A DNA stretch of 64,000 nt from Paludisphaera borealis (GTDB taxonomy: Bacteria > Planctomycetota > Planctomycetia > Isosphaerales > Isosphaeraceae). The position numbers and the translations under genes were made by a program. Below, in pieces: positions 1-64,000 of this stretch. The notes under the pieces were generated by a model. The model saw only the letters and a list, made by a program, of their open reading frames with translations. It made no database searches and was not told the DNA's origin. The stretch is taken from positions 620,001 to 684,000 of the forward strand of contig NZ_CP019082.1 of NCBI RefSeq assembly GCF_001956985.1, read 5' to 3'. Each line of letters opens with the position of its first letter. The stretch's first letter is position 1.

Positions 1-478
1 CGCCGGCCATGGTGCCGCGATTGCCGAAGTTGATCCCCCCCTGGCTGTTCATGCCGGGCCGGCCCGCGTTGCCGAAGCCGCCACCCATGCTCGGCCCTCT
101 CATCCCCCCGTTGAAGCCGCCAGGCATTCCACCGCGCATTCCTCCGCCCACCATTCCGCCGGGCATTCCCCCTCGGAACCCGCCGGGCATTCCACCTCGG
201 AACCCGCCGCCCATTCCGCCGGGCATCCCACCTCGGAACCCGCCGGGCATTCCGCCTCGAAATCCGCCGCCCATGCCGCCGGGCATTCCACCTCGGAATC
301 CGCCGCCGCCCATTCCGCCTCGAAATCCGCCGCCCATGCCGCCGCCACCGCGCATTCCACCACCACCGCCGCCGCGTCCGCCGCCACCGCCGCCACGGGC
401 CAGAACAGGAGCCGTCGATGCGAGAGCGAAAAGCATCGCCAACCCGGTCGACGCCAGGAGTACCATTCGCCGTCCCAT
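1..478 (-). CDS. Secreted Gly/Arg/Met-rich repeat protein (3' end beyond window)
   Basis: Reading leftwards from an ATG whose complement is at 476-478, the frame stays open to the window edge, so only the N-terminal ~159 residues are seen. The start is preceded by a G-rich stretch (GGGGGCGGGTC). Residues 1-28 form a typical signal peptide ([10 protein letters not shown], hydrophobic core, ending APVLARG). The rest is low complexity: a run of glycines, then repeats of a [10 protein letters not shown]-type unit, then a less regular Gly/Asn segment ([12 protein letters not shown]). This suggests an exported, intrinsically disordered protein, perhaps a cell-surface or matrix component. No enzymatic domain is visible and I do not recognise a family. 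The opposite-strand proline-rich frame is a shadow of this repeat. Confidence 0.7.
120..345 (-). repeat. In-frame tandem repeat encoding GG(F/M)RGGMPGG units
   Basis: On the plus strand the sequence repeats CCGCCGGGCATTCC(A/G/C)CCTCG-like units with lengths in multiples of three. Unit boundaries keep the frame of the Gly-rich protein, so this is coding repeat expansion and not an intergenic array. Units differ at wobble positions (aaccc/aatcc, cctcgg/cctcga). Confidence 0.75.
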
Positions 479-747
479 GACCCGCCCCCTTTCTCATCCC
501 GTCGCGCTACGTACTGTCGGCACCCTAATTCTATGCCCGACGAGGCGCGAGTGTTCATCGTTCGGGCTGGTTTTCTCAAAAGACCACGAAACATATACCG
601 GCGCATTCCGAATCCAACGATTCGATGGGCATCCGAGTGGACGCCCAGCCGTCGCGCGGTGGGAGTGGTCGTGCTCGTCGCCAGCCTCACCGTCGTCGTC
701 ACGATCGGTATGCGCGGAGGCCTGAGCGTCTGAGCCTCGCAGTTCGC

Positions 748-775
748 TTGACCGACCTCGGGGTTTTCGTACGAT
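748..775 (+). promoter_or_regulatory. Candidate sigma70-type promoter for the metal-efflux operon
   Basis: TTGACC at 748-753 (5/6 to -35) and TACGAT at 770-775 (4/6 to -10) are separated by 16 bp. Transcription would begin near 782, a few tens of bases before the Cys-rich gene. The rest of the 479-795 gap between divergent genes shows no other convincing signal. Confidence 0.4.
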
Positions 776-813
776 ATCAATAGAGACTGAACGACTTGTT
801 CTGGGAGATTCGC

Positions 814-1287
814 TTGGTCGCGTCCGCTCGTCGGCTCCGCTCCTGGCTCTTGCTGACCGCCTGCACGGCTGCCGTGGGAGTGCTCTGGACGGAGCCCGAG
901 GCTCGGGCGTGTTCTGAATCGCCTTCCGCGGCCCGGAAGGCCGGTTCGTGCTGCAAGTCGGCGGCCGACGCGGCATGCTGCTGCCTCGGTTCTGAGGATC
1001 GGCAGCCGACCCCAGTTCAGCATCCCGACGCTTTGAAGTCGGCTTGCTCGACGGCGGGTCTCACCGGTCCGTCCTCCTGCATCTGCGTCGGGGACGAATC
1101 GAGCCCGGCCGATCGGTCGTCGCGGCCCTCGGGCTCGACGTCCGACTCGCGATCGTTGGGCGACGTCGCCGGCACGGCGATCCTTGAAGCCGACGTTTCC
1201 TCACGGTCCTTCGCCGCACTTCGAACAACGCCGTTCGATCCGCCCGGACCGCACATCCTGCTGCGCACTTCACGACTCCGCTTCTGA
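814..1287 (+). CDS. Small exported Cys-rich protein heading the metal-efflux operon
   Basis: About 157 residues. There is no in-frame ATG. TTG at 814 is chosen because GGGAG (803-807) lies six bases upstream; TTG 796 is an alternative that adds six residues. The N-terminus is a signal peptide or lipoprotein-like anchor (ARRLRSWLLLTACTAAVGVLW). After it come closely spaced cysteines: AGSCCKSAADAACCCLG, then ACS and SCICVG. The remainder is Ser/Asp-rich and probably disordered. Its position ahead of a CusBA-type efflux pair and the cysteine cluster suggest periplasmic metal binding or delivery, but that is inference; no family is recognised. The long reverse-strand frames here are shadows. Confidence 0.6.
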   Translation: MVASARRLRSWLLLTACTAAVGVLWTEPEARACSESPSAARKAGSCCKSAADAACCCLGSEDRQPTPVQHPDALKSACSTAGLTGPSSCICVGDESSPADRSSRPSGSTSDSRSLGDVAGTAILEADVSSRSFAALRTTPFDPPGPHILLRTSRLRF

Positions 1288-1428
1288 CGTTGCTCCTCCG
1301 GCTCGACCGTCCGCGCCTGGAGTCCGTCCACGGTTCCCGGCTCGGCGTCCCCATCGCGGGGATTCCCCCGCTTTCTCTTTGCGAATCCGAACGAGCCTGG
1401 CCGTAAGGCCCAGACGAGGAGAGCGATC

Positions 1429-3105
1429 ATGTCGGCGTCGTCGAACGATCGAGCGAACGCCCATTCCGAGGGTGCCCCGCCCACGCGCTGGGAGAAGGTT
1501 CGACTGGTGATCAAGGTCGTCGAGCTGCGGCTGCGGTTCGTCGCTCTGATGGCCGTCACCGGGCTGACGTTCGCCTACTGGGACGAGTTGTGGAACTACT
1601 ATGACAAGTGGACCCGGCCGGCCGCCGAGCGGGTCGTCGCGGACGCCGAGCACGAGCACGAATACTACTGCCCGATGCACCCGAGCGTCGTCCAGGCCGA
1701 GCCGGGCAACTGCCCGATCTGCGGGATGCCGCTGTCGAAGCGCAAGAGAGGCCGCGCCGAGGCGCTTCCCAAGGGGGTCGTCGCGCGGCTTCAGCTCTCC
1801 CCCATGCGGGTGGCGCAGGCGGGGATTCGGACGGCCGAGATCGGCTACGAGCCGCTGGCTGAGACGGTCTCGACGGTCGGCTTCGTGGCGTTCGACGAGC
1901 GGAACCTGAAGCGGATCTCGTCGCGGACCAAGGGCCTGGCGCGGGTCGAGAAGCTGATGGTCGACTTCACCGGGACGCGCGTGACCGCCGGCCAACCCCT
2001 GGCCGAGCTGTACAGCCCCGAGCTTTACCAGGCGCTTCGCGAGCTGCTTTTGGCCCGCCGGACGGCCGCCGAGACCGAGGGCCTGCGCGCCTCGCTCGGC
2101 CGCAACGCACTCGGCGACCGCGGCGACTTCTTGACGATGAGTCGCGAGAAGCTGGCCCTGTGGGGCGTCGCGCCCGAGCAGGTCGAGGAGATCCTGGCCT
2201 CGGGCAAGGCCGATTACCGGCTGCCGATCCTTGCGCCCATCGGCGGCGTGGTGGTCCGCAAGAACGTGGTCGAGGGCCAGTACGTCTCCGAGGGGGACGC
2301 CCTGTTCGAGGTCGCCGACCTGAGCCGGGTCTGGGTTCAAGCTCAGATTTATGAAGACCAGATCGACCGGGTGCGGATCGGCCAGGAGGTTCAGGCGACG
2401 GTCGAGGCGTTCCCCGGCGAGCGGTTCACTGGCAAGGTCGCCTTCATCGACCCCGCGCTCGATCCGACGACCCGGACGGTGAACGTCCGCTACGACTTGC
2501 CCAACCCCGACGGCCGGCTGCGGCCGGGCATGTACGCCACGGTGACGTTCCGCACGCCCGTCGCCGAAACGCCGCTGTACAAGCAGCGGATCGCCAAGGC
2601 CGACGCCCCGCGACCGCGCATGAAGATCACCCGGGCCAGCCTGACCGTCGACGAGCAGAAGACCTGCCCGGTCACGCGCGCCAAGCTCGGTTCGATGGGC
2701 GCCCCGATCCCCGTCGCGGTCAAGGATCGCAAGGTCTGGGTCTGCTGCGACAGTTGCACGGCCAAGCTCGCCTCGCAGCCGACCCGTTATCTCGACGACG
2801 AAGCCCCCGCGCCGGCGGGCTCGGTGGTCAGCGTCCCTGAGTCGGCGGTCGTCGACGACGGCGCCCGCCAGGTCGTCTACGTCGAGACCGACCCCGGCGT
2901 CTTCGAGGGCCGCGTGGTCGTTCTGGGACACCGCGTCGGTGATCGTTACCCGGTCGTCTCCGGCCTTGAACCGGGCGACCGCGTCGCGGCGGCGGGCTCG
3001 TTCTTGATCGACGCCGAGAGCCGGCTCACCGCCGGCGGCTCGACGGCTCATGCGCACCCGACGACCGAGCCGTCCGAGCCGGCGCACGGAGAGCACCGGC
3101 GATGA
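1429..3105 (+). CDS. cusB: CusB/CzcB-type RND efflux periplasmic adaptor with two metal-binding modules
   Basis: This 558-residue membrane-fusion protein links an inner-membrane RND pump to an outer-membrane channel for heavy-metal export. A single N-terminal membrane segment (about residues 38-55) is followed by a heavy-metal-binding domain at about 79-102 (YYCPMHP ... CPICGMPL), as in many CusB-like proteins. The barrel-sandwich/lipoyl and beta-barrel parts follow (ISSRTKGLARVEKL, LAPIGGVVVRKNVVEGQYV, ADLSRVWVQAQIYE, FIDPALDPTTRTVNVR). A second cysteine module at about 412-445 (TCPVTRAKLGSMGAPIP ... VWVCCDSC) resembles a YHS/TRASH-type metal site, inserted before the C-terminal membrane-proximal domain. 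The stop overlaps the next gene's start by four bases (ATGA), so the two are translationally coupled. The metal (Cu/Ag or Zn/Co/Cd) cannot be fixed from sequence alone. Confidence 0.88.
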   Translation: MSASSNDRANAHSEGAPPTRWEKVRLVIKVVELRLRFVALMAVTGLTFAYWDELWNYYDKWTRPAAERVVADAEHEHEYYCPMHPSVVQAEPGNCPICGMPLSKRKRGRAEALPKGVVARLQLSPMRVAQAGIRTAEIGYEPLAETVSTVGFVAFDERNLKRISSRTKGLARVEKLMVDFTGTRVTAGQPLAELYSPELYQALRELLLARRTAAETEGLRASLGRNALGDRGDFLTMSREKLALWGVAPEQVEEILASGKADYRLPILAPIGGVVVRKNVVEGQYVSEGDALFEVADLSRVWVQAQIYEDQIDRVRIGQEVQATVEAFPGERFTGKVAFIDPALDPTTRTVNVRYDLPNPDGRLRPGMYATVTFRTPVAETPLYKQRIAKADAPRPRMKITRASLTVDEQKTCPVTRAKLGSMGAPIPVAVKDRKVWVCCDSCTAKLASQPTRYLDDEAPAPAGSVVSVPESAVVDDGARQVVYVETDPGVFEGRVVVLGHRVGDRYPVVSGLEPGDRVAAAGSFLIDAESRLTAGGSTAHAHPTTEPSEPAHGEHRR

Positions 3106-6100
3106 TCGAAGCCGTCATCGAGTGGTCGATCCGCAACCGCTGGCTGGTGATCGTCGCGGCGCTCGGCCTGGGGGTCGCCGGGCTGTACGCGATGCTCACC
3201 ATGCCGGTTGACGCGATCCCCGACCTCTCCGAGAACCAGGTGATCGTCTTCACCGACTGGATGGGCCGCAGCCCCCAGGAGATCGAAGACCAGATCACCT
3301 ATCCGCTGTCGGTCAACCTTCAGGGGTTGGCCGGCGTCAAGGTCGTGCGGTCGTCGAGCGAATTCAACTTCTCGATGATCACGATCATCTTCAGCGAGTC
3401 GAGCGACTACTACTTCGCCCGCACCCGGGTGCTCGAACGGCTGTCGATCGCCTCGACGTTTCTGCCCTCGGGAGTGACCCCCTACCTCGCGCCCGACGCG
3501 ACGGCCGTCGGCCAGATCTTCTGGTACACGGTCGAGGGGGAAGGCCGCGACCAGAGCGAGCTGCGGTCGGTGCAGGACTGGTACGTCCGCTACCAGCTCA
3601 ACAGCGTCGCGGGCGTCGCCGAGGTCGCCTCGGTGGGCGGCGCTCCCAAGGAGTATCAGATCGATCTCGATCCCAACTCGCTGCGGGCTTATGGAATCAG
3701 CCTGGGCGAGGTCTATTCGGCCGTCGCGCGGTCGAACTCGTCGGTCGGCGGGCGGGTCGTCCACCAGGGGAACGCCGAGTACCTGATCCGCTCGGTCGGC
3801 TGGATTCGCAACCTCGACGACATCCGCGACACGGTCGTCGCCGAGCGCAAGGGGACGCCGATCTACGTCAAGAACCTGGCGACGGTCCAGGCCGGTCCCT
3901 CGTTCCGCCGCAGCGTGCTCGAAAAGGACGGCAAGGAGGTCGTCGGCGGGGTCGTGTTGATGCGGTACGGCGAGAACCCGCTGGCGGTCACGCGGGCGAT
4001 CAAGGAGAAGATCACCGCGCTTCAGCCGGGGCTTCCCGAGGGCGTCCGGATCGTGCCGTTCTACGACCGCACGCCGCTCATCCACGGCGCGATCGAGACC
4101 GTCCGCGGCACGGTGGTCGAGGAGCTGATCGTCTGCTCGCTGGCGATCCTCTTCGTCATGGGACACCTCGGCGGCGCGTTCATCGTGTCGATCACCCTGC
4201 CCCTGGCCATTCTCTTCAGCTTCCTGATGATGCGGCTTTTCGGCGTGTCGTCGAACATCATGAGCCTGTCGGGGATCGCCATCAGCGTGGGCATCCTGAT
4301 CGACCAGGCCGTGGTCATGACCGAGAACGCCGCGCACCACCTCTCCAGGCACTACGGGCGCGAACGAATCAAGGGCGACATCACCCCCGTCGTGATCCCC
4401 GCCTGCCGGACGGTCGGCCGGCCGATCTTCTTCTCGGCCCTGATCACGATCCTCTCGTTCCTTCCGGTCTTCGCGCTCTCGGGCCGCGAGGGGAAGCTCT
4501 TCCACCCGCTCGCCTGGACCAAGACGTTCGCCCTGGTCGGCGTGGCGATTTTGTCGATCACGCTCGTCCCCGCGCTCATTCCGATCTTCCTCAAGGGGCG
4601 GATTCGGTCGGAGGACGAGAACTGGCTGGTCCGGACGATGATCGAGATCTTCAAGCCGATGCTCTCGTGGCTGATGGACCGGCCCAAGCTGGTGATCTGG
4701 CTGTTCGCCGTGATCGTCGGATTTGGTTTCGTGGCGTCGTCGCGGCTCGGCCGCGAGTTCATGCCGGCGCTCGACGAGGGGAGCATCCTGGAGATGCCGA
4801 CCACCGTCCCCCGCGCCAGCGTGACCCAGGCCGGCGACGACCTGCGCGCCCGCGACGCCCTGCTCCGCGGCTTCCCCGAGGTCTGGCAAGTCGTCGGCAA
4901 GGCGGGCCGCGCCGAGACCGCCACCGACCCCTCGCCCCTCGACATGATCGAGACCATCATCAACCTCCGTGACCACGGACTCTGGCCCCGGCGCAAGCTC
5001 CGGTTCGAGGACGCCCAGGCCGAGACTGAGGTCGTGCTCAAGGAGCTGGAATCGCAAGGCTTGATCGGCCCGGTTCCCGCCGATGCGCGGCCCGATTTGC
5101 TCGCCGCCGCCGCCATGACCGTCGCCGAGCGCGTCGACCGGGCGCTTCGCGATACGTCGATGCTCCGCCTGGGCGAGTTCCGGCCCGAGCTGGGCAAGGC
5201 GCTTGTGGAGACGACCCTCGACGAGCTGTTGCGCCGGCTTGATCGGTCCTCGATCCTCCGCCCGCTCGAAAAACCCGAGCGCGATGCGCTCGTGGACGAG
5301 CTGACCAAGTTGCAAGGCGATCATCTGGCTGTCGAGCCGCTGCACGACGACGTCGCCGCGACGACCCGAGCCGCCGTCGATCGGCTCGTGTCGCTGAAGG
5401 TCCTGACCGACGCGCCCGACCTGCTGAATCCCCGACCGGGCGCGATCGAGGAGGCACGCGACGCCCTTTTCTCAGCCCTCGGCTCGCCGAGCCCCGACCT
5501 CTTCGCGAAGCTCACGGAACACGTCGTCGCCCGCCATCGCGCCGGGCTGGCCGCGCGGATCAAGACGCTCGACTGGGAGCTGTTCGACCAGGCCGCCGGC
5601 GCCGCCGTCTGGGCCGCCATCGAGGAGCTGCGCCAGGGGGCGCGCGATCGTGGACTGACCGTCCCCGAGGCGACGTCCGACGCGCTTCAGGCGGTGCGAA
5701 GCCGGCTCGAAAAGCCGTTCGCCGATGGGTTGCTGCTCTGGAGGAAGACCAAGGACGACCTGGTCGCCGAGATGGATACGGCGATCCAGATGCCTGGATG
5801 GGGTAACATCTTCACCCAGCCGATCATCGCGCGGATCGAGATGCTTTCGACCGGCGTCCGCTCGCCGATCGGCGTGAAGATCTTCGGCGAGGACCTCGAC
5901 CAGCTTCAGGCTGTCACGCAGCAGGTCGCGGCGGTGGTCCGCGAGGTCCGGGGGGCGGCCAACGTCGTCCCCGACCAGATCACGGGCAAGGGGTACATCG
6001 AGATCCACATCGACCGCGCCAAGGCCGCGCGGTACGGCGTGCAGGTGGGCGACGTTCAGGATGTCGTCGAGGTGGCGATGGGGGGCAAGCCGCTGACGAT

Positions 6101-7079
6101 GACCGTCGAGAAGCGCGAGCGCTACCCGGTCCGCGTCCGCTACGCGCGGGCGTACCGCGACGACGTCGACGCCCTCAAGCGCATCCTCGTCTCCGCCGCC
6201 GCTCCGATGCCGGCCGCTGGAGAGGACATGAGCGGCGGCCGGGGGCCGGCCGGCGCGCGGGCGTCGGCGCCGTTGCAGGTCCCGCTCGGGCAGGTCGCCG
6301 AGGTCAAGGTGGTGGAGGGGCCGGCGATGATCAAGAGCGAGAACGGCCGGCTGCGGTCGTACGTCCAGGCCAGCGTCCGCGACCGCGACGAGGTCGGGTT
6401 CGTCGAGGAGGCCCGGCTCGCGGTCGCGCAGAAGGTCAAGCTGCCGGAGGGGGTCTACATCGAGTGGACGGGGCAGTTCGAGCACCAGCTTCGCGCCCGT
6501 CGCACGCTCCTGTTCGTCTTCCCCGCCGTGATCGGCGTCATCGTCTTGATTCTTTATATGACCTATAAAAGCGTGCTCGACACGCTGTTGCTGATGACGA
6601 GCGTGCTCGGCGCGCTCGCGGGCGGCGCGATCTTCCAGTGGCTGTTCGGCTTCAACTTCAGCGTGGCGGTCTGGGTCGGCTACATCGCCTGCTTCGGCAT
6701 GGCGGTCGAGACCAGCGTGGTGATGCTCGTCTATCTCCGCGAGGCGATCGACGACCGCGGCGGCCTCGGCCGGATCGGCTCGATCGCCGAGCTGCGCGCG
6801 GCGATCCTCGAAGGCGCGGTGCACCGGTTGCGTCCGAAACTCCTGACCGAAGGGGCGGCGATCATCTCCATCGCCCCGATGCTCTGGGCCACGGGCCCCG
6901 GCGCCGAGGTCATCCGCCCCATGGCCGCGCCGGTGCTCGGCGGACTTTTGATCGCCGACGAAGTGATCGACGTCTTCTTGCCCGTCCTCTATTTCGCCGT
7001 CCAGAAAGGACGATGGCGCAAGCTCAACCCCGAGGCCGCGGCCCTCGATCGCCAGCCCGCGGAACCGGCCGCTTCGTGA
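3102..7079 (+). CDS. cusA: CusA/CzcA-family heavy-metal RND efflux pump with a large insertion
   Basis: A proton-driven trimeric inner-membrane pump exporting metal ions through the adjacent adaptor. It starts MIEAVIEWSIRNRWLVIVAALGL with the usual first helix, then PVDAIPDLSENQVIVFTDWMGR, and the TM4 proton-relay region GILIDQAVVMTENA. The second transmembrane block is at the C-terminus (LLFVFPAVIGVIVLILYM, FGMAVETSVVMLVYLREAI). At 1325 residues it is well over the ~1040-1080 usual for the family. The excess is a helical, charged segment at about residues 635-883, between IINLRDHGLWPRRKL and KDDLVAEMDTAIQMPGWGN, inside the periplasmic porter region. Both flanks align with the normal fold and the frame is open throughout, so it is a true insertion. 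Confidence 0.9.
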   Translation: MIEAVIEWSIRNRWLVIVAALGLGVAGLYAMLTMPVDAIPDLSENQVIVFTDWMGRSPQEIEDQITYPLSVNLQGLAGVKVVRSSSEFNFSMITIIFSESSDYYFARTRVLERLSIASTFLPSGVTPYLAPDATAVGQIFWYTVEGEGRDQSELRSVQDWYVRYQLNSVAGVAEVASVGGAPKEYQIDLDPNSLRAYGISLGEVYSAVARSNSSVGGRVVHQGNAEYLIRSVGWIRNLDDIRDTVVAERKGTPIYVKNLATVQAGPSFRRSVLEKDGKEVVGGVVLMRYGENPLAVTRAIKEKITALQPGLPEGVRIVPFYDRTPLIHGAIETVRGTVVEELIVCSLAILFVMGHLGGAFIVSITLPLAILFSFLMMRLFGVSSNIMSLSGIAISVGILIDQAVVMTENAAHHLSRHYGRERIKGDITPVVIPACRTVGRPIFFSALITILSFLPVFALSGREGKLFHPLAWTKTFALVGVAILSITLVPALIPIFLKGRIRSEDENWLVRTMIEIFKPMLSWLMDRPKLVIWLFAVIVGFGFVASSRLGREFMPALDEGSILEMPTTVPRASVTQAGDDLRARDALLRGFPEVWQVVGKAGRAETATDPSPLDMIETIINLRDHGLWPRRKLRFEDAQAETEVVLKELESQGLIGPVPADARPDLLAAAAMTVAERVDRALRDTSMLRLGEFRPELGKALVETTLDELLRRLDRSSILRPLEKPERDALVDELTKLQGDHLAVEPLHDDVAATTRAAVDRLVSLKVLTDAPDLLNPRPGAIEEARDALFSALGSPSPDLFAKLTEHVVARHRAGLAARIKTLDWELFDQAAGAAVWAAIEELRQGARDRGLTVPEATSDALQAVRSRLEKPFADGLLLWRKTKDDLVAEMDTAIQMPGWGNIFTQPIIARIEMLSTGVRSPIGVKIFGEDLDQLQAVTQQVAAVVREVRGAANVVPDQITGKGYIEIHIDRAKAARYGVQVGDVQDVVEVAMGGKPLTMTVEKRERYPVRVRYARAYRDDVDALKRILVSAAAPMPAAGEDMSGGRGPAGARASAPLQVPLGQVAEVKVVEGPAMIKSENGRLRSYVQASVRDRDEVGFVEEARLAVAQKVKLPEGVYIEWTGQFEHQLRARRTLLFVFPAVIGVIVLILYMTYKSVLDTLLLMTSVLGALAGGAIFQWLFGFNFSVAVWVGYIACFGMAVETSVVMLVYLREAIDDRGGLGRIGSIAELRAAILEGAVHRLRPKLLTEGAAIISIAPMLWATGPGAEVIRPMAAPVLGGLLIADEVIDVFLPVLYFAVQKGRWRKLNPEAAALDRQPAEPAAS

Positions 7080-7084
7080 AAGGG

Positions 7085-7105
7085 TTTCAACCCCGGCGGT
7101 TGAAA
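7085..7105 (+). terminator. Stem-loop just after the efflux operon
   Basis: TTTCAACC (7085-7092) and GGTTGAAA (7098-7105) form a perfect 8-bp stem with a five-base loop, starting six bases after the cusA stop. No U-tract follows, so it may be a weak terminator or an mRNA 3' end stabiliser. Confidence 0.4.
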
Positions 7106-7128
7106 TCTGATGAATTTCGTCGAAAAAA

Positions 7129-7157
7129 TAGAAAAGCGCTTGTCGTGGTGCTAGGAT
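7129..7157 (+). promoter_or_regulatory. Weak candidate promoter before the Hint triplet
   Basis: TAGAAA (7129-7134), a 17-bp spacer and TAGGAT (7152-7157) preceded by TGC (extended -10 style) lie about 70 bp before the first Hint-protein gene. The -35 match is poor; the spacing and the extended -10 are the main support. Confidence 0.3.
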
Positions 7158-7225
7158 GAAATGCGCTTTGATAGTCGAGAATTCCATGCGGCCTCTCACG
7201 TCTCCAGTCTTGGAGGTTGTCCCCC

Positions 7226-9427
7226 ATGGTTTCCGTATTGGTCTTGAGCTGGGCGTTGGGCGTTACGGGAGCGTCGGAACCCGAGGCCGCGAAGCCGTCC
7301 GGGCCCGACCTGATCGCCTACGAGTCGGCGAAGGCGACCGCCGGCCGCGACGCCGACGCCCACGTCGCGCTGGCCCTCTGGTGCGAGGCCCACGGCATGC
7401 CTGCCGAGAAGGCCACGCACCTGGCGCGGGCCGTCCTGATCGATCCGTCCCACGCCAAGGCGCGGGGGCTGCTGGGTTATGTGAAGCATGAAGGCAAGTG
7501 GCTGCGGCCCGAGGAGGTCAGCCTCGCCGTCGAGGAATCGCCCGAGAGCCAGGCCCTCTTCCGCGAGTACCTCGGGCGCCGGACCCAGTCGCGCGACAAG
7601 GCCGACGACCAGTACAAGCTCGCTCAGTGGTGCGACGAGCACGGCCTGGCGCAGCAGGCGACGGCCCACTACCACCGCGTGATCGAGCTCGACCCCGGAC
7701 GTGATCTCGCCTGGAAGCATCTCGGCTTCAAGAAGGTTTCCGGCCAATGGGTGAAGCCCGAGCTCCTGGCCGCCCAGAAGGTCGAGCGCGAAGCTCAGGC
7801 GAAGTCCGACAAGTTCTGGAAGCCCAAGCTCGAACATCTCAAGTCGATCCTCTCCGGCCGCGACAAGGCGAAGAAGGTCGAGGCCGAGAAGACCCTCGCG
7901 GCGATCGTCGACCCCCGCGCCGTCCCCATGGTCTGGGCGGTGTTCGCTCACGGCAGCGAGCGATGGCAGAGTGTCGCGACGGGGATTTTCGGCCGGATCG
8001 ACGCGCCCGGCGCGTCCGCCGCCCTGGCGATGATGGCGGTGTTCAGCCCCGTCGCGAACGTCCGGTCGGAGGCGTCGCAATTACTCACTCGCCGCGACCC
8101 GCGCGAGTTTGCGCGGCTGCTGGCCAACCTGTTGCGCGACGAGATCAAGTACAAGGTCAAGCCGGTCGAAGGACCAGGCTCCCAGGGCGAACTGTTCGTT
8201 GAGGGGAAGTACGCCAACGTCAGGCGAGTCTATACGCCGTTGCAAAGTCCCTGGGAGATGCTGATGCCCGGCGATCTGAACGGAGTGGACGCAAATGGAT
8301 CCGCGGTCGTCTATCGGCCGTTGGGTACGACATATCTCGGATCACTTATGAGCGTCGACCAGAGGTCACAGTCTAATCTGGGGCCGGTGCTCGATCCCTA
8401 CTTCCAGAAGTTAGGGCTGTCTCCGCAACAGAGCCAGACGCTGGTCCATCGAATGGAAACACCCATCAGCGGCGGGATCGCAGCAAACGCCTCGTCTTCT
8501 ACCTCATCCGCGAGCACATCGGCCTCCAGCTTGGCCGGCGGATTGACGAAGAACGGATCCGCTGCGGTGTTCCCTTCGAATATAAGACCGGTTCTGGAAG
8601 ATTTCGCGAGCATTCCCTTTCAGCAGATGATCGCCGAGGCGCAGAGGTCCGCCTTGGTGGCCCGGCGGCAGCTCGCCCAGGACGTCGAGCAGATCGATTC
8701 GCACAACGCCCCGATCCGCGACGTCAACGAACGCGTCGCGGCGATTCTCACGAGCGTAAGCGGTCGTGACTTCGGAGACGACCGCGACAAGTGGATGGAA
8801 TGGGTTTGCGACGTCGAGGGATACGTCTTCCCCTTGAAAATCGCGGCGTCGGCGCCTCCCACGATCGACGAAGCCGTTCCTCTGGGCTATCAGCCCCAGA
8901 CGTTTCCCGTGGCCGTCGTCACGCGAACCGTGGGATTCCAGGTAAGCCACTCCTGCTTCGCGGGCGGGACGCTGGTCCGTACGTTGCGAGGCACCAGGCC
9001 GATCGAGGAGGTCATGCCGGGCGATCAGGTGCTCACGGCGGACACGTCGAGCGGCTCCCTCCAGTATCGGCCGGTCGTCAGGGCTTACCGCAACCCGCCG
9101 AACGAGACCTACCGACTCGATCTGGGCAAGGAGTCGATCGTCGCCACCGGCATCCACCGGTTCTGGAAGGCGGGGCATGGCTGGATCATGGCCCGCGAGA
9201 TCAAGGCGGGGGACCGGCTGCGGACGATCGGCGGGGCCGCCGAGGTGGTCGCCGTGACGAAGGATCAGGTTCAGCCGGTGTTCAACCTCCAGCTCGACGG
9301 CGGCGACGACTTCTGCGTCGGCGAGCTCGGGGTGATCGCGCACGACAACAGCTTCGTCAACCCGGTCGAGCGTCCGTTCGACGGCGTCCCGACGCTGGCA
9401 GATTTGGGCTCGACGCACAGGCCGTAG
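7226..9427 (+). CDS. Exported helical-repeat protein with C-terminal Hint domain (copy 1 of 3)
   Basis: ATG 7226 is chosen over an upstream TTG because TGGAGG ends nine bases before it. Product ~733 residues. A short signal peptide (MVSVLVLSWALGVTGASEPEA) leads into TPR/HEAT-like helices (AHVALALWCEAHGMPAEKATHL, LIDPSHAKARGLLGY, QWCDEHGLAQQATAHYHRVI, VDPRAVPMVWAVFAHG). The middle (about 350-470) is Ser/Thr-rich and unlike the two paralogues. The C-terminal ~160 residues are a Hint (Hedgehog/intein) module: SCFAGGTLVRTLRG with the candidate nucleophilic Cys, the block-B-like ATGIHRFWKAGHGW, and the terminal AHDNSF. Hint domains cleave or rearrange peptide bonds and usually release a C-terminal toxin. 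Here only ~25 residues follow (FVNPVERPFDGVPTLADLG). Function is not known; a cell-surface autoprocessing protein is the best guess. Confidence 0.75.
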   Translation: MVSVLVLSWALGVTGASEPEAAKPSGPDLIAYESAKATAGRDADAHVALALWCEAHGMPAEKATHLARAVLIDPSHAKARGLLGYVKHEGKWLRPEEVSLAVEESPESQALFREYLGRRTQSRDKADDQYKLAQWCDEHGLAQQATAHYHRVIELDPGRDLAWKHLGFKKVSGQWVKPELLAAQKVEREAQAKSDKFWKPKLEHLKSILSGRDKAKKVEAEKTLAAIVDPRAVPMVWAVFAHGSERWQSVATGIFGRIDAPGASAALAMMAVFSPVANVRSEASQLLTRRDPREFARLLANLLRDEIKYKVKPVEGPGSQGELFVEGKYANVRRVYTPLQSPWEMLMPGDLNGVDANGSAVVYRPLGTTYLGSLMSVDQRSQSNLGPVLDPYFQKLGLSPQQSQTLVHRMETPISGGIAANASSSTSSASTSASSLAGGLTKNGSAAVFPSNIRPVLEDFASIPFQQMIAEAQRSALVARRQLAQDVEQIDSHNAPIRDVNERVAAILTSVSGRDFGDDRDKWMEWVCDVEGYVFPLKIAASAPPTIDEAVPLGYQPQTFPVAVVTRTVGFQVSHSCFAGGTLVRTLRGTRPIEEVMPGDQVLTADTSSGSLQYRPVVRAYRNPPNETYRLDLGKESIVATGIHRFWKAGHGWIMAREIKAGDRLRTIGGAAEVVAVTKDQVQPVFNLQLDGGDDFCVGELGVIAHDNSFVNPVERPFDGVPTLADLGSTHRP

Positions 9428-9484
9428 GAAGGTCAATCCAACAGACTCGTGCCGCCTCTCCGCGTTGAATCTGGAGGAATCGTC

Positions 9485-11692
9485 ATGGTTTCCGCCTTGG
9501 TCCTGGGTTGGGCGTTGGGAGTGGCGGGCGTGTCGGAACCGGAGGCCGCGAAGCCGCCCGGGCCGGATATGGCGGCCTACGAGGCGGCGAAGGCAAGCGC
9601 CGGCCGCGACGCCGACGCGCACGTCGCGCTGGCCCTCTGGTGCGAGGCCCACGGCATGCCCGCCGAGAAGGCCACGCACCTGGCGCGGGCCGTCCTGATC
9701 GATCCGTCCCACGCCAAGGCGCGGGGGCTGCTGGGTTATGTGAAGCATGAAGGCAAGTGGCTGCGGCCCGAGGAGGTCAGCCGCGCCGTCGAGGACTCGC
9801 CCGAGAGCCAGGCGCTGTTCCGGGAGTATCTCGGGCGTCGCACTCAGGCCCGCGACAAGGCCGACGACCAGTACAAGCTGGCGAAGTGGTGCGAGGAGCA
9901 GGGCCTGGCCCAGCAGGCGACGGCCCACTACCACCGCGTGCTGGAACTGGACCCTGGCCGCGACTCGGCCTGGAAGCATCTCGGCTTCAAGAAGGTCTCG
10001 GGCCAATGGGTGAAGCCCGAGATCGTGGCCGCCCAGAAGGCCGAGCGCGAAGCTCAGGCGAAGGCCGACAAGTTCTGGAAGCCCAAACTGGAGAAGCTCA
10101 AGGACGCGCTCTCGGGCCGCGACAAGGCGAAGAAGGCCAAGGCCGAGGCCGAGAAGTCGCTGGCGGCGATCGTCGATCCCCGCGCCGTGCCGATGGTCTG
10201 GGCGGTCTTCGCGCGCGGCGACGAACGTTGGCAACGCGTCGCGGTGGGAGTCTTCAGCCAGATCGAGGGGCCCGTGGCGTCCCGAGCCCTGGCGATGACA
10301 GCGGTGTTCAGCCCTGTGGCGAACACCCGATCGGAAGCGTCGCAAATGCTCACGCGTCGCGACCCTCGGGACTTCGCTCGGCTTCTGGTCGGCCTCCTGG
10401 GCGACGAGATCAAGTTCAAGCAGAAGAAAGTAGCCGGACCCGGCTCCCAGGGCGAGTTGCTCGTCGAAGGGAAGGAGGCGAACGTCAAGCGCCTCTACAC
10501 GCCGTTGCAGGCTCCCAGCTTGGAGTCCGCTCTCATGCCCGGCGACCAGGTCGGCGTGGATCAAAATGGCATGACGGTCGTGAATCGGCTCGTAGGCGAT
10601 CTCCATTTCGGTCCGAGGGTGCCCCTCGAGATGTTCATCAACAACCCGCAGCGAGCCACATCTCTCGTGTCGTCACTGGTGCAAAACGGCTTCCCTGACT
10701 TTGCTTACAACCCACCCATCACGTATCTGCCGACCGCGGATATGACCCCTGTGTTCCAACAGTGGGGGCTGACTTCGCAGCAGAGCCATGAACTCGCAAG
10801 CCGACTTCCGCGCGTAAAAACGGCGACGGCCGCCTCAGGACTGAATATCTCGCCGATCGTGCAGGATTCCGTACAGATACCGATCGGTCGGATGGCCGCC
10901 GAGGCGCAAGCCTCCGCCGAGGTCGCCCAGAATCAGCTCCAGCAGGACGTCCGGCAGATCGAAATGCAGAACGCGCCGATTCGTGAGATCAACGATCGCG
11001 TCTCGACGATCCTCAAGGCGGTCAGTGGGGAGGATCATGGAGCCGACCGCGACAAGTGGACCGAGTGGGCCTACGACGTCGAGGGCTACGGCGCTCCTCT
11101 GAAGGTTGCGGCCTCGACGCCGCCCACTGTCGTGGAGCCTGTTCCCCTGGATTATCAGCCCCAGGCGTTCCCGGTCTTCAATTCAACCGTCCTGGGGGGG
11201 GCACGCGTCGGCCCCTCCTGCTTCGCGGGCGGGACGCCGGTCCGTACGCTGCAAGGCGCCCGGCCGATCGAGGAGGTGAAGCTCGGCGATCAGGTGCTCA
11301 CACAGGACACCACGACCGGCAAGCTGGCTTACCAGCCGGTCGTATCGGTGTTCCACAACCCGCCCAACGTGACGTACCGGATCGATCTGGGGAGCGAGTC
11401 GGTCTTCCCCACCGGCATCCACCGGTTCTGGAAGGCGGGACACGGCTGGATCATGGCCCGTGACGTCAAGGCGGGAGACCGGCTGCGGACGATCGGCGGC
11501 ACGGTCGAGGTGGTCGCCGCGTCGAAGGATCGCGTCCAGCCGGTGTTCAACCTGCTGCTGGCCGGAGGCGACAACTACTGCGTCGGCGGTCAAGGCGTGC
11601 TCGCGCACGACAACGGATTCGTCAACCCCGTCGAGCGCCCGTTCGACGGCGTCCCGGCGCTGGCCGATCTGGGCGCGACCCGCAAGCCATAA
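9485..11692 (+). CDS. Exported helical-repeat protein with C-terminal Hint domain (copy 2 of 3)
   Basis: ATG 9485 follows a strong TGGAGGA seven bases upstream; longer frames lack this. About 735 residues, same plan as copy 1: signal peptide (MVSALVLGWALGVAGVSEPEA), TPR/HEAT-like N-terminal half, divergent middle (about 350-460, with NPPITYLPTADMTPVFQQWG), the region before the Hint domain (IPIGRMAAEAQASAEVAQNQ) and the Hint domain (PSCFAGGTPVRTLQGARPIEE ... TGIHRFWKAGHGW ... AHDNGF). At the processing junction copies 1 and 3 have Asn-Ser; this copy has Asn-Gly, which could alter chemistry if the Asn is used. The gap to copy 1 is 57 bp, so co-transcription is likely. DNA in the N-terminal part is almost identical to copy 1. 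Confidence 0.75.
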   Translation: MVSALVLGWALGVAGVSEPEAAKPPGPDMAAYEAAKASAGRDADAHVALALWCEAHGMPAEKATHLARAVLIDPSHAKARGLLGYVKHEGKWLRPEEVSRAVEDSPESQALFREYLGRRTQARDKADDQYKLAKWCEEQGLAQQATAHYHRVLELDPGRDSAWKHLGFKKVSGQWVKPEIVAAQKAEREAQAKADKFWKPKLEKLKDALSGRDKAKKAKAEAEKSLAAIVDPRAVPMVWAVFARGDERWQRVAVGVFSQIEGPVASRALAMTAVFSPVANTRSEASQMLTRRDPRDFARLLVGLLGDEIKFKQKKVAGPGSQGELLVEGKEANVKRLYTPLQAPSLESALMPGDQVGVDQNGMTVVNRLVGDLHFGPRVPLEMFINNPQRATSLVSSLVQNGFPDFAYNPPITYLPTADMTPVFQQWGLTSQQSHELASRLPRVKTATAASGLNISPIVQDSVQIPIGRMAAEAQASAEVAQNQLQQDVRQIEMQNAPIREINDRVSTILKAVSGEDHGADRDKWTEWAYDVEGYGAPLKVAASTPPTVVEPVPLDYQPQAFPVFNSTVLGGARVGPSCFAGGTPVRTLQGARPIEEVKLGDQVLTQDTTTGKLAYQPVVSVFHNPPNVTYRIDLGSESVFPTGIHRFWKAGHGWIMARDVKAGDRLRTIGGTVEVVAASKDRVQPVFNLLLAGGDNYCVGGQGVLAHDNGFVNPVERPFDGVPALADLGATRKP

Positions 11693-11746
11693 GCACTATT
11701 TCAACGGTCTCGTACAGCCTCTCCGTTGGGACCTGGAGGAATCGTC

Positions 11747-13999
11747 ATGGTTTCCGCATTGGTTTTGGGTTGGGCGTTGGGCGTTGCAGTTGCAGTTGCA
11801 TTGGAACCCGAAGCCGCGAAGCCGCCCGGCTCGGACCTGATCGCCTACGAGGCGGCGAAGGCGGGGGCCGGCCGCGACGCCGACGCCCACGTCGCGCTGG
11901 CCCTCTGGTGCGAGGCCCACGGCATGCCGGCCGAGAAGGCGACGCACCTGGCGCGGGCCGTCTTGATCGACCCGTCCCACGCCAAGGCCCGGGGGCTGCT
12001 CGGTTATGTGAAGCATGAAGGCAAATGGCTGCGGCCCGAGGAGGTCAGCCGCGCCGTCGAGGACTCGCCCGAGAGTCGGGCGCTGTTCCGGGAGTACCAG
12101 GAGCGCCGCGTCAAGGCGCGCGACAAGGCCGACGACCAGTACAGGCTTGCGCAGTGGTGCGACGAGCACGGCCTGGCGCAGCAGGCGACGGCCCACTTCC
12201 ACCGCGTCGTCGAGCTCGACCCCGGCCGAGAGGGGGCGCTACGGAAGCTGGGGTTCAAGAAGGTCTCCGGCCATTGGATCAAACCCGAGATGCTGGCCGC
12301 GGCCAAGGCCGAGCGCGAGGCGCAGGCCAAGGCCGACAAGCTCTGGAGATCCCGGCTTGCGCACCTCAAGGACGATCTGAGCGGCCGCGACAAGGCGAAG
12401 AAGGCCGAGGCTCTTGAAGCCATCGCCAAGATCGACGACCCCCGCGCCGTGCCGATGGTGTGGAACGCCTTGGCGCTGGGTGAGGAGCGTTGGCAGCGGC
12501 TCGCGCTTCAGATCTTCAGCCAGATCGATTCCCCGGGCTCGTCGATCGCCCTGGCGACGATGGCCGTATTCCATCCTTCCATCGAGCTGCGGTCGCAGGC
12601 GTCTCAAGTCTTGCTCCGTCGCGATCCTCGCAGCTTCGCCGGGGAGCTGATCGGCCTGCTGCGAGACGAGATCGAATACAAGGTCAGGGCCGTCAACGGA
12701 CCGGGTTCTCAAGGCGAGCTCTTGATCAAGGGGAAAGGCGCCAATGTCGATCGCGTGTACAGGCCGATGCAGGGGCCCATTCTGGCGCCCGGCGATTGGT
12801 TGAGCATCGACGATTATGGGATGCTCATCGCCAACCGCTACCTCGGCGCCACCACCACGCGGTCGACCACCTACAACGCGGCTCCGGCCGCCGACGTGCC
12901 GGCTTCGGTCGTCGCCGCGAACGTCGCCCCTCAGTTGGCGCCGTACCTGGAGAAGTCGGGACTGCCGACCCAGATGGCTCCGGCGGCCCCGTCGGCGGGG
13001 GCGCCGTGGCCGCAGGCCCCCGCGGCTGGCTCCTATGTCTTCGGTGGGTACAAGGGAATTGGGTTCAGATACACGCCCTCCTACTCTTACGATATGTACA
13101 CCAAGACGACGACCACGGCCGAGACCCTGAAGATCCCGATCGGCTGGATGATGATGCAGGCCCGGGAGTCGGCCGCGGTGGCGCAGCAGCAACTGTCGGA
13201 CGACGTCCGGGAGCTCGACGCGTACAACGCCTCGCTTCGGGAGGTCAACGACCGCGCCCTCACGGTCCTGAGGTCGGTGAGCGGGAGCGACCCGGGGCCG
13301 AAGCGCGAATCGTGGGATAAATGGTTCGTCGACCTCCAAGGGTACGCATTTCGATCCCAGACCCAGCCCGAGCCGGAACCGCCGACGATCGTCGAGGAGG
13401 TCCCGATCAACTACCAACCGATCCCCTTGGGGGGCACTGTGAGTTCATCTTTGCCCACCAGCAGCGTGACTCGATCGCATCAGGTCGTGGCGGCCAACGT
13501 GAGCAGCACGATGCCTTTCCACTCCTGCTTCGCGGCGGCGACCATGGTCAAAACCTTGCGAGGCGGCCGGCCGATCGAATCGATCCGCCCAGGCGATCAG
13601 GTGCTGACGCAGGACACCGCGAAAGGAAGCTTCCAGTACCGTCCGGTAGTCACGGCGTACCACAACCCGCCGAACGAGACTTACCGGCTCAACCTGGGCA
13701 AGGAGTCGATCGTCGCCACCGGCATCCACCGGTTCTGGAAGGCGGGACATGGCTGGATCATGGCTCGCGAGGTCAAGCCGGGTGATCGGCTGCGGACGAT
13801 CGGCGGGGCCGCCGAGGTCGTCGCCGTGACGAAGGATCAGGTCCAGCCGGTGTTCAACCTCCAGCTCGACGGCGGCGACGACTTCTGCGTCGGCGAGCTC
13901 GGGGTGATCGCGCACGACAACAGCTTCGTCAACCCGGTCGAGCGTCCGTTCGACGGCGTCCCGGCTCTGGCCGATCTGGGGACGTCGCGCAAGCCTTGA
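11747..13999 (+). CDS. Exported helical-repeat protein with C-terminal Hint domain (copy 3 of 3)
   Basis: ATG 11747 follows CTGGAGGA six bases upstream in a leader very similar to that of copy 2. About 750 residues. The signal peptide is MVSALVLGWALGVAVAVAL; the helical N-terminus, a variable Pro/Ala/Gly/Tyr-rich middle (about 385-460: AAPSAGAPWPQAPAAGSY) and the Hint module (HSCFAAATMVKTLRGGRPIE ... TGIHRFWKAGHGW ... AHDNSF) follow the family plan. Here the residues after the candidate Cys are FAAAT instead of FAGGT. The last ~100 residues match copy 1 almost exactly at DNA level, while the N-terminal DNA is a little more divergent, giving a mosaic pattern. It ends 24 bp before the stop of the convergent kinase gene. 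Confidence 0.75.
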   Translation: MVSALVLGWALGVAVAVALEPEAAKPPGSDLIAYEAAKAGAGRDADAHVALALWCEAHGMPAEKATHLARAVLIDPSHAKARGLLGYVKHEGKWLRPEEVSRAVEDSPESRALFREYQERRVKARDKADDQYRLAQWCDEHGLAQQATAHFHRVVELDPGREGALRKLGFKKVSGHWIKPEMLAAAKAEREAQAKADKLWRSRLAHLKDDLSGRDKAKKAEALEAIAKIDDPRAVPMVWNALALGEERWQRLALQIFSQIDSPGSSIALATMAVFHPSIELRSQASQVLLRRDPRSFAGELIGLLRDEIEYKVRAVNGPGSQGELLIKGKGANVDRVYRPMQGPILAPGDWLSIDDYGMLIANRYLGATTTRSTTYNAAPAADVPASVVAANVAPQLAPYLEKSGLPTQMAPAAPSAGAPWPQAPAAGSYVFGGYKGIGFRYTPSYSYDMYTKTTTTAETLKIPIGWMMMQARESAAVAQQQLSDDVRELDAYNASLREVNDRALTVLRSVSGSDPGPKRESWDKWFVDLQGYAFRSQTQPEPEPPTIVEEVPINYQPIPLGGTVSSSLPTSSVTRSHQVVAANVSSTMPFHSCFAAATMVKTLRGGRPIESIRPGDQVLTQDTAKGSFQYRPVVTAYHNPPNETYRLNLGKESIVATGIHRFWKAGHGWIMAREVKPGDRLRTIGGAAEVVAVTKDQVQPVFNLQLDGGDDFCVGELGVIAHDNSFVNPVERPFDGVPALADLGTSRKP

Positions 14000-14023
14000 G
14001 GCGAAGGAAAATGGCGTTTCGAT

Positions 14024-16843
14024 TCACGGGTTGCCGGCCTTCGACGGTTCGGATCGACGAGCGACGAGCGCCGCGTAGCCGGGGGCGCGTCGCAGGGCGG
14101 CGAGCCGCGCGTCGCCCTGCAACTCATCGACCGTGGGGGGGCTCGCGCTGAGTGCGTAAACCCGCTCCAGGGCCGCCACCCCTCGATCCAGAAGCCGGGC
14201 GACGATCTCGGGAGGGGGTTCGGCAGGCGCGCGTTCGGCGTAAACCTCGACGATCCGGGAGCAGACGCGCGCCAGGCCGAGCCAGTCGCGGGCGGTCTTG
14301 GGCTCGATTTCGAGGAGCCGGCGAGCCGTCGCGAGCGCGTCCGACGGCCGCTTGTCGGCAAGCAGAATCTCGATCTTCGCCTTGGCCAGCTCGAAGGCGG
14401 TCGTGTGGGGCGTCGACCAGACGGCGGCCTCGTCGGCGAGCGCCTTGGGCAGCAGCCGGCAAGTCTCCAGTTCCCCCTCGACGGCCTCGCGCCGCTCGAT
14501 GGAGTAGATCGGCAGGTCCGTCAGCTTGCCCGCATCCTGGAGCCGGTGCAGCATCGCCTGGGCCTCGACCAGGAACGGGATCGCGGCGGCGTATTTCAGG
14601 TCGTACTGCTCGACGGCCGATCGACTGTAGAGGGCGTCGATCAGGTCGAGCCGGCGCTGGACGTCCTCGGGATCGTGGGCCGACCATCGCCGAGCCCGGT
14701 CGAGCGCGGCGTCCATCTGGAGGCGGGCGGCGGCGAAGTCGTGAGCTTGAACATACGTGATGGCGAGGTTGTTGAGCGAGACCATGACGTCTCGAAACGT
14801 CCGCCCGTCGACGGCCTCGCCCCCCTCCTGGCCGCTCCGGGCCGCGCGTCTCCGTTCGTCCTCGAGGTTCAGATCCAGGGATCGCTTATAGTTCGCCAAG
14901 GCTGATGGGATGTCGCCCTCGGATTGGTCGATGCCCGCGAGCAAGTCGAGCGCGGAGCCGAGAAGCCGCCGGGCGCGGTCGTCGTCGGGCTCGTCGGCGA
15001 CCCGGGCCTCGGTCAACTCGCGCATTCGGGTGAGGGCGGACCGCGCTTCCGCCATGTCGCCGACCCAGTGGGCGGCGTGGCCGAGGTGCTCGTAGCCCTC
15101 GATCACGGCCAGGAGAGCGCGGGGATCGTCGGGGTCGGCTTTCCGCCAGGCTTCGGCGACGTCGAGCGCCTGCTGGAACAACGGTTGCGCCTGCTTCGGC
15201 CGGTCGCCCCGGAGCTGGACGTCTCCCAGCCGCCGGAGGGCGGTGGCGAGGAGGTCGAGGGCGTCGGGGAGGCCGGGCTGAACCGCCAGCAAGTCCGTTG
15301 CGACCTGGCGACAGCGCTCCAGCTCGGCGCTCGCCTCGCTCGCCCGGCCCAGCTCCCAGTGGATTTCGCCGAGCAGTTGATGGGCCATGGCCCGGCTCAG
15401 AAGCGGCCCTCCGGCGTCGGCGCCGGTGACGCGCTGGAGGCCCGCGACGGCCGTTTCGAGCAGCCCCTTGCGAAGCGTCCGGGTCGCGGGCGCTTCCTGG
15501 AGGAGCGTCTGGACCTGCTCGACCAGGTGCTTGTGAGCGTCGATCGCCAGGCGGGCGTTGTTCTCGGCCTGAAGCTCGGCGGCCCGGGTGGAACCGAGCG
15601 CCTCGCGGAGCTTGCCGTTGTACCACGACGCCCCCACGGCCAGCACGATGAGCGACGCCTGGACCACCGCCACGGCGGCGGCCGTCGCCGGCCGGCGCTT
15701 CGACCACTTCCAGGCGATCTCCCACGAGGGCGTGGGCCGCGCGAGGACGGGCCGTCCGTCGAGGAACCGTCGCAGGTCGGCGCCCAGCTCGGCCGCCGAG
15801 CCGTATCGCCGCTCCGGCTGTTTGCGGAGGCACTTCAGGCAGATGGTCTCCACGTCCCGGGGCAGGCCCGGGCGGATTCGAGACGGCGGCGCGGGGTCGT
15901 CGTCGACCACCCGCTTCAGGGTGTCGTACGAGCCTTCGCCCTCGAACGGGGGACGGCCGGTCAAGAGCTCATAGAGGATTGCGCCAAGGGCGTAGACGTC
16001 GGCCGGCGGGCCGACCGCGCGACTCTCGGCCTGCTCGGGCGCCATGTAGGCCGGTGTTCCCAGGACGGCGCCCGTGCGGGTCGCCCCCGCGCCTGGGTCG
16101 CCCCCCTCCTCTCCCAGCCGCTTGGCGATCCCGAAATCGCTCACCTTGGGCGTGAAGTCCGAGAGCCGCGCCTCGCGCGCGGTCCCGGGGGCGGCGGCGG
16201 CCTCGCTCGACGGCTGGAGCAGGATGTTGGCCGGCTTGAGGTCACGGTGGACCACGCCGCGGCGGTGTGCGTGGTCCACCGCTCTCGCCAGGGTTTCCAC
16301 GAGGGTCGCCGCATCGGGGGGCGGCTGCGGACGGCTCTGGAGGAAGTCGGCCAGCGAGCCGCCGGCGACGTATTCGAGAGCCAGATACGGCTGGCCGTCG
16401 TGATCGCCGACCTCGTAGATCTGGACGACGTTGGGGTGTTGAAGCGCCGCGACGGCCTCGGCCTCGCGGCGGAAGCGGTGGAGGTCGAACAGCGAGCTGG
16501 TCTTCAGCCGCTTCAGGGCCGTCAGCCGCCCCAGCCGCAAGTGGCGAGCCTTGTGGACCACCCCCATCCCGCCCGCGCCCAGCAGTTCGAGGACTTCATA
16601 GCCCGGCACGGTCGAACCGGCTTCCGGAGTCCGACTCGTCGTCGGCGGGGTGGCGCCCCCGCCCCGTCGGATGGCGTCAAGGATCGGATCGGGCCGGCCC
16701 TCGATCTCGGCGAGCCGCTCGGAGCACGAGGCGCAGGCTTCCAGATGGGCGGCCAGGCCGTCGAGGTCGTCGTCGGCCGACTCGCCGTGATGGAAGGCGA
16801 GCCAAGCTTGATCATCAGGGCATTGGTCGATGGGAAGGGTCAA
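14024..16843 (-). CDS. Membrane Ser/Thr protein kinase with zinc-anti-sigma-like N-terminus and TPR-like tail
   Basis: About 939 residues from TTG 16843, chosen because GAGGGAG sits just upstream and the frame further up runs through the divergent sigma gene. Residues 33-40 read HLEACASC, an H-x3-C-x2-C motif as in zinc-binding anti-sigma factors. The PASTA-less Hanks kinase domain has GAGGMGVV at 89-96, Lys111, HRDLKPAN from 199, DFG at 236-238 and GTPAYMAPE at 262-270, so it should be active; about 25 extra Ala/Glu-rich residues separate HRD from DFG. A membrane helix (VAVVQASLIVLAVGASWY) follows, then ~500 residues of TPR-like helices, presumably periplasmic. It is divergent from an ECF sigma gene 54 bp away. 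ECF-kinase pairing is known in Planctomycetes, so the kinase is the likely regulator of that sigma. Confidence 0.9.
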   Translation of the reverse strand: MTLPIDQCPDDQAWLAFHHGESADDDLDGLAAHLEACASCSERLAEIEGRPDPILDAIRRGGGATPPTTSRTPEAGSTVPGYEVLELLGAGGMGVVHKARHLRLGRLTALKRLKTSSLFDLHRFRREAEAVAALQHPNVVQIYEVGDHDGQPYLALEYVAGGSLADFLQSRPQPPPDAATLVETLARAVDHAHRRGVVHRDLKPANILLQPSSEAAAAPGTAREARLSDFTPKVSDFGIAKRLGEEGGDPGAGATRTGAVLGTPAYMAPEQAESRAVGPPADVYALGAILYELLTGRPPFEGEGSYDTLKRVVDDDPAPPSRIRPGLPRDVETICLKCLRKQPERRYGSAAELGADLRRFLDGRPVLARPTPSWEIAWKWSKRRPATAAAVAVVQASLIVLAVGASWYNGKLREALGSTRAAELQAENNARLAIDAHKHLVEQVQTLLQEAPATRTLRKGLLETAVAGLQRVTGADAGGPLLSRAMAHQLLGEIHWELGRASEASAELERCRQVATDLLAVQPGLPDALDLLATALRRLGDVQLRGDRPKQAQPLFQQALDVAEAWRKADPDDPRALLAVIEGYEHLGHAAHWVGDMAEARSALTRMRELTEARVADEPDDDRARRLLGSALDLLAGIDQSEGDIPSALANYKRSLDLNLEDERRRAARSGQEGGEAVDGRTFRDVMVSLNNLAITYVQAHDFAAARLQMDAALDRARRWSAHDPEDVQRRLDLIDALYSRSAVEQYDLKYAAAIPFLVEAQAMLHRLQDAGKLTDLPIYSIERREAVEGELETCRLLPKALADEAAVWSTPHTTAFELAKAKIEILLADKRPSDALATARRLLEIEPKTARDWLGLARVCSRIVEVYAERAPAEPPPEIVARLLDRGVAALERVYALSASPPTVDELQGDARLAALRRAPGYAALVARRSEPSKAGNP

Positions 16844-16897
16844 GAAGCGACTCCCTCGGCGGCCCGGCCATTGTCGACGAGACGCGGACAGGTCATT

Positions 16898-17524
16898 ATG
16901 AACATTCCCGTTTCTCGATCGCAAGGAGCCCACGCCCCCGTGGCCGACGACACGCCCACATCGCCGACGCTGCTCGACCGCGCCCGGGCTTCCGACTCCG
17001 AAGCCTGGTCGCGCCTGATCTTCCTCTATGAACCGCTGGTCCGCCACTGGTGCGCCCGGTGGGCCTGTCAGGGGGCCGACGCCGACGACCTCGTCCAGGA
17101 GATCTTCGTGGGGGTCGCCTCCGGGCTGGCCTCTTTCCGCCGCGATCGGCCGGGCGACAGCTTCCGGGGCTGGCTTCGCGGGATCGCCCGCAACAAGCGG
17201 ATCGATTTCCTCAGACGACGCGGTCGGAACCCCGTCGCCCAGGGGGGGACCGAGGCGCTCCTCCAGCTCGGCCAGGCGCCCGACCTCGCGGCCGAGGCCG
17301 ACGACCCGATCGAGCAGGTTTCCGAGCTGTACCACCGGGCGCTCGCGCTCGTCCGGGGGGAGTTCGAGGAGAAGACCTGGGCGACCTTCTGGCGGGTGGC
17401 CGTCGACGGGCTCTCCGTCGACGCGGTCGCCCGCGATCTCGGCGTCACGCCCGCGGCCGTCCGGCAGGCCAAGTCGCGCGTGCTCCGACGGCTCAAGCAA
17501 GAGGTCGGCGACCTGATCGCGTAG
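16898..17524 (+). CDS. ECF-type RNA polymerase sigma factor
   Basis: ATG 16898 gives 208 residues, typical of ECF sigma factors; longer upstream frames are shadows of the kinase gene. Region 2 is clear: LIFLYEPLVRHWCARWACQG, then ADADDLVQEIFVGV (core-binding) and SFRGWLRGIARNKRIDFLRR (-10 recognition). Region 4 is at the C-terminus: VDGLSVDAVARDLGVTPAAV followed by RQAKSRVLRRLKQE, a helix-turn-helix for the -35 element. It is transcribed away from the Ser/Thr kinase, with only 54 bp shared upstream, and converges on hflX across a strong stem-loop. The kinase carries both a kinase domain and an anti-sigma-like zinc motif, so control by phosphorylation, sequestration or both is plausible. Confidence 0.9.
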   Translation: MNIPVSRSQGAHAPVADDTPTSPTLLDRARASDSEAWSRLIFLYEPLVRHWCARWACQGADADDLVQEIFVGVASGLASFRRDRPGDSFRGWLRGIARNKRIDFLRRRGRNPVAQGGTEALLQLGQAPDLAAEADDPIEQVSELYHRALALVRGEFEEKTWATFWRVAVDGLSVDAVARDLGVTPAAVRQAKSRVLRRLKQEVGDLIA

Positions 17525-17550
17525 GCCCAAGTTCGAGGCGGAACTACGGC

Positions 17551-17585
17551 GGGCGAAGGCTCGGGGTCGTCCCGTTCCTTCGCCC
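17551..17585. terminator. Bidirectional stem-loop between sigma factor and hflX
   Basis: GGGCGAAGG (17551-17559) and CCTTCGCCC (17577-17585) form a perfect 9-bp stem; the 17-base loop can pair further (CGGG/CCCG). It lies between the stops of two convergent genes, the usual place for a shared terminator. Confidence 0.6.
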
Positions 17586-17602
17586 ACCTGGTTGTTATCT
17601 GA

Positions 17603-18910
17603 TCAAACGTACATGCGTTCCGCGTTCAGCCGCACCTCGGCGCCGTGCTCATAGAGGAAATCGAGGCAGCGGCGCGGGAGTCGGCACTGGAGCAGGACGC
17701 GTTCGCGGTCTTCGTCATAGGTCCGGTTCTGGATCTGGGCGTGCTGGGCGAGGTACGCGAGCACGCGGCCGTCGCCGACGCCGGTCTCGATCTCGGCGTC
17801 GAGGGCATGGTCGAGCAGCGCCGAGCGGACGGCCTGTTCCAGCCCTTCGAGGCCGTCCCCCTTCGCGGCGCTGATCGAGATCGAGTCACGATGGCGGGCC
17901 CGGAGGACGTCCAGGAACGACGGGTCGAGCACCTTGTCGACCTTGTTCAGGATCAGCAGGGTTGGGTGGTCCTTGAGTCCGAGTTCTTCCAGAACCTCTT
18001 CGACGGCATGGACTTGCATCTCAGCCTCGGGGCTTGACGCATCGACCACGTGGAGCAGCAGGTCGGCCTGGCTGGCCTCTTCGAGCGTGGCCTTGAACGA
18101 GGCGACCAGGCTGTGCGGCAGGTTCCGGATGAACCCGACCGTGTCCGACAACAGCGCCGCGCCTCCGCCTCGGAACCGCCACTTGCGGGTCCGGGTGTCG
18201 AGCGTGGCGAACAGCTTGTCCTCGACCAGTACCCCGGCGTCGGTCAGGGCGTTCATGAGGGTGCTCTTGCCGGCGTTGGTGTAGCCGACGAGCGAGACGG
18301 TCGGGAACGCGCCCCGGCCGGCGACCTCGCGCTCTTTCCGCGCCTGGATCTTGCCCAGTTTGGCCTTCAGCTCCTGGATCCGGTGCACCACCAGCCGACG
18401 GTCTTCCTCAAGCTGCTTTTCGCCCGGTCCGCGGACGCCGATCCCGCCTTTATATCGGGAAAGGTGAGTCCACATCCGCTTGAGCCGCGGCATGGCGTAT
18501 TCGAGCTGCGCCAGTTCCACCTGGAGGTGGGCCTCGTGCGTCTGAGCGTGGGTCGCGAAGATGTCGAGGATGACCTCGGTGCGGTCGATGACCTTACTCT
18601 CGAGCGCGCGTTCGAGGTTTCGGGTCTGTCCGGGGCCCAGATCGTTGTCGAAGACCACCACGTCGGCCTCGTACGCGGCGACGAGTTCCTTCAGTTCCTC
18701 GACCTTGCCCGAGCCGATATAGGTCGCGATGTCCACCTGCTGGCGCTTTTGCAGCATGGTCCCGACCACGTCCAGGCCGGCCGTCTTGGCCAGGCCACGG
18801 ATCTCGTCCAGAGGATCGTCGGCGTTGTGCGTCCCCCCCGGCAGGACGACCCCCACCAGAATCACGCGCTCGCGACGTCCCAGACGCTCGATGCGGCTTG
18901 TATCGATCAA
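17603..18910 (-). CDS. hflX: Ribosome-associated GTPase HflX
   Basis: 435 residues, usual length for HflX, which splits or rescues stalled ribosomes. The N-terminal domain has LVGVVLPGGTHNADDPLDEI and the glycine-rich linker GGIGVRGPGEKQLEEDRR. The G domain follows: G1 GYTNAGKSTLMN, G3 DTVGFIRNLPHSLVASF (DxxG), G4 NKVD and G5-like ISAAKGDGLEGL. The start MIDTSRIERLGRRERVILVG aligns with family N-termini, though the ATG lacks an obvious strong ribosome-binding site. It converges with the sigma-factor gene; upstream lies about 1.1 kb without genes. Confidence 0.95.
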   Translation of the reverse strand: MIDTSRIERLGRRERVILVGVVLPGGTHNADDPLDEIRGLAKTAGLDVVGTMLQKRQQVDIATYIGSGKVEELKELVAAYEADVVVFDNDLGPGQTRNLERALESKVIDRTEVILDIFATHAQTHEAHLQVELAQLEYAMPRLKRMWTHLSRYKGGIGVRGPGEKQLEEDRRLVVHRIQELKAKLGKIQARKEREVAGRGAFPTVSLVGYTNAGKSTLMNALTDAGVLVEDKLFATLDTRTRKWRFRGGGAALLSDTVGFIRNLPHSLVASFKATLEEASQADLLLHVVDASSPEAEMQVHAVEEVLEELGLKDHPTLLILNKVDKVLDPSFLDVLRARHRDSISISAAKGDGLEGLEQAVRSALLDHALDAEIETGVGDGRVLAYLAQHAQIQNRTYDEDRERVLLQCRLPRRCLDFLYEHGAEVRLNAERMYV

Positions 18911-19992
18911 AAGAGTTGTGACCTCGCTTCCAACGACTTGACGATCTTGACTGGACGGATTGCCACGCTGGTCGAATTCTAGGACGACTCGGCGAGTCCG
19001 TCAACGACGAAGCTCGACCTCCCTCCCCGCCCCCTTCGTAATTCGGACATCGAATCGACACGCCCAGGCCACCAAGGTTCACCCCCACCCCCAGACGCGA
19101 CATCCCGAGATTGGCTTCGATCGCGCCGTTCTCTCGGCCGTTCCGTCCTCCCTTCGCTCTCCGCTCCGACCTTCCCGGAAATTGGCTTCGATCGTCCCGA
19201 ATTCCACCGATGATCGTCGGTCGCGTCTCATCACCCGCTGGAATCGAGGCCGCCCACTCCCTTGCCGAATTGGCTTCGATCGCGCGCCGCGGTCAAGCCA
19301 TTCAAGCGAAGCAAGTTGTTTTTCTATATGATTTTAAAGTCGATTCGCGGTTTGGCTTCGATCGCGTGGAAACCACCCGATTTCGATTCGTTCTCGGCCC
19401 CGCCGTCGTCCACCCTCCGGGCCGGACGCCCCAAACCAGCCCCGGCCGATTGGCTCCGTTCGCGCGTTTTCCCCATGCTTCCTCCGGCTTGTCCGCCAAA
19501 GGCGATTGGCTTCGATCGCGCGTTTTTTCGGAGCCGTCGGCGTCGTCCGCCGGAGCGCTTTACCTGCTCACCCGACAGCCGTGTTGTAAAAGAGCCGGAC
19601 GACTCGGAGAGTCCTCCATTTTGAACATACGACCGATCGACGGGCTTGATCGACGATTCCTCGCGAACGCCCGGAACTCGGACGCGACAAGGTGCGGCCG
19701 AAACGATCCGGCGGCAGGAAGCGATTGCATCGATGAAATGGCGGGGCGGCACGACTCCAGCACTAGCCTTTTTTGACCCGGTGGCCGCTGGCTCCAAGGT
19801 TACCCAAACCGCCTAAACATCCTAATGGTTTAAGAATGTCCTCATTCCCTGTGCGTCCGTGCAATGGGGGCTCCATTGAGGCTGGTACTCCCATGACTTC
19901 CGCCACAACTCGATTTATAATCTGCTCCGTATCCCTAGTAGGGTTATGCCGCTAGCGCGGCGGCGGGAACATTTTTTGGGAAGGTACACCAA
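18911..19992. other. Non-coding ~1.1 kb region between hflX and the PHP-SMC gene
   Basis: No frame here looks like a protein gene: the longest (111-221 codons) are Arg/Ser/Pro-rich and run through repeats. The first half carries the short-repeat array at 19110-19521. The last ~250 bp (from about 19750) appears less GC-rich than the surroundings and resembles the following gene, so an island boundary may lie near 19750. I found no tRNA or attachment-site duplication at that point. Confidence 0.6.
19110..19521 (+). repeat. Array of six imperfect 17-bp direct repeats, consensus ATTGGCTTCGATCGCGC
   Basis: Copies begin at 19110, 19181, 19269, ~19350, 19449 and 19505. Copies 1, 3 and 6 match the consensus fully, and copies 3, 5 and 6 continue with a further G. 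Copy 2 ends ATCGTCC, copy 4 starts TTTGG and ends CGTGG, and copy 5 has CTCCGTTCG. The spacing varies (about 56-98 bp) and the intervening sequence is unique, so it is neither CRISPR nor a simple tandem repeat. Copies 5 and 6 are both followed by CGTTTT. Confidence 0.75.
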
Positions 19993-22900
19993 TTGAGCGC
20001 TATCGGTTCCATTTGGCAGAAGTGGGATCTCCATATCCATACGCCCGCGTCTTTCCAATGGAAGGGTCCGCGATTCGAAGGGATGACCCCGGGGCAGCGG
20101 GACGACACCTGTAAGAAGATCATAGAAAAGATCAATGAGCTCGATGTCGTCGCCTTCTGCATCATGGATTACTGGACCTTCGACGGGTTCATCGCGCTTC
20201 GCGACTATATGTATCGCAGTACGACTCTCCTAAAGAAGCGGATCTTTCCTGGTATTGAGCTGAGGATGGTGGCCGCGACGCCATATCGTCTAAATACACA
20301 TGTACTCCTCAATGACGACGTTAGCGACGATGATCTGCGGACGTTTGTCTCCAGCCTAAAGCTTGCCGGACAGGATCATAAGCCGCCGACCAAGGCACAC
20401 ATGATCGAGGTGGGACGTCAGTTCGATCCCGGCAAATTGAAGAAAATTTACAACCTGGATGTATCCGCCAGAGCTGACGAAGCCAAGATGCTGGAGATTG
20501 GGTACAAGTCAGCCGAGATCACGTGCGAGTCGATTGAAAGCGCAATCAGAGTCGTCGGAGAAGAGCACTGCCTCATCATTCAGCCCTACGACACGAGCGA
20601 CGGCATCGAGAAGCTGGCCTGGGAGCAGCATCCCTATCGTGACTCGGTCTTGATGAAGATGGCGCACTGCTTTGAGACGCGGAATCAGAGCAACGTAGAT
20701 TTGTTTCTCGGTCACGGCCACCCGAAAAAACCTCATGTCGGTCCCGAGTTTATCGAGAACATCGGTGGCTATCCGAAGCCGGTCTTCGCCGGAAGTGATG
20801 CTCATCGCATCGCGGATTACGGGGTTTACCCAAGTAGTCGAGCTACTTGGCTCAAGGCACAACCGACCTTCAAGGGGCTCAAGCACATCTGCCATGAGCC
20901 GTCTCTCCGATGTCACATCGGGGACCGACCGCCAAAGCTCGTCCACATTGACGAGAACCCCACCAAATACATCCGCAGGATTAAGTTGGCGAAAGTGGCG
21001 GACTCGTCGCTGAAGGACAAATGGTTCGATGGCCAGGACGTCCTTCTCAACCCCGGACTTGTGGCGATTATCGGGAACAAAGGCAGTGGCAAGAGCGCTC
21101 TCGCGGACATCCTCGCTCTCGCCGGTAACTCGCACTGCACCAAGATGGAGTTCCTGAACGATCGTCGCTTCCGGCATGGCGGCAACAAGGCGAAACAATT
21201 CACAGCCACGATCGAATGGGCTGACGGAAACAGCTACGACGTTCTCCTCAGCCAGAACCCGGATCTCCAGAAACCGGAGCGGGTCCGGTATCTGCCGCAG
21301 CACTTCATTGAGGAACTCTGCAACGAGATCGCGGCGGGGAATGAAACGGAGTTTGGCAAAGAATTGCGGAAAGTGATCTTCTCGCGGGTCCCCGAAGAGA
21401 AGCAGCTCAAGATGGGGACACTCGACGATTTGCTCGACTACCTCATCAAAGCCCGAAAGAAAGCCATCCAGCAGGTGCTGCAGACTCTGCACACCCTGAA
21501 CGAGACGATCGTACGCAACGAGGCGGAGATGAGCGACGCCACGCTCAAGTCCTACAGAACGTCTTTGGAGCTCAAAGAGAAGGAGCTGGAAGCTCACCAG
21601 AAGATCAAGCCCGTTGAGAAGCAGAAGCCCGTCGAGGATCCGAACGACGAAAAGACCAAGGGGACGATAGCCGAAATCCAGAGGCGCGAGACCTCGCTCA
21701 CTGCGATCCGCGATCAGATCGAAACACTTAAAGAGGACCGTACCACTCTCACGGCCGAGGAAACCCGTCTGACGCAGCTGCTGGCTCACATCGAGAATTT
21801 CGCGGCCTACCACGAGGGGTTCCGTGAAGAACACCAGCAAGAGTTTGAAGATGCGGGTTTCGATACTGACGAAATCGTAAAGGTGGAAATCGATCGCGAT
21901 CCGCTCACCAAGCGGAGCCTCGAAGTGGCTGCACGCCTCGTGGAAATTCGCCTCCTTTTAGAAGGCAAGCTGGCAGAACGCGACACGCCCGCGGTAAATA
22001 GCCTGGAGATTCAGGAGGCGGAGAGCATTGCCGAGATAAGAAAACTGCAGGACCAGCTGAACTCACCCGAGAAGGAATATCAGACGTACTTGGCACAACT
22101 TAAGGCATGGGGGATTCGCAGAGACGCCATCGTTGGAGCCGCCGACAAGGCCGACACCATCGAGTACCTGAAAGACCGGATCAACCGGGCGACGGAAGTC
22201 ATCCCGGCGGAGCTGGAGGCACTTCGAGAAGAACGGCGGGAGCTTGTCAGAAAGATTCACGAGGAGTTGCTCGCAATCCGGACTGCGTACGAGGAGCTCT
22301 ATGCGCCGGTCCAAAAGGTTGCCTCAGATGCGGCCGAATCAGCGGACCCGACCGATACCCACCAGCTTCAGTTTGACGCCTATCTCAGCCCCGGAAAGTT
22401 TCAAGAGAGCTTTCTCGACTTCATTCACAAGAATCGCAAGGGCTCGTTCTACGGAGAGGACGAAAGTCGCAAGGCTGTCATCGATCTCCTGAACGCTCAC
22501 GATCTCGGAACGACCGATGGGGTTGTCGCGTTCACCGACGTCATGTACTCGGCACTCACTGTGTACGAACGCGACGGAACACCCGAGAAGGTGTCGATCG
22601 AATCTCAGCTCCGGCAGAACAAGACCGTCCTGGAGCTGTACGATTATCTCTTCGGCCTCGGATACCTGGAGGTACGTTACACCCTCCGTCTCGGAGGCAA
22701 GGACATCTCTCAGCTCTCGCCGGGCGAGAAGGGGGCGCTGCTGCTTGTGTTCTACCTGCTGCTGGATACGGAAGAGATCCCCATCATCATCGACCAGCCA
22801 GAGCACAACCTCGACAACGAGTCCGTCGTGAGGCTTCTTGTTGACTGCATCCGGAAGGCTCGTGCTCGCCGGCAGGTCATGATCGTGACCCACAATCCCA

Positions 22901-23148
22901 ATCTTGCCGTGTTCTGCGACGCTGACCAGATTATCTGCTGCAAGATCGATAAGAGCGACGGCAGCAAGATCACTTACTCCACCGGCGCGATCGAGGACTA
23001 CGAAATCAATCAGACGTCAGTCAATGTTCTTGAAGGTACCTATCCGGCTTTCGATAACCGCCGGAAGAAATACCAAAAGCCCGAAATCGACTACACCGCG
23101 CCAGCAATGCCGGCGGCGAGGCTGCCATTGCTTGGAACGGTCTCATGA
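19993..23148 (+). CDS. PHP-domain / SMC-like ABC ATPase fusion, candidate defence protein
   Basis: 1051 residues from TTG 19993, with GGGAAGG about seven bases upstream; no ATG fits the conserved N-terminus. The PHP metallo-phosphoesterase domain comes first: WDLHIHTPAS (D12, H14, H16), PGIEL near 85 and AGSDAHR with GSDAH at 267-271. An SMC/RecN-type ATPase follows, split by coiled coil: Walker A GNKGSGKS at 361-368, Q-loop RYLPQHFIEEL, long charged coiled coil at about 490-800, signature LSPGEKG near 908, Walker B IPIIIDQP (D934) and H-loop THN (H967). I believe databases call this architecture TrlF-family AAA-like ATPase. Such PHP-SMC proteins are plausible nucleic-acid-sensing defence effectors, but that is inference. 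It stands alone in less GC-rich DNA flanked by repeats, consistent with horizontal transfer. Confidence 0.85.
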   Translation: MSAIGSIWQKWDLHIHTPASFQWKGPRFEGMTPGQRDDTCKKIIEKINELDVVAFCIMDYWTFDGFIALRDYMYRSTTLLKKRIFPGIELRMVAATPYRLNTHVLLNDDVSDDDLRTFVSSLKLAGQDHKPPTKAHMIEVGRQFDPGKLKKIYNLDVSARADEAKMLEIGYKSAEITCESIESAIRVVGEEHCLIIQPYDTSDGIEKLAWEQHPYRDSVLMKMAHCFETRNQSNVDLFLGHGHPKKPHVGPEFIENIGGYPKPVFAGSDAHRIADYGVYPSSRATWLKAQPTFKGLKHICHEPSLRCHIGDRPPKLVHIDENPTKYIRRIKLAKVADSSLKDKWFDGQDVLLNPGLVAIIGNKGSGKSALADILALAGNSHCTKMEFLNDRRFRHGGNKAKQFTATIEWADGNSYDVLLSQNPDLQKPERVRYLPQHFIEELCNEIAAGNETEFGKELRKVIFSRVPEEKQLKMGTLDDLLDYLIKARKKAIQQVLQTLHTLNETIVRNEAEMSDATLKSYRTSLELKEKELEAHQKIKPVEKQKPVEDPNDEKTKGTIAEIQRRETSLTAIRDQIETLKEDRTTLTAEETRLTQLLAHIENFAAYHEGFREEHQQEFEDAGFDTDEIVKVEIDRDPLTKRSLEVAARLVEIRLLLEGKLAERDTPAVNSLEIQEAESIAEIRKLQDQLNSPEKEYQTYLAQLKAWGIRRDAIVGAADKADTIEYLKDRINRATEVIPAELEALREERRELVRKIHEELLAIRTAYEELYAPVQKVASDAAESADPTDTHQLQFDAYLSPGKFQESFLDFIHKNRKGSFYGEDESRKAVIDLLNAHDLGTTDGVVAFTDVMYSALTVYERDGTPEKVSIESQLRQNKTVLELYDYLFGLGYLEVRYTLRLGGKDISQLSPGEKGALLLVFYLLLDTEEIPIIIDQPEHNLDNESVVRLLVDCIRKARARRQVMIVTHNPNLAVFCDADQIICCKIDKSDGSKITYSTGAIEDYEINQTSVNVLEGTYPAFDNRRKKYQKPEIDYTAPAMPAARLPLLGTVS

Positions 23149-23294
23149 CGAGGCTGATTGACCATCTGTCCGCATCTTGCATCTTGCGCCAGTGTAGGTG
23201 CCTAGCTCCGTCCTCAGCTGTAAGCCCTGGCTTGAGCGAGTGGCCGAGTGCTGCGAGATCGCTCCCTGGGACTTGTGCAATCACCGGGGTGACA

Positions 23295-23471
23295 GCCTGT
23301 CCACTCGGGGTCGAGTACGAACCCGGGGAAGGCACCGGACCGTCGCCATCCCTATGCGAAATCGATGGACTGCGGGATACGGGCTTTGGGTCGGCGGGTG
23401 GCCTGGGTTCGGTGACCGAACCCGGGGAAGGAGCCTCGGCCTGTCCACCCGGGGTCGAGTACGAACCCGGG
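23295..23471. repeat. Direct and palindromic CCCGGGTTCG-type repeats downstream of the PHP-SMC gene
   Basis: A ~33-bp sequence starting GCCTGTCCAC and ending GTACGAACCCGGG occurs at 23295-23328 and 23439-23471 with one mismatch. Between them is GGGTTCGGTGACCGAACCC (23405-23423), a perfect 9-bp-arm palindrome flanked by GGGTGGCC. A related palindrome occurs at 29463-29487, so this is a dispersed intergenic family. The rest of 23149-23623 contains no gene-like frame. Confidence 0.65.
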
Positions 23472-23520
23472 TCACCCGTCCGCCCACGCCCACGGCTGCG
23501 GAGAATCGAGGACCCTCCCT

Positions 23521-23595
23521 CGGGAACGCCGATCACCCGATCGGCTCTTTCCTCTCCTCCGACCATGCCAGCCGATCGGGTGATCGGCGTTCCCG
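23521..23595. repeat. 75-bp perfect inverted repeat (26-bp arms, 23-base loop)
   Basis: The left arm (23521-23546, beginning CGGGAACGCCGATCACCC) is the exact reverse complement of the right arm (23570-23595). It lies 29 bp beyond the truB stop, between convergent genes, so it could end transcription from both sides. The arm length is well beyond an ordinary terminator and suggests a mobile palindromic (REP/MITE-like) element. Confidence 0.75.
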
Positions 23596-23623
23596 GGAAG
23601 ACCTTCGGGGCCGCCCACGGCGT

Positions 23624-24529
23624 CTATGATGACTTATCGATGAACACCTTCCTCGGCTGGACGGCGAGGCCGTCGGGGTCGCCCTCGCCTAAGGCGACGA
23701 GGTCGCCGTCGGAGGAGAGCAAGGCGATCTCGCCGGGGGGGATGGTGGCGTCGGCGAGGCGGTCGGCGGTGATCTTGCGGCCGAGGGCGACGTCGGCGAC
23801 GAGGGGGGCGTCGAGGGTGATCCGGGGGAGGTCGCGGACGGCTTCGAGGGGGGAACGCAGGTGGTCCTCCAGGTTCTCGCGGTCGAGGTCGTCGGGGGCG
23901 ACGGCGGTTGCCTGGGTGAACGGGCCGATCCGGGTGCGGACGAGGGCGTCCATCAGCGCGCCGCAGCCGAGGAGTTCGCCGACGTCACGGGCGATCGACC
24001 GGATGTAGGTGCCGCCGCCGCAGTCGATTTCCAGCTCCAGGTTCGGCCACTTGTAGGAGAGAAGCTCGACCCGGTCGATGCGGACGAGGCGCGGGGCGAG
24101 TTCGACGGGGAGCCCGGCGCGGGCGAGGTCGTAGGCGCGGCGGCCGTCGATCTTGAGGGCCGAGTATTCGGGCGGCTGCTGGAGGATCTCGCCGCGCTGG
24201 GTCGCAAGCGCGGCTTCGATCTCGGACACGTCGGGCTGTCGGGGATCGAGCGTCTTGACGATCGTGCCGTCGCAGTCGTGGGTGTCGCTGCGGGCGCCGA
24301 AGCGGATCACGGTCCTGTACGTCTTCCCCATGCGCTGGATGTTCTCGATCAGGCGGGTGGCGGACCCGACGCAGACGACCAGAACACCGGTCGCCAGCGG
24401 GTCGAGCGTGCCGGCGTGGCCCGCTTTCGCCTTCCTGGGCAAGAGCCGGCCGACCTGGTTGACGATGTCGCGCGAGGTCCGGCCCGGGGGTTTGTCGAGG
24501 TTCAAGATCCCGATCGATTCCGTCTTCAC
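23624..24529 (-). CDS. truB: tRNA pseudouridine-55 synthase TruB
   Basis: 301 residues from GTG 24529. This start overlaps the stop of the upstream gene by four bases (GTGA) and places the conserved N-terminus ESIGILNLDKPPGRTSRDIV correctly; longer frames add Arg-rich sequence that shadows the SGNH gene. TruB makes pseudouridine 55 in the T-arm of tRNA. The catalytic motif GHAGTLDPLATGVLVV contains the nucleophilic Asp, and YSALKIDGRRAYDLAR and GTYIRSIARDVGELLG are family signatures. The C-terminal ~60 residues are a short PUA-like region. Translational coupling to an SGNH hydrolase is unexpected for this gene. Confidence 0.95.
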   Translation of the reverse strand: MKTESIGILNLDKPPGRTSRDIVNQVGRLLPRKAKAGHAGTLDPLATGVLVVCVGSATRLIENIQRMGKTYRTVIRFGARSDTHDCDGTIVKTLDPRQPDVSEIEAALATQRGEILQQPPEYSALKIDGRRAYDLARAGLPVELAPRLVRIDRVELLSYKWPNLELEIDCGGGTYIRSIARDVGELLGCGALMDALVRTRIGPFTQATAVAPDDLDRENLEDHLRSPLEAVRDLPRITLDAPLVADVALGRKITADRLADATIPPGEIALLSSDGDLVALGEGDPDGLAVQPRKVFIDKSS

Positions 24530-26190
24530 TTCGAGGATGCTCCCTGATTGGTCTCTTGAAAATCGAAGGCCGGCAAGCCGACCTCGTGGATTGTTGCGCC
24601 GGCGCGGAGCCGGCGGGCGGCCTCGGCGAACCGTCGCGACGCTTCGAGGCGTTCGGCGGGGTCGTAACGATAGCCCGACACGCGCTTGTAGTGAAGGCTC
24701 GTGCGATCGCAGGCTTCGGCCAGGCGCTGCGGGGCGATGCCGAAATGGGCGACGCAATCCGCGAGCGTCGGCGGTTGGATCGCCGTCGACGCGGAACCGA
24801 AAACCGCCCGGTCCGCCAGCTCGCGGAGCACGGCGGCGGCGAGCGCGACGTAGCCCTTCAGGTTCGGGTGGTGGGTGTCTTCGATCACGTGATCGTCGAG
24901 CAGGCCCGACGGGCTGGCGGCGACGACCTCGCGGCGGCCGTCGATCAGGATGCAGCCGGGGTGACGCTCGGCGACCTGGCGATAAGCCTCGCGGAACGGC
25001 TCGGGGCAGCGGATCGGCAGGCCGTCGTCGTCGAGCGCCAGCCGGAAATGCTCGCGGGCCTCGTCGATCCGCCCCGATCGTTCGAGGATCTTCCCGAGCC
25101 GGTAATGGGCCTCGGCGAACCCCGGATGGCGGTCAAGGATCGCGCGCAGGAGCGGCTCGGCTTTGGCTGGCTCGGCGCCGCGCGCCTCCTGGAAATCGAC
25201 GACGAGGCGGTTGCGATCGGCCTGGTCGACGCCGGGCGCGACGGTCGATCGGCTCGGCTCGTAGTCGGCTTCGTTGGCCGGTGAGATGACGAGGATCGGC
25301 AGCGCGCCGATGCGTTCGCAGTACGCGACGATCGCCTCCAGACGGGCGGTGAAGTCGGCCAGGATCGCGGCGGCCTCGGTCGGGCTGCACAGGGGAGGAT
25401 CGATAAGCTGGTGATGATCCTTGAGCGAAGGCGGCGTGTCGAGCCGGTTCTTGCTGATCAGCTCGTAGACGAGGCTGCAGAACGGCGAGAGCAGGCTGGC
25501 GTGGTGAAGCTGGCGGACGACCGCCGCGCGGGGTTCGAGGTCGAGCGAGTAGTCGCGGTTCTCCTCGAACCGCGCGGCGAACTCGTTGTGGCCCGAGTAG
25601 ACGATCACGGCGTCGGGCCGCTGGGTGATCCGGCCGAGCTTCTGGTGCTGCTTTTCGAGCGAGTCGCCCAGCCACGCCAGGATCTCGGTCTCGAACCGGC
25701 GGTCGGGCATGGCCTCGCCAAGCTTCCAGGCGACGATCTGGCCGACCGAAACCCAGGGCCGGTACGGCTCGCCCAGGGCGCTCGACTCGCCGAGCACGAC
25801 GATCCGGTATTCGTCCACCGGCTTCGCCGGAAAGGTCGTCGGCAAGGTCGGGAACCGGTGCGTCCACGCCAGAACCGCCGCCGCGCCGAGTTCGAGGGCG
25901 ACGAACGAGAACAGGCACGAGAGGCAGAGCAAGAAGACCCGCTCGGACCGCGACCCCCGGCGCTTCCGCCGCCAATTCTGGATCGTCCGCCAGCCGAAGT
26001 AAGGCGCGCCGATGAAGGAGGCGAGGCAGACCGCGACGTAGAAGAACAGCGTGCCGCGGAGCAAGCTCTCGGTCATTCCTCGCTGCACCGCGCGCGGGAA
26101 CAGCGGGACCCAGCCCGGCAGGACGACCACGGCCGTGAGCGCGAGAGCCAGCGGAACGGCGATCCCCAGGATTCGGACAGTCCGCTTCAT
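24526..26190 (-). CDS. Membrane SGNH/GDSL-family hydrolase with an internal TPR segment
   Basis: 554 residues. Three N-terminal membrane helices (about 5-27, 44-62 and 86-110) precede an SGNH hydrolase domain. Catalytic blocks are visible: GESSALGEP at 134-142 (nucleophilic Ser in GES), GHNEF at 200-204, and DTHHPNLKGY with the Asp438-x2-His441 dyad. Between the GHN block and DTHH lies a TPR-like insertion (AEAHYRLGKILERSGRIDEAREHFRLAL split over about 340-380). Proteins of this type act on ester-modified polysaccharides or lipids; the substrate here is not evident. ATG 26190 overlaps the end of the Uma2 gene by four bases, and the stop overlaps the truB start, so three genes are likely co-translated. 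Confidence 0.8.
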   Translation of the reverse strand: MKRTVRILGIAVPLALALTAVVVLPGWVPLFPRAVQRGMTESLLRGTLFFYVAVCLASFIGAPYFGWRTIQNWRRKRRGSRSERVFLLCLSCLFSFVALELGAAAVLAWTHRFPTLPTTFPAKPVDEYRIVVLGESSALGEPYRPWVSVGQIVAWKLGEAMPDRRFETEILAWLGDSLEKQHQKLGRITQRPDAVIVYSGHNEFAARFEENRDYSLDLEPRAAVVRQLHHASLLSPFCSLVYELISKNRLDTPPSLKDHHQLIDPPLCSPTEAAAILADFTARLEAIVAYCERIGALPILVISPANEADYEPSRSTVAPGVDQADRNRLVVDFQEARGAEPAKAEPLLRAILDRHPGFAEAHYRLGKILERSGRIDEAREHFRLALDDDGLPIRCPEPFREAYRQVAERHPGCILIDGRREVVAASPSGLLDDHVIEDTHHPNLKGYVALAAAVLRELADRAVFGSASTAIQPPTLADCVAHFGIAPQRLAEACDRTSLHYKRVSGYRYDPAERLEASRRFAEAARRLRAGATIHEVGLPAFDFQETNQGASSK

Positions 26191-26786
26191 TTCGCCTCGA
26201 ACATCGCGGCGATGGAGAATTCGAGCCCCGGCAGCAACCGGGTCTTGTGCGTCTCAGGGGCCTTCAACGTCCGCTCGGCCCACTGGCCGCCGGAACGACG
26301 CAGCACCTTCATCGACTCGTCCGCGACGTCGACGATCCAGTATTCGTGGACCCCGAACCGCAGGTATTCCTCGGGCTTCTGCTGGTAGTCTCGAAACCGC
26401 GAGCTGGGCGAGACGACCTCGATCACGATCTCGGGAATCCACTGCGACCAGATCTCGTCGGCGTTCTCGGACTCCGGGGGCGGCGTCTTGTAGACGGCCA
26501 GGTCGGGGTGACGATCCGATTCGAGAGCCTTGATGAGCAGACGGCACTCGCCGCCGCTGGCGACGCCGTAGATCCGATCCGGGTGCGACTCTCGATATCG
26601 CGCGAACTCCATTCTGATGGCGTCGATGATCTTGAAATGACGCGGGCTCGGTACATCGACCATGGTCACGATTCCCCGGCTCAATTCGTAGAGGCGTCCG
26701 CCCTCCCCTCGGGCGTCGATGAACTCGTCGAGGGACATGCGGCGGCCCTCGTCGGCGGGGCCGATGATCGTCGCGGTGGTGCTCAT
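26187..26786 (-). CDS. Uma2-family (DUF820) PD-(D/E)XK endonuclease-like protein
   Basis: 199 residues, normal for the family. The N-terminus RRMSLDEFIDA and RLYELSRGIVTMVDVPSPRH match the Uma2 start. The nuclease-like core reads HPDLAVYKTPPPES, then WIPEIVIEVVSPSSRFRD with the acidic residues of the PD-(D/E)XK fold, and EYLRFGVHEYWIVDVADE. Uma2 proteins are very abundant in planctomycetes and cyanobacteria; their role is unknown and nuclease activity is inferred from the fold. The stop overlaps the SGNH gene start by four bases (ATGA). Confidence 0.9.
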   Translation of the reverse strand: MSTTATIIGPADEGRRMSLDEFIDARGEGGRLYELSRGIVTMVDVPSPRHFKIIDAIRMEFARYRESHPDRIYGVASGGECRLLIKALESDRHPDLAVYKTPPPESENADEIWSQWIPEIVIEVVSPSSRFRDYQQKPEEYLRFGVHEYWIVDVADESMKVLRRSGGQWAERTLKAPETHKTRLLPGLEFSIAAMFEAK

Positions 26787-26811
26787 GGGGAGGGGCTCCG
26801 TCGTGGTTGGT

Positions 26812-29262
26812 CTACGGGGCGATGGTCAGGTCGACGGGGACGACGAGGCTCGCAGGGGCGAGGCAGACCTTGTCGTCGCAGGCCTGGAATTTGAGCCGGA
26901 GGAGGACGCGGAGCTTGCCGGGGGCCGCGGCCTTCGTCAGCCGGAATCGCAGGGGGATCTCGACCTTCCCTTCGTACAGCGAGACCGGCTCGGGGCTGAC
27001 CGAGGCGAGCGTCTGGGCCTTGCCGCCGGGGTAGTCGACGCGGATCGACTCGGCGGGCTGGCCGGCTTCGAGGGTGATCGTGGTCGGCTTCAGGAACTCT
27101 TGCCCGGTGGGGTTGGCGTAGACGTGCCAGCCGCTCTGGATCGCCAGCGAGACGACCACCGCGACCGCGCCGCCGGCTTTCGGTTTCTGACCCTCGACGA
27201 CCTTCGCCTGGGCCGACACGACCTTGGGGGCGTCGGCCGAGGCGCCGGGCGCGGGCTTCTGGGGAGGGCGGACGTCGTGGTATTCGAGCAGGCCGACGAG
27301 CATGATCGGCATCGACGCCGGGTTCTGAGCCAGGAACGGGCTGAAGGCGTCGAGCGTCTTGCCGGCGAGGTCGAGGTAACGCGTTTCGCCGGCGTCGGCC
27401 CGGTGGAGGGCCATGAGGTTGAGCACGGCGATGCCGTTGGCGCTCGGCAGGGCGCCGTCGAGCGGGTCTTTCGACCGCGCCAGCAGGCTCTCGTGGTCGT
27501 CGGCGGTGAAGAAAAAGCCGCCGTCCTGCTCGTCGGCGAAGTCGGCGATCATCCGGTCGGTCAGTGCGCGGGCCTGTTCGAGCCGGCGGCCGTCCTTGGC
27601 GGCTTCATGCAGCCGCAAGAGGCCGTGCGCGAGGTAGGCGTAATCTTCGAGGTACGCCGGCAGCCGCGCCTGGCCCGCGCGGTAGGTTCGGAGCAGGCGG
27701 CCCGAAGGATCGCGGAGCTTGTCGAGGAGGAAATCGGCGGCCTTCTCGGCGGCGCGCAGCAGGCGGTCGTCCTTGAGCACGCGGTAGCCGTCGGCGTAGG
27801 CGGCGATCATCAGGCCGTTCCAGGCCGTGAGGATCTTGTCGTCACGCGACGGCCCGGGACGCTGGTCGCGCGCCTTCAGCAGCTTGGCACGCAACGGCGC
27901 GAGCCGGCGTTCGAGTTCGGCGGGCGTCGTCTTGAAGCTCTCGGCCTGCTCGGCGCGCGGTCGGGGTTCGAGCAAGACGTAGCGGTCTCCCTCGAAGTTG
28001 GGCTCGCGCTTGAGGCCGTAGACCTGGATGAAGGCGTCGGCGTCGGGGCCGGCGCCCAGGACTTGCTTCACCTCGTCGGGCGTCCAGACGTAATAGGCGC
28101 CCTCGCCGGCCTTGGTCTCGGCGTCGAGCGACGAGTAGAAGCCCCCTTCGGGGGAAGTCATGGTGCGGTCGATGAACGCGAAGGTCGCCCCGGCCTCGTC
28201 GCGCCATCGCGGGTCGCCGGTCAGCTCGAACGCCTGCAGGTGGACCGAGGCGAGCTGGGCATTGTCGTAAAGCATTTTCTCGAAGTGGGGGACGATCCAG
28301 AACCGGCTGGTGGCGTAGCGGTGGTAGCCGCCGCCGAGCTGGTCGCGGACGCCCCCCCGCGCCATGTGGTCGAGCGTGAACAGACTCATCGTCAGCGGGT
28401 CGCGGTTCGAGGGCGCGGAGGTGGGCGAAGCGGGGGCTTTGGCGGGGTCGCGGCGGTGCTGGTCGAGGAGGAACACGAGGTTGACCGGCTCGGGGAACTT
28501 GGGGCGGCGGGCGTTGCCGGGGTTGAAGCCGAACCCGCCGTACTCGGGATCGAACTGGTCGGCGAGCTGGCTCCGACCCTCGGCGACGACCTCGGGGCCG
28601 AGCGGGACCTTGCGGCGCGAGGCGCCCTTGCCGAGCTTGCGGCGGACGATCTCGGTCAGGCCGGCGGCGGCGCGCTCGATCTCGGCGTGTTCCTCGCGCC
28701 ACGACTTGGCGACCCCCGCGAGCACCGTCTCGAAGCCGGTGAAGCCCGGCTTGTCGCGGGGCGGGAAATACGTGCCGCCGAAGAACGGCCGGCCGTCGGG
28801 CAGCAGGAACATCGACATCGGCCAGCCGCCGGTGCTGAACGCCTGGAGGGCCGCCATGTACACCTGGTCGACGTCCGGGCGTTCCTCGCGATCGACCTTG
28901 ATGCTGATGAAGTGGTCGTTGAGCAGCTTGGCCACCGCCGGATCGCGGAAGCTCTCGCGCTGCATGACGTGGCACCAGAAGCACGAGCTGTAGCCGATCG
29001 ACAGGAAGATCGGCTTGTTCTCGGCCTTGGCCTTGGCGAACGCCTCGGGGCCCCACGGCCGCCATTCGACGGGGTCGTGGGCGTGCAGGAGGAGGTACGG
29101 GCTGGTCTCGCCGGCCAGGCTGTTCGCCGGCCCCGCGTGTTCGGCCGGCTCCTCGGCGACGGTCGAGATCGAACCCAAGCCCGCCAGGACGGCGAGCGCG
29201 ACGCCCATCGCCGCCGCGACCTCGCGAATCCTCGTTGTGCGAACGGCCGTCGATGATGGCAT
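26812..29262 (-). CDS. Secreted YyaL/DUF255 thioredoxin-like protein fused to a DsbD-type alpha domain
   Basis: 816 residues from ATG 29262 ([15 protein letters not shown]); longer frames run into the palindromic repeat upstream. A signal peptide ([15 protein letters not shown]) is followed by the DUF255 thioredoxin domain, with [20 protein letters not shown] and redox-type CFWC at Cys94/Cys97. The (alpha/alpha)6 glycosidase-like domain typical of the SSP411/YyaL family follows ([48 protein letters not shown]-like). After about residue 690 comes a beta-rich domain resembling the N-terminal domain of DsbD ([21 protein letters not shown] with a Cys pair). The usual family length is ~600-700, so the C-terminal domain is an addition suggesting periplasmic thiol chemistry. 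25 bp from the Uma2 start. Confidence 0.85.
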
Positions 29263-29406
29263 CGCGTGGTCCTGCGTCGGGTTGCGAAATCGGCGAGAGC
29301 GAGGCGCACGTCGATTGTATGCGGAAACCGTCCGGCGAACCAACCTCAGACGACCAGCGGCCCAGTCACGTGTGGAACTCTCGACGCTGGTATTCCGAAT
29401 TCCAAA

Positions 29407-29495
29407 GGTGGGTGGCCGGGGGTCGGTTCGCGAACCCGGGTTGGCAGGCCGAGTCTCTCTCGCACGGGTTCGGAGACCGAACCCGTGGCACCCAC
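29407..29495. repeat. REP-like palindromic element between two minus-strand genes
   Basis: A central hairpin has arms CACGGGTTCGG (29463-29473) and CCGAACCCGTG (29477-29487) with loop AGA. The outer ends GTGGGTG (29407-29413) and CACCCAC (29489-29495) also pair, and GTTCGCGAAC lies inside. The core matches the palindrome at 23405-23423 except in the centre. Confidence 0.7.
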
Positions 29496-29509
29496 GAACG
29501 GCCATCTGC

Positions 29510-31339
29510 TCATTTCGCGGCCGGCGGCTCCTTGGCGTTGGCCGTGCGCCGGCCTTCGGCCACCTTGACCATCGCCATGTCTTCCAGTTCCTGGGTGAGA
29601 TCGTCGTGCGAGACGAAGACGCGGCAGACGCCGGCGCTGGCCTTCTCGTCGTGGTTGACGACCTTCACCTTGATCAGGATCGTCATTTCCTTGCCGGCCT
29701 GGATGCGGTCGATCTTGGGGAACATCGCCTTGGTATTGTTGTCGGCGGGTTTGGCCGGCTCCGTCGGGCCGCCGGCCGTCTCCTCGATCCTGAGATTGGG
29801 GCTCACTTCCGCTCGGACCTGGACGTTGGCGGCTTCCTTGCTGCCGTAGTTGCGGAGCCGGACCTGGAACGTGGTGGTGCCGTCGACGTCGACCACCCGC
29901 CGGCGCTCGCGGACGACCAGGTCGAGGTCGGCCATGCCCTGGACGTCGGTCGAGCGCTTGTCGCCGGCGAGGATCGCGTTGTCGGCTCGGGCCTCGGCAG
30001 TGACCTGATAAAAGCCAATGCCCCCCATCTTGACCTCAAAGGTCAGCGTTCGCGGCTTCTCGGTCGGGTCGATCTGGGAGAGGGTCCAGGTGATGCGTCG
30101 GGTGGCGGGGTCGTACTTGGCTCCCGGGGGGGGCGTGACGAGCTGGCCGCTGACCGGCAAGGTCGCCAGGACGCGGACGTTCTTGGCCGGCGCGGAGCCG
30201 GGGTTCTCAAGCGTGATCGTATAACTCGCGATCGTGTCGGTGTAGCGTTTCTCGGGGGCGTCGAGGGTGATCTTGAGCTTGGGCTCGATGACCTCGAGGG
30301 CTTTCTCGATCTCGGCCTCTTCCTTGTTGAATACGACGTCGGGGCTGGTCGCCTTGACCTGGCAAGTCTGATGGCCCCCTTGCTTGGCGTCGACGACCAT
30401 CACCGGCAGCTCTTCACGCTGGCCGGGGCCGATCTCCTTGATCGGCAGGTCGAAGCTGTTGTCGTCGTTCTTCTCGCCGCTCTCGTGGCTGAGACCGGCG
30501 CTGAGTTTGGCCAGCACCACGACGTCGCGGGCGGGGCCGTCGCCGGTGTTGGTCACGGAGATCCGGAACTCGGCCGCCTTGCCCTTGAGCACCTTGTCGA
30601 TGCTCGGCGTCTGGACGACTTCGACCTTGAGCTTGGGCTGAAGGACCCGGCTGCGGGCCTTGCTTCCGGCCTGAAACGTCACGGTCGCCGCATGGTCCAT
30701 CGGCGTCGCCTGGGTCGGCTTGACCTTCACCAGGATCACTTTCTCGGTTCCCGCCTGAAGGATGCCGATGCTCCAGGTCAAGAGCGAGCTGGCGGCGCGC
30801 TGCGCCTCGGGCAGGCTGCTGACGAATTCGAGGCCCGTCGGCAGATCGTCGCGGACGACCACGCCCAGGGCGTCGGCCGAGCCGTTATTTTTGACCACGA
30901 TCTTCACCGTGGCTTCTTTATTGATGTTCATGTCCTGCGGGGCCAGGACGTTGACGCTCAGCAGCACCTCGTGCTTGCCCAGCGGCAGCCGATCGAGCGG
31001 TTGCATGAACCCGCCCTCGACGACTCCGCCCGCCCCAGCGGCCGCGGCGGGATCGGGGGCGGCGGCCGGCGCGGGGGCGTTCCCGGGAGCGGCCTGGATT
31101 CGCTCGACCTCGTCGTCGCGCTTCGGGGCGGCTCCGACCGGGCGTGCGAGGCGTTCCGGGAGCTTGCCTGGTTCCACCACGGGGAGCCGCTCGGGCTCTG
31201 CGAGATCATCGGTCGTCGCCGGGAAGGACGCGGCGTCGACCTCGGCCGGAGCGGGCGAGGGGGTTTGTCCCAGGACGCGTTCCGGCCCCAAAATGATCAG
31301 AAGCGACGCACCGAGCAGGAAGAAGTATCGCCGGCCCAT
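29510..31339 (-). CDS. Exported DUF11-repeat (conserved repeat domain) protein
   Basis: 609 residues from ATG 31339, with GGAGGGG about 10 bases upstream; the longer frame adds Pro/Arg-rich shadow sequence. A signal peptide ([14 protein letters not shown]) is followed by a Pro/Ala-rich linker ([17 protein letters not shown]), then four Ig-like DUF11-type repeats marked by similar turns: [56 protein letters not shown] and [21 protein letters not shown]11 repeats occur in bacterial surface and envelope proteins and are often structural. No catalytic site is seen. It is probably a cell-envelope protein; no interaction partner is evident among its neighbours. Confidence 0.85.
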
Positions 31340-31584
31340 GGAATCGGTCCCCTCCTTGGGAACGGCCCCGATCGACGCCGGGCGCGTCGTCTCGGGTGCG
31401 ATCGCGGGATCTGCGTCAGGACAGGGTGCGGATTTGGATCGACCCGACCCGGCGAGCGCGCATCCCAAAGGGGGGCGCAGGCCGGTCGTCGGCAAGATGG
31501 CTGTCGCAGTTTAATAGCAAAAGCCCCCCAGGCGAGGAAGGTCAATCCGGGGGAATTGAAGGGAACCGCGAGGCTCCCAATCCC

Positions 31585-32439
31585 TCACCCTTCGCACGAC
31601 CGACGGCGCGAACGCGACACCGCCGCGAACGCGATTCCCGCGGCGCCGAGCACCAGCAGCGAACTGGGTTCGGGCACGGGCGTCGAACCGGGGTCGGGCA
31701 CGGCCTTCGCACTAGTGGCCCACCTCACCGAGTTGCCGACGAGGCGATCATAATTCGGGTCGGCCAGGAGGGCGCTGTCGGAGAACATGGACAGGCTGAG
31801 TACTCGGCCGCTTCCGAAATTCCATCCCACGACCCCGGCCATGACGCCGTATCCGCCGAACGTCGCCGTCCACTGGTTCGTGTCGAAGAACGCGGTGGCT
31901 CCCCACTTGGGTGTGTAGCCTATCTCGGTGTTGTACCCCTGGGGATGGAGAACGAGCTGGCTCGGCAGTTGGTCGTTCATGATCGGATCGTTCGTGATCT
32001 GGCCCAGGATCACGGGCGAATTGGCCGTGTTGTGAAACAGCCCTGTGAACGGAAGCGCCTGCGCCAGCTTCTGAAGCATGTGCACGCCGCCCGGGCCTTG
32101 GATCATGTCGCCGACGGCCTCGCTGGTCACTAACCCTCCTCCGTTTTTCACATAGTCAACCAGGGCTTGCTGACCGGAATCGGGCATGTCGACTCCGTTA
32201 TAGTATGAGCCGTTGGGGAGGAGAAACACGGCGTTGTAGGCCGAAAGACCGCTCCCGGTGAACGCCGTATAGGCCGGTGCGGTCGTCACCGTGTTGCCCT
32301 GAGCTTCGAGCACCGACGCCATCATCGACGTGTTGGACGCGTCGTCGCCGCCGATCAGCAGGATCTTTGAGCCGAAGGCGTTCGATGCGGTCAAGAAGAG
32401 GATCGTAAGCGCGAGAGAACGAGTGGTGAAACCTGGCAT
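31585..32439 (-). CDS. PEP-CTERM-anchored exported protein, ThuA/glutamine-amidotransferase-like fold
   Basis: 284 residues from ATG 32439, with GGAGA ten bases upstream (an upstream ATG at 32484 would put charged residues before the signal peptide). Signal peptide: RSLALTILFLTASNAFG. The body, KILLIGGDDASNTSMMASVL ... YNAVFLLPNG ... LVDYVKNGGGLVTSEAVGD, resembles Rossmann-like ThuA/GATase-type folds that open with a Lys-Ile-Leu strand and have a 'V..GGGL' turn; this assignment is tentative. The C-terminus is a classic PEP-CTERM sorting signal: VPEPSSLLVLGAAGIAFAAV followed by SRSRRR, cleaved by an exosortase system encoded elsewhere. Surface or exopolysaccharide association is expected. Confidence 0.8.
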   Translation of the reverse strand: MPGFTTRSLALTILFLTASNAFGSKILLIGGDDASNTSMMASVLEAQGNTVTTAPAYTAFTGSGLSAYNAVFLLPNGSYYNGVDMPDSGQQALVDYVKNGGGLVTSEAVGDMIQGPGGVHMLQKLAQALPFTGLFHNTANSPVILGQITNDPIMNDQLPSQLVLHPQGYNTEIGYTPKWGATAFFDTNQWTATFGGYGVMAGVVGWNFGSGRVLSLSMFSDSALLADPNYDRLVGNSVRWATSAKAVPDPGSTPVPEPSSLLVLGAAGIAFAAVSRSRRRSCEG

Positions 32440-32479
32440 CCGTGCCGTCTCCGAGGAAGGTGTTTGAGTCAGATCTCGA

Positions 32480-32504
32480 TGCATGGCGTATCCTCAGCCA
32501 TGCA
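32480..32504. promoter_or_regulatory. Inverted repeat upstream of the PEP-CTERM gene, possible operator
   Basis: TGCATGGC (32480-32487) and GCCATGCA (32497-32504) form perfect 8-bp arms nine bases apart, about 40 bp before the gene's start codon. The adjacent A+T-rich stretch GTTAATGACTGTTAATGC may hold the promoter. It could be an operator or a 5'UTR hairpin. Confidence 0.35.
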
Positions 32505-32620
32505 CGTAGTGTTAATGACTGTTAATGCTTTAGTCAAGTAAATGTTCCGGGGTCTTTCAACGTCGGAAGCGGGAAGCGGGCGGGGGCGTCGCGGTCGATG
32601 GGAGTCGACAGGTTCGAGGC

Positions 32621-33556
32621 TCAAATCCTGACGACCACTTCCAGCCGGCTCGCGGTGACGTCGGGGGGCTCGTCGGCCGCGACGGGGAGCGATCGGACTT
32701 CGACCAGGCCGCGGAACCAGGTCGCCTGATGCTTGGCGAACTGGCGGGTGCGGGTCTGGATCAGGTCGATGGTTTGATCGAGGTCGAGTTCGCCGGCCAG
32801 GTGGGCGACGACCTGGCGATAGCCGACCCCCTGCTCCGCCACGCCGCTGAGCGGGCGCGGGGCGGTCTTGAGGCGTCGGACCTCGTCGACCAGGCCGGCC
32901 TCGAACATCCGGACCACCCGTTTGTTGATCCGGTCGTACAGGACGGGTCGGGGAGGTTCGAGGGCGAAGACCTGCGTTGACGCCGGCGCGGGCTGGGCGT
33001 GCTCGCGCTGAAGCTCGCTGAACACCCGGCCGGTGGTCTCGATCACCTCCAGGGCCCGGACGACGCGCCGCCGATCGTTGGGGTGCAGCCGCGCGCCCGT
33101 CGCCGGATCGAGGGCCGTCAGTCGCGCGTGCATCACCGGATCGCCCAGCGTTTCGGCCTCGGCCTCAAGGCGGTCGCGGACTTCGGGGACCGTGCCGGGG
33201 CCGTCGAAGAGGCCGCGCAACAGGGCCTTGAGATACAGCGCGGTGCCGCCGACGAAGAGGGCGCGTTTGCCGCGCGACTCGATGTCTAGGACGGCGTCGA
33301 TCGCCCAGCCGCGGTACTCGGCGACGCTCGCCGACTCCCAGGGATCGAGGACGTCGATCAGGTGGTGCGGCACCCCGCCGCGCTCGGCCGTCGTCGGCTT
33401 GGCGGTGCCGACGTCCATGCCTCGGTAAAGGGTCATCGAGTCAAGCGCGATGATCTCGGCGTCGAGAATGCGGGCCAGGTGGACGCCGACGGCCGACTTG
33501 CCCGAGGCCGTCGGGCCGGTCAGATAGATCGCGCGATGCAGGGGATTCTCGGACAC
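32621..33556 (-). CDS. miaA: tRNA dimethylallyltransferase MiaA
   Basis: 311 residues from GTG 33556; the only longer option is a TTG that adds unrelated residues. MiaA transfers a dimethylallyl group to A37 of tRNAs reading UNN codons. The P-loop LTGPTASGKSAVGVHLA is at the N-terminus, followed by AEIIALDSMTLYRGMDVGTAKP (split signature with the catalytic Asp), VPHHLIDVLDPWESASVAEY, FVGGTALYLKALLRGLFDGP and HPNDRRRVVRALEV. RQFAKHQATWFRG near the C-terminus is the conserved tRNA-contact motif. It is preceded by the long inverted repeat at 33635-33716 and is divergent from korA. Confidence 0.95.
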   Translation of the reverse strand: MSENPLHRAIYLTGPTASGKSAVGVHLARILDAEIIALDSMTLYRGMDVGTAKPTTAERGGVPHHLIDVLDPWESASVAEYRGWAIDAVLDIESRGKRALFVGGTALYLKALLRGLFDGPGTVPEVRDRLEAEAETLGDPVMHARLTALDPATGARLHPNDRRRVVRALEVIETTGRVFSELQREHAQPAPASTQVFALEPPRPVLYDRINKRVVRMFEAGLVDEVRRLKTAPRPLSGVAEQGVGYRQVVAHLAGELDLDQTIDLIQTRTRQFAKHQATWFRGLVEVRSLPVAADEPPDVTASRLEVVVRI

Positions 33557-33634
33557 GGAAGTCTCGCGGTCGAATCGGGGGTGATTTGAGTTGATGCGGG
33601 GGCGCAAACCATGATGACGCCGTGGAGGCGTCCG

Positions 33635-33716
33635 AATACAAGCTCGAAGCGCCAGCGAGTGGATGGATTCGAACGGCCGACTGGAAATCCACTCGCTGGC
33701 GCTTCGAGCTTGTATT
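33635..33716. repeat. 82-bp inverted repeat (30-bp arms, 22-base loop) between miaA and korA
   Basis: The left arm (33635-33664, AATACAAGCTCGAAGCGCCA...) is the exact reverse complement of the right arm (33687-33716, ...GCGCTTCGAGCTTGTATT). It lies in the 348-bp gap between divergent genes. I recall closely similar 'caagctcgaagcgc' elements as common in planctomycete genomes, but cannot verify this here. The remaining ~190 bp up to korA shows no gene. Confidence 0.8.
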
Positions 33717-33904
33717 TCGAGGGCCGCCGGTCAACCCGCCGCCGGTCCCTTGCCATCCTACCACGGATGTGGTCGACTGAACTTGGCGGGGTGTTCGGCC
33801 TCGATCCAGTCAACGCAGACTCCACGCGTCTTCAACGGCCGGGGTATCCCTCCCGGCGCGTGGGGCCAGGCCAGGCGCCTCGGTCCTGTGAGGTACGCTG
33901 AGCA

Positions 33905-35860
33905 ATGTCAACCACCTCTTCCGTGGCTGAACCGGCCCCGGCGCGCGCGGCGGCGCCCAAGGTCGCGCCTGTGGTCAATGATCTAGCGATCCGTGTGGGG
34001 ACCGTCAACGGATCGGGGAGCCAGTCGGCCAACCTCGTCTTGTTGCGGTCGCTCTATGCAATGGGCATTCCGTGCAGCGGCAAGAACATCTTCCCCTCGA
34101 ACATCGAGGGCCTGCCGACATGGTTCCACATCCGGGCGAGCGCCCGCGGCTACGGCGCGCACCGCGCCGACCCCGACATCCTGGTCTGCATGAACGAGGT
34201 CACGGCCCAGGACGACGTGTCGGAGCTGAAGCCCGGCGCGATCTGCCTGTACCGTGAAGACTTCTCGGTGGACCTCCCGAGCCTCCGCGACGACGTGACG
34301 TTCCTCGCCGCGCCCTTCTACAAGCTGGTGGAGCAAGCGTATCCGCCGGACAAGACCGACAAGGGGTATCGCGACAAGCTCCGCAAGGTCGTGAACATGG
34401 TGTACGTCGGCGTCCTCGCGTCGATCTGCCGGATCGACATGGAGGCCGTCGAACAGGGCGTGCGCCGGGAGTTTCCGGGGCGGAAGGCGAAGGCCGCCGA
34501 GATCAACATCGCGGCGGTGCACACCGGGTACGAGTGGGCCCAGGCGAACCTGCCTACCAACCTGCCGTATCGGGTCGAACGAATGGAGTCGACCCAGGAC
34601 AAGATCCTGATCGAAGGGAACAAGGCCGCTGCGCTCGGCGTCTTGTTCGGCGGGACGAGCGTGCTCACGTGGTATCCGATCACGCCGTCGAGCAGCCTGG
34701 CCGAGTACGCCGAGGGCTTCCTCAAGCAGCACCGAACCGACGCCGAGGGCCGCAAGAGCTTCGCCGTCATCCAGGCCGAGGACGAGCTGGCGGCGATCGG
34801 CATGGCCATCGGCGCGGGCTGGGCGGGCGCCCGGGCGCTGACGGCGACGTCGGGGCCGGGCATTTCGCTCATGACCGAGTTCGTCGGCATGGGTTACTTC
34901 GCCGAGATCCCCGTCGTGATCATCGACGTCCAGCGGATGGGGCCGAGCACCGGCCTGCCGACGCGCACCAGCCAGGGCGACGTGCTCAAGATGCACCTGC
35001 TGGGCCACGGCGACTGCCGGCACATCGTCCTCTTGCCCGGCTCGGTCGAGGAGTGCTACGAGCTGGTCATCGAGGCGCTCGACCTGGCGCAGCAGTTCCA
35101 GACCCCCGTCTTCGTGGCCACCGACCTCGACCTGGGCATGAACCTCTGGCTCTCCGAACCGTTCCGCTATCCCGACAAGCCGCTCCAGCGCGGCAAGCTC
35201 TTGAACGCGGCCGACCTCGAACGCATCGGCGAGTTCGCAAGGTACAAGGACGTCGACGGCGACGGCGTCTGCTACCGGACGATCCCCGGGACCGAGAACC
35301 CGATGGCCGCCTACTTCACCCGCGGCACCGGCCATAACGAGAAATCGGGCTACAGCGAACGTCCCGAAGACTGGAAGAAGAACCTCGATCGCCTGGCGCT
35401 GAAGCTCGAAACCGCCCGCAAGGCGCTCCCCGCGCCGATCATCGAGGGCGACCCGAGCGCCCAGGTCGGCTTGCTCGCCTACGGCGGGTCGCACGTCGCC
35501 ATGGCCGAGGCCCGCGATCAGCTTCAGGAGCAAGGGGTGCGCACCGGCTACTGCCGCATCCGCGCGTTGCCCGTCTCCGACGAGGTGACGCACTTCATCG
35601 AGCGTCATCAGCGGGTCTACGTGATCGAGCAGAACCGCGACGCGCAGGTCACATCGCTCTTGAAGACGACGCTTCGCGGCACGATCGCCGACCGCCTTGT
35701 TCCGGTCACGCACTACAGCGGCACGCCGATCTCGGCCGAGAACATCGTCCGCCCGATCCTGGGATGGGAGAAGAATCCCAGCGGTCCCGGCTGGCCGACC
35801 GGCGACGTCGAGCGCGACAACCCGCACGCGTCCCACGTCGAGCAACCCTCGCCCGAGTGA
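33905..35860 (+). CDS. korA: 2-oxoacid:acceptor (ferredoxin) oxidoreductase, fused gamma-alpha subunit
   Basis: 651 residues. The N-terminal gamma domain (about 25-215) has GTVNGSGSQSANLVLLRSLY and the GIPCSGKNIFPSNIEGLPTW signature. The alpha domain follows: LGVLFGGTSVLTWYPITPSS SLAEYAEGF (split), EDELAAIGMAIGAGWAGARA, TATSGPGISLMTEFVGMGYF and IDVQRMGPSTGLPTRTSQGD. With the downstream beta subunit this forms a TPP and Fe-S enzyme that oxidatively decarboxylates a 2-oxoacid (2-oxoglutarate is most likely for this subfamily) and reduces ferredoxin, in the cytoplasm. The gamma-alpha fusion is common in the 2-oxoglutarate type. 63 bp before korB. Confidence 0.92.
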   Translation: MSTTSSVAEPAPARAAAPKVAPVVNDLAIRVGTVNGSGSQSANLVLLRSLYAMGIPCSGKNIFPSNIEGLPTWFHIRASARGYGAHRADPDILVCMNEVTAQDDVSELKPGAICLYREDFSVDLPSLRDDVTFLAAPFYKLVEQAYPPDKTDKGYRDKLRKVVNMVYVGVLASICRIDMEAVEQGVRREFPGRKAKAAEINIAAVHTGYEWAQANLPTNLPYRVERMESTQDKILIEGNKAAALGVLFGGTSVLTWYPITPSSSLAEYAEGFLKQHRTDAEGRKSFAVIQAEDELAAIGMAIGAGWAGARALTATSGPGISLMTEFVGMGYFAEIPVVIIDVQRMGPSTGLPTRTSQGDVLKMHLLGHGDCRHIVLLPGSVEECYELVIEALDLAQQFQTPVFVATDLDLGMNLWLSEPFRYPDKPLQRGKLLNAADLERIGEFARYKDVDGDGVCYRTIPGTENPMAAYFTRGTGHNEKSGYSERPEDWKKNLDRLALKLETARKALPAPIIEGDPSAQVGLLAYGGSHVAMAEARDQLQEQGVRTGYCRIRALPVSDEVTHFIERHQRVYVIEQNRDAQVTSLLKTTLRGTIADRLVPVTHYSGTPISAENIVRPILGWEKNPSGPGWPTGDVERDNPHASHVEQPSPE

Positions 35861-35923
35861 CATCGGCCCGTCGTCGGATTATTCTCTTCCCGCGCACATT
35901 CCTCATTTCGAGGCGATCGAATC

Positions 35924-36976
35924 ATGGCTAGCGAGGCGACCATCACCGTCGAGTCGAACGGCCGCAGCTTTGCGTTGCCGACCGTGGCCTTTCAGGGGCT
36001 GCCGTCGACGCTCTGCAAAGGGTGCGGCCACAACAGCATCACCAGCTACCTGATCGAGGCGTGCAAATCGATCGGGCTCAACCCGTACCAGACCGTCAAG
36101 CTCAGCGGCATCGGCTGTTCGAGCAAGACGCCGGCCTACTTCCTTCAGGCCAGCCACGGCTTCAACGCGCTCCACGGCCGGATGCCGTCGGTGGCCACCG
36201 GCGCGCTCATGGCCAACGCCAAGCTCGTCTGCATCGGCATCAGCGGCGACGGCGACACGGCGAACATCGGGCTCGGCCAGTTCAAGCACGCCTGCCGTCG
36301 CAACGTGCCGATGGTCTACATCGTCGAGGACAACGGCTGCTACGGCCTGACCAAGGGCCAGTTCTCGGCCACCGCCGACCTCAAGGCCCACCTCCGCCGC
36401 CCCACCGGCGAGGAGAATACGATCGCCCCGTTCGACCTCTGCGTCGAGGCGATCGTCGGCGGGGCGAGTTTCGTCGCGCGGTCGTTCGCCGGCGACAAGA
36501 AACAGCTCGTCCCGTTGCTCAAGGCCGCGATCCGGCACAGCGGGACGGCCGTCATCGACATCATCAGCCCGTGCGTCACGTTCAACGATTTCGCCGGCTC
36601 GACCAAGAGCTGGGAATGGGCCAAGGACCACGAGGAGCCGCTCCAGGACGTCGGTTTCGTCCCCCGCCTGGCCGAGATCGAGGTCGAACAGAAGGTCGGC
36701 GAGCCGGTCCGCGTCCAGCTCCACGACGGCTCTTGGATCGTCCTCCGCGCCCTGAACCACGAGGAGCACGACGTGAAGAGCCGCGCCTCGGCCCTCAACC
36801 TGCTGGAAGAGAGCCTGCGGAAGCACGAGTTCCTCACCGGCCTGCTCTACGTCGACACCACCCGCGACGACTTCGCCACCGCCCTGAACACCGTCGCAAC
36901 CCCCCTGGCCCTCCTCTCCGACGAAGCCCTCCGACCCAGCCCCGAAACGCTGGCGAAGATCATGGAGACGATCTGA
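35924..36976 (+). CDS. korB: 2-oxoacid:ferredoxin oxidoreductase beta subunit
   Basis: 350 residues. The TPP-binding subunit: LPSTLCKGCGHNSITSYLIE near the N-terminus (CxGCGH), GIGCSSKTPAYF, HGRMPSVATGALMAN, and the TPP motif GISGDGDTANIGLGQFKHAC ending in EDNGCYGLTKGQ. The C-terminal part (DIISPCVTFNDFAGSTKSW, CVTFN) is also characteristic. It lacks a 4Fe-4S 8-Cys ferredoxin domain, as usual for the two-subunit type. The ATG 35924 context is GAGGCGATCGAATC. It pairs with the fused subunit upstream. Confidence 0.93.
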   Translation: MASEATITVESNGRSFALPTVAFQGLPSTLCKGCGHNSITSYLIEACKSIGLNPYQTVKLSGIGCSSKTPAYFLQASHGFNALHGRMPSVATGALMANAKLVCIGISGDGDTANIGLGQFKHACRRNVPMVYIVEDNGCYGLTKGQFSATADLKAHLRRPTGEENTIAPFDLCVEAIVGGASFVARSFAGDKKQLVPLLKAAIRHSGTAVIDIISPCVTFNDFAGSTKSWEWAKDHEEPLQDVGFVPRLAEIEVEQKVGEPVRVQLHDGSWIVLRALNHEEHDVKSRASALNLLEESLRKHEFLTGLLYVDTTRDDFATALNTVATPLALLSDEALRPSPETLAKIMETI

Positions 36977-37089
36977 GTCGGAGCTTGAACTCAACCGCGC
37001 CGACCGACAGTCCGAGATTGGAATCGGCCTGTCGGTCGGTGGCGATCGGGGGCGACTGGATTTTGAAGCGCGAACCCAAAGGAGCACCG

Positions 37090-37476
37090 ATGCCTTCGGA
37101 CGACCCCGCCTCTGGCGAACCCCGAAATCAAGAAGACGTCATGCGACGATCTGAGGCCCTCAAAGGGTTCTACGGGTTGCTGGAATCGGTTCGAGAACGT
37201 CCCGGGATATACCTGGGACATAAATCGCTGCAACGCTTCGACTCGTGGCTCCATGGGTATCGGCACGCAAGGTGGGGGCTCGGGATTGCACAAACCTCGG
37301 AAGAGCAAGAGTTCGATGAATTCGACGCTTTCGTGCAGCGGAAATACGACTGGCGGGACGTGGGAGGTTGGGCCGCGAAGATCGCGTATTACCATTGTGA
37401 CGACGCAGATGCCTTCGATGAATTCTTCAAACTCCTGGACGAGTTTCGAGAAGAGAACCGTCCACGGTCGAGGTGA
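37090..37476 (+). CDS. Unrecognised 128-residue protein with an RPGxYLG motif
   Basis: ATG 37090 follows AAAGGAGCACCG. The protein is soluble and acidic/aromatic, with LESVRERPGIYLGHKSLQRF, DSWLHGYRHARWG, then FDEFDAFVQRKYDW and ADAFDEFFKLLDEF. The 'ERPG-Y-LG..SL..F..WL.GY' pattern recalls small uncharacterised proteins found among immunity-like or antitoxin-like families, but I cannot name a family. It sits 113 bp after korB and before a REP doublet, on the same strand; nothing indicates a link to either neighbour. Confidence 0.7.
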   Translation: MPSDDPASGEPRNQEDVMRRSEALKGFYGLLESVRERPGIYLGHKSLQRFDSWLHGYRHARWGLGIAQTSEEQEFDEFDAFVQRKYDWRDVGGWAAKIAYYHCDDADAFDEFFKLLDEFREENRPRSR

Positions 37477-37613
37477 GAAGGCGGCCGGGACGGCAATCGT
37501 GTTCGGCACGATTTTAGCCCATGGAAGGTCGATGCCGATCGGGTGGGGTGAGGTGGCCAGCGTGGTTATGGCCAGGGTTGCGACCCCGACGTGGGAGCGG
37601 TTCGGCCTTCTCC

Positions 37614-37681
37614 GTGGAGTGCGGGAGCTTGCTCCCGCATGGGCCGCGTGTCAGGCGCGGCGGCAAGCCGCCGCACTCCAC
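37614..37681. repeat. REP doublet: two hairpins enclosed by outer complementary arms
   Basis: Hairpin 1 is TGCGGGAGCTTGCTCCCGCA (37620-37639); hairpin 2 is GCGGCGGCAAGCCGCCGC (37657-37674). The outer arms GTGGAGTGCGG (37614-37624) and CCGCACTCCAC (37671-37681) also pair. This is the organisation of a two-REP (BIME-like) element as mobilised by RAYT transposases. The rest of the 37477-37867 gap holds no gene. Confidence 0.8.
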
Positions 37682-37867
37682 ATCAGCATCCGCGAGGGAC
37701 CGGATCACTTCCAACTCTCGCCTCAAATCTCGCGCCAAACACGATTGGCCGGGCCGGCCGTTTGAGGGGGATTTCCAGGGCCGAGGCGATCGAAGCCCTC
37801 CCCTCATCCGCCCCTGCGGGGAGAAGCGAATTCGGCCTCGGCTCGCGCTTGAGGAGGTGATGCGATC

Positions 37868-39010
37868 ATGGCGAACGATTCCAGGCCTCGGCGTAAGGCG
37901 TTCGGACCGCTGTTCTACTCGACGGCGCTCGTCGCGGTGATCTTGCTGTCGATTTACGGGGCCGTGCAGATACGGGAATGGGTCGGCGACTGGATAGGTG
38001 TGCGGTTGGAGGCGCAGGAGATTCAGAGCCTGCTCGTCTCGGCGGGCTCCACGCGCGGGGACGTCCGGGCGCGGGCCTATCGGTCGCTGGTCGAGCGTCG
38101 CGCGGACTGGCGGCTCCTCATTCCGGTGCTCCTCACTGGTTCGACCGACCAGGACGACGACGTTCGGATCGAGGCGGCCCGGGGCCTCAACCACGCGGTC
38201 AATGATCTGTTCCACCGGTCCGATTCCCTGCCGAAGGAACGCGAGGAATGCCTTCAGGCCCTACGGCGCATGCTCAAGGATTCGTCGATCATCGTTCGCA
38301 ATGAAGCGTCGGACGGGCTCGCGGCGTTCGCCTCGGCGCTGGGGCTTGCGGCGTTCGACGGAAAGGACGCGATCGTCGCCGACCTCCGCGCGGCGCTCGC
38401 CGACGCCGATCACGACGTGCGAATCGTGGCGGCGAAGGCCCTGCTGACTATCGAGGGCGGCCGCGATCAAGCCGCCGTCGGAACGCTGCTCGCCCTCCTG
38501 GCCGATCCCGAGCCGGTCGCCAATCGTGCCGAGGTGCTCTCCGTCCTGGTGGGACATCGGCAGGGGGAGCACGCGTTGAATGCGCTCACAAGCCTCCTCG
38601 GCTCTGGAAATCCGTTCGTCCTGCCCGACGTGCTCTCGTGCATCGAGAGGCTCGGCCCTGAGGCCGCCGTCGCCGTTCCGAAGCTTGAATCGTTGCTGGA
38701 CGATAAAGACCCCGGCGTGCGGGCCGGCGCCGGAATGGCGATCGTGGCGATCGAAGGGGAGTCGACTCCCCGGGTGGTCGCGCTTTCGGTCAAGGCCGTC
38801 GCCGATCAAGAATTGCCGATGCAATGGCGGATGACCGCCGTGGACACGGTCCTGGGCTCCAATCCGGCGGCCCTGTCGTCCGCCGCCGGAGTCCTGATGA
38901 AGCAGCTCTCTAACGAGAATCCCACTGTGCGGCAGAACGCCGTTGGTCTGCTCTCCTTGTTCATCGAACAGGTGCGCCCCGAGCCGCCGAAGCCGGACCC
39001 GGGACGATGA
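37868..39010 (+). CDS. Membrane-anchored HEAT-repeat protein
   Basis: 380 residues; ATG 37868 follows GAGGAGGTGATGCGATC, a strong ribosome-binding site. A single membrane helix lies near the N-terminus (LFYSTALVAVILLSIYGAV, about 14-32). The rest is a run of HEAT/PBS-lyase-like helical pairs with the typical 'D.d..VR..AA.AL' pattern: DQDDDVRIEAARGLNHA, DSSIIVRNEASDGLAAF, DADHDVRIVAAKALLTI, DKDPGVRAGAGMAIVAI and NENPTVRQNAVGLLSLF. Such scaffolds mediate protein-protein contacts. No partner is evident; it ends 182 bp before the convergent HAD gene, a stretch where I see nothing. Confidence 0.85.
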   Translation: MANDSRPRRKAFGPLFYSTALVAVILLSIYGAVQIREWVGDWIGVRLEAQEIQSLLVSAGSTRGDVRARAYRSLVERRADWRLLIPVLLTGSTDQDDDVRIEAARGLNHAVNDLFHRSDSLPKEREECLQALRRMLKDSSIIVRNEASDGLAAFASALGLAAFDGKDAIVADLRAALADADHDVRIVAAKALLTIEGGRDQAAVGTLLALLADPEPVANRAEVLSVLVGHRQGEHALNALTSLLGSGNPFVLPDVLSCIERLGPEAAVAVPKLESLLDDKDPGVRAGAGMAIVAIEGESTPRVVALSVKAVADQELPMQWRMTAVDTVLGSNPAALSSAAGVLMKQLSNENPTVRQNAVGLLSLFIEQVRPEPPKPDPGR

Positions 39011-39191
39011 CGAGCGAGGCGTGGCGGAGAGGTTGCCGTGCCGGCTTGTGGTGTTCGGGATGATCCGGTGGTCCGGTCTGGAGAGCAGCCGGGCCGGATG
39101 GTTCGGCCGTCTTGGTCGCCGAATGAAGGAGGGGCGACGACCACGGCGACGGCGATTGGAGGAAGGGGGCGTTCTCCCTGGCGGGGAGTTT

Positions 39192-40112
39192 TTAGTAGAC
39201 TTCCGAAGTCAGGAAGACTTCGCGGGAGCTTCGCTTCTTGAGGCGGGGCGTCGGGGCGACGGACCGTTTGAGATCGTCGGCGAAATCCTGGGCGAGCTGC
39301 GCGGGGTCGAGGTCGGCGATCGATTCGACCACCTTGTCGGGGCGGTAGGCGTAGCTGGCGAAGGCTTCACGACTGGTGCCGCCGCTGAGGACCAGGACGG
39401 TCTTGAAGCCGAGCTGGACGCCGCCGAGGATGTCGGTCTCCATCGTATCGCCGATCACGACGGTCTGGTCGGTGGTCAGGCCGAGCGCCTTGCGGGCGCC
39501 TCGGAGCATCAGCGGGTTGGGTTTGCCGACGCTGAACGCCTTCACGCCGCTCGCCGATTCGAGCATGGCCGCCGTCGCGCCGCAGCCGGGCCGCAGGCCG
39601 GATTCGGTTGGGCAGTTGGGATCGGGATTCGTTGAGACGAGCTTGGCGCCCTTGAGGATCATCCCCAGCGCCGCCTCAACCATCTCGAAGCTGATCGTCC
39701 GCCCTTCGCCGACCACGACGTAATCGGGGTCTTTATCGACGACCGAATAGCCGTTTTCGTGCAAGGCCGTGAGCAGCCCTCCTTCGCCGATGACGAAGGC
39801 CGTGCCGCCGGGCTTCTGCCTGGCCAGGAACTGGGCCGTGGCCATCGCGCAGGTGTAAACGTGCTCCTCTTCGACCGGAATTCCCATCCGTTGAAGCCGC
39901 GTCGCCACGTCGCGACGGGTCCGCTGGCTGTTGTTGGTCAGGAACCGGAAGGGAATCTCGGCGTCGAGCAGCTTGCCTATGAAGCGGTCGGCCCCGGGGA
40001 TCAAACGACCTCCCCGGTAAATGACGCCGTCCATATCAACGAGGTATCCCAGCCCGGTCGCAGGGTCGCGAGGGGCGCGGAAGGCTCGATTCATCGTGTC
40101 GCTGTCCGTCAT
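39192..40112 (-). CDS. HAD-superfamily subclass IIA sugar/nucleotide phosphatase (NagD-like)
   Basis: 306 residues. HAD motif I LVDMDGVIYRGG (DxD nucleophile pair), motif II FLTNNSQRTRRD, the motif III Lys region VGKPNPLML and motif IV IGDTMETDILGG are all present. The large C2-type cap between motifs II and III defines subclass IIA (NagD, phosphoglycolate or p-nitrophenyl phosphatases). The exact substrate is not predictable. AGAGGAGA lies about 11 bases before ATG 40112. It is divergent from the GntR/LacI regulator, with 161 bp between starts. Confidence 0.9.
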   Translation of the reverse strand: MTDSDTMNRAFRAPRDPATGLGYLVDMDGVIYRGGRLIPGADRFIGKLLDAEIPFRFLTNNSQRTRRDVATRLQRMGIPVEEEHVYTCAMATAQFLARQKPGGTAFVIGEGGLLTALHENGYSVVDKDPDYVVVGEGRTISFEMVEAALGMILKGAKLVSTNPDPNCPTESGLRPGCGATAAMLESASGVKAFSVGKPNPLMLRGARKALGLTTDQTVVIGDTMETDILGGVQLGFKTVLVLSGGTSREAFASYAYRPDKVVESIADLDPAQLAQDFADDLKRSVAPTPRLKKRSSREVFLTSEVY

Positions 40113-40205
40113 AACAATCAGGTCTCCTCTGGAATCGAAATGGGGCCGGAGCGGATCCGGTCGTCTCCCTCGGTGGAAGTATAGACAGGCTTCCGGGAGT
40201 TGCTA

Positions 40206-40246
40206 TTGGCAGTTGTCAGGATTCATGCAAAATACTTGTCATGACA
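40206..40246 (+). promoter_or_regulatory. Candidate promoter with palindromic operator for the GntR/LacI-type regulator
   Basis: TTGGCA (40206-40211), a 16-bp spacer and CAAAAT (40228-40233) resemble -35/-10 elements. TGTCATGACA (40237-40246), a perfect 10-bp palindrome, lies at the expected start of transcription. The ATG inside the palindrome is probably not the start codon; ATG 40274 has AGGA eight bases upstream. Autorepression is inferred. Confidence 0.45.
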
Positions 40247-40273
40247 TTTGGGCCGGTTGTCAGGACGAAGACG

Positions 40274-41386
40274 ATGCCTTCCGAGTCGAAACACCTGCGG
40301 ATCTCACGCGAGCTGCTGGCCGAGATCGCGGCCGGGAAGTACGTCCCGACGGGTCGACTGCCGAGCGAGGCGCAGCTTGTGGAGCGGTTCGGCGTGTCGC
40401 GGCCGACGGTGGCGCGGGCGTTGCGTGACCTTCAGGATCAGGGGTTGGTCGAGCGCCGCGCGGGGGCGGGGAGCTTCGTCCGTGACGCCGTCGCTCCGGC
40501 GGTGGCCCATCGCCAGTTCGGGCTCTTGATCCCCGGCCTGGGAACGACCGAGATCTTCGAGGCCGTCGGCGGCGAGCTGGCCGGGCTGACGCGGGTTCAT
40601 GGGTACGGGCTGCTCTGGGGGGGCGGCCACGTCATGCCGCAGGAGGACATGAGCGTCGAGGACGCCGAGGAACTCTGCGATCAGTTCATTCGCAGCCAGG
40701 TGGCCGGCGTCTTCTTCGCGCCGTTCGAGCACTCCGTCGGCTGCGACGAGGTCAATCGCGGACTGGCCGAGAAGCTCCACCGGGCGGGCGTGCCCGTGGT
40801 GTTGCTCGATCGCGACCTGGGCGCGTTCCCGACGCGGAGCGGGTTCGACCTCGTGGGGGTCGACAACTTCGCCGGGGGCTACCAGTTGGCCGACCACCTC
40901 TTGAAGCTGGGCTGCCGCCACCTGGCGTTCGTGACCCGTCCGTTCTCGGCGCCGACCGTGAAAGCCCGGATCGCCGGCGCGCGCGAGGCGATCCTCGCGC
41001 AGGGGCTCCCGGTCGCGCCGAACTTCGTCCGCGAGGGCGAGCCCGACGACCCGAAATACGCCGCCGGCCTGTTCGCCGGCGGCCCGGTCGACGCCGTCCT
41101 CTGCGCCAGCGACCACGTCGCGGCGCTCCTACTCCGCTCCCTTGAAAAGAGCGGCAAGCGAGTGCCCTGCGACGTCCGGCTGGTCGGCTTCGACGACGTC
41201 CGGTTCGCCACGCTGTTGTCGGTCCCGCTGACAACGATGCACCAACCCTGCCGCGACATCGCCGCCGTCGCCTTCCGCGCGATGCTCGCCCGCCTCGCCG
41301 ACCCGTCCCTCCCTCCCCGGCGAATCGCCCTCTCCCCTCGCCTGGTCGTCCGCGAATCGTGCGGGGCCTACCTCCCGCGCGGTTGA
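40274..41386 (+). CDS. GntR-HTH / LacI-type sugar-binding transcriptional regulator
   Basis: About 370 residues from ATG 40274 (MPSESKHLRISREL); ATG 40241 is rejected because it lies in an operator-like palindrome. A winged helix of GntR type comes first (GRLPSEAQLVERFGVSRPTV, ARALRDLQDQGLVERRAGAG). It is joined to a periplasmic-binding-protein-like effector domain as in LacI/AraR (HRQFGLLIPGLGTTEIFEAV, VPVVLLDRDLGAFPTRSGFD, VGVDNFAGGYQLADHLLKLG, DAVLCASDHVAALLLRSLEK, LVGFDDVRFATLLSVPLTTM). These hybrids usually sense sugars and repress carbohydrate genes; no such operon is adjacent. Its last 19 bases overlap the 3' end of the orphan propeptide gene on the other strand. Confidence 0.9.
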   Translation: MPSESKHLRISRELLAEIAAGKYVPTGRLPSEAQLVERFGVSRPTVARALRDLQDQGLVERRAGAGSFVRDAVAPAVAHRQFGLLIPGLGTTEIFEAVGGELAGLTRVHGYGLLWGGGHVMPQEDMSVEDAEELCDQFIRSQVAGVFFAPFEHSVGCDEVNRGLAEKLHRAGVPVVLLDRDLGAFPTRSGFDLVGVDNFAGGYQLADHLLKLGCRHLAFVTRPFSAPTVKARIAGAREAILAQGLPVAPNFVREGEPDDPKYAAGLFAGGPVDAVLCASDHVAALLLRSLEKSGKRVPCDVRLVGFDDVRFATLLSVPLTTMHQPCRDIAAVAFRAMLARLADPSLPPRRIALSPRLVVRESCGAYLPRG

Positions 41387-41826
41387 GCCGCGGGGCGGTC
41401 GTCGAGGCCGAGGATGCATTCGACGATCGACTGGAGTTCGGTCGGAACTTTCACCTCGTCGGTGGTGCCGCAGTATTCGGCGGTCGGACCATGAAACCGG
41501 TGGAGGGTGACGCCGAAGGCCGATGCGCAGTCGGACGCCCGGCCGGTCAGGACCACCCGGCGGCGGGCGGCGTCCGACTCGACGACGCTCAGGCCATGAC
41601 GGCGGGCGAACGCCCCGACCGCCTCCAGCTCGACCGGGTCGGCGCCATGCGCGTCGGCGACCGCCCCGCGCGCGAGGTACGTGCGCTCGGCGATCGGGGT
41701 CATCGCTTGGGCCTCGATCTCGGCCTCGGAAGGCGCTGGGCGCCGCGGACGGACGATCACGGTTACGGTCATCGGCTTATCAGGGTCAGCCGGGCCGATT
41801 GCGTGCGATTCGCTGGGCGTGGTCAT
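41368..41826 (-). CDS. Free-standing S53 propeptide (Pro-kumamolisin activation domain) without peptidase
   Basis: 152 residues from ATG 41826 (MTTPSESHAIGPADPDKP). It aligns along its length with the prodomain of the S53 peptidase encoded 84 bp upstream on the same strand: AHGADPVELEAVGAFARRHG with AHGADPADLKKVEDYARACN, ARRRVVLTGRASDCASAFGV with AKRRVVLAGKVSDFESAFGV, and ILGLDDRPAAQP with VLGLSNRPAAKP. It stops (TAG) just where the full-length protein enters the linker to the catalytic domain. It could be a truncated duplicate or a separate inhibitor or chaperone. The clean domain boundary and the absence of frame breaks favour a maintained gene. Confidence 0.75.
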   Translation of the reverse strand: MTTPSESHAIGPADPDKPMTVTVIVRPRRPAPSEAEIEAQAMTPIAERTYLARGAVADAHGADPVELEAVGAFARRHGLSVVESDAARRRVVLTGRASDCASAFGVTLHRFHGPTAEYCGTTDEVKVPTELQSIVECILGLDDRPAAQPRGR

Positions 41827-41909
41827 GGTCGCCGCCCTGGGGACGTTCTGGGGAAGGAGGCCGGGCCGGGGGCGCGCCCACGGCCCGGAGCCGAGACGAT
41901 GGGGAAATC

Positions 41910-43586
41910 TTACCCAACGGCGGCACCCGCGGCGGCCGCCTTCTTGGACGCGCCGTCGTGCGAGACCGTCGCCGCGCCGTTCGTGCCGCCCAGCAGCGAG
42001 AGGATCTTGGCACCGTCGGGCGAGCCCAGCCCGGTGCACGGATCCCAGCCCTTTCCCGCTTTGAAGGAGCCGTTGTTTCCCACCGTGACGTCGTGGAGCC
42101 CGCCCCCCGTGGCGATCTGGGAATAGAGCAGCGGGTTGAGGAATCCGACCGGTTTGCCCAGGCTCTGGTTGAGCAAGGCGATCAGCCCGGCCCAGAGCGG
42201 AGCGACGGCGCTGGTGCCGCCGATGACGGTGTTCAGGCCGTCGACCCGGACCTCGTAGCCCGACTCGGGGTCGGCGTTGCCCGCGACGTCGGGGACGCCC
42301 CGGCCGGCGAAATGGCCCGGGTTGACCGACTTCGGCACGTGGGCGTTCTTCTGGTAAGCCGGCTGCGGGAAGCTGTCGCTCACCCCGCCCCCGGTGGCGC
42401 TGTTCGGGCCGTCGTTCCAGACGACCTCCTCGGAGATCGACGCGAGGGTCCCCTCAAGCCGGGTTCCGCCGCAGGCCAGGGCGAACGGGCTGGACGCCGG
42501 GAAATCGACGTGGGAACGGCGGTCGGTCAACCCGTCGGCCGAGCCGTTGTCCCCCGAAGCGACCGTGACCGTCACGCCCATCAGCCCCGCGTCGCGGATC
42601 GCATTGGTCATGGCCGTCCGCTCACTCGCCCGCCAGGTGCTTTCCGGCCCTCCCCAACTGATCGAGATGACCGACGGCGCGTTCACCGTGTCGTGCGCCG
42701 CGTTGGTGATCGCCGTGACGAACCCCTGGGTCGTATTCGGCGCGAAGTAGACGACGATCTTCGATTGGGGCGCGACGGCTCCGGCCACCTCGATGTCGAG
42801 CATCACCTCGCCATCGGCGCTGTTCGGATCGTTGACGGGAGTGTTGGACGCGCCCAGGACCGAGACCGCCGAGACCGACGGCGTCGGCAGCCCGAGGCCT
42901 GTGAAGTAGGCGTTGAGGTCGGCCATCGTGAATCCGCCGCCCAGCTCGATGATCGCGATGCTCTGGCCCGATCCGTCCAGGCCGGTGGGGAAGTCGTAAA
43001 GCTGGGCGACCTGGAGTGGGGTGAGCGGCTGCGGCGCGTCGGCCGAGGCGAACATCCCAGCCAGCGGGTTCGCCCGCCGCCGCGCCTGGAAGTGGGGCTT
43101 GGCCGCGGGCCGGTTGCTCAGTCCGAGCACGGCCTCGACGATCGGCTCCAGGTCGGGCGGAACGTGGACCGACGAGGTATACGAGCGGAACGTCCCACCG
43201 GGATGCTCGAATCGCTCCAACGTCACGCCGAAAGCCGACTCGAAGTCGGAGACCTTGCCCGCGAGCACCACCCGCCGCTTCGCCGTGCAGCTCTCGACGA
43301 CGTTCAGGTTGCAGGCCCTGGCGTAGTCCTCCACCTTCTTCAAGTCCGCCGGGTCAGCGCCATGAGCCGCCCCGAATTCCTCGCGGCTGACGTGCGACCG
43401 GTTCTTGACGGCTTGCATCGCGAGCGCGTGCAGACCGTCCGCCGAACCTTTGTCGTTCTTTGCGCGGACCTTGACCGTCACGGTGATGAGCTCGATCGCG
43501 TTCGCCCGGCCGACCGCCTTCGCCGTGAATTGCGCCGGAAGTTCACTTCCGACGACTGGGACGAGCTTTGGCTTCGAAGAGGCCAT
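41910..43586 (-). CDS. S53 family serine-carboxyl peptidase (kumamolisin/sedolisin type)
   Basis: 558 residues from ATG 43586, with AGGAGA six bases upstream. The prodomain (about 30-165) is followed by the subtilisin-fold catalytic domain. The Ser-Glu-Asp triad is visible: Glu260 and Asp264 in DGEVMLDIEVAG, and Ser459 in IGGTSAVAPLWAG; the oxyanion-hole Asp346 is in ASGDNGSADG. The C-terminal calcium site appears in FKAGKGWDPCTGLGSPDG. No signal peptide is evident, as in some bacterial kumamolisins, so the export route is unclear. The last ~25 residues are an Ala/Lys-rich tail. Such enzymes are acid endopeptidases activated by removal of the prodomain; a second, free prodomain gene lies immediately downstream. 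Confidence 0.92.
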   Translation of the reverse strand: MASSKPKLVPVVGSELPAQFTAKAVGRANAIELITVTVKVRAKNDKGSADGLHALAMQAVKNRSHVSREEFGAAHGADPADLKKVEDYARACNLNVVESCTAKRRVVLAGKVSDFESAFGVTLERFEHPGGTFRSYTSSVHVPPDLEPIVEAVLGLSNRPAAKPHFQARRRANPLAGMFASADAPQPLTPLQVAQLYDFPTGLDGSGQSIAIIELGGGFTMADLNAYFTGLGLPTPSVSAVSVLGASNTPVNDPNSADGEVMLDIEVAGAVAPQSKIVVYFAPNTTQGFVTAITNAAHDTVNAPSVISISWGGPESTWRASERTAMTNAIRDAGLMGVTVTVASGDNGSADGLTDRRSHVDFPASSPFALACGGTRLEGTLASISEEVVWNDGPNSATGGGVSDSFPQPAYQKNAHVPKSVNPGHFAGRGVPDVAGNADPESGYEVRVDGLNTVIGGTSAVAPLWAGLIALLNQSLGKPVGFLNPLLYSQIATGGGLHDVTVGNNGSFKAGKGWDPCTGLGSPDGAKILSLLGGTNGAATVSHDGASKKAAAAGAAVG

Positions 43587-43752
43587 GATGAATCTCCTGA
43601 GAGATTGGACACGACGCACGTTTCGATCGGTTCCTCGAGGGCGTGAATCCACGCCTCCGAAAGCCAAGCATACGCTGAATCGACACGATTGCAATACGTA
43701 AATCGCCAAAGATATTCATGATTGTGCCGTCTGGGTGCGGCGGAGCTTCGTT

Positions 43753-44214
43753 TCACGCCCCCTGGGGCCAGCGGCGGGTTTGTTCGAGCGACTCGCCGGT
43801 TTCGAGGAGGCTCTTGAGGCTGGACAGGATCGCCGGCCATCCGGTCGACACCGCTTGGATGAGCTTGGAGCCGGGCGTCTCCATCTCGTGGATCAAGGTG
43901 AGCTTCACCGAGTCGCCGTGTTGTTCGAGTTCGTAGGTCAGGCGGGAATGGCCTTCCGAATGCAACTCGGGCTTGAACTCGTTGCGCCACGTCAGGACGA
44001 GCTTCCGGTGCGGCTCGATTTCGAGGATCTCGCCGCTGTCGCCGACGCGGCCGTCGGGGATCATGATCCGCCAGGACGCGCCGGGCTTCCACTCGGATTC
44101 CTGCCACGTCCCTCCCCAGTACTGACGCGTGAACTCCGGATCGAGCAGCGCCTGCCACAGTTTCTCCGGCGTCGTGCGAATGTACGTCACATAGACGAAT
44201 CGAGAATCAGCCAT
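43753..44214 (-). CDS. SRPBCC (AHSA1/START-like) domain protein
   Basis: 153 residues from ATG 44214, with AAGGAGAG upstream. The fold pattern is typical: VYVTYIRTTPEKLWQALLDP at the N-terminus, YWGGTWQESEWKPGASW, GEILEIEPHRKLVLTWRNEF and VKLTLIHEMETPGSK, then a long C-terminal helix (GWPAILSSLKSLLETGE). SRPBCC proteins bind hydrophobic ligands. The gene overlaps the upstream ArsR repressor by eight bases. This ArsR-SRPBCC arrangement is a recurrent operon in bacteria in which the repressor is thought to control its partner; the ligand is unknown. Confidence 0.9.
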   Translation of the reverse strand: MADSRFVYVTYIRTTPEKLWQALLDPEFTRQYWGGTWQESEWKPGASWRIMIPDGRVGDSGEILEIEPHRKLVLTWRNEFKPELHSEGHSRLTYELEQHGDSVKLTLIHEMETPGSKLIQAVSTGWPAILSSLKSLLETGESLEQTRRWPQGA

Positions 44215-44536
44215 CGGTCTCTCCTTCAAGCTTCTTCTTGAGTTCCGCGAGGGCGCGCAATCGCCCCCGATCGAATTTGCCGATCCAGCGCTCGGAGATC
44301 TCGTGGATCGGCGCGGGGTTGAGATAATGCAGCTTCTCGCGCCCCCGCCGGATCGGCACGACGAGCGACGCCTCCTCCAGAACCTTGAGGTGCTTCGTCA
44401 CGGCCTGGCGCGTCATATCCATGCGCTCGCAAAGCTGCCCCAGCGTCTGCCCGTCGTCCGCGTACAGCCGGTCGAGCAACACCCGACGGCCCGGGTCGGC
44501 CAGCGCTTTGAACACCTTGTCGAGGTCCGCGTCCAT
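44207..44536 (-). CDS. ArsR/SmtB-family (SdpR-like) transcriptional repressor
   Basis: 109 residues from ATG 44536 (MDADLDKVFKALADPGRRVL). The winged helix reads LGQLCERMDMTRQAVTKHLK then VLEEASLVVPIRRGREKLHY. There are no Cys metal-site motifs of the ArsR/SmtB type, so it is probably not a metal sensor. The C-terminal ISERWIGKFDRGRLRALAEL is typical for ArsR proteins paired with SRPBCC proteins. A perfect palindrome 12 bp upstream of the start is the probable operator, suggesting autoregulation of the two-gene operon. Confidence 0.93.
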   Translation of the reverse strand: MDADLDKVFKALADPGRRVLLDRLYADDGQTLGQLCERMDMTRQAVTKHLKVLEEASLVVPIRRGREKLHYLNPAPIHEISERWIGKFDRGRLRALAELKKKLEGETDG

Positions 44537-44547
44537 TTTTCTATTAT

Positions 44548-44563
44548 GCAACCCCGGGGTTGC
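44548..44563. promoter_or_regulatory. Palindromic operator GCAACCCCGGGGTTGC
   Basis: A perfect 16-bp palindrome centred about 20 bp before the ArsR start codon. Its CAACC/GGTTG half-sites match the inverted-repeat type I associate with ArsR-SRPBCC operons, though I cite this from memory. It would overlap the promoter and block transcription when bound. Confidence 0.6.
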
Positions 44564-44689
44564 GTGTCAATGGGTCGCGTCCGGCCTGAGCGGGACGAGA
44601 GGAAACTGGCGACCGGCCTGTGAGTGGTTTATCATTGCGGGATCGCAATCGCGTTCGACGGACGAAGTCATGAACCTCGGGGCCTCCTC

Positions 44690-46894
44690 ATGCCTCGCCT
44701 ACTCTTCCTCGCGACGGTCTTCCTGCTCGCGCCCGGATGGTCGGCCCCGCTCCAAGAGGTCGACGCGGACGAGGTGGAGTTCTTCGAGCGGAAGATCCGG
44801 CCGGTGCTGGTCGAGCATTGTTATGCATGCCATTCGGTCGAGTCGTCGACGCGGAAGAAGCTTCGCGGCGGCCTGAAGCTGGACAGTCGGGAGGGGCTGC
44901 TTCGCGGCGGCGACGGCGGACCGGCCGTCGAGCCGGGCAAGCCCGACGAGAGCCTGCTCATCGCGGCCCTTCGTCACGACGACGACTTGCGAATGCCGCC
45001 CAAGGGGAAGCTTCCGGATGAGGTCGTCGCCGACTTCGTCGCGTGGGTCCAGCGGGGCGCCGCCGACCCTCGATCCGAGCCGTCCTCCCCCGCGCGGGAC
45101 GTCGAGAAAGCTCCGCCGGCCGGTCGCGATCATTGGGCGTATCAGCCGCCGGTCGACGCGCCGCCCCCGCCGGTGCGCGACGCCTCGTGGCCCGTCGGTG
45201 CGATCGACCAGTTCCTCCTCGCGCGTCTGGAGGCCGCCGGCCTGCGACCCGCCGTCGAGGCCGACCGCGCGACGCTGATCCGCCGCCTTTCGTTCGACCT
45301 GACCGGCCTGCCGCCGACTCCCGAGGAGATCGATTCGTTCATCCACGACCCAGCGCCCGTCGCCTACGAGCGACTGGTCGATCGCCTGCTCGGCTCGCCC
45401 CATTTCGGCGAGCGCTGGGGACGCCACTGGCTGGACGTGGCCCGCTTCGGCGAGTCGCTGACGCTGCGCGGCCTCGTGCTGAAGGAGGCGTGGCGATACC
45501 GAGATTACGTCATCAACGCCTTCAACGCCGACCTGCCTTTTGATCAGTTCCTCCGCGAACAGATCGCGGGCGACTTGCTCCCGGCCGCCGACCTGGAGTC
45601 CCAGCGTCGGCGGCGGATCGCCGTCACGTTCCTCCTGCTGGGCAACACGAATCTTGAGGAGCAGGACAAGGCGCAGCTCGAAATGGATTTCGTGGACGAG
45701 CAGATCGACGTGATCGGCAAGGCGATCCTGGCCCAGACGATCGCCTGCGCCCGCTGCCACGATCACAAGTTCGACCCGATCCCGACAGCCGACTACTACG
45801 CCCTGGCCGGCATCCTCCACAACGCCAAGGCGTTGAAGCACGACAACGTCTCGAAGTGGATCGAAGCCCCCCTGCCGACGTCTCCGGAACGCGAGGCCGC
45901 CGTCGCGTCGCGCGGGGACATGGCGATGAGCCTCGTGGAGTCGTCCGTGATCACCGAGGGGCGGATTCTCGTGCGGGGCAGCGTTCACAGCCCCGGCTCG
46001 CCGGTGCGGCGCGGCTGGCTGCGTGCGGCGAGCCGGGGGGGGCCGCCCTCCTTGCCGAGCGACCAGAGCGGCCGGCGCGAGCTGGCCGACTGGCTGGCCT
46101 CGGCCGACAATCCGTTGACCGCCCGCGTGATCGCCAACCGCGCCTGGCACTGGCTGTTCGGCGCCGGCCTGGTTCGCACCACCGACAACTTCGGCACGAC
46201 CGGCGAGGCTCCCTCTCATCCCGAGCTGCTCGATTGGCTGGCGATCCGGTTCGTTGAAGACGGCTGGTCGATCAAATCGCTGGTGCGTCGAATCGTCCTG
46301 TCGCGGACGTATCGGCTGGCCTCGGTCGACGCTTCGAACGGCCGCGCGATCGATCCCGAGAATCGCCTGTTGGGCCGGGCCAACCGCCGTCGGCTCGACG
46401 CCGAATGCCTGCGCGACGCAATGCTGTCGGCCTCGGGCCGGCTGCGCCATGAGATGGGAGGCCGATCGTTTCCGCCCGATCTCGCGGCCGATTACGGTTT
46501 CCTGTCGCGCGATTCCCGGCGCGGCGTCTACGAGCCGGTCTTCCGCAACGCCCTGCCCGCTCTGTTCACGGTGTTCGATTTCGCCGACCCGAGCATGGTC
46601 GTCGGCCGGCGCGACGCGAGCATCGTGGCCCCGCAGGCGCTGTTCCTGATGAACAATCCGTTCGTGCTGGAGCAGGCGCGCCACGCCGCCCGCCGCTTGC
46701 TCGCTGAGCCGGCGGCCGACGCTTCCGACCGACTCGGCACCGCCTATCTGCGGGTGCTCGGCCGGGCGCCGACCGAGTCGGAACGCCGCATTACGCTCGA
46801 TTTTCTGGCCCGATCGTCGGCCGAAGACGATGAGGAAGCGTGGTCGCACGTCGTTCACGCCCTGTTCGAGTCGGCCGACTTCCGAAGCTTGTAA
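44690..46894 (+). CDS. PSCyt1-DUF1549-DUF1553 planctomycete cytochrome-type protein
   Basis: 734 residues from ATG 44690 (MPRLLFLATVFLLAPGWSAP), which starts the signal peptide; the longer GTG frame adds unrelated sequence. PSCyt1 haem c domain: FFERKIRPVLVEHCYACHSV (CxxCH) with distal LRMPPKGKLPDEVVADFVAW. DUF1549 (PSD) follows: IDQFLLARLEAAGLRP, LIRRLSFDLTGLPPTPEEID, HFGERWGRHWLDVARF and TIACARCHDHKFDPIPTADY with a second CxxCH. DUF1553 (PSD1) is C-terminal: ADNPLTARVIANRAWHWLFG, DNFGTTGEAPSHPELLDWLA. It is paired with a DUF1501 protein 23 bp downstream, a hallmark couple in Planctomycetes; the biochemical role is unknown, with polysaccharide or sulfatase-linked metabolism often suggested. 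Confidence 0.92.
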   Translation: MPRLLFLATVFLLAPGWSAPLQEVDADEVEFFERKIRPVLVEHCYACHSVESSTRKKLRGGLKLDSREGLLRGGDGGPAVEPGKPDESLLIAALRHDDDLRMPPKGKLPDEVVADFVAWVQRGAADPRSEPSSPARDVEKAPPAGRDHWAYQPPVDAPPPPVRDASWPVGAIDQFLLARLEAAGLRPAVEADRATLIRRLSFDLTGLPPTPEEIDSFIHDPAPVAYERLVDRLLGSPHFGERWGRHWLDVARFGESLTLRGLVLKEAWRYRDYVINAFNADLPFDQFLREQIAGDLLPAADLESQRRRRIAVTFLLLGNTNLEEQDKAQLEMDFVDEQIDVIGKAILAQTIACARCHDHKFDPIPTADYYALAGILHNAKALKHDNVSKWIEAPLPTSPEREAAVASRGDMAMSLVESSVITEGRILVRGSVHSPGSPVRRGWLRAASRGGPPSLPSDQSGRRELADWLASADNPLTARVIANRAWHWLFGAGLVRTTDNFGTTGEAPSHPELLDWLAIRFVEDGWSIKSLVRRIVLSRTYRLASVDASNGRAIDPENRLLGRANRRRLDAECLRDAMLSASGRLRHEMGGRSFPPDLAADYGFLSRDSRRGVYEPVFRNALPALFTVFDFADPSMVVGRRDASIVAPQALFLMNNPFVLEQARHAARRLLAEPAADASDRLGTAYLRVLGRAPTESERRITLDFLARSSAEDDEEAWSHVVHALFESADFRSL

Positions 46895-46917
46895 GCCGTC
46901 CACCCGGAGAATCGCAC

Positions 46918-48342
46918 GTGCCCGGACCCATCCCCCGCCGCGAAATTCTGAAAGCCGCCGGCTGTGGATTCGGCTATCTGGCGCTCGCCGGGCTGGCCGA
47001 CCAGCAGGCCCGCGCCGGCGTGGTCGATCCGACGGCCCCGCGCGCTCCTCACTTCGCGCCCCGGGCGAAGCGCGTCATCTTCCTGTTCATGCAGGGGGGA
47101 GTGAGCCAGGTCGATTCGTTCGATTACAAGCCTCGCCTTGAGCGGGACGCGGGCAAGCAACTCGGCTTCGACGACGCCCGCGTGCTGGCCAACACCGGGA
47201 TGAGAGGATCGTCGCAACTGATCATGAAGTCCCCCTGGAAATTCGCCCGGCACGGCGAGTCCGGCCGTTGGGGCTCGGACCTGTTTCCCGAGTTGAACCA
47301 ATGCGTTGATGATCTCTGCTTCATCCACTCGATGCACACCGAGGGGGTCGCCCACGGGCCGGCCACGCTGTTCCTCCACACCGGGTCGGCGACCTCCGTG
47401 CGGCCGTCGATGGGGTCGTGGGTCCTCTACGGCCTGGGGACCGAGAACCGGGACTTGCCCGGCTTCGTCTCGATCGCCCCGACCAGCGGCAACGGCGGGA
47501 CGCGGAACTACGGCAACGCCTTCCTGCCGGCCGCGTTTCAGGGGACCGCGCTGGGCAAGGCGGGCGGGCGAGCTTCCGAGGCCCGCTTCCGCGACCTCGC
47601 CAGCCTTGGCCAGACCGACGACTCGCGCCGCCGCCACTTTGGGCTGCTCCGCGAGTTGAACGCCGAGCGTTTGCGGCGAAGCCCCGGCGACTCCGAGCTG
47701 GAGGCGCTGGCCGCTTCGTATGAGCTGGCCTGGCGGATGCAGGACAGCGCGCCGGGCGTGCTCGACCTCGCGGGCGAATCGAAGGAAACGCTTTCGCTTT
47801 ACGGCGTCGGAACGCCCGAAACCGACGACTTCGGCCGCCAGTGCCTGTTGGCCCGGAGGATGTGCGAGTCGGGGGTGCGGTTCGTCCAGGTGACCTACGG
47901 CGACGGCACGGCGAACCCCGCGTGGGACCAGCACGCGAACCTCGCCAAGCACTCCGACCACGCCCGCGCGGTGGATCGGCCGATCGCCGGATTGCTGCGC
48001 GACCTGAAGCGGCGGGGGCTGCTCGACGACACGCTCGTCTGGTGGGGCAGCGAGTTCGGACGCACCCCTTACGCCGAGAAGAAAGGGACGGGCCGCGACC
48101 ACAACCCGGGGGGCTTCACCGTCTGGCTGGCCGGCGGCGGCGTGAAGCCCGGCTTCGCCTTCGGCGCCACCGACGACTTCGGCCATCAGGCCGTCCAGGA
48201 TCGGGTCCACATGCACGACCTCCACGCCACGATCCTCCACCTGCTCGGCGTCGACCACGAGCGCCTCACGTATCGCTACGCCGGCCGCGACTTCCGCCTC
48301 ACCGACGTCCACGGCCGAGTCGTACGCGAACTTTTCGCCTGA
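46918..48342 (+). CDS. DUF1501 family Tat-exported protein (sulfatase-like fold)
   Basis: 474 residues from GTG 46918, with CGGAGAATC upstream; the in-frame extension shadows the previous gene. The N-terminus is a Tat signal: PRREILKAAGCGFGYLALAG with twin Arg. Typical DUF1501 motifs follow: KRVIFLFMQGGVSQVDSFDY, SMHTEGVAHGPATLFLHTG, ARRMCESGVRFVQVTYGD, DTLVWWGSEFGRTPYAEK, GRDHNPGGFTVWLAGGGVKP and DLHATILHLLGVDHERLTYR. The fold is related to alkaline phosphatase/sulfatases (Asp/His-rich metal-like sites DH, GRDHNP, DLHATI). It almost always follows a PSCyt1/DUF1553 gene, as here, and presumably works with it in the periplasm. Confidence 0.93.
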   Translation: MPGPIPRREILKAAGCGFGYLALAGLADQQARAGVVDPTAPRAPHFAPRAKRVIFLFMQGGVSQVDSFDYKPRLERDAGKQLGFDDARVLANTGMRGSSQLIMKSPWKFARHGESGRWGSDLFPELNQCVDDLCFIHSMHTEGVAHGPATLFLHTGSATSVRPSMGSWVLYGLGTENRDLPGFVSIAPTSGNGGTRNYGNAFLPAAFQGTALGKAGGRASEARFRDLASLGQTDDSRRRHFGLLRELNAERLRRSPGDSELEALAASYELAWRMQDSAPGVLDLAGESKETLSLYGVGTPETDDFGRQCLLARRMCESGVRFVQVTYGDGTANPAWDQHANLAKHSDHARAVDRPIAGLLRDLKRRGLLDDTLVWWGSEFGRTPYAEKKGTGRDHNPGGFTVWLAGGGVKPGFAFGATDDFGHQAVQDRVHMHDLHATILHLLGVDHERLTYRYAGRDFRLTDVHGRVVRELFA

Positions 48343-48399
48343 ACGGAGTAGAGTGAAGCCCTCACCACTTCCTGCTTAACCGCTCCTCGAGTTCCATTC

Positions 48400-51027
48400 A
48401 TGACGCGCTCCACGACTCTGCGGCGAATCCGATGGCTTTCCTTCGGCCTTGTGTCGGCGATAGCCGCGGTCGCGGCGCTGTCGAGCCCTCGCGTCGGCTT
48501 GCGGGGCGCTCACGACGCGCGCGTCGGCTCCGGACGGGCGTACGCTTTACTCGGCGACCTGCCCGTGGAACATCGGGGACGCGTGAAACCCCTCAATAGC
48601 ATGGCCGCCGAAGAAGTCGAACGGATTTACGGCCGGTCCGCCATCAAACTCCTCGGCCCCGACGGCAAGGCGACGGCGAGCTGGGAACCCGTGGCGGCGG
48701 TCCTGGACTGGTCGGCCCGTCCTGAGTTCTGGGACGATCAAGACATCATTCTGGTCGACTACCCGCCGTTGAAACGCCTGCTCCTGGAGGCGTCGATCCG
48801 TGAGCAGGTCCGATCGTTGGCCGGCGTGGAAACGTCCGTGGTCGGAAAGTTGCTCCAGGCGCTGGCCGCGCAGCCGGAGCTGGCCGAGGCCGACCTGCGC
48901 GCAGCGGCGCATCAGGCGGGCGAAGCAAGCACGACGGGGAAGACTCTCGACGCCTTGGCCGCCAAGATCGGCGGGGATCTCAAGTGGCTCTCGCCGCGCG
49001 TGCTCGAGAAGACTCAGCTTCAGCACGAAGGTCGCACGCTCACGTTCCCGCGGTGGGCCGGCGAGATCCTGGACAAGAAGGACCGGACCCGTTTCGGCGG
49101 GACGGGGGCCGTCCCGGAACTGACGCTGATCGAGGAGAAGGCGACCGAGCTCGCCGAGCAATTCTTTCGCTACCAGGCGCTCCGGGAGCACAAGAGCCCG
49201 GCGACCAAGCCACTCGACCTTCTGGTGATCCCGCGCCCCTCCGCCGGAACCTACGCCAAATATTCGGCCGAGAGTTTCGAGAAAGGCATGAAGCCTGATC
49301 AGACCCTGTCGCCGTTGGAGGCCAACGTCGCCAACACCCTTGTGGAGTTTCTCCAAAGCCTTCCGAGCAAGGAGTGGGCCCTGCCGGGGGAAGACGGCAT
49401 GTTCGACCAGAAGTTCGGGCTCTGGCTGGGCGATCGTTCGCCCTGGCTCCCCCTGGGGGTCGTCATCCAGAGCGACGAGTCGGAGCTGTCGCGCGCGGGG
49501 TTGCCTCTCAAACAAGTTGTGGCGTTCCGCAAGAGCTATCGAGACCTCGAAGACGCGGAGCGCGCGGAGCCCGGCAACGTCCCCGAGGCCGTCGTGGTCG
49601 CCGTGATCACCGCCGCTCGCGACCTTGGCGCGAGCCTCGGGCGTTACGGCGATTCGACCGCGATGGCGCGCGAGTCGCGTTTGAATCGATTCGCGCCGTT
49701 CTCCAAAGCGCCGATGGCGTACGCCTTGGGTCTGGCGCTGCTGCTGGCGAGTCTGGGGACCAAGGCGGATCTGCGCACGGCCGCCGGGAAACGGAGCGCC
49801 GCGGTCTACGGTTTGGGGATGGTCGGCCTCATGGCCGGGATCGCACTTCAGCTCTACGGCTTCTTGCTCAGGTCTCGCATCGCTCGCTGGGGGCCGGTCA
49901 CGACCATGTACGAGACGGTCGTTTGGGCCGCCCTGGCGACCGCGACCCTGGGCCTCGCGATCGAGCTTCTCTGGCGGAAGAAGTACGCCGCGCTGGCCGG
50001 GAGCGGCGTCGCCTTGCTGGCGACGCTCCTGGCCGAGAACGCGTCGTGCCTCGACCCGAGCATCCAAGCGATCCCGCTGGTGCTGCGGACCAATCGTTGG
50101 CTTGTCGGCCATGTCCTGCCGATCGTCTCCAGCTACGCGGCGTTCGCGCTGGCAATGGGCTTCGGGCTGCTGGCGGCGGGGTGCTGCCTCACGGCGACTT
50201 ATCGCCGATCCCCGTCTTGCCGCGAGCTCGCTTGGCCGCTGTCGCTTGGGATGCCACTCTACGTGCTCGGCCGCTTCGGACTCGACCCGTCGTATCGGCT
50301 CTCGCCTCTATCGATGCTCGACGCCCGTTGGCTCGAGTACGCGAGTTCGGGCGTTGCGGCCTTGGGCGGTGGTCTGACGCTCGTGGGGGGCTTCAGCCTG
50401 CTGGGCGAACTCGCGAATCGGTCGCCTCGGCGCGCGTGCGTCCTCGGAGTCGTCCTGGCGGCGGCCGGCTCGGCCGGGGTGGTCGCCGTTGCGACCGGGA
50501 CAGTCCAGGGACCGTTGGCGAGCGCCCTCGCTTCGTCCGACGCGTGGCTCGTGGGTCTGGTCGGCGGCGCGCTGATCGTGATGAGTCGGCTGGCGGTTCC
50601 CACGCGGGAACCCGTCGCGCGGATCGAGACCCTGGCCGGCTTCAGCTTTCGCGCCATGCAGGTCGGCGTCCTACTCCTCGCGGCGGGCGCGATCCTGGGC
50701 GCCGCGTGGGCTCGCAAAGTCTGGGGGGGATACTGGCGTTGGGAACCCAAGGAGGTCTGGGTCCTGATCACGTTTTTGGTCTATCTCGCGCCTCTGCTTG
50801 GCCGATTCACCGGCCGGATGAGCACGTTCGGACTCGCGGCCTCGTCGGTCGTATGCTTCATGTCTGTACTGGTGTCCTGGTACGGCGTCAACTTCGCGCT
50901 GCGCGTCGGGATGCACAACTTCGGCTTTACCGAAGGCGGGGACGGAAGAATCGTGTCGACCTGCGCGCTCGCCCTGCTGGCGGTCGTCGGCGCCGCGGCG
51001 TGGCGGCGGTCGCGATCGCAGTCGTAG
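48400..51027 (+). CDS. Large CcsA/ResC-type cytochrome c biogenesis protein
   Basis: 875 residues, much longer than the ~320 of plain CcsA. A first membrane helix (WLSFGLVSAIAAVAALSS) is followed by ~400 residues predicted to be periplasmic (VEHRGRVKPLNSMAAEEVER onward), then many helices from about residue 436. The CcsA-type region shows RIARWGPVTTMYETVVWAAL, RTNRWLVGHVLPIVSSYAAF (conserved His), and the Trp-rich haem-handling motif WGGYWRWEPKEVWVLITFL near residue 776, where the usual Asp before PKE is Glu. VGMHNFGF at the C-terminus holds the last conserved His. It would deliver haem for attachment to CxxCH apocytochromes. The gene sits amid several c-type haem proteins, which fits. Confidence 0.85.
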   Translation: MTRSTTLRRIRWLSFGLVSAIAAVAALSSPRVGLRGAHDARVGSGRAYALLGDLPVEHRGRVKPLNSMAAEEVERIYGRSAIKLLGPDGKATASWEPVAAVLDWSARPEFWDDQDIILVDYPPLKRLLLEASIREQVRSLAGVETSVVGKLLQALAAQPELAEADLRAAAHQAGEASTTGKTLDALAAKIGGDLKWLSPRVLEKTQLQHEGRTLTFPRWAGEILDKKDRTRFGGTGAVPELTLIEEKATELAEQFFRYQALREHKSPATKPLDLLVIPRPSAGTYAKYSAESFEKGMKPDQTLSPLEANVANTLVEFLQSLPSKEWALPGEDGMFDQKFGLWLGDRSPWLPLGVVIQSDESELSRAGLPLKQVVAFRKSYRDLEDAERAEPGNVPEAVVVAVITAARDLGASLGRYGDSTAMARESRLNRFAPFSKAPMAYALGLALLLASLGTKADLRTAAGKRSAAVYGLGMVGLMAGIALQLYGFLLRSRIARWGPVTTMYETVVWAALATATLGLAIELLWRKKYAALAGSGVALLATLLAENASCLDPSIQAIPLVLRTNRWLVGHVLPIVSSYAAFALAMGFGLLAAGCCLTATYRRSPSCRELAWPLSLGMPLYVLGRFGLDPSYRLSPLSMLDARWLEYASSGVAALGGGLTLVGGFSLLGELANRSPRRACVLGVVLAAAGSAGVVAVATGTVQGPLASALASSDAWLVGLVGGALIVMSRLAVPTREPVARIETLAGFSFRAMQVGVLLLAAGAILGAAWARKVWGGYWRWEPKEVWVLITFLVYLAPLLGRFTGRMSTFGLAASSVVCFMSVLVSWYGVNFALRVGMHNFGFTEGGDGRIVSTCALALLAVVGAAAWRRSRSQS

Positions 51028-51627
51028 CGATGTGGTTTCAAGTCGTTCGCCCGGTAGAAGCAAGCAAGAGAAGCCGACGCTTAAACAGGTCGGACGCGGC
51101 GATCGTCCCTCTTGCGATCGTCGCAGCTTTGATGCACCCGCGCGCTGGCATGCGTGTAGTCGCCGCGACGACGCCGTCGGCCATGGTGAATCTCGTCAAC
51201 AGCGCGGCGATCGAAAGAGCCGCGTGGCGGTTGAAAATTACGAATTTTTAAGACATGATTACAATGCCGGGGCGATGCACGACGTTCTCGCCTGTCCCTG
51301 GTCGAAGTATGTTTTCAAGTCGACGCCTGCCGAGCCAAAGATCTCGGCTCCTTCTTCTGGGATAAGTTTAGTGGATGAATTGGGGGCGAAGAGGTGGTTA
51401 TGGCGGCGGATTCCGGTCGCCGTAGTCGCAAAAAACGATGAAAACAGGACTGATCGAAAGTCCGCGGCCGGCGGACTCCAGGCCCGACCGCTCCAAGCCT
51501 CTTCGGCCGTTGGCTCGCGAAAGTGGAAAGGGACGGCGCCCGGTGGTACTGGATCGTGAAGGAAGAGCAAGAACTACGCGTGTGTTGCAAAATCAAATGA
51601 AAATCTGCAAACTTTACCCAGGCGGAA
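51028..51627. other. ~600-bp gap before the DUF1592 gene, no gene recognised
   Basis: Open frames here (such as 51032-51559) have mixed composition and no domain. The segment around 51230-51440 appears richer in A+T than its surroundings. TTGAAA (51231-51236), 17 bp, CATGAT (51254-51259) is a possible promoter but lies ~370 bp from the next start codon, implying a long leader if used. Confidence 0.45.
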
Positions 51628-54231
51628 ATGTATAAAGGGGCGAGGATTCGGGCAATGGGTGCATTGTGGGGTCCGGGGGGGGCTCGACTGGGTCGCCCGG
51701 GCCGACTGACGCTTGGTTTGGCGTGCATGCTGCGGGTGGGCGTCACCCTCGTCCTTGCCCACGTGGTCGTGCTCGCCGCGGAGGCGAGCGCGGCGGACCA
51801 GCTCGAGAAGCAATTCCGCGAGCGCGTGCAACCCATCCTTGAGGATTACTGCATTGCATGCCATGGCGACGGGATCGACAAAGGGTCCGTGGCGCTCGAC
51901 GAATCCGCGTTGAACCCGGCGCGCCTGCGCGACAAAAAATTCTGGTGGGCCGTACTCAAGAACGTGAGGGCCGGCCTCATGCCCCCAACCGGCGAACCCC
52001 AACCGTCCGAGGCGGAGCGGCGGCTCCTCGTCGATTGGATCAAGTACGGCGCCTTCGGAATCGAGCCGACGACCCCCGACCCCGGCCGCGTCACGGTGCG
52101 GCGGCTCAATCGGGTCGAGTACCGAAACACGATTCGCGACTTGATGGGCGTGAACTATGAAACGAACGTCGAGTTTCCACCCGACGACACGGGTCATGGG
52201 TTCGACAACATCGGCGACGTCCTCACCGTTTCCCCCTTGCTGCTGGAAAAGTACCTCGCCGCCGCGAAGTCCATCGTCGTGCAGGCGGTGCCGGTGGTCC
52301 CGAGAGTCGTCCCGGAAACGAAGATCGCCGGTCGACGCTTCCGCCGAGCGGGCGACGACGAGAAGAAGGACGAAGGGCCATTGCCGCTCTCGTATTACGA
52401 GCCGGCGTCGATTGCAAGCACGTTCCACGCCGAGCACCCGGGCCGGTATCAACTGGTGCTGAACTTGACGGCGACCGACAAGGAGGCCTTTGGAGCCGAC
52501 TACAATAAGTGCCGGGTCGTTTTCAAAGCGGATGATCGGGAATTGTTCCGGCAGGAATTCAGTCGCCAGGACGAGAAGCCGTTCCACACCCAACTGGACC
52601 TCGATTGGAGCGCGGGAGAGCATGAGTTGGCGTTCGTCCTCGAACCGCTGACGCGGGACGAGAAGCGACTCAGATCTCTCACGATCAGGATCGATTCGGT
52701 GGACGTGCGCGGGCCTTGGGAACGCCGTTTCTGGACCCGGCCCGCAAACTATTCCCGCTTTTTCCCGAGCGACGCCCCCGAGGGCGCCCCCGAGCGGCGG
52801 CTTTACGCGCGCTCGCTGCTTCAGGCTTTCGCCAGAAGAGCGTTTCGACGCCCCGCGGACGAGGCGACGGTGGATCGGCTTGCGGCGCTGGCCGAGCGCG
52901 AGTACTCCCGGGAGGGGCGGACCTTCGAGGCCGGCGTCGCCCAAGCGATGGCGGCCGTGCTGGCTTCCCCGATGTTCCTGTTCCGGGAGGAAGGGCTTGA
53001 GGAAGGGTCTTCAGACCGATACCCGCTCATCGACGAATATGCACTGGCTTCGCGGCTGTCGTATTTCCTCTGGTCGTCCATGCCCGACGCCGAGCTGTTT
53101 CGATTGGCCGAGGAGCACGCGCTCAGGAAAAACCTGGCCGCGCAGTTGAAGCGGATGTTCGCCGATCCGCGTTCGAGAGAGTTCGTCCGGCACTTCGTCG
53201 GGCAGTGGCTGCAGGCGCGCGACGTCGAGACGGTCCCGATCAATGCGTTCGCCGTGATCCACCGCGATCAGCCGTTCGATCCCGAGGCGGACCGACTCCG
53301 GGCGCGACTGCAAGAACTGAACCGTCGATTCCCCGAGACGCTCACCGACGAAGAGCGGAAAGAACGGAACGAAGTGCGCGCGGCGTTCTTCAAAACGTTT
53401 CGCGGCGTCCGCGAGCACGAGTTGAACGACGAATTGCGCCAGGCCATGAGGCTCGAATCCGAGATGCTCGTCGACCGCGTTCTTCGCCAAGACCGCAGTC
53501 TGCGGGAGCTGCTGGTCAGCGATTACACCTTCCTGAACGAGCGGCTGGCGAAACACTATGGGATCGGCGGGGTCGAAGGCAAGGAAATGCGTCTCGTCGC
53601 ACTGCCGCCCGAGAGCCCGCGCGGCGGCGTTCTGACGCTCGGAGCCGTGCTGGCCGTGACATCGAACCCGGATCGAACCTCTCCGGTGAAGCGAGGCTTG
53701 TTCATCCTCGACAACATCCTGGGAACTCCCCCGCCGCCTCAACCGCCGAACATCCCCCCTCTGGAAAAGTCCGCGAAGGAATTCGCCGGCCGCACTCCGA
53801 CCTTGCGGGAGACCCTGGAGCTGCACCGCGCAAAGCCCCAGTGCAGCGCCTGCCATAATCGGATGGATCCCCTGGGATTGGCCTTGGAAAACTTCAATGC
53901 GCTCGGTGTTTGGCGGGAACGGGAGCAAGGCGGTCCCGTGAATTCGAGCGGCAGGCTCCTCACCGGCGAGTCCTTCTCGAACGTCCAGGAGCTGAAGCGC
54001 ATCTTGGCCGACGAACACGGCCGCGATTTCTTTCGCTGTCTCAGCGAGAAAATGCTGACGTATGCTTTAGGGCGCGGTCTCGACTATCAGGACGTGGAGA
54101 CGATTGATTCGCTGGTGGATCACATTGAACGAGAGAACGGCCGCGCTGGCGCGTTGATCTCCGGCGTCGTCGAATCGGCGCCGTTTCAGAGAGGCCGAAG
54201 ACCCGCGGAGGGGAAGTCCCCGAGCCCGTGA
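51628..54231 (+). CDS. Planctomycete cytochrome protein with DUF1587-DUF1592-DUF1588-DUF1585
   Basis: 867 residues from ATG 51628; ATG 51655 is an equally possible start and keeps the signal peptide (ACMLRVGVTLVLAHVVVLAA). PSCyt-like haem domain: QPILEDYCIACHGDG with ADQLEKQFRERV before and GLMPPTGEPQPSEAERRLL after. Then DUF1587 (VTVRRLNRVEYRNTIRDLMG ... FPPDDTGHGFDNIGDVL), a beta-rich carbohydrate-binding-like insert (YQLVLNLTATDKEAFG), DUF1592 (LLQAFARRAFRRPADEATVD, YALASRLSYFLWSSMPDAEL), DUF1588 (GVLTLGAVLAVTSNPDRTSP, LFILDNILGTPPPPQPPNIP), CSACHNRMDPLGLALENFNA (second CxxCH) and DUF1585 (FFRCLSEKMLTYALGRGLDY). It is partnered with the DUF1552 gene 52 bp downstream. Precise function unknown; periplasmic. 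Confidence 0.92.
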   Translation: MYKGARIRAMGALWGPGGARLGRPGRLTLGLACMLRVGVTLVLAHVVVLAAEASAADQLEKQFRERVQPILEDYCIACHGDGIDKGSVALDESALNPARLRDKKFWWAVLKNVRAGLMPPTGEPQPSEAERRLLVDWIKYGAFGIEPTTPDPGRVTVRRLNRVEYRNTIRDLMGVNYETNVEFPPDDTGHGFDNIGDVLTVSPLLLEKYLAAAKSIVVQAVPVVPRVVPETKIAGRRFRRAGDDEKKDEGPLPLSYYEPASIASTFHAEHPGRYQLVLNLTATDKEAFGADYNKCRVVFKADDRELFRQEFSRQDEKPFHTQLDLDWSAGEHELAFVLEPLTRDEKRLRSLTIRIDSVDVRGPWERRFWTRPANYSRFFPSDAPEGAPERRLYARSLLQAFARRAFRRPADEATVDRLAALAEREYSREGRTFEAGVAQAMAAVLASPMFLFREEGLEEGSSDRYPLIDEYALASRLSYFLWSSMPDAELFRLAEEHALRKNLAAQLKRMFADPRSREFVRHFVGQWLQARDVETVPINAFAVIHRDQPFDPEADRLRARLQELNRRFPETLTDEERKERNEVRAAFFKTFRGVREHELNDELRQAMRLESEMLVDRVLRQDRSLRELLVSDYTFLNERLAKHYGIGGVEGKEMRLVALPPESPRGGVLTLGAVLAVTSNPDRTSPVKRGLFILDNILGTPPPPQPPNIPPLEKSAKEFAGRTPTLRETLELHRAKPQCSACHNRMDPLGLALENFNALGVWREREQGGPVNSSGRLLTGESFSNVQELKRILADEHGRDFFRCLSEKMLTYALGRGLDYQDVETIDSLVDHIERENGRAGALISGVVESAPFQRGRRPAEGKSPSP

Positions 54232-54283
54232 CCGACCGGACGACGATGTATCCGGAACACCGCGCCGAACTGAGGATGCAACC

Positions 54284-55702
54284 TTGAAGCCGATGAACCC
54301 CGCCGGAACCGATCTGGCCGCCCCCCCCCGCCGTGGGCGTCTCAATCGCCGTCATTTTCTGCGAGGCCTGGGCGTGACCGTCGCGCTGCCGGTCCTTGCG
54401 TCGCTGCGTCCGACGTCCCAGTTCGCCTCGCGCGCGTTGCCCGTCGGCGGCCTGGGCGTGACCCCGACGGGCGCCCCGCTGCGCGCGGCCTTCGTCTACG
54501 TCCCCAACGGCGCTATACCCGCCGCCTGGTGGCCGGCGGCTGAGGGCGCGAATTTTCCGCTGAGCCGCAGCCTTCAGCCATTGGAGCCGGTCAAGGGCTT
54601 GGTCCAGGTGCTCGGCGGCCTGGACCATCAGACCGCGGGCCCGGGCCCGGACGGCGTTGATGGTTCTGGCGAGCACGCCCGCGCGAACGGCACGTTCCTG
54701 ACCGGCGTCCGACTCAAGAAGAGCGCGACCGACGTCCACGCCGGGATTTCCATCGACCAGATGATGGCGCGCCAGGTCGGTTCACTCACGCGTTTCTCTT
54801 CACTGGAACTGGGATGCGACTCCGTGCGCAAGACTGCGGCGTGTGATTCCGGCTACTCGTGCGCCTACCAGTACAACTTGTCCTGGAGCTCGCCCACGAC
54901 GCCCATGACGCCGGAATCCAATCCGCGCCTGGTCTTCGAACGCCTGTTTGGGACTGGAGCCCCCGGCGAGCGGCGGGCGATCCTTCAGCAGCGCCGGCAA
55001 GAGCAGCGGTCCCTCCTCGATTCCGTCCTTGAGGACGCGCGCTCCATGCAGCGACGACTCAACCCTCAAGACAAGGACAAGCTGGACCAATACTTGACCG
55101 GTGTGCGCGAGGTCGAGACGCGCATCGAAAGAGCGGAGCGGTTCGGGACGGCCCAAGATCCGGGCGTCGAGACCCCGGCGGGCATCCCCTCGGACTACAC
55201 GCAGTACGTTCAGCTCATGTACGACATGCTCCTCCTGGCGTTCCAGACCGACTCCACGCGCGTGGCGACTTTCCTGGTCACCCACGAGGGGAGTAATCTG
55301 TCGTTCGACCACATCGGGATCACCGAAGGGCATCACGACCTGTCGCACCACCAGAACCGGCCGGAGTGGGTCGAAAAGGTCGCCAAGATCGATTTGTGGT
55401 ACGTCCAACAGTTCGCCAGGTTCCTGGAAAAGCTCGACGCGACGAAAGACGCCGACGGCAACTCTCTGCTCTACAACTCCATGATCGTTTACGGCAGCGG
55501 CTGCGCCGATGGCGACTCTCACACGCACTCCAACCTGCCGTTCCTGCTGGCCGGCGCCGGGGGAGGGACGCTTACACCCGGCCGGTACGTGAAATACGGA
55601 TCCCGACCGGCGACGAACCTCTTCCTGGACATGGCCGATCGCCTCGGCGTCCAGCAGTTGGAGCGATTCGGCGATTCCACCGGACGTCTGGGGAACATCT
55701 AA
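54284..55702 (+). CDS. DUF1552 family Tat-exported protein
   Basis: 472 residues from TTG 54284 with TGAGGATGCAACC upstream; ATG 54293 is an alternative three codons in. A Tat signal, LNRRHFLRGLGVTVALPVLA, is followed by the DUF1552 pattern: AAFVYVPNGAIPAAWWPAAE, QVLGGLDHQTA, HARANGTFLTGVRLKKS, GISIDQMMARQVGSLTRFSS, LGCDSVRKTAACDSGYSCAY, then NPRLVFERLFG, DYTQYVQLMYDMLLLAFQTD, THEGSNLSFDHIGITEGHHD and YGSGCADGDSHTHSNLPFLL. This family routinely sits directly after a DUF1592/DUF1588 cytochrome gene. It is thought to be a periplasmic partner of that protein, and the His/Asp-rich segments suggest metal binding. Enzymatic role not established. Confidence 0.92.
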   Translation: MKPMNPAGTDLAAPPRRGRLNRRHFLRGLGVTVALPVLASLRPTSQFASRALPVGGLGVTPTGAPLRAAFVYVPNGAIPAAWWPAAEGANFPLSRSLQPLEPVKGLVQVLGGLDHQTAGPGPDGVDGSGEHARANGTFLTGVRLKKSATDVHAGISIDQMMARQVGSLTRFSSLELGCDSVRKTAACDSGYSCAYQYNLSWSSPTTPMTPESNPRLVFERLFGTGAPGERRAILQQRRQEQRSLLDSVLEDARSMQRRLNPQDKDKLDQYLTGVREVETRIERAERFGTAQDPGVETPAGIPSDYTQYVQLMYDMLLLAFQTDSTRVATFLVTHEGSNLSFDHIGITEGHHDLSHHQNRPEWVEKVAKIDLWYVQQFARFLEKLDATKDADGNSLLYNSMIVYGSGCADGDSHTHSNLPFLLAGAGGGTLTPGRYVKYGSRPATNLFLDMADRLGVQQLERFGDSTGRLGNI

Positions 55703-55804
55703 TACCGAACCGCGTGGATCCGTTGCCTCGCGCGCCGCCGGGACTTTGCAGCGTGCGCACGAGGCCGGTCTGAGCCAGTCGGCTCCGTCAGCGAGGAAGT
55801 CGTC

Positions 55805-56755
55805 ATGAGTCTTCGGACGAAACGCGCCTTGGTCGTTGCGCTCGGGATGACGCCGCTGCTCGGCGTCATCGTCGAGGCTCAAGGGGCTGGCGAGCCGCCG
55901 ACGTCGCTCCAGGTTCCTGGGATCGAGAACGTCTTCCGGCTGGGGCCCGGTCTTTACAGCGGCGGCCAGCCGAACGGCGCCGCGAGCTTCGCCGCGTTGA
56001 AGGCGATGGGGGTCAAGACGATTCTGACCGTCGACGGCGCGGCGCCGGACGTCGAGGCGGCTCGAAAACTCGGCCTCCGCTACGTGCATCTGCCGGTCGG
56101 TTACGACGGCATCCCGCGCGAGCAGGCGTTGAGGATCATCCAGGCGGTCCGGATGCTGCCGGGGCCGGTGTTCGTCCACTGCCATCACGGGAAGCATCGC
56201 GGTCCCGCCGCGGCGGCCCTCTGCGGCATCGCCATCGAGGGATGGAGCAAGGGTGACGCGGCTTCCTGGCTGAAGCAGGCGGGGACGTCGCCGGATTATC
56301 GGGGCCTGTACGCGACGGTGGCCGATTTCCAGCCGCCCTCGCCCGCCGAGCTGGCGAAGCTGGGCACGGATTTCCCGGAGCGCGCCCCAGCGCCCGCCCT
56401 GGTCGAGCGGATGGTGGCGATCGATGGAGGCTGGGACCGGATTAAGGCGATCCGCGACGCCGGTTACAAGCCGCCGGCGTCACACCCGGACGTCGACCCT
56501 CCGCATGAAGCCTTGCAGTTGGCCGAGCAATTCAAGGAGATGGCGAGGAACGCGGAGACGAAGCGCCGAGGCGCGGATTTAGTCGGCCGGTCGGAAGCGG
56601 CGGCCCGGCTCGCGAGCGATTTCGAGGCCGCGCTGCGACGACACGGCGATTCCCCGAACGAAGCGACCCGGAAAAAGCTCGATGACGGCTTTGTCGCGAT
56701 CGGTAGAAGTTGCACCGACTGTCATGCTCGACATCGCGACGAGAAATCAAAATAA
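55805..56755 (+). CDS. Exported cysteine-type phosphatase fused to a C-terminal CxxCH haem-binding helix domain
   Basis: 316 residues. A signal peptide (RALVVALGMTPLLGVIVEA) leads into a dual-specificity/tyrosine-phosphatase-like domain: VFRLGPGLYSGGQPNGAASF and the catalytic P-loop HCHHGKHRGP (Cys126-x5-Arg132). A later helical region (about 230-316) ends in GRSCTDCHARHRDEKSK, a class-c haem attachment site (Cys303, Cys306, His307), in a helical context like cytochrome c' (ALQLAEQFKEMARNAETKRR). The combination of a Cys-phosphatase with c-haem is unusual. The gene closes the block of cytochrome-type genes, 102 bp after the DUF1552 gene. The substrate is unknown, and the phosphatase active site might be regulated by the haem. 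Confidence 0.82.
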   Translation: MSLRTKRALVVALGMTPLLGVIVEAQGAGEPPTSLQVPGIENVFRLGPGLYSGGQPNGAASFAALKAMGVKTILTVDGAAPDVEAARKLGLRYVHLPVGYDGIPREQALRIIQAVRMLPGPVFVHCHHGKHRGPAAAALCGIAIEGWSKGDAASWLKQAGTSPDYRGLYATVADFQPPSPAELAKLGTDFPERAPAPALVERMVAIDGGWDRIKAIRDAGYKPPASHPDVDPPHEALQLAEQFKEMARNAETKRRGADLVGRSEAAARLASDFEAALRRHGDSPNEATRKKLDDGFVAIGRSCTDCHARHRDEKSK

Positions 56756-56771
56756 TCGGTTGCAAGGCGTC

Positions 56772-56999
56772 TCAATCGGACGGCCGCTCCGACACCTTGT
56801 GCAACGATCTCCTGAAGAACGACACGACCGTCCAGCCGCTGAGCATTCCCAGAAAATAGGCCCCGATCGCCAACAGGGCGACCGGCCCGGTAGCCCTCCA
56901 CGTCCAGAAGGTTACTGTGATCGCCTCGGTGTTCTGCACGGCGAAGAGTCCGACCGCTCCGAGGAAAGCCAGCAAGACGACCGCCTGAATGTACCGCAT
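56772..56999 (-). CDS. LapA-domain (DUF1049) small membrane protein
   Basis: 75 residues from ATG 56999, chosen over an upstream start because GGGGGCGTG precedes it and the first helix then begins at residue 3. Two membrane helices, IQAVVLLAFLGAVGLFAVQN and VALLAIGAYFLGMLSGWTVV, frame the conserved NTEAITVTFWTW segment, followed by a basic cytoplasmic end (FFRRSLHKVSE). LapA/YciS proteins assist lipopolysaccharide assembly regulation in proteobacteria; the family is widespread and its role here is not known. It converges with the phosphatase gene, 16 bp apart. Confidence 0.85.
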   Translation of the reverse strand: MRYIQAVVLLAFLGAVGLFAVQNTEAITVTFWTWRATGPVALLAIGAYFLGMLSGWTVVSFFRRSLHKVSERPSD

Positions 57000-57260
57000 C
57001 ACGCCCCCGATCTCACACGGCGAGCGGATGCTCGGCCCGTCGGTCAAATATTCCCACTCTTATTCTATCACGCCGTGCAGGTCCGGACGACGCGGCCAGC
57101 TCGACCGACTCCCGTGACGAACAGCCTCTCGGCTTTCAAGACGGCCTCGCGGCGCTGGGTTTCGTAAGTCCGCGCCGCAGGGCCGAGCCCAGGAGCTGTT
57201 TGAACATCGAGTCGAGCGGGTCCAGCCGTCGCCGTCCGCGTGCCGGCGTGGAAACTCGGC

Positions 57261-60161
57261 TTATGCTGACGTCTTGCTCTTGAGCGGGACGGTTGTGAGC
57301 CAGAGATCGGTTGCTGGGGCGGCCATGGAGTTCAGGACCGCCTGCGCCATGATTTCACCGCTTACGCTGGCGCTCGAATTCCTTGCACCGCCGTCGCCGG
57401 CGAGAGAGGCGATCGCCGCGGCGTGGACGTCGGCCGCGCCGGTCGACGCGGCGAGCGAGCCACTGGCCGGCGTCGCGGCCATGGCGAGGCTCGGCGAATC
57501 GGGGTTGATGGTCAGGACGCCATTGTCGGCGACGTTCAAATCGTAGGCGATCAGCGCCCCGTCGATCGGAGGCAGCGTCGCGGTTCCCGGGCCGGGGTTG
57601 ATGGTCACGCGCCCGTTGCCGCTGATATCGACCGCCGCGTGAGCGGCGTAAGCCACCCCAGTCAGGTTGAGCTTCGCATTCTCCGTGACGCGGATCGGGT
57701 TGCTGGAGGCCGGGGCCTGGAGGACTACGACTCCTTGATACGGACCGCTCGTCAGGGCCGTCAGATTCAGTTGTCCTAGGCCGGAGAGGGTGATCGTGTC
57801 CCGGGGGCCGCTTGGGACGTTGATGATCAGGACGTCGCTTCCCTTGACCACTCCATTGCCGGACACCGAGAGCCCGCCGCCCTTCAGGTAGTAGACGCCC
57901 GGGGCGAGCGTCACCGTGGCGTTGCCGGAGACGTGGATGCCGCCGAGGTAAGTGCCTGGAGAGAGCGTGAGCGGCACGCTTCTCGTGTCATTGACCGCGC
58001 CGAAGAGCGGGGACGGGGGCGTGGGCAACCCAAGCCCCAGCGGATCGGGGACCGCGGCGTCATGATCGGCCGTGGGGTTGATGGTCGCGTTGCCCCAGGT
58101 GGATACGCCGCCGCCGACATGGATTTGCGACGCGCTTAGCTTGCCGTTCTGGGCGACGACGGCCGCGTAGTAAGGGGCGTTGGAGTCGACGACCACCGCG
58201 CCGCAGCCTGTGACGACGACGTTGCCGTTGCCGGTGACCAGGAGAGAGCCGGCGGCCGTGGGGTCGAGCAGCAGGAGGCCGAGGTCGTCCTTGATCGTGG
58301 CCGTACTGGTCGCGACTGACGGTACGGACGATTCGTGATCGATGGTGGTCGTGATCGTGTAGTTGCCGTGCGAGGCGTAGGCGTGGGCGCCGTTGACGGT
58401 GAAGACGCCGCCGGCATAGGAGATGGAGCCGACCGAGCTGCCGGTGCCGTCGCCCCAGTCGATGGAGGCCGAGTAGTCGTTGAGGCTCTCCGGCCCGCCG
58501 GGGTCGGTGAAGGTCGCCGGCGAAACCGTGATCGTCTTGCAGTTCACCGCGAAGACAGGAACCCCCACGGCCACGACCGACGGGTCGGAGACCGTGGCCG
58601 AACTTGCGACCACCGTCATGGGCGCCGACTCGTGGTGGATGGTCACGGTGATGACGTAGGGCTGCGAGCCAGGGTGTTCGGGCCCGCTCTCCTCGGCGTA
58701 AGTGTGAACGCCGTGGACCTCGAAGGTCGAGCCGTTGAAGACGATCGAGCCGGCCCCGACCTGCGTCCCGGAGCCGTCGCCCCAGTTGACGTCGGCCGAG
58801 TAATCGCCGATCGGCTCCGGGCCGCCGGGGTCGGTGAACGTCGCCAGCACCACCGAGCCGGTGCTGGCTCCTTCGACCGCACTGATCGACCGGCCGGTGG
58901 CGATCACGGCTGGATCGGAGACGTTCACCTGGAAGGTTTTGGACTGCGTCTGGCTGGTGAAGTCGTTGACCGTGACCGTCACGGTGTAGCTTCCCTCCTC
59001 AGCGTACTTATGCGGCTTGGATCCCAGCGAGCCCGCGCTGTTGAGGAAGAAGCTGGTGTTCGACGAACCGTCCCCCCACGCGACCGTCACGCCCCAGGGA
59101 GCCGCATCGGGGTCGGTGAAACTTCCCAGGTTGAACGCCTTGGCCGCACCCTCGACCCCCGTCTGATCCGCGGCAGCCGTCACCTGGGGGACGTTCAGGA
59201 CGAGCGAATAGCCGAGAACGTCGAGCCGCGTCAGTTCGGCGGCGTCCAGATTCGCGGTCGCTCCCGGCGTATTGAACGCGTCTTGCACCTGGGGCGTCTG
59301 GCCGCCGAAGAAGCTGTACCAGTCGCCGTAATCCCCCGCGTACGCCGCTGTATGGGTTTGGTTGAATCGTGCGAGGTCGGTCGTGCCGCCGTCGATGGAG
59401 AAATACGCTTGATCCGTCGCCGTCGAGCTATAGCTTCGGGCGCCGTTTTGATCGTACCGAAACAAGTCGTCGGGACGGACCATTCCGGTGGGGACCGGAG
59501 TGCCATTATTCGCCGCGTCGAGTGATGAGCCGAAGCCCAGGATCTCGTCGATCTCGTGCGCGGTCACGGCCTGCAAGTCGTACTTGGAGGCGTCTTGCAC
59601 CGACGTGCGATCGAGATTACAGATGGCCGTGTTGAGCGTGATCGTGCCGTCGCCCGCGGCACCCCCGGCGTTCGGCGCGTTGAATCCCAATGCCCGAGCG
59701 AGGGGCGACCTCACGGCGATTTGACTGTTGTTGTTGATTGGGTCGTTGGTTTGCACCGGAAGCGATGCGATCGCGGTGTTGTCGTTCGCGGTCGTCGCAT
59801 GGCTGACCAGGGCGGAGCGGTAGTCCGCGTACTTGATGAAATAGAGAAGGCCGCCCGAACTTCCTCCAAGTCCGCCGCCTTCCTGGAAGGTAATGTCGAC
59901 CGTGACGTTGTCGGTGATCAGATTCTCATAGGCCGCAATCGTCCTGTTGATCGTGCCTTCGATGGCGGCCGCGTTGGGATCGTTGGTGATGCTGCTGTCG
60001 AAGGTCGCATTGATCACCAGCGCCATGAGTTGTCGAGCTTCAAGCTGCTCGAGCCGTGGCCGAGTTTGAGACGCGCCTCGACCTCGGAAGTGGTGGCTCG
60101 TCGAAGTCCGCGGTCGGCCTCGCCGACCACGACCCGTCAAGGAGTTCGTGGACAGAATCAT
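57261..60161 (-). CDS. Surface protein: metalloprotease-like domain plus PKD repeats
   Basis: 966 residues from ATG 60161 (MILSTNSLTGRGRRGRPRTS). The N-terminus has a basic leader and RLEQLEARQLMALVINATF, close to the LEPRxLL-type motif found on many planctomycete exoproteins. Next comes a domain like the NF038122-type metalloproteases: TVDITFQEGGGLGGSSGG, DLQAVTAHEIDEILGFGSSL with HEIDE from His202 where HExxH is expected, and AELTRLDVLGYSLV. Three PKD/Ig-like domains follow, each with 'FTDPG.. DYSA.V.WGDG.G' (GDYSADVNWGDGSGTQVGAG; NDYSASIDWGDGTGSSVGSI). The C-terminal ~300 residues are a beta-rich, Gly/Asn/Val repeat domain (VTGNGNVVVTGCGAVVVD; VSGNATVTLAPGVYYLKGGG) ending in Ala/Ser-rich sequence. 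Probably a large secreted or surface-attached protein. Confidence 0.85.
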   Translation of the reverse strand: MILSTNSLTGRGRRGRPRTSTSHHFRGRGASQTRPRLEQLEARQLMALVINATFDSSITNDPNAAAIEGTINRTIAAYENLITDNVTVDITFQEGGGLGGSSGGLLYFIKYADYRSALVSHATTANDNTAIASLPVQTNDPINNNSQIAVRSPLARALGFNAPNAGGAAGDGTITLNTAICNLDRTSVQDASKYDLQAVTAHEIDEILGFGSSLDAANNGTPVPTGMVRPDDLFRYDQNGARSYSSTATDQAYFSIDGGTTDLARFNQTHTAAYAGDYGDWYSFFGGQTPQVQDAFNTPGATANLDAAELTRLDVLGYSLVLNVPQVTAAADQTGVEGAAKAFNLGSFTDPDAAPWGVTVAWGDGSSNTSFFLNSAGSLGSKPHKYAEEGSYTVTVTVNDFTSQTQSKTFQVNVSDPAVIATGRSISAVEGASTGSVVLATFTDPGGPEPIGDYSADVNWGDGSGTQVGAGSIVFNGSTFEVHGVHTYAEESGPEHPGSQPYVITVTIHHESAPMTVVASSATVSDPSVVAVGVPVFAVNCKTITVSPATFTDPGGPESLNDYSASIDWGDGTGSSVGSISYAGGVFTVNGAHAYASHGNYTITTTIDHESSVPSVATSTATIKDDLGLLLLDPTAAGSLLVTGNGNVVVTGCGAVVVDSNAPYYAAVVAQNGKLSASQIHVGGGVSTWGNATINPTADHDAAVPDPLGLGLPTPPSPLFGAVNDTRSVPLTLSPGTYLGGIHVSGNATVTLAPGVYYLKGGGLSVSGNGVVKGSDVLIINVPSGPRDTITLSGLGQLNLTALTSGPYQGVVVLQAPASSNPIRVTENAKLNLTGVAYAAHAAVDISGNGRVTINPGPGTATLPPIDGALIAYDLNVADNGVLTINPDSPSLAMAATPASGSLAASTGAADVHAAAIASLAGDGGARNSSASVSGEIMAQAVLNSMAAPATDLWLTTVPLKSKTSA

Positions 60162-60455
60162 GATGTGCAGTCCTGGTGATATGGTGCGATCGCGTCGCCG
60201 AACCGTTTCGTATCCAGGTTTCCGCCCGGGTCGCAGGTCCACTGGGTCGTCGGAACCGATCGCTGGTGTTTTCGCGAAGTGATTTGCGGACAGGCTTCGC
60301 ATAATAGGTTAATTGGATCGTGTTGCAAGAAAATAATTGAGAATCGGGCCAAGAATGGTTGAAGCTGTTTCGTCATCGACTGGTTTTCGAACACGCGGCC
60401 TCGTTTTGGCCGTCGCCGAGCGTGCCGAAAGAAAGTGGGGAGCCGGGGCGACTGC
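60162..60455. other. Intergenic region between the PKD gene start and the TPR/propeller gene stop
   Basis: Contains a relatively A+T-rich stretch (60300-60345, with AAAATAATTGAG) that may hold the PKD-gene promoter. No gene or repeat is recognised. Confidence 0.4.
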
Positions 60456-62999
60456 TCACCGCCAGTCGAGCGCCTGAACCCATTCGAGCCCGCGCTGATG
60501 GAGGTCGAGCCGGTTGGCCTGGCCCGTCTCCACGGAGAGGATGAGGAGTTCGATCCTCATTGTGCTGGAATCAAGCTTTCTCCTCGGGATGAACCAGACG
60601 ACGGATTTCCCGTCGGGCGACCAGCACGGCGGGCCGTTCGGTTTGTAGTGCCGGTTTCCCTTATAGATCTCGTTGAACTGCGCCAGATCTCTGGCGTCGG
60701 CACCGTCTCGCCGTTGTACGACGGCGAAGTGCATCACGAGGTTGTTGGGATGCCGCCTCTGGAAGTAGGTGACTCGGCTTCCGTCCGGGGAGAAGCGGGC
60801 GTCGAGATTATCGGCCAACGGCCTGCTCGTCAGGCGCGCGCGGCCGGTCCCGTCGGGATGCATGAGGTAGATCTGCCGGAGCGGATAGGTTCCTTTCGTG
60901 GGATGTTCGAACACCTTGCCTACGTTGGCCGCCATCGCGGTCAGCGTCTCTCCATCGGGCGACCAATCCTCCACCGCGTCGGTCTCCGGGATCGGCAGTC
61001 GCTGCTCGCGACCGGTTTCGACGTCGAGGATGAGGTTTTCTCGACCCGGAGTATTCGGGTCCGTGTCGCGAATGGCGGCGAGGCGGCGCCCGTCGGGCGA
61101 CCAGGCGACGACGATGATGTCGTCGGCGATTTTCCGGCGCACGCGGTCCGTCGTCACCGACCATAGATCCGGGCGCCGCGTCCCGGCCTGCGAGGCGCTG
61201 AACGCCAGGCGCTTGCCGTCGGGTGAAACGCGGCCGGCGTGAATCGCCTGTCCCTTGTCCAGGGTCAGGATCGTCTCCAATCCCGTCCCGTCGGGGTTGA
61301 TCATTTCGATCCGTTGGGCTTCGCCGCCGACCGCGCGCCTGGTTCCGAACAGCACGATCTTGCCGCGGAACGTCGTGATCGGTTTCGGAGCGTGCTCCGC
61401 AGCCGGTTCGTCGACCTTTGGAGTGGAGACCAGGATTCTTATCTTGGGGGGCGGACTCGCCGGCAGCCGTCCGGCCAATTCTTCCGCCAGCCCCCACAAG
61501 GACCACGCCTTGGCTGACGGCGAAGCCAGGTCGTCGATCCAGGCCAGGGCGGCCTTCTCTTCCCTCACTTCGGCCTGCGCGCTGGCGAGACGTCCGAGCG
61601 CGGCGGGTTTGACGTTCCCGACTCGTGGGTCGTCCACCAGGCGTTCGGCCTCGCGCCGGGCCGCCTCGAAGATCCCCCAGGCTTCCTTGCGCCGGCCCGA
61701 ACGGTACTGCCCCTTGGCGATCGCGAGCAGGGCGTCGACGCGCCAGCGACCCGGCTCGATTCTGGAGGCGAGCGTGCGCGCGGCGTCGAGGTCGTTCGCC
61801 GCGACCTGGGCGGTCACGACGTCGTTGAGGGCCTCGCCTTTTTCGTAGGCGCCGTGGATGTTCTCCGCCGTCTGCAAGGCGGCCTCGATCTCCCCGCGTC
61901 CGGCCTGCGCGGCGGCGATATTCCTCCGGGCGATGTCGTCCCACGGGGCCTTCGCGATTTCGCCGGCGACTTTTCGGGCCTCCTCGGTGGCGCCGGAACC
62001 GGCCAGGACGCCCGCAATCGCGGCGAGAGCGCTCGCTCTGGAGTCGGTCGGCTCGCGTCGGTCGCCGACGAACGGGGGGATCTTGTCGGCGGCCCGCCGC
62101 GCGTGTTCCAGACTCAGGGCGGCCGCCGGGTCCTTGGCGCGATACTGCCGGGCCGCGATGGCCGTCAACACCTCGGCCAGAACGGCGGCATCCGAGATCT
62201 TCGCGACGGTCGTTTGGGCCCCCTTCATGTCGCCGCCCTCCGCTTGCGCGATCGCGATGCGTTGAAGGGCTTCGCTCCTGGAGCTTTCGTTCCGGATCGT
62301 CCCCGCCACCCGAAGTGCCCCGTTGACGTCGCCGGCGCCGGCCATCGCCGCCGCCACATGATTCAGGCCGTAGTCGCGGTTGAGGGCGAGCGGGTCGACG
62401 AGTTCCACGGCCGTCTTGAAGTCGCCGGACCGGGCCAGGGCCTCGGCCACGTCGATCAGTCGGTGCTCGCTCTCGGTTTCCTGAGCCGCCTCGATCGCCG
62501 TTTTCAGGGTTCCTTCGAGTGCGTCGGCGAGCCCCGCCCGGGCTTGCAGGCGGGCGATCTCGCAGAGGAGCCAGACGCGCTGCTCGAGATCCTCGACCGT
62601 GCGGACGCTCGCCAGGGCCTTCTCCAGAACCGACCGGCTCTCGTTGCGGAGTTGCACCTCGGGCGCATCGCGGTCGCGAGGAACAGCCGGCTCCGCCGCC
62701 GCTGCTTGGGGCTCTGCCTCGGCCTCCCGCGAACCCGAGGCGACCGCGCAATACGCAAATCCCACCCCCGCGAAGCCGAGCGCCATCAGGGTCATGTTGA
62801 CGAGTGCTTTCTTGAGTACCATGCCGGCCGAGAGCCGTCCGACAGTTTTCCGCTCAAAGAGCCTACGGAAGTCGTGGTTCATGGTTTTCAATGGATGGGC
62901 CTTTCGTCGCGACGGTTGCGGCGGCGCCGAAGCCTCGTCCACGGGCGGGATGACTTCGATCGCCGGTCTGGTATCATGGGCGACGGAGACGTTCACCAA
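60456..62999 (-). CDS. Membrane-anchored helical-repeat plus TolB-like beta-propeller protein
   Basis: 847 residues from TTG 62999, which has AGGAGA seven bases upstream; ATG 62882 (MNHDFRRLFERK) is an alternative without such a site, leaving more room for a promoter. A cytoplasmic N-terminal segment is followed by one membrane helix (MTLMALGFAGVGFAYCAVAS). Then come about ten TPR/Sel1-like helical pairs with 'A..A...G....A...A..I' spacing (RLIDVAEALARSGDFKTAVE, AAAMAGAGDVNGALRVAGTI, IAIAQAEGGDMKGAQTTVAK). From about 530 a beta-propeller of the TolB/WD40-like PD40 type: GRVSPDGKRLAFSASQAG, VAWSPDGRRLAAIRDTD, DWSPDGETLTAMAAN, ARFSPDGSRVTYFQRR and CWSPDGKSVVWFIP. A periplasmic scaffold or sensor is likely. 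Confidence 0.82.
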   Translation of the reverse strand: MVNVSVAHDTRPAIEVIPPVDEASAPPQPSRRKAHPLKTMNHDFRRLFERKTVGRLSAGMVLKKALVNMTLMALGFAGVGFAYCAVASGSREAEAEPQAAAAEPAVPRDRDAPEVQLRNESRSVLEKALASVRTVEDLEQRVWLLCEIARLQARAGLADALEGTLKTAIEAAQETESEHRLIDVAEALARSGDFKTAVELVDPLALNRDYGLNHVAAAMAGAGDVNGALRVAGTIRNESSRSEALQRIAIAQAEGGDMKGAQTTVAKISDAAVLAEVLTAIAARQYRAKDPAAALSLEHARRAADKIPPFVGDRREPTDSRASALAAIAGVLAGSGATEEARKVAGEIAKAPWDDIARRNIAAAQAGRGEIEAALQTAENIHGAYEKGEALNDVVTAQVAANDLDAARTLASRIEPGRWRVDALLAIAKGQYRSGRRKEAWGIFEAARREAERLVDDPRVGNVKPAALGRLASAQAEVREEKAALAWIDDLASPSAKAWSLWGLAEELAGRLPASPPPKIRILVSTPKVDEPAAEHAPKPITTFRGKIVLFGTRRAVGGEAQRIEMINPDGTGLETILTLDKGQAIHAGRVSPDGKRLAFSASQAGTRRPDLWSVTTDRVRRKIADDIIVVAWSPDGRRLAAIRDTDPNTPGRENLILDVETGREQRLPIPETDAVEDWSPDGETLTAMAANVGKVFEHPTKGTYPLRQIYLMHPDGTGRARLTSRPLADNLDARFSPDGSRVTYFQRRHPNNLVMHFAVVQRRDGADARDLAQFNEIYKGNRHYKPNGPPCWSPDGKSVVWFIPRRKLDSSTMRIELLILSVETGQANRLDLHQRGLEWVQALDWR

Positions 63000-63024
63000 T
63001 CATTCTTCTCCTGGAGCATCCGCG

Positions 63025-64000
63025 ATGTCACGCGTTCGAAGCCTCTTGCTCGCGATAACGATCGCGGCGCTCTACTGCCATGCGACCCTGGCGGCGGCCC
63101 ACGACGGTCCCGGGACCCACACGCACGAAAAGCCGGCCGCGAAGGCCGCCCGCGAGATGGCGGGGGCGGCCAGGAACCTCTGGGCGTCGCTCACCCCGGA
63201 GCAGAAGACCAAGATCGGGTTCGACTTCAAGGACGCGCTCCGCTACGACTGGCACTTCATCCCGAGGCCCCGCAAGGGCCTGCCCTTGAAGGAGATGTCG
63301 GGCGACCAGAAGGCCCTGGCCACCGCCCTTCTCGCCAGCGGCCTGAGCCAGAGCGGCTTCATCAAGGCGGAGTCGATCGTCAGCCTTGAGCAGATCCTGG
63401 CGTCGATCGAGCAAGGGAAAGGTCCGGTCCGGGACCCGGAGCTGTATTACTTCAACATCTTCGGCAATCCGGACTCGTTCGGCGCCAAGGAACCCTGGGG
63501 CTGGCGCTTTGAAGGCCACCACCTGTCGCTGAACTTCACCATCGTCGGCGACAAGGGCGTGGCCGGCGGCCCGACGTTCATGGGGACCAACCCCGCCGAG
63601 GTCAAGGCCGGGCCTCGCCAGGGACTTCGCGTTCTCGGCGAAGAAGAGGACCTCGCGCGGAAGCTCGTCAAATCCCTCGACTCGGGCCAGCGCGCCAAGG
63701 GGCTCGTCGAGATCGTGGCCCCGAAGGACATCCTCACCCTCGCCGCCCGCAAGGCCACGCCGCTCAAGCCGGCCGGCGTGATGATGACGGACCTCAACGC
63801 CGAGCAGAAGGAACTCTTGAACTCGATCGTCGTCCTCTACGCGGAGCGGCTTCGCCCCGAGATGGCCGCTGACGACCTGGGCAAGATCCTCAAGGCGGGC
63901 GTCGACAAGGTCGGCTTCGCCTGGGCCGGCGGCCTGGAGCGCGGCGAGCCCCACTACTACCGCATCCAGGGCCCGACGTTCCTGATCGAGTACGACAACA
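63025..64000 (+). CDS. DUF3500 family exported protein (3' end beyond window)
   Basis: At least 325 residues from ATG 63025 (GGAG about nine bases upstream), open to the edge. The signal peptide is MSRVRSLLLAITIAALYCHA. The mature protein shows the DUF3500 pattern: AAREMAGAARNLWASLTPEQ, FDFKDALRYDWHFIPRPRKG, LPLKEMSGDQKALATALLAS, YYFNIFGNPDSFGAKEPWGW, RFEGHHLSLNFTIVGDKGV, GGPTFMGTNPAEV and LNAEQKELLNSIVVLYAERL. The family is of unknown function, common in planctomycetes and Bacteroidetes, with a secreted location. It is divergent from the TPR/propeller gene with about 25 bp (or 142 bp if that gene starts at 62882) between starts, so a shared regulatory zone is possible. Confidence 0.85.
   Translation, partial: MSRVRSLLLAITIAALYCHATLAAAHDGPGTHTHEKPAAKAAREMAGAARNLWASLTPEQKTKIGFDFKDALRYDWHFIPRPRKGLPLKEMSGDQKALATALLASGLSQSGFIKAESIVSLEQILASIEQGKGPVRDPELYYFNIFGNPDSFGAKEPWGWRFEGHHLSLNFTIVGDKGVAGGPTFMGTNPAEVKAGPRQGLRVLGEEEDLARKLVKSLDSGQRAKGLVEIVAPKDILTLAARKATPLKPAGVMMTDLNAEQKELLNSIVVLYAERLRPEMAADDLGKILKAGVDKVGFAWAGGLERGEPHYYRIQGPTFLIEYDN

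Follow-up and report, generated by a model that had tools for sequence, protein, structure and literature searches.

Does Paludisphaera borealis export an enzyme in which a phosphatase-type cysteine and a covalently attached haem are built into one polypeptide, and what could the one do for the other? The locus that raises this question lies in a stretch of 64,000 nucleotides (G000:C1:620001-684000) of a 7.65 Mb genome; this whole stretch is referred to as the window. An initial annotation had pointed to the loop HCHHGKHRGP in the first half and to CTDCH at the C-terminus of one exported protein. Translation of the open reading frame at 55805-56755 (+), which starts with ATG, shows both motifs, at residues 125–134 and 303–307, and an export signal, MSLRTKRALVVALGMTPLLGVIVEA followed by Q, was recognized by eye. 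The features are as follows.

55805..56755 (+): gene for a fusion of an exported TpbA-like cysteine phosphatase and a class II cytochrome c, 316 amino acids, stop codon within the coordinates (ORF list, translation, model)
55805..55876 (+): Sec-type signal peptide, residues ~1–24 (VEA/Q), read by eye from the translation
55922..56314 (+): dual-specificity-phosphatase-fold domain, residues ~40–170 (sequence search, profile, structure comparison)
56105..56107 (+): Asp101, aligned with TpbA Asp105, proposed general acid (alignment; Asp in 103 of 162 homologues)
56177..56206 (+): phosphate-binding loop HCHHGKHRGP with Cys126, Lys130, His131, Arg132 and Gly133 (translation, homologue alignment)
56387..56740 (+): class II cytochrome c (cytochrome c'/b562-like) four-helix domain, residues ~195–312 (profiles, model)
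56411..56413 (+): Met203, predicted sixth haem ligand (alignment; Met in 162 of 162)
56711..56725 (+): CTDCH, predicted haem c attachment site with His307 as proximal ligand (translation, alignment)
50599..50898 (+): match to the cytochrome c assembly family PF01578 within the ORF 48400-51027 (profile match, G000:C1:670599-670898); context only, outside the fusion protein

The initial annotation had named only the haem motif of the second half, which makes up an entire class II cytochrome domain with an invariant methionine. The AlphaFold2 model of the mature full-length protein has a pLDDT of 96.6 and a pTM of 0.91. The fusion is present once in its own genome, together with one phosphatase-only paralogue (G000:C1:6018975, loop HCARGTCRTG).

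Spread of the fusion and its unfused relatives

The same fusion was sought in other genomes. A search of 59 genomes, including that of the window, gave matches in 51, and 30 loci were kept, 29 of which are fusions besides the one in the window. Genome contigs yielded 35 loci, 31 of them full length, from MAGs and isolates of Planctomycetota, Verrucomicrobia and Lentisphaerales. Of 292 genomes drawn evenly from the phylum, 133 have a match at E ≤ 1e-20; 15 of these contain the phosphatase half only, which leaves about 118 with the fusion. In two of the latter (G176 and G203) the contig runs out ahead of the haem site, and L214 was also inspected. The pairing first noticed in a single gene is therefore found in about 118 of the 292 sampled genomes of the phylum, and in Verrucomicrobia and Lentisphaerales MAGs as well.

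From the 59-genome search, the genome contigs and MAGs, and all 117 other full-length places of the 292-genome draw we pooled 162 distinct fused proteins, picked for a profile match over both halves; homologues from which the cytochrome half is missing altogether were counted as unfused. Cys126, Gly129, Arg132, Val76, Pro97, Tyr100, Met203, Cys303, Cys306 and His307 are each present in 162/162. His95, His125 and Leu168 are each found in 161, His128 in 159 and His131 in 158, while position 130 is Lys in 115 and Arg in 30. An earlier count over 119 of these rows gave the same picture. Conservation of CxxCH in homologues, on which the initial annotation had let its proposal stand or fall, is complete in the fused set (162/162). 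The full HCx5R loop is present in the window protein and in 161 of the 162, the exception being a protein from G263 with the loop TCETGRDR, in which Cys, Arg and CxxCH are retained. This diverged fused member (L132, G263:C1:1254300-1255500) also keeps the Met, and its open frame has a membrane-like segment ahead of the protein. With a conservation of 162/162, the two motifs do not occur together by chance.

One locus resembles the cytochrome half only: a 127-residue ORF (L097:3113-3496, G001:C6) is 42% identical over query residues 180–314 and has a serine-recombinase-like ORF nearby. Since a full fusion is present in that genome as well, the 127-residue ORF is perhaps a remnant copy.

Unfused homologues occupy 24 rows and comprise 23 distinct proteins (the L063/L178 duplicate counted once), and an in-frame CxxCH occurs in 0/23. 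The catalytic Arg is followed by Thr in 20 of them and by Ser, Ala and Gly in one each. The three without Thr (G059, HCHAGRHRAS; G168, HCKNGKHRSA; G178, HCHHGKHRGG) have the top scores against the fused profile. A FastTree phylogeny of the phosphatase halves (119 fused, 23 unfused), with three distant paralogues as the root, places the fused proteins, these three and the Acidobacteria protein L066 in one group with a support of 0.999. No unfused protein among the 23 falls inside the fused clade, the node of which has a support of only 0.54.

For all three of these nearest unfused phosphatases (L193, G059:C171; L194, G168:C283; L195, G178:C171) the gene that follows directly downstream, in the same orientation, encodes a separate class II cytochrome with a C-terminal CxxCH and, where the N-terminus is complete, a lipobox-like signal as judged by eye. 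The phosphatase frame of L195 contains a second, partial phosphatase-like match. Class II cytochrome profiles gave no match beside 22 other distinct unfused loci (L196-L213, L064-L066 and L215), the flanks of which are mostly ~3 kb or more on each side (short on one side for L196, L203 and L210). One of them, L215, also has a non-Thr loop (HCHGGNHRAG) and shows no cytochrome within ~3 kb, so that a non-Thr loop goes together with an adjoining cytochrome gene in three of four unfused relatives. Since the three nearest unfused phosphatases adjoin a cytochrome gene and the profiles show none beside the 22 others, the two parts appear to be functionally linked.

The surroundings of the gene vary. 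Neighbour clustering of 61 loci gave no conserved operon partner among the first 25 clusters and indicates no pathway; the commonest cluster among these, besides the gene itself and overlapping frames, is sulfatase-like by eye and occurs at eight loci. One synteny block is common to three MAG loci (L049, L052 and L053). With flanks of ~1.5 kb or up to 5 kb, the window neighbours that we take to be of the DUF1592, DUF1552 and CcsA types have matches at 0/60 loci, and homologues of the window genes at 44624-48342 occur at six of the 60 (L016, L018, L019, L020, L034 and L055). The assembly family PF01578 has three matches in the genome; the one in the window points to a haem c maturation gene close to the fusion, in favour of the predicted covalent haem. 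Near this large ORF, 48400-51027, the window ORFs 44624-46894 and 51628-54231 contain CxxCH. Convergent with the phosphatase gene is a 1013-residue ORF (57261-60302, −) with repeated 'DPGGPE...DYSA.(V/I)(N/D)WGDG' segments that looks secreted by eye.

Aquisphaera giovannonii and Planctomyces sp. SH-PL62 carry the fusion gene on plasmids (L191 and L192; pOJF2_1 and pPL62-1). The two records annotate it as 'dual specificity protein phosphatase' or 'hypothetical protein', leaving the haem half unannotated there. In SH-PL62 the distance to a DUF3365 gene is ~1 kb, and genes for cytochrome c oxidase are close by.

The phosphatase half

The closest solved relative of the first half in sequence and fold is TpbA (PA3885), the periplasmic dual-specificity phosphatase of Pseudomonas aeruginosa. 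It is the best phmmer match (E = 3e-12 over residues 31–162) and aligns with the model of the mature protein with Z = 18.3 and an r.m.s.d. of 3.0 over 155 residues. Like the window protein, TpbA is exported and carries an HCx5R loop, with Asp105 at the position of Asp101; it differs in that its solved chains (193 and 218 amino acids) are without a haem domain and that its loop reads HCKHGNNR followed by Thr. SIW14 (Z = 16.9), AtPFA-DSP1 (Z = 16.4) and PRL structures (Z = 15.0 for 1xm2 and 14.7 for 9mex) also align, and 566 of the 993 chains compared reach Z ≥ 8, in agreement with a PTP/DSP fold. A profile built from 61 members matches DUF442, PRL, VHR and PFA-DSP structures as well. A Pfam scan of this half of the window protein gave no family at its cut-off, and BLH_phosphatase (PF04273) is matched by 32 of the 61 members.

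The Ser/Thr that follows the catalytic arginine in related enzymes is Gly133 in the window protein, and among the fused homologues this position is Gly in 130, Ser in 28 and Ala in four. The general-acid Asp is present as Asp101 and is found in 103 of the 162, followed in frequency by Ser (17) and Lys (15). The initial reading of a cysteine phosphatase with a haem c site thus stands as regards the fold (TpbA, both by sequence and by structure) and, by sequence profile, the class II haem c domain; a phosphatase activity we infer, because the active site departs from that of classical phosphatases, with Gly usually after the Arg and a variable general-acid Asp. These two departures could mean that the site is weak or non-hydrolytic.

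The loop can be set beside that of the Siw14/PFA-DSP inositol pyrophosphatases of yeast and plants, which share HCxxGKHR and a similar fold (Z = 16–17). The Siw14-specific loop is HCxRGKHRT, and enzymes with it are pyrophosphatases according to the sections of PMC10653929 consulted. HCHHGKHRG shares GKHR with this loop and is without its Arg and Thr, which correspond to His128 and Gly133, respectively; a haem domain is not mentioned for the yeast and plant enzymes in the excerpts used here. PFA-DSP1 is described, in extracts of PMC9038691, as working without a general acid: a P-loop Lys and His hold the substrate and mutation of His155 costs 95–98% of the activity. The dispensability of Asp101 could be explained in the same way, because His131 sits at the position of His155. 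This histidine may matter less here than in PFA-DSP1, since the matching His-to-Ala change in ScSiw14 lowered activity only fivefold (PMC10653929, in part).

Could the cysteine have left phosphate chemistry altogether? The protein would then be a cysteine oxidoreductase or sulfurtransferase in which a Cys126 persulfide or oxidized sulfur passes electrons to the fused haem. Asp101 is absent from 59 of the 162 proteins and Gly or Ala follows the Arg in 134, yet Cys, Arg, Met and CxxCH are invariant, which speaks for such a loss. There are also weak matches to the sulfurtransferase-annotated Blh family NF040641 (E = 4.7e-4) and to TIGR01244 (E = 0.0089), in addition to PF04273 in 32/61. Both NCBIfam matches are, however, far below their cut-offs (19.1 versus 625 bits and 16.1 versus 85.85 bits, respectively), and the loop is a five-residue P-loop of the phosphatase type with GKHR, as in proven pyrophosphatases in the sources cited in part above. 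We regard a sulfur enzyme as fairly unlikely.

The PRL (PTP4A) phosphatases, animal proteins that are not known to carry haem, offer another comparison. As in the window protein, no Ser/Thr follows their catalytic Arg (Ala in PRLs, Gly here), although the rest of their loop is different. A PRL-like pseudophosphatase would bind phosphate in the loop or form a long-lived phosphocysteine, serving as a switch or partner site that is reported through the haem domain. The PRL structures among the fold matches and the prevalence of Gly/Ala after the Arg, akin to the Ala of PRLs, fit this description; according to the portion of PMC12192612 consulted, A111S speeds and D72A slows hydrolysis of the phosphocysteine in PRL. 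Against it, HCHHGKHR has extra basic residues like the Siw14 enzymes that do turn over, the Asp is kept in 103/162 and Ser follows the Arg in 28/162, so that a pseudophosphatase seems decidedly improbable to us.

The cytochrome half and its predicted haem ligands

Only a profile detected the nature of the second half; phmmer with the cytochrome half of the window protein alone returned no cytochrome. Among PDB chains, the 61-member profile (residues 188–316) finds cytochromes c' (best E = 9.9e-7) and cytochrome b562 (6.1e-5). PF01322 is matched at E ≤ 0.1 in 60 of the 61 members (best E = 5.3e-9). The window protein itself scores 15.9 bits, below the Pfam cut-off of 26.5, which three fused relatives exceed (G003:C118, G042:C1:4519377 and G001:C5). 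In an hhalign comparison with 11 stand-alone planctomycete class II cytochromes (probability 96.7%, E = 3.5e-10), the invariant Met of the one set aligns with that of the other.

Modelled alone, the domain forms a four-helix bundle (pLDDT 95.2; helices 11–31, 45–61, 70–93 and 99–124). The top structure in VIA-align is the anammox heterodimer Kusta0087/0088 (6r6m; r.m.s.d. 2.6, 105 residues aligned), with a Z of 12.3 that helical bundles can reach through common arrangement alone; cytochromes c', b562 and some designed bundles follow. Foldseek with this half alone gave nothing below E = 0.001, the best cytochrome having E = 0.72. Because of this and because bundles reach such Z scores by arrangement, the class II assignment rests on the sequence profile and on the position of CxxCH, which lies near the C-terminus in the last helix in 162/162 (helix 260–284 of the full-length model). 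The fold and the motif position are those of the class II cytochromes c (cytochrome c', b562 and the anammox NaxLS, Kusta0087/0088), which differ in being separate small proteins, whereas the domain described here is fused to an enzyme.

The invariant methionine is informative about the haem. If helix A aligns without gaps, first-residue offsets pair Met203 with residue 32 of the Kusta0087/0088 chain (6r6m) and with residue 7 of b562. Cys32 of the Kusta chain is the residue changed according to the titles of 6r6n and 6r6o, and Met7 of b562 is an axial haem ligand, so that the helix-A ligand position of b562 would match Met203 by offset; the same comparison with cytochrome c' itself is not decisive. 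This supports the prediction of a six-coordinate His/Met haem.

A haem with an open sixth site would suggest another type of control. Cytochromes c' have a five-coordinate haem, and a domain of this type could bind NO or CO and thereby switch the enzyme. The best profile matches are indeed cytochromes c', and the first fold match, Kusta0087/0088, is a complex reported to bind nitric oxide. Extracytoplasmic haem c Cache domains sense NO, according to the abstract of PMC12889525. These sCache_heme (DUF3365) sensors resemble the window protein in that haem c has been recruited to an extracytoplasmic module; they have a Cache fold rather than a phosphatase fold, and no homology is claimed. Since Met203 is invariant (162/162) and on the position of b562 residue 7 would close the sixth site, a six-coordinate redox haem is favoured over control by a ligand, and we think a gas-controlled phosphatase distinctly unlikely.

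More plainly, the haem domain would serve only as a structural element or as a dock to a respiratory complex, without controlling catalysis. Class II cytochromes are common (PF01322 in 21/21 genomes), and in Planctomyces sp. SH-PL62 cytochrome oxidase genes are close at hand. A structural role would hardly need a Met, two Cys and a His unchanged in every one of 162 proteins, and we give this explanation very little weight.

A proposed redox-gated phosphatase in the envelope

Two domains, their joint conservation and the adjacent split genes of the three nearest unfused relatives are what a functional proposal has to accommodate. The reading that we put forward, at roughly even odds, is that of a periplasmic enzyme that unites a cysteine phosphatase fold and a class II cytochrome c in one chain, and in which the cysteine chemistry is gated or protected according to whether the haem is oxidized or reduced. 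From sequence we infer a phosphatase or phosphoanhydrase activity, haem binding and control by the haem. In the periplasm, CTDCH would bind the haem covalently, and His307 and Met203 would be the axial ligands that make it a six-coordinate redox haem. Cys126 and Arg132 would attack a phosphate group, with His131 and Lys130 taking part of the usual role of the Asp, as in PFA-DSP/Siw14, and Gly133 in place of Ser/Thr may slow phosphocysteine turnover, as with Ala111 in the PRL phosphatases. Periplasmic electron carriers would set the redox state of the haem, which in turn would gate or protect Cys126, so that dephosphorylation would follow the respiratory state. Alternatively, the haem (probably His307/Met203) may take electrons from Cys126. 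The substrate is probably either highly anionic (a phosphoanhydride, polyphosphate or inositol polyphosphate) or an envelope phosphoprotein.

The haem-phosphatase family is real and widely conserved; the function outlined above is a prediction. More tentatively, and with clearly less than even confidence, we propose that its members in Planctomycetota, Verrucomicrobia and Lentisphaerales are haem c-gated periplasmic phosphatases or phosphoanhydrases that couple the redox state of periplasmic electron transport to dephosphorylation of envelope proteins or polyanionic phosphates. The parts, phosphatase and class II cytochrome, are of known kinds; their pairing is without a description among the titles and starts of abstracts in partial listings from an open-access library, in keeping with the remark in the initial annotation that it knew of no described enzyme with both. 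If the haem-gated reading is true, we know of no earlier phosphatase that is controlled by a haem attached covalently to the enzyme itself.

Cysteine phosphatases readily lose activity on oxidation. Even so, the window gene joins one to a predicted redox haem on the outer side of the membrane, and all 162 fused homologues retain both sites. In these bacteria, extracytoplasmic dephosphorylation may be coupled to electron flow, and, if the haem gates the cysteine, one protein would wire envelope phosphorylation to respiration.
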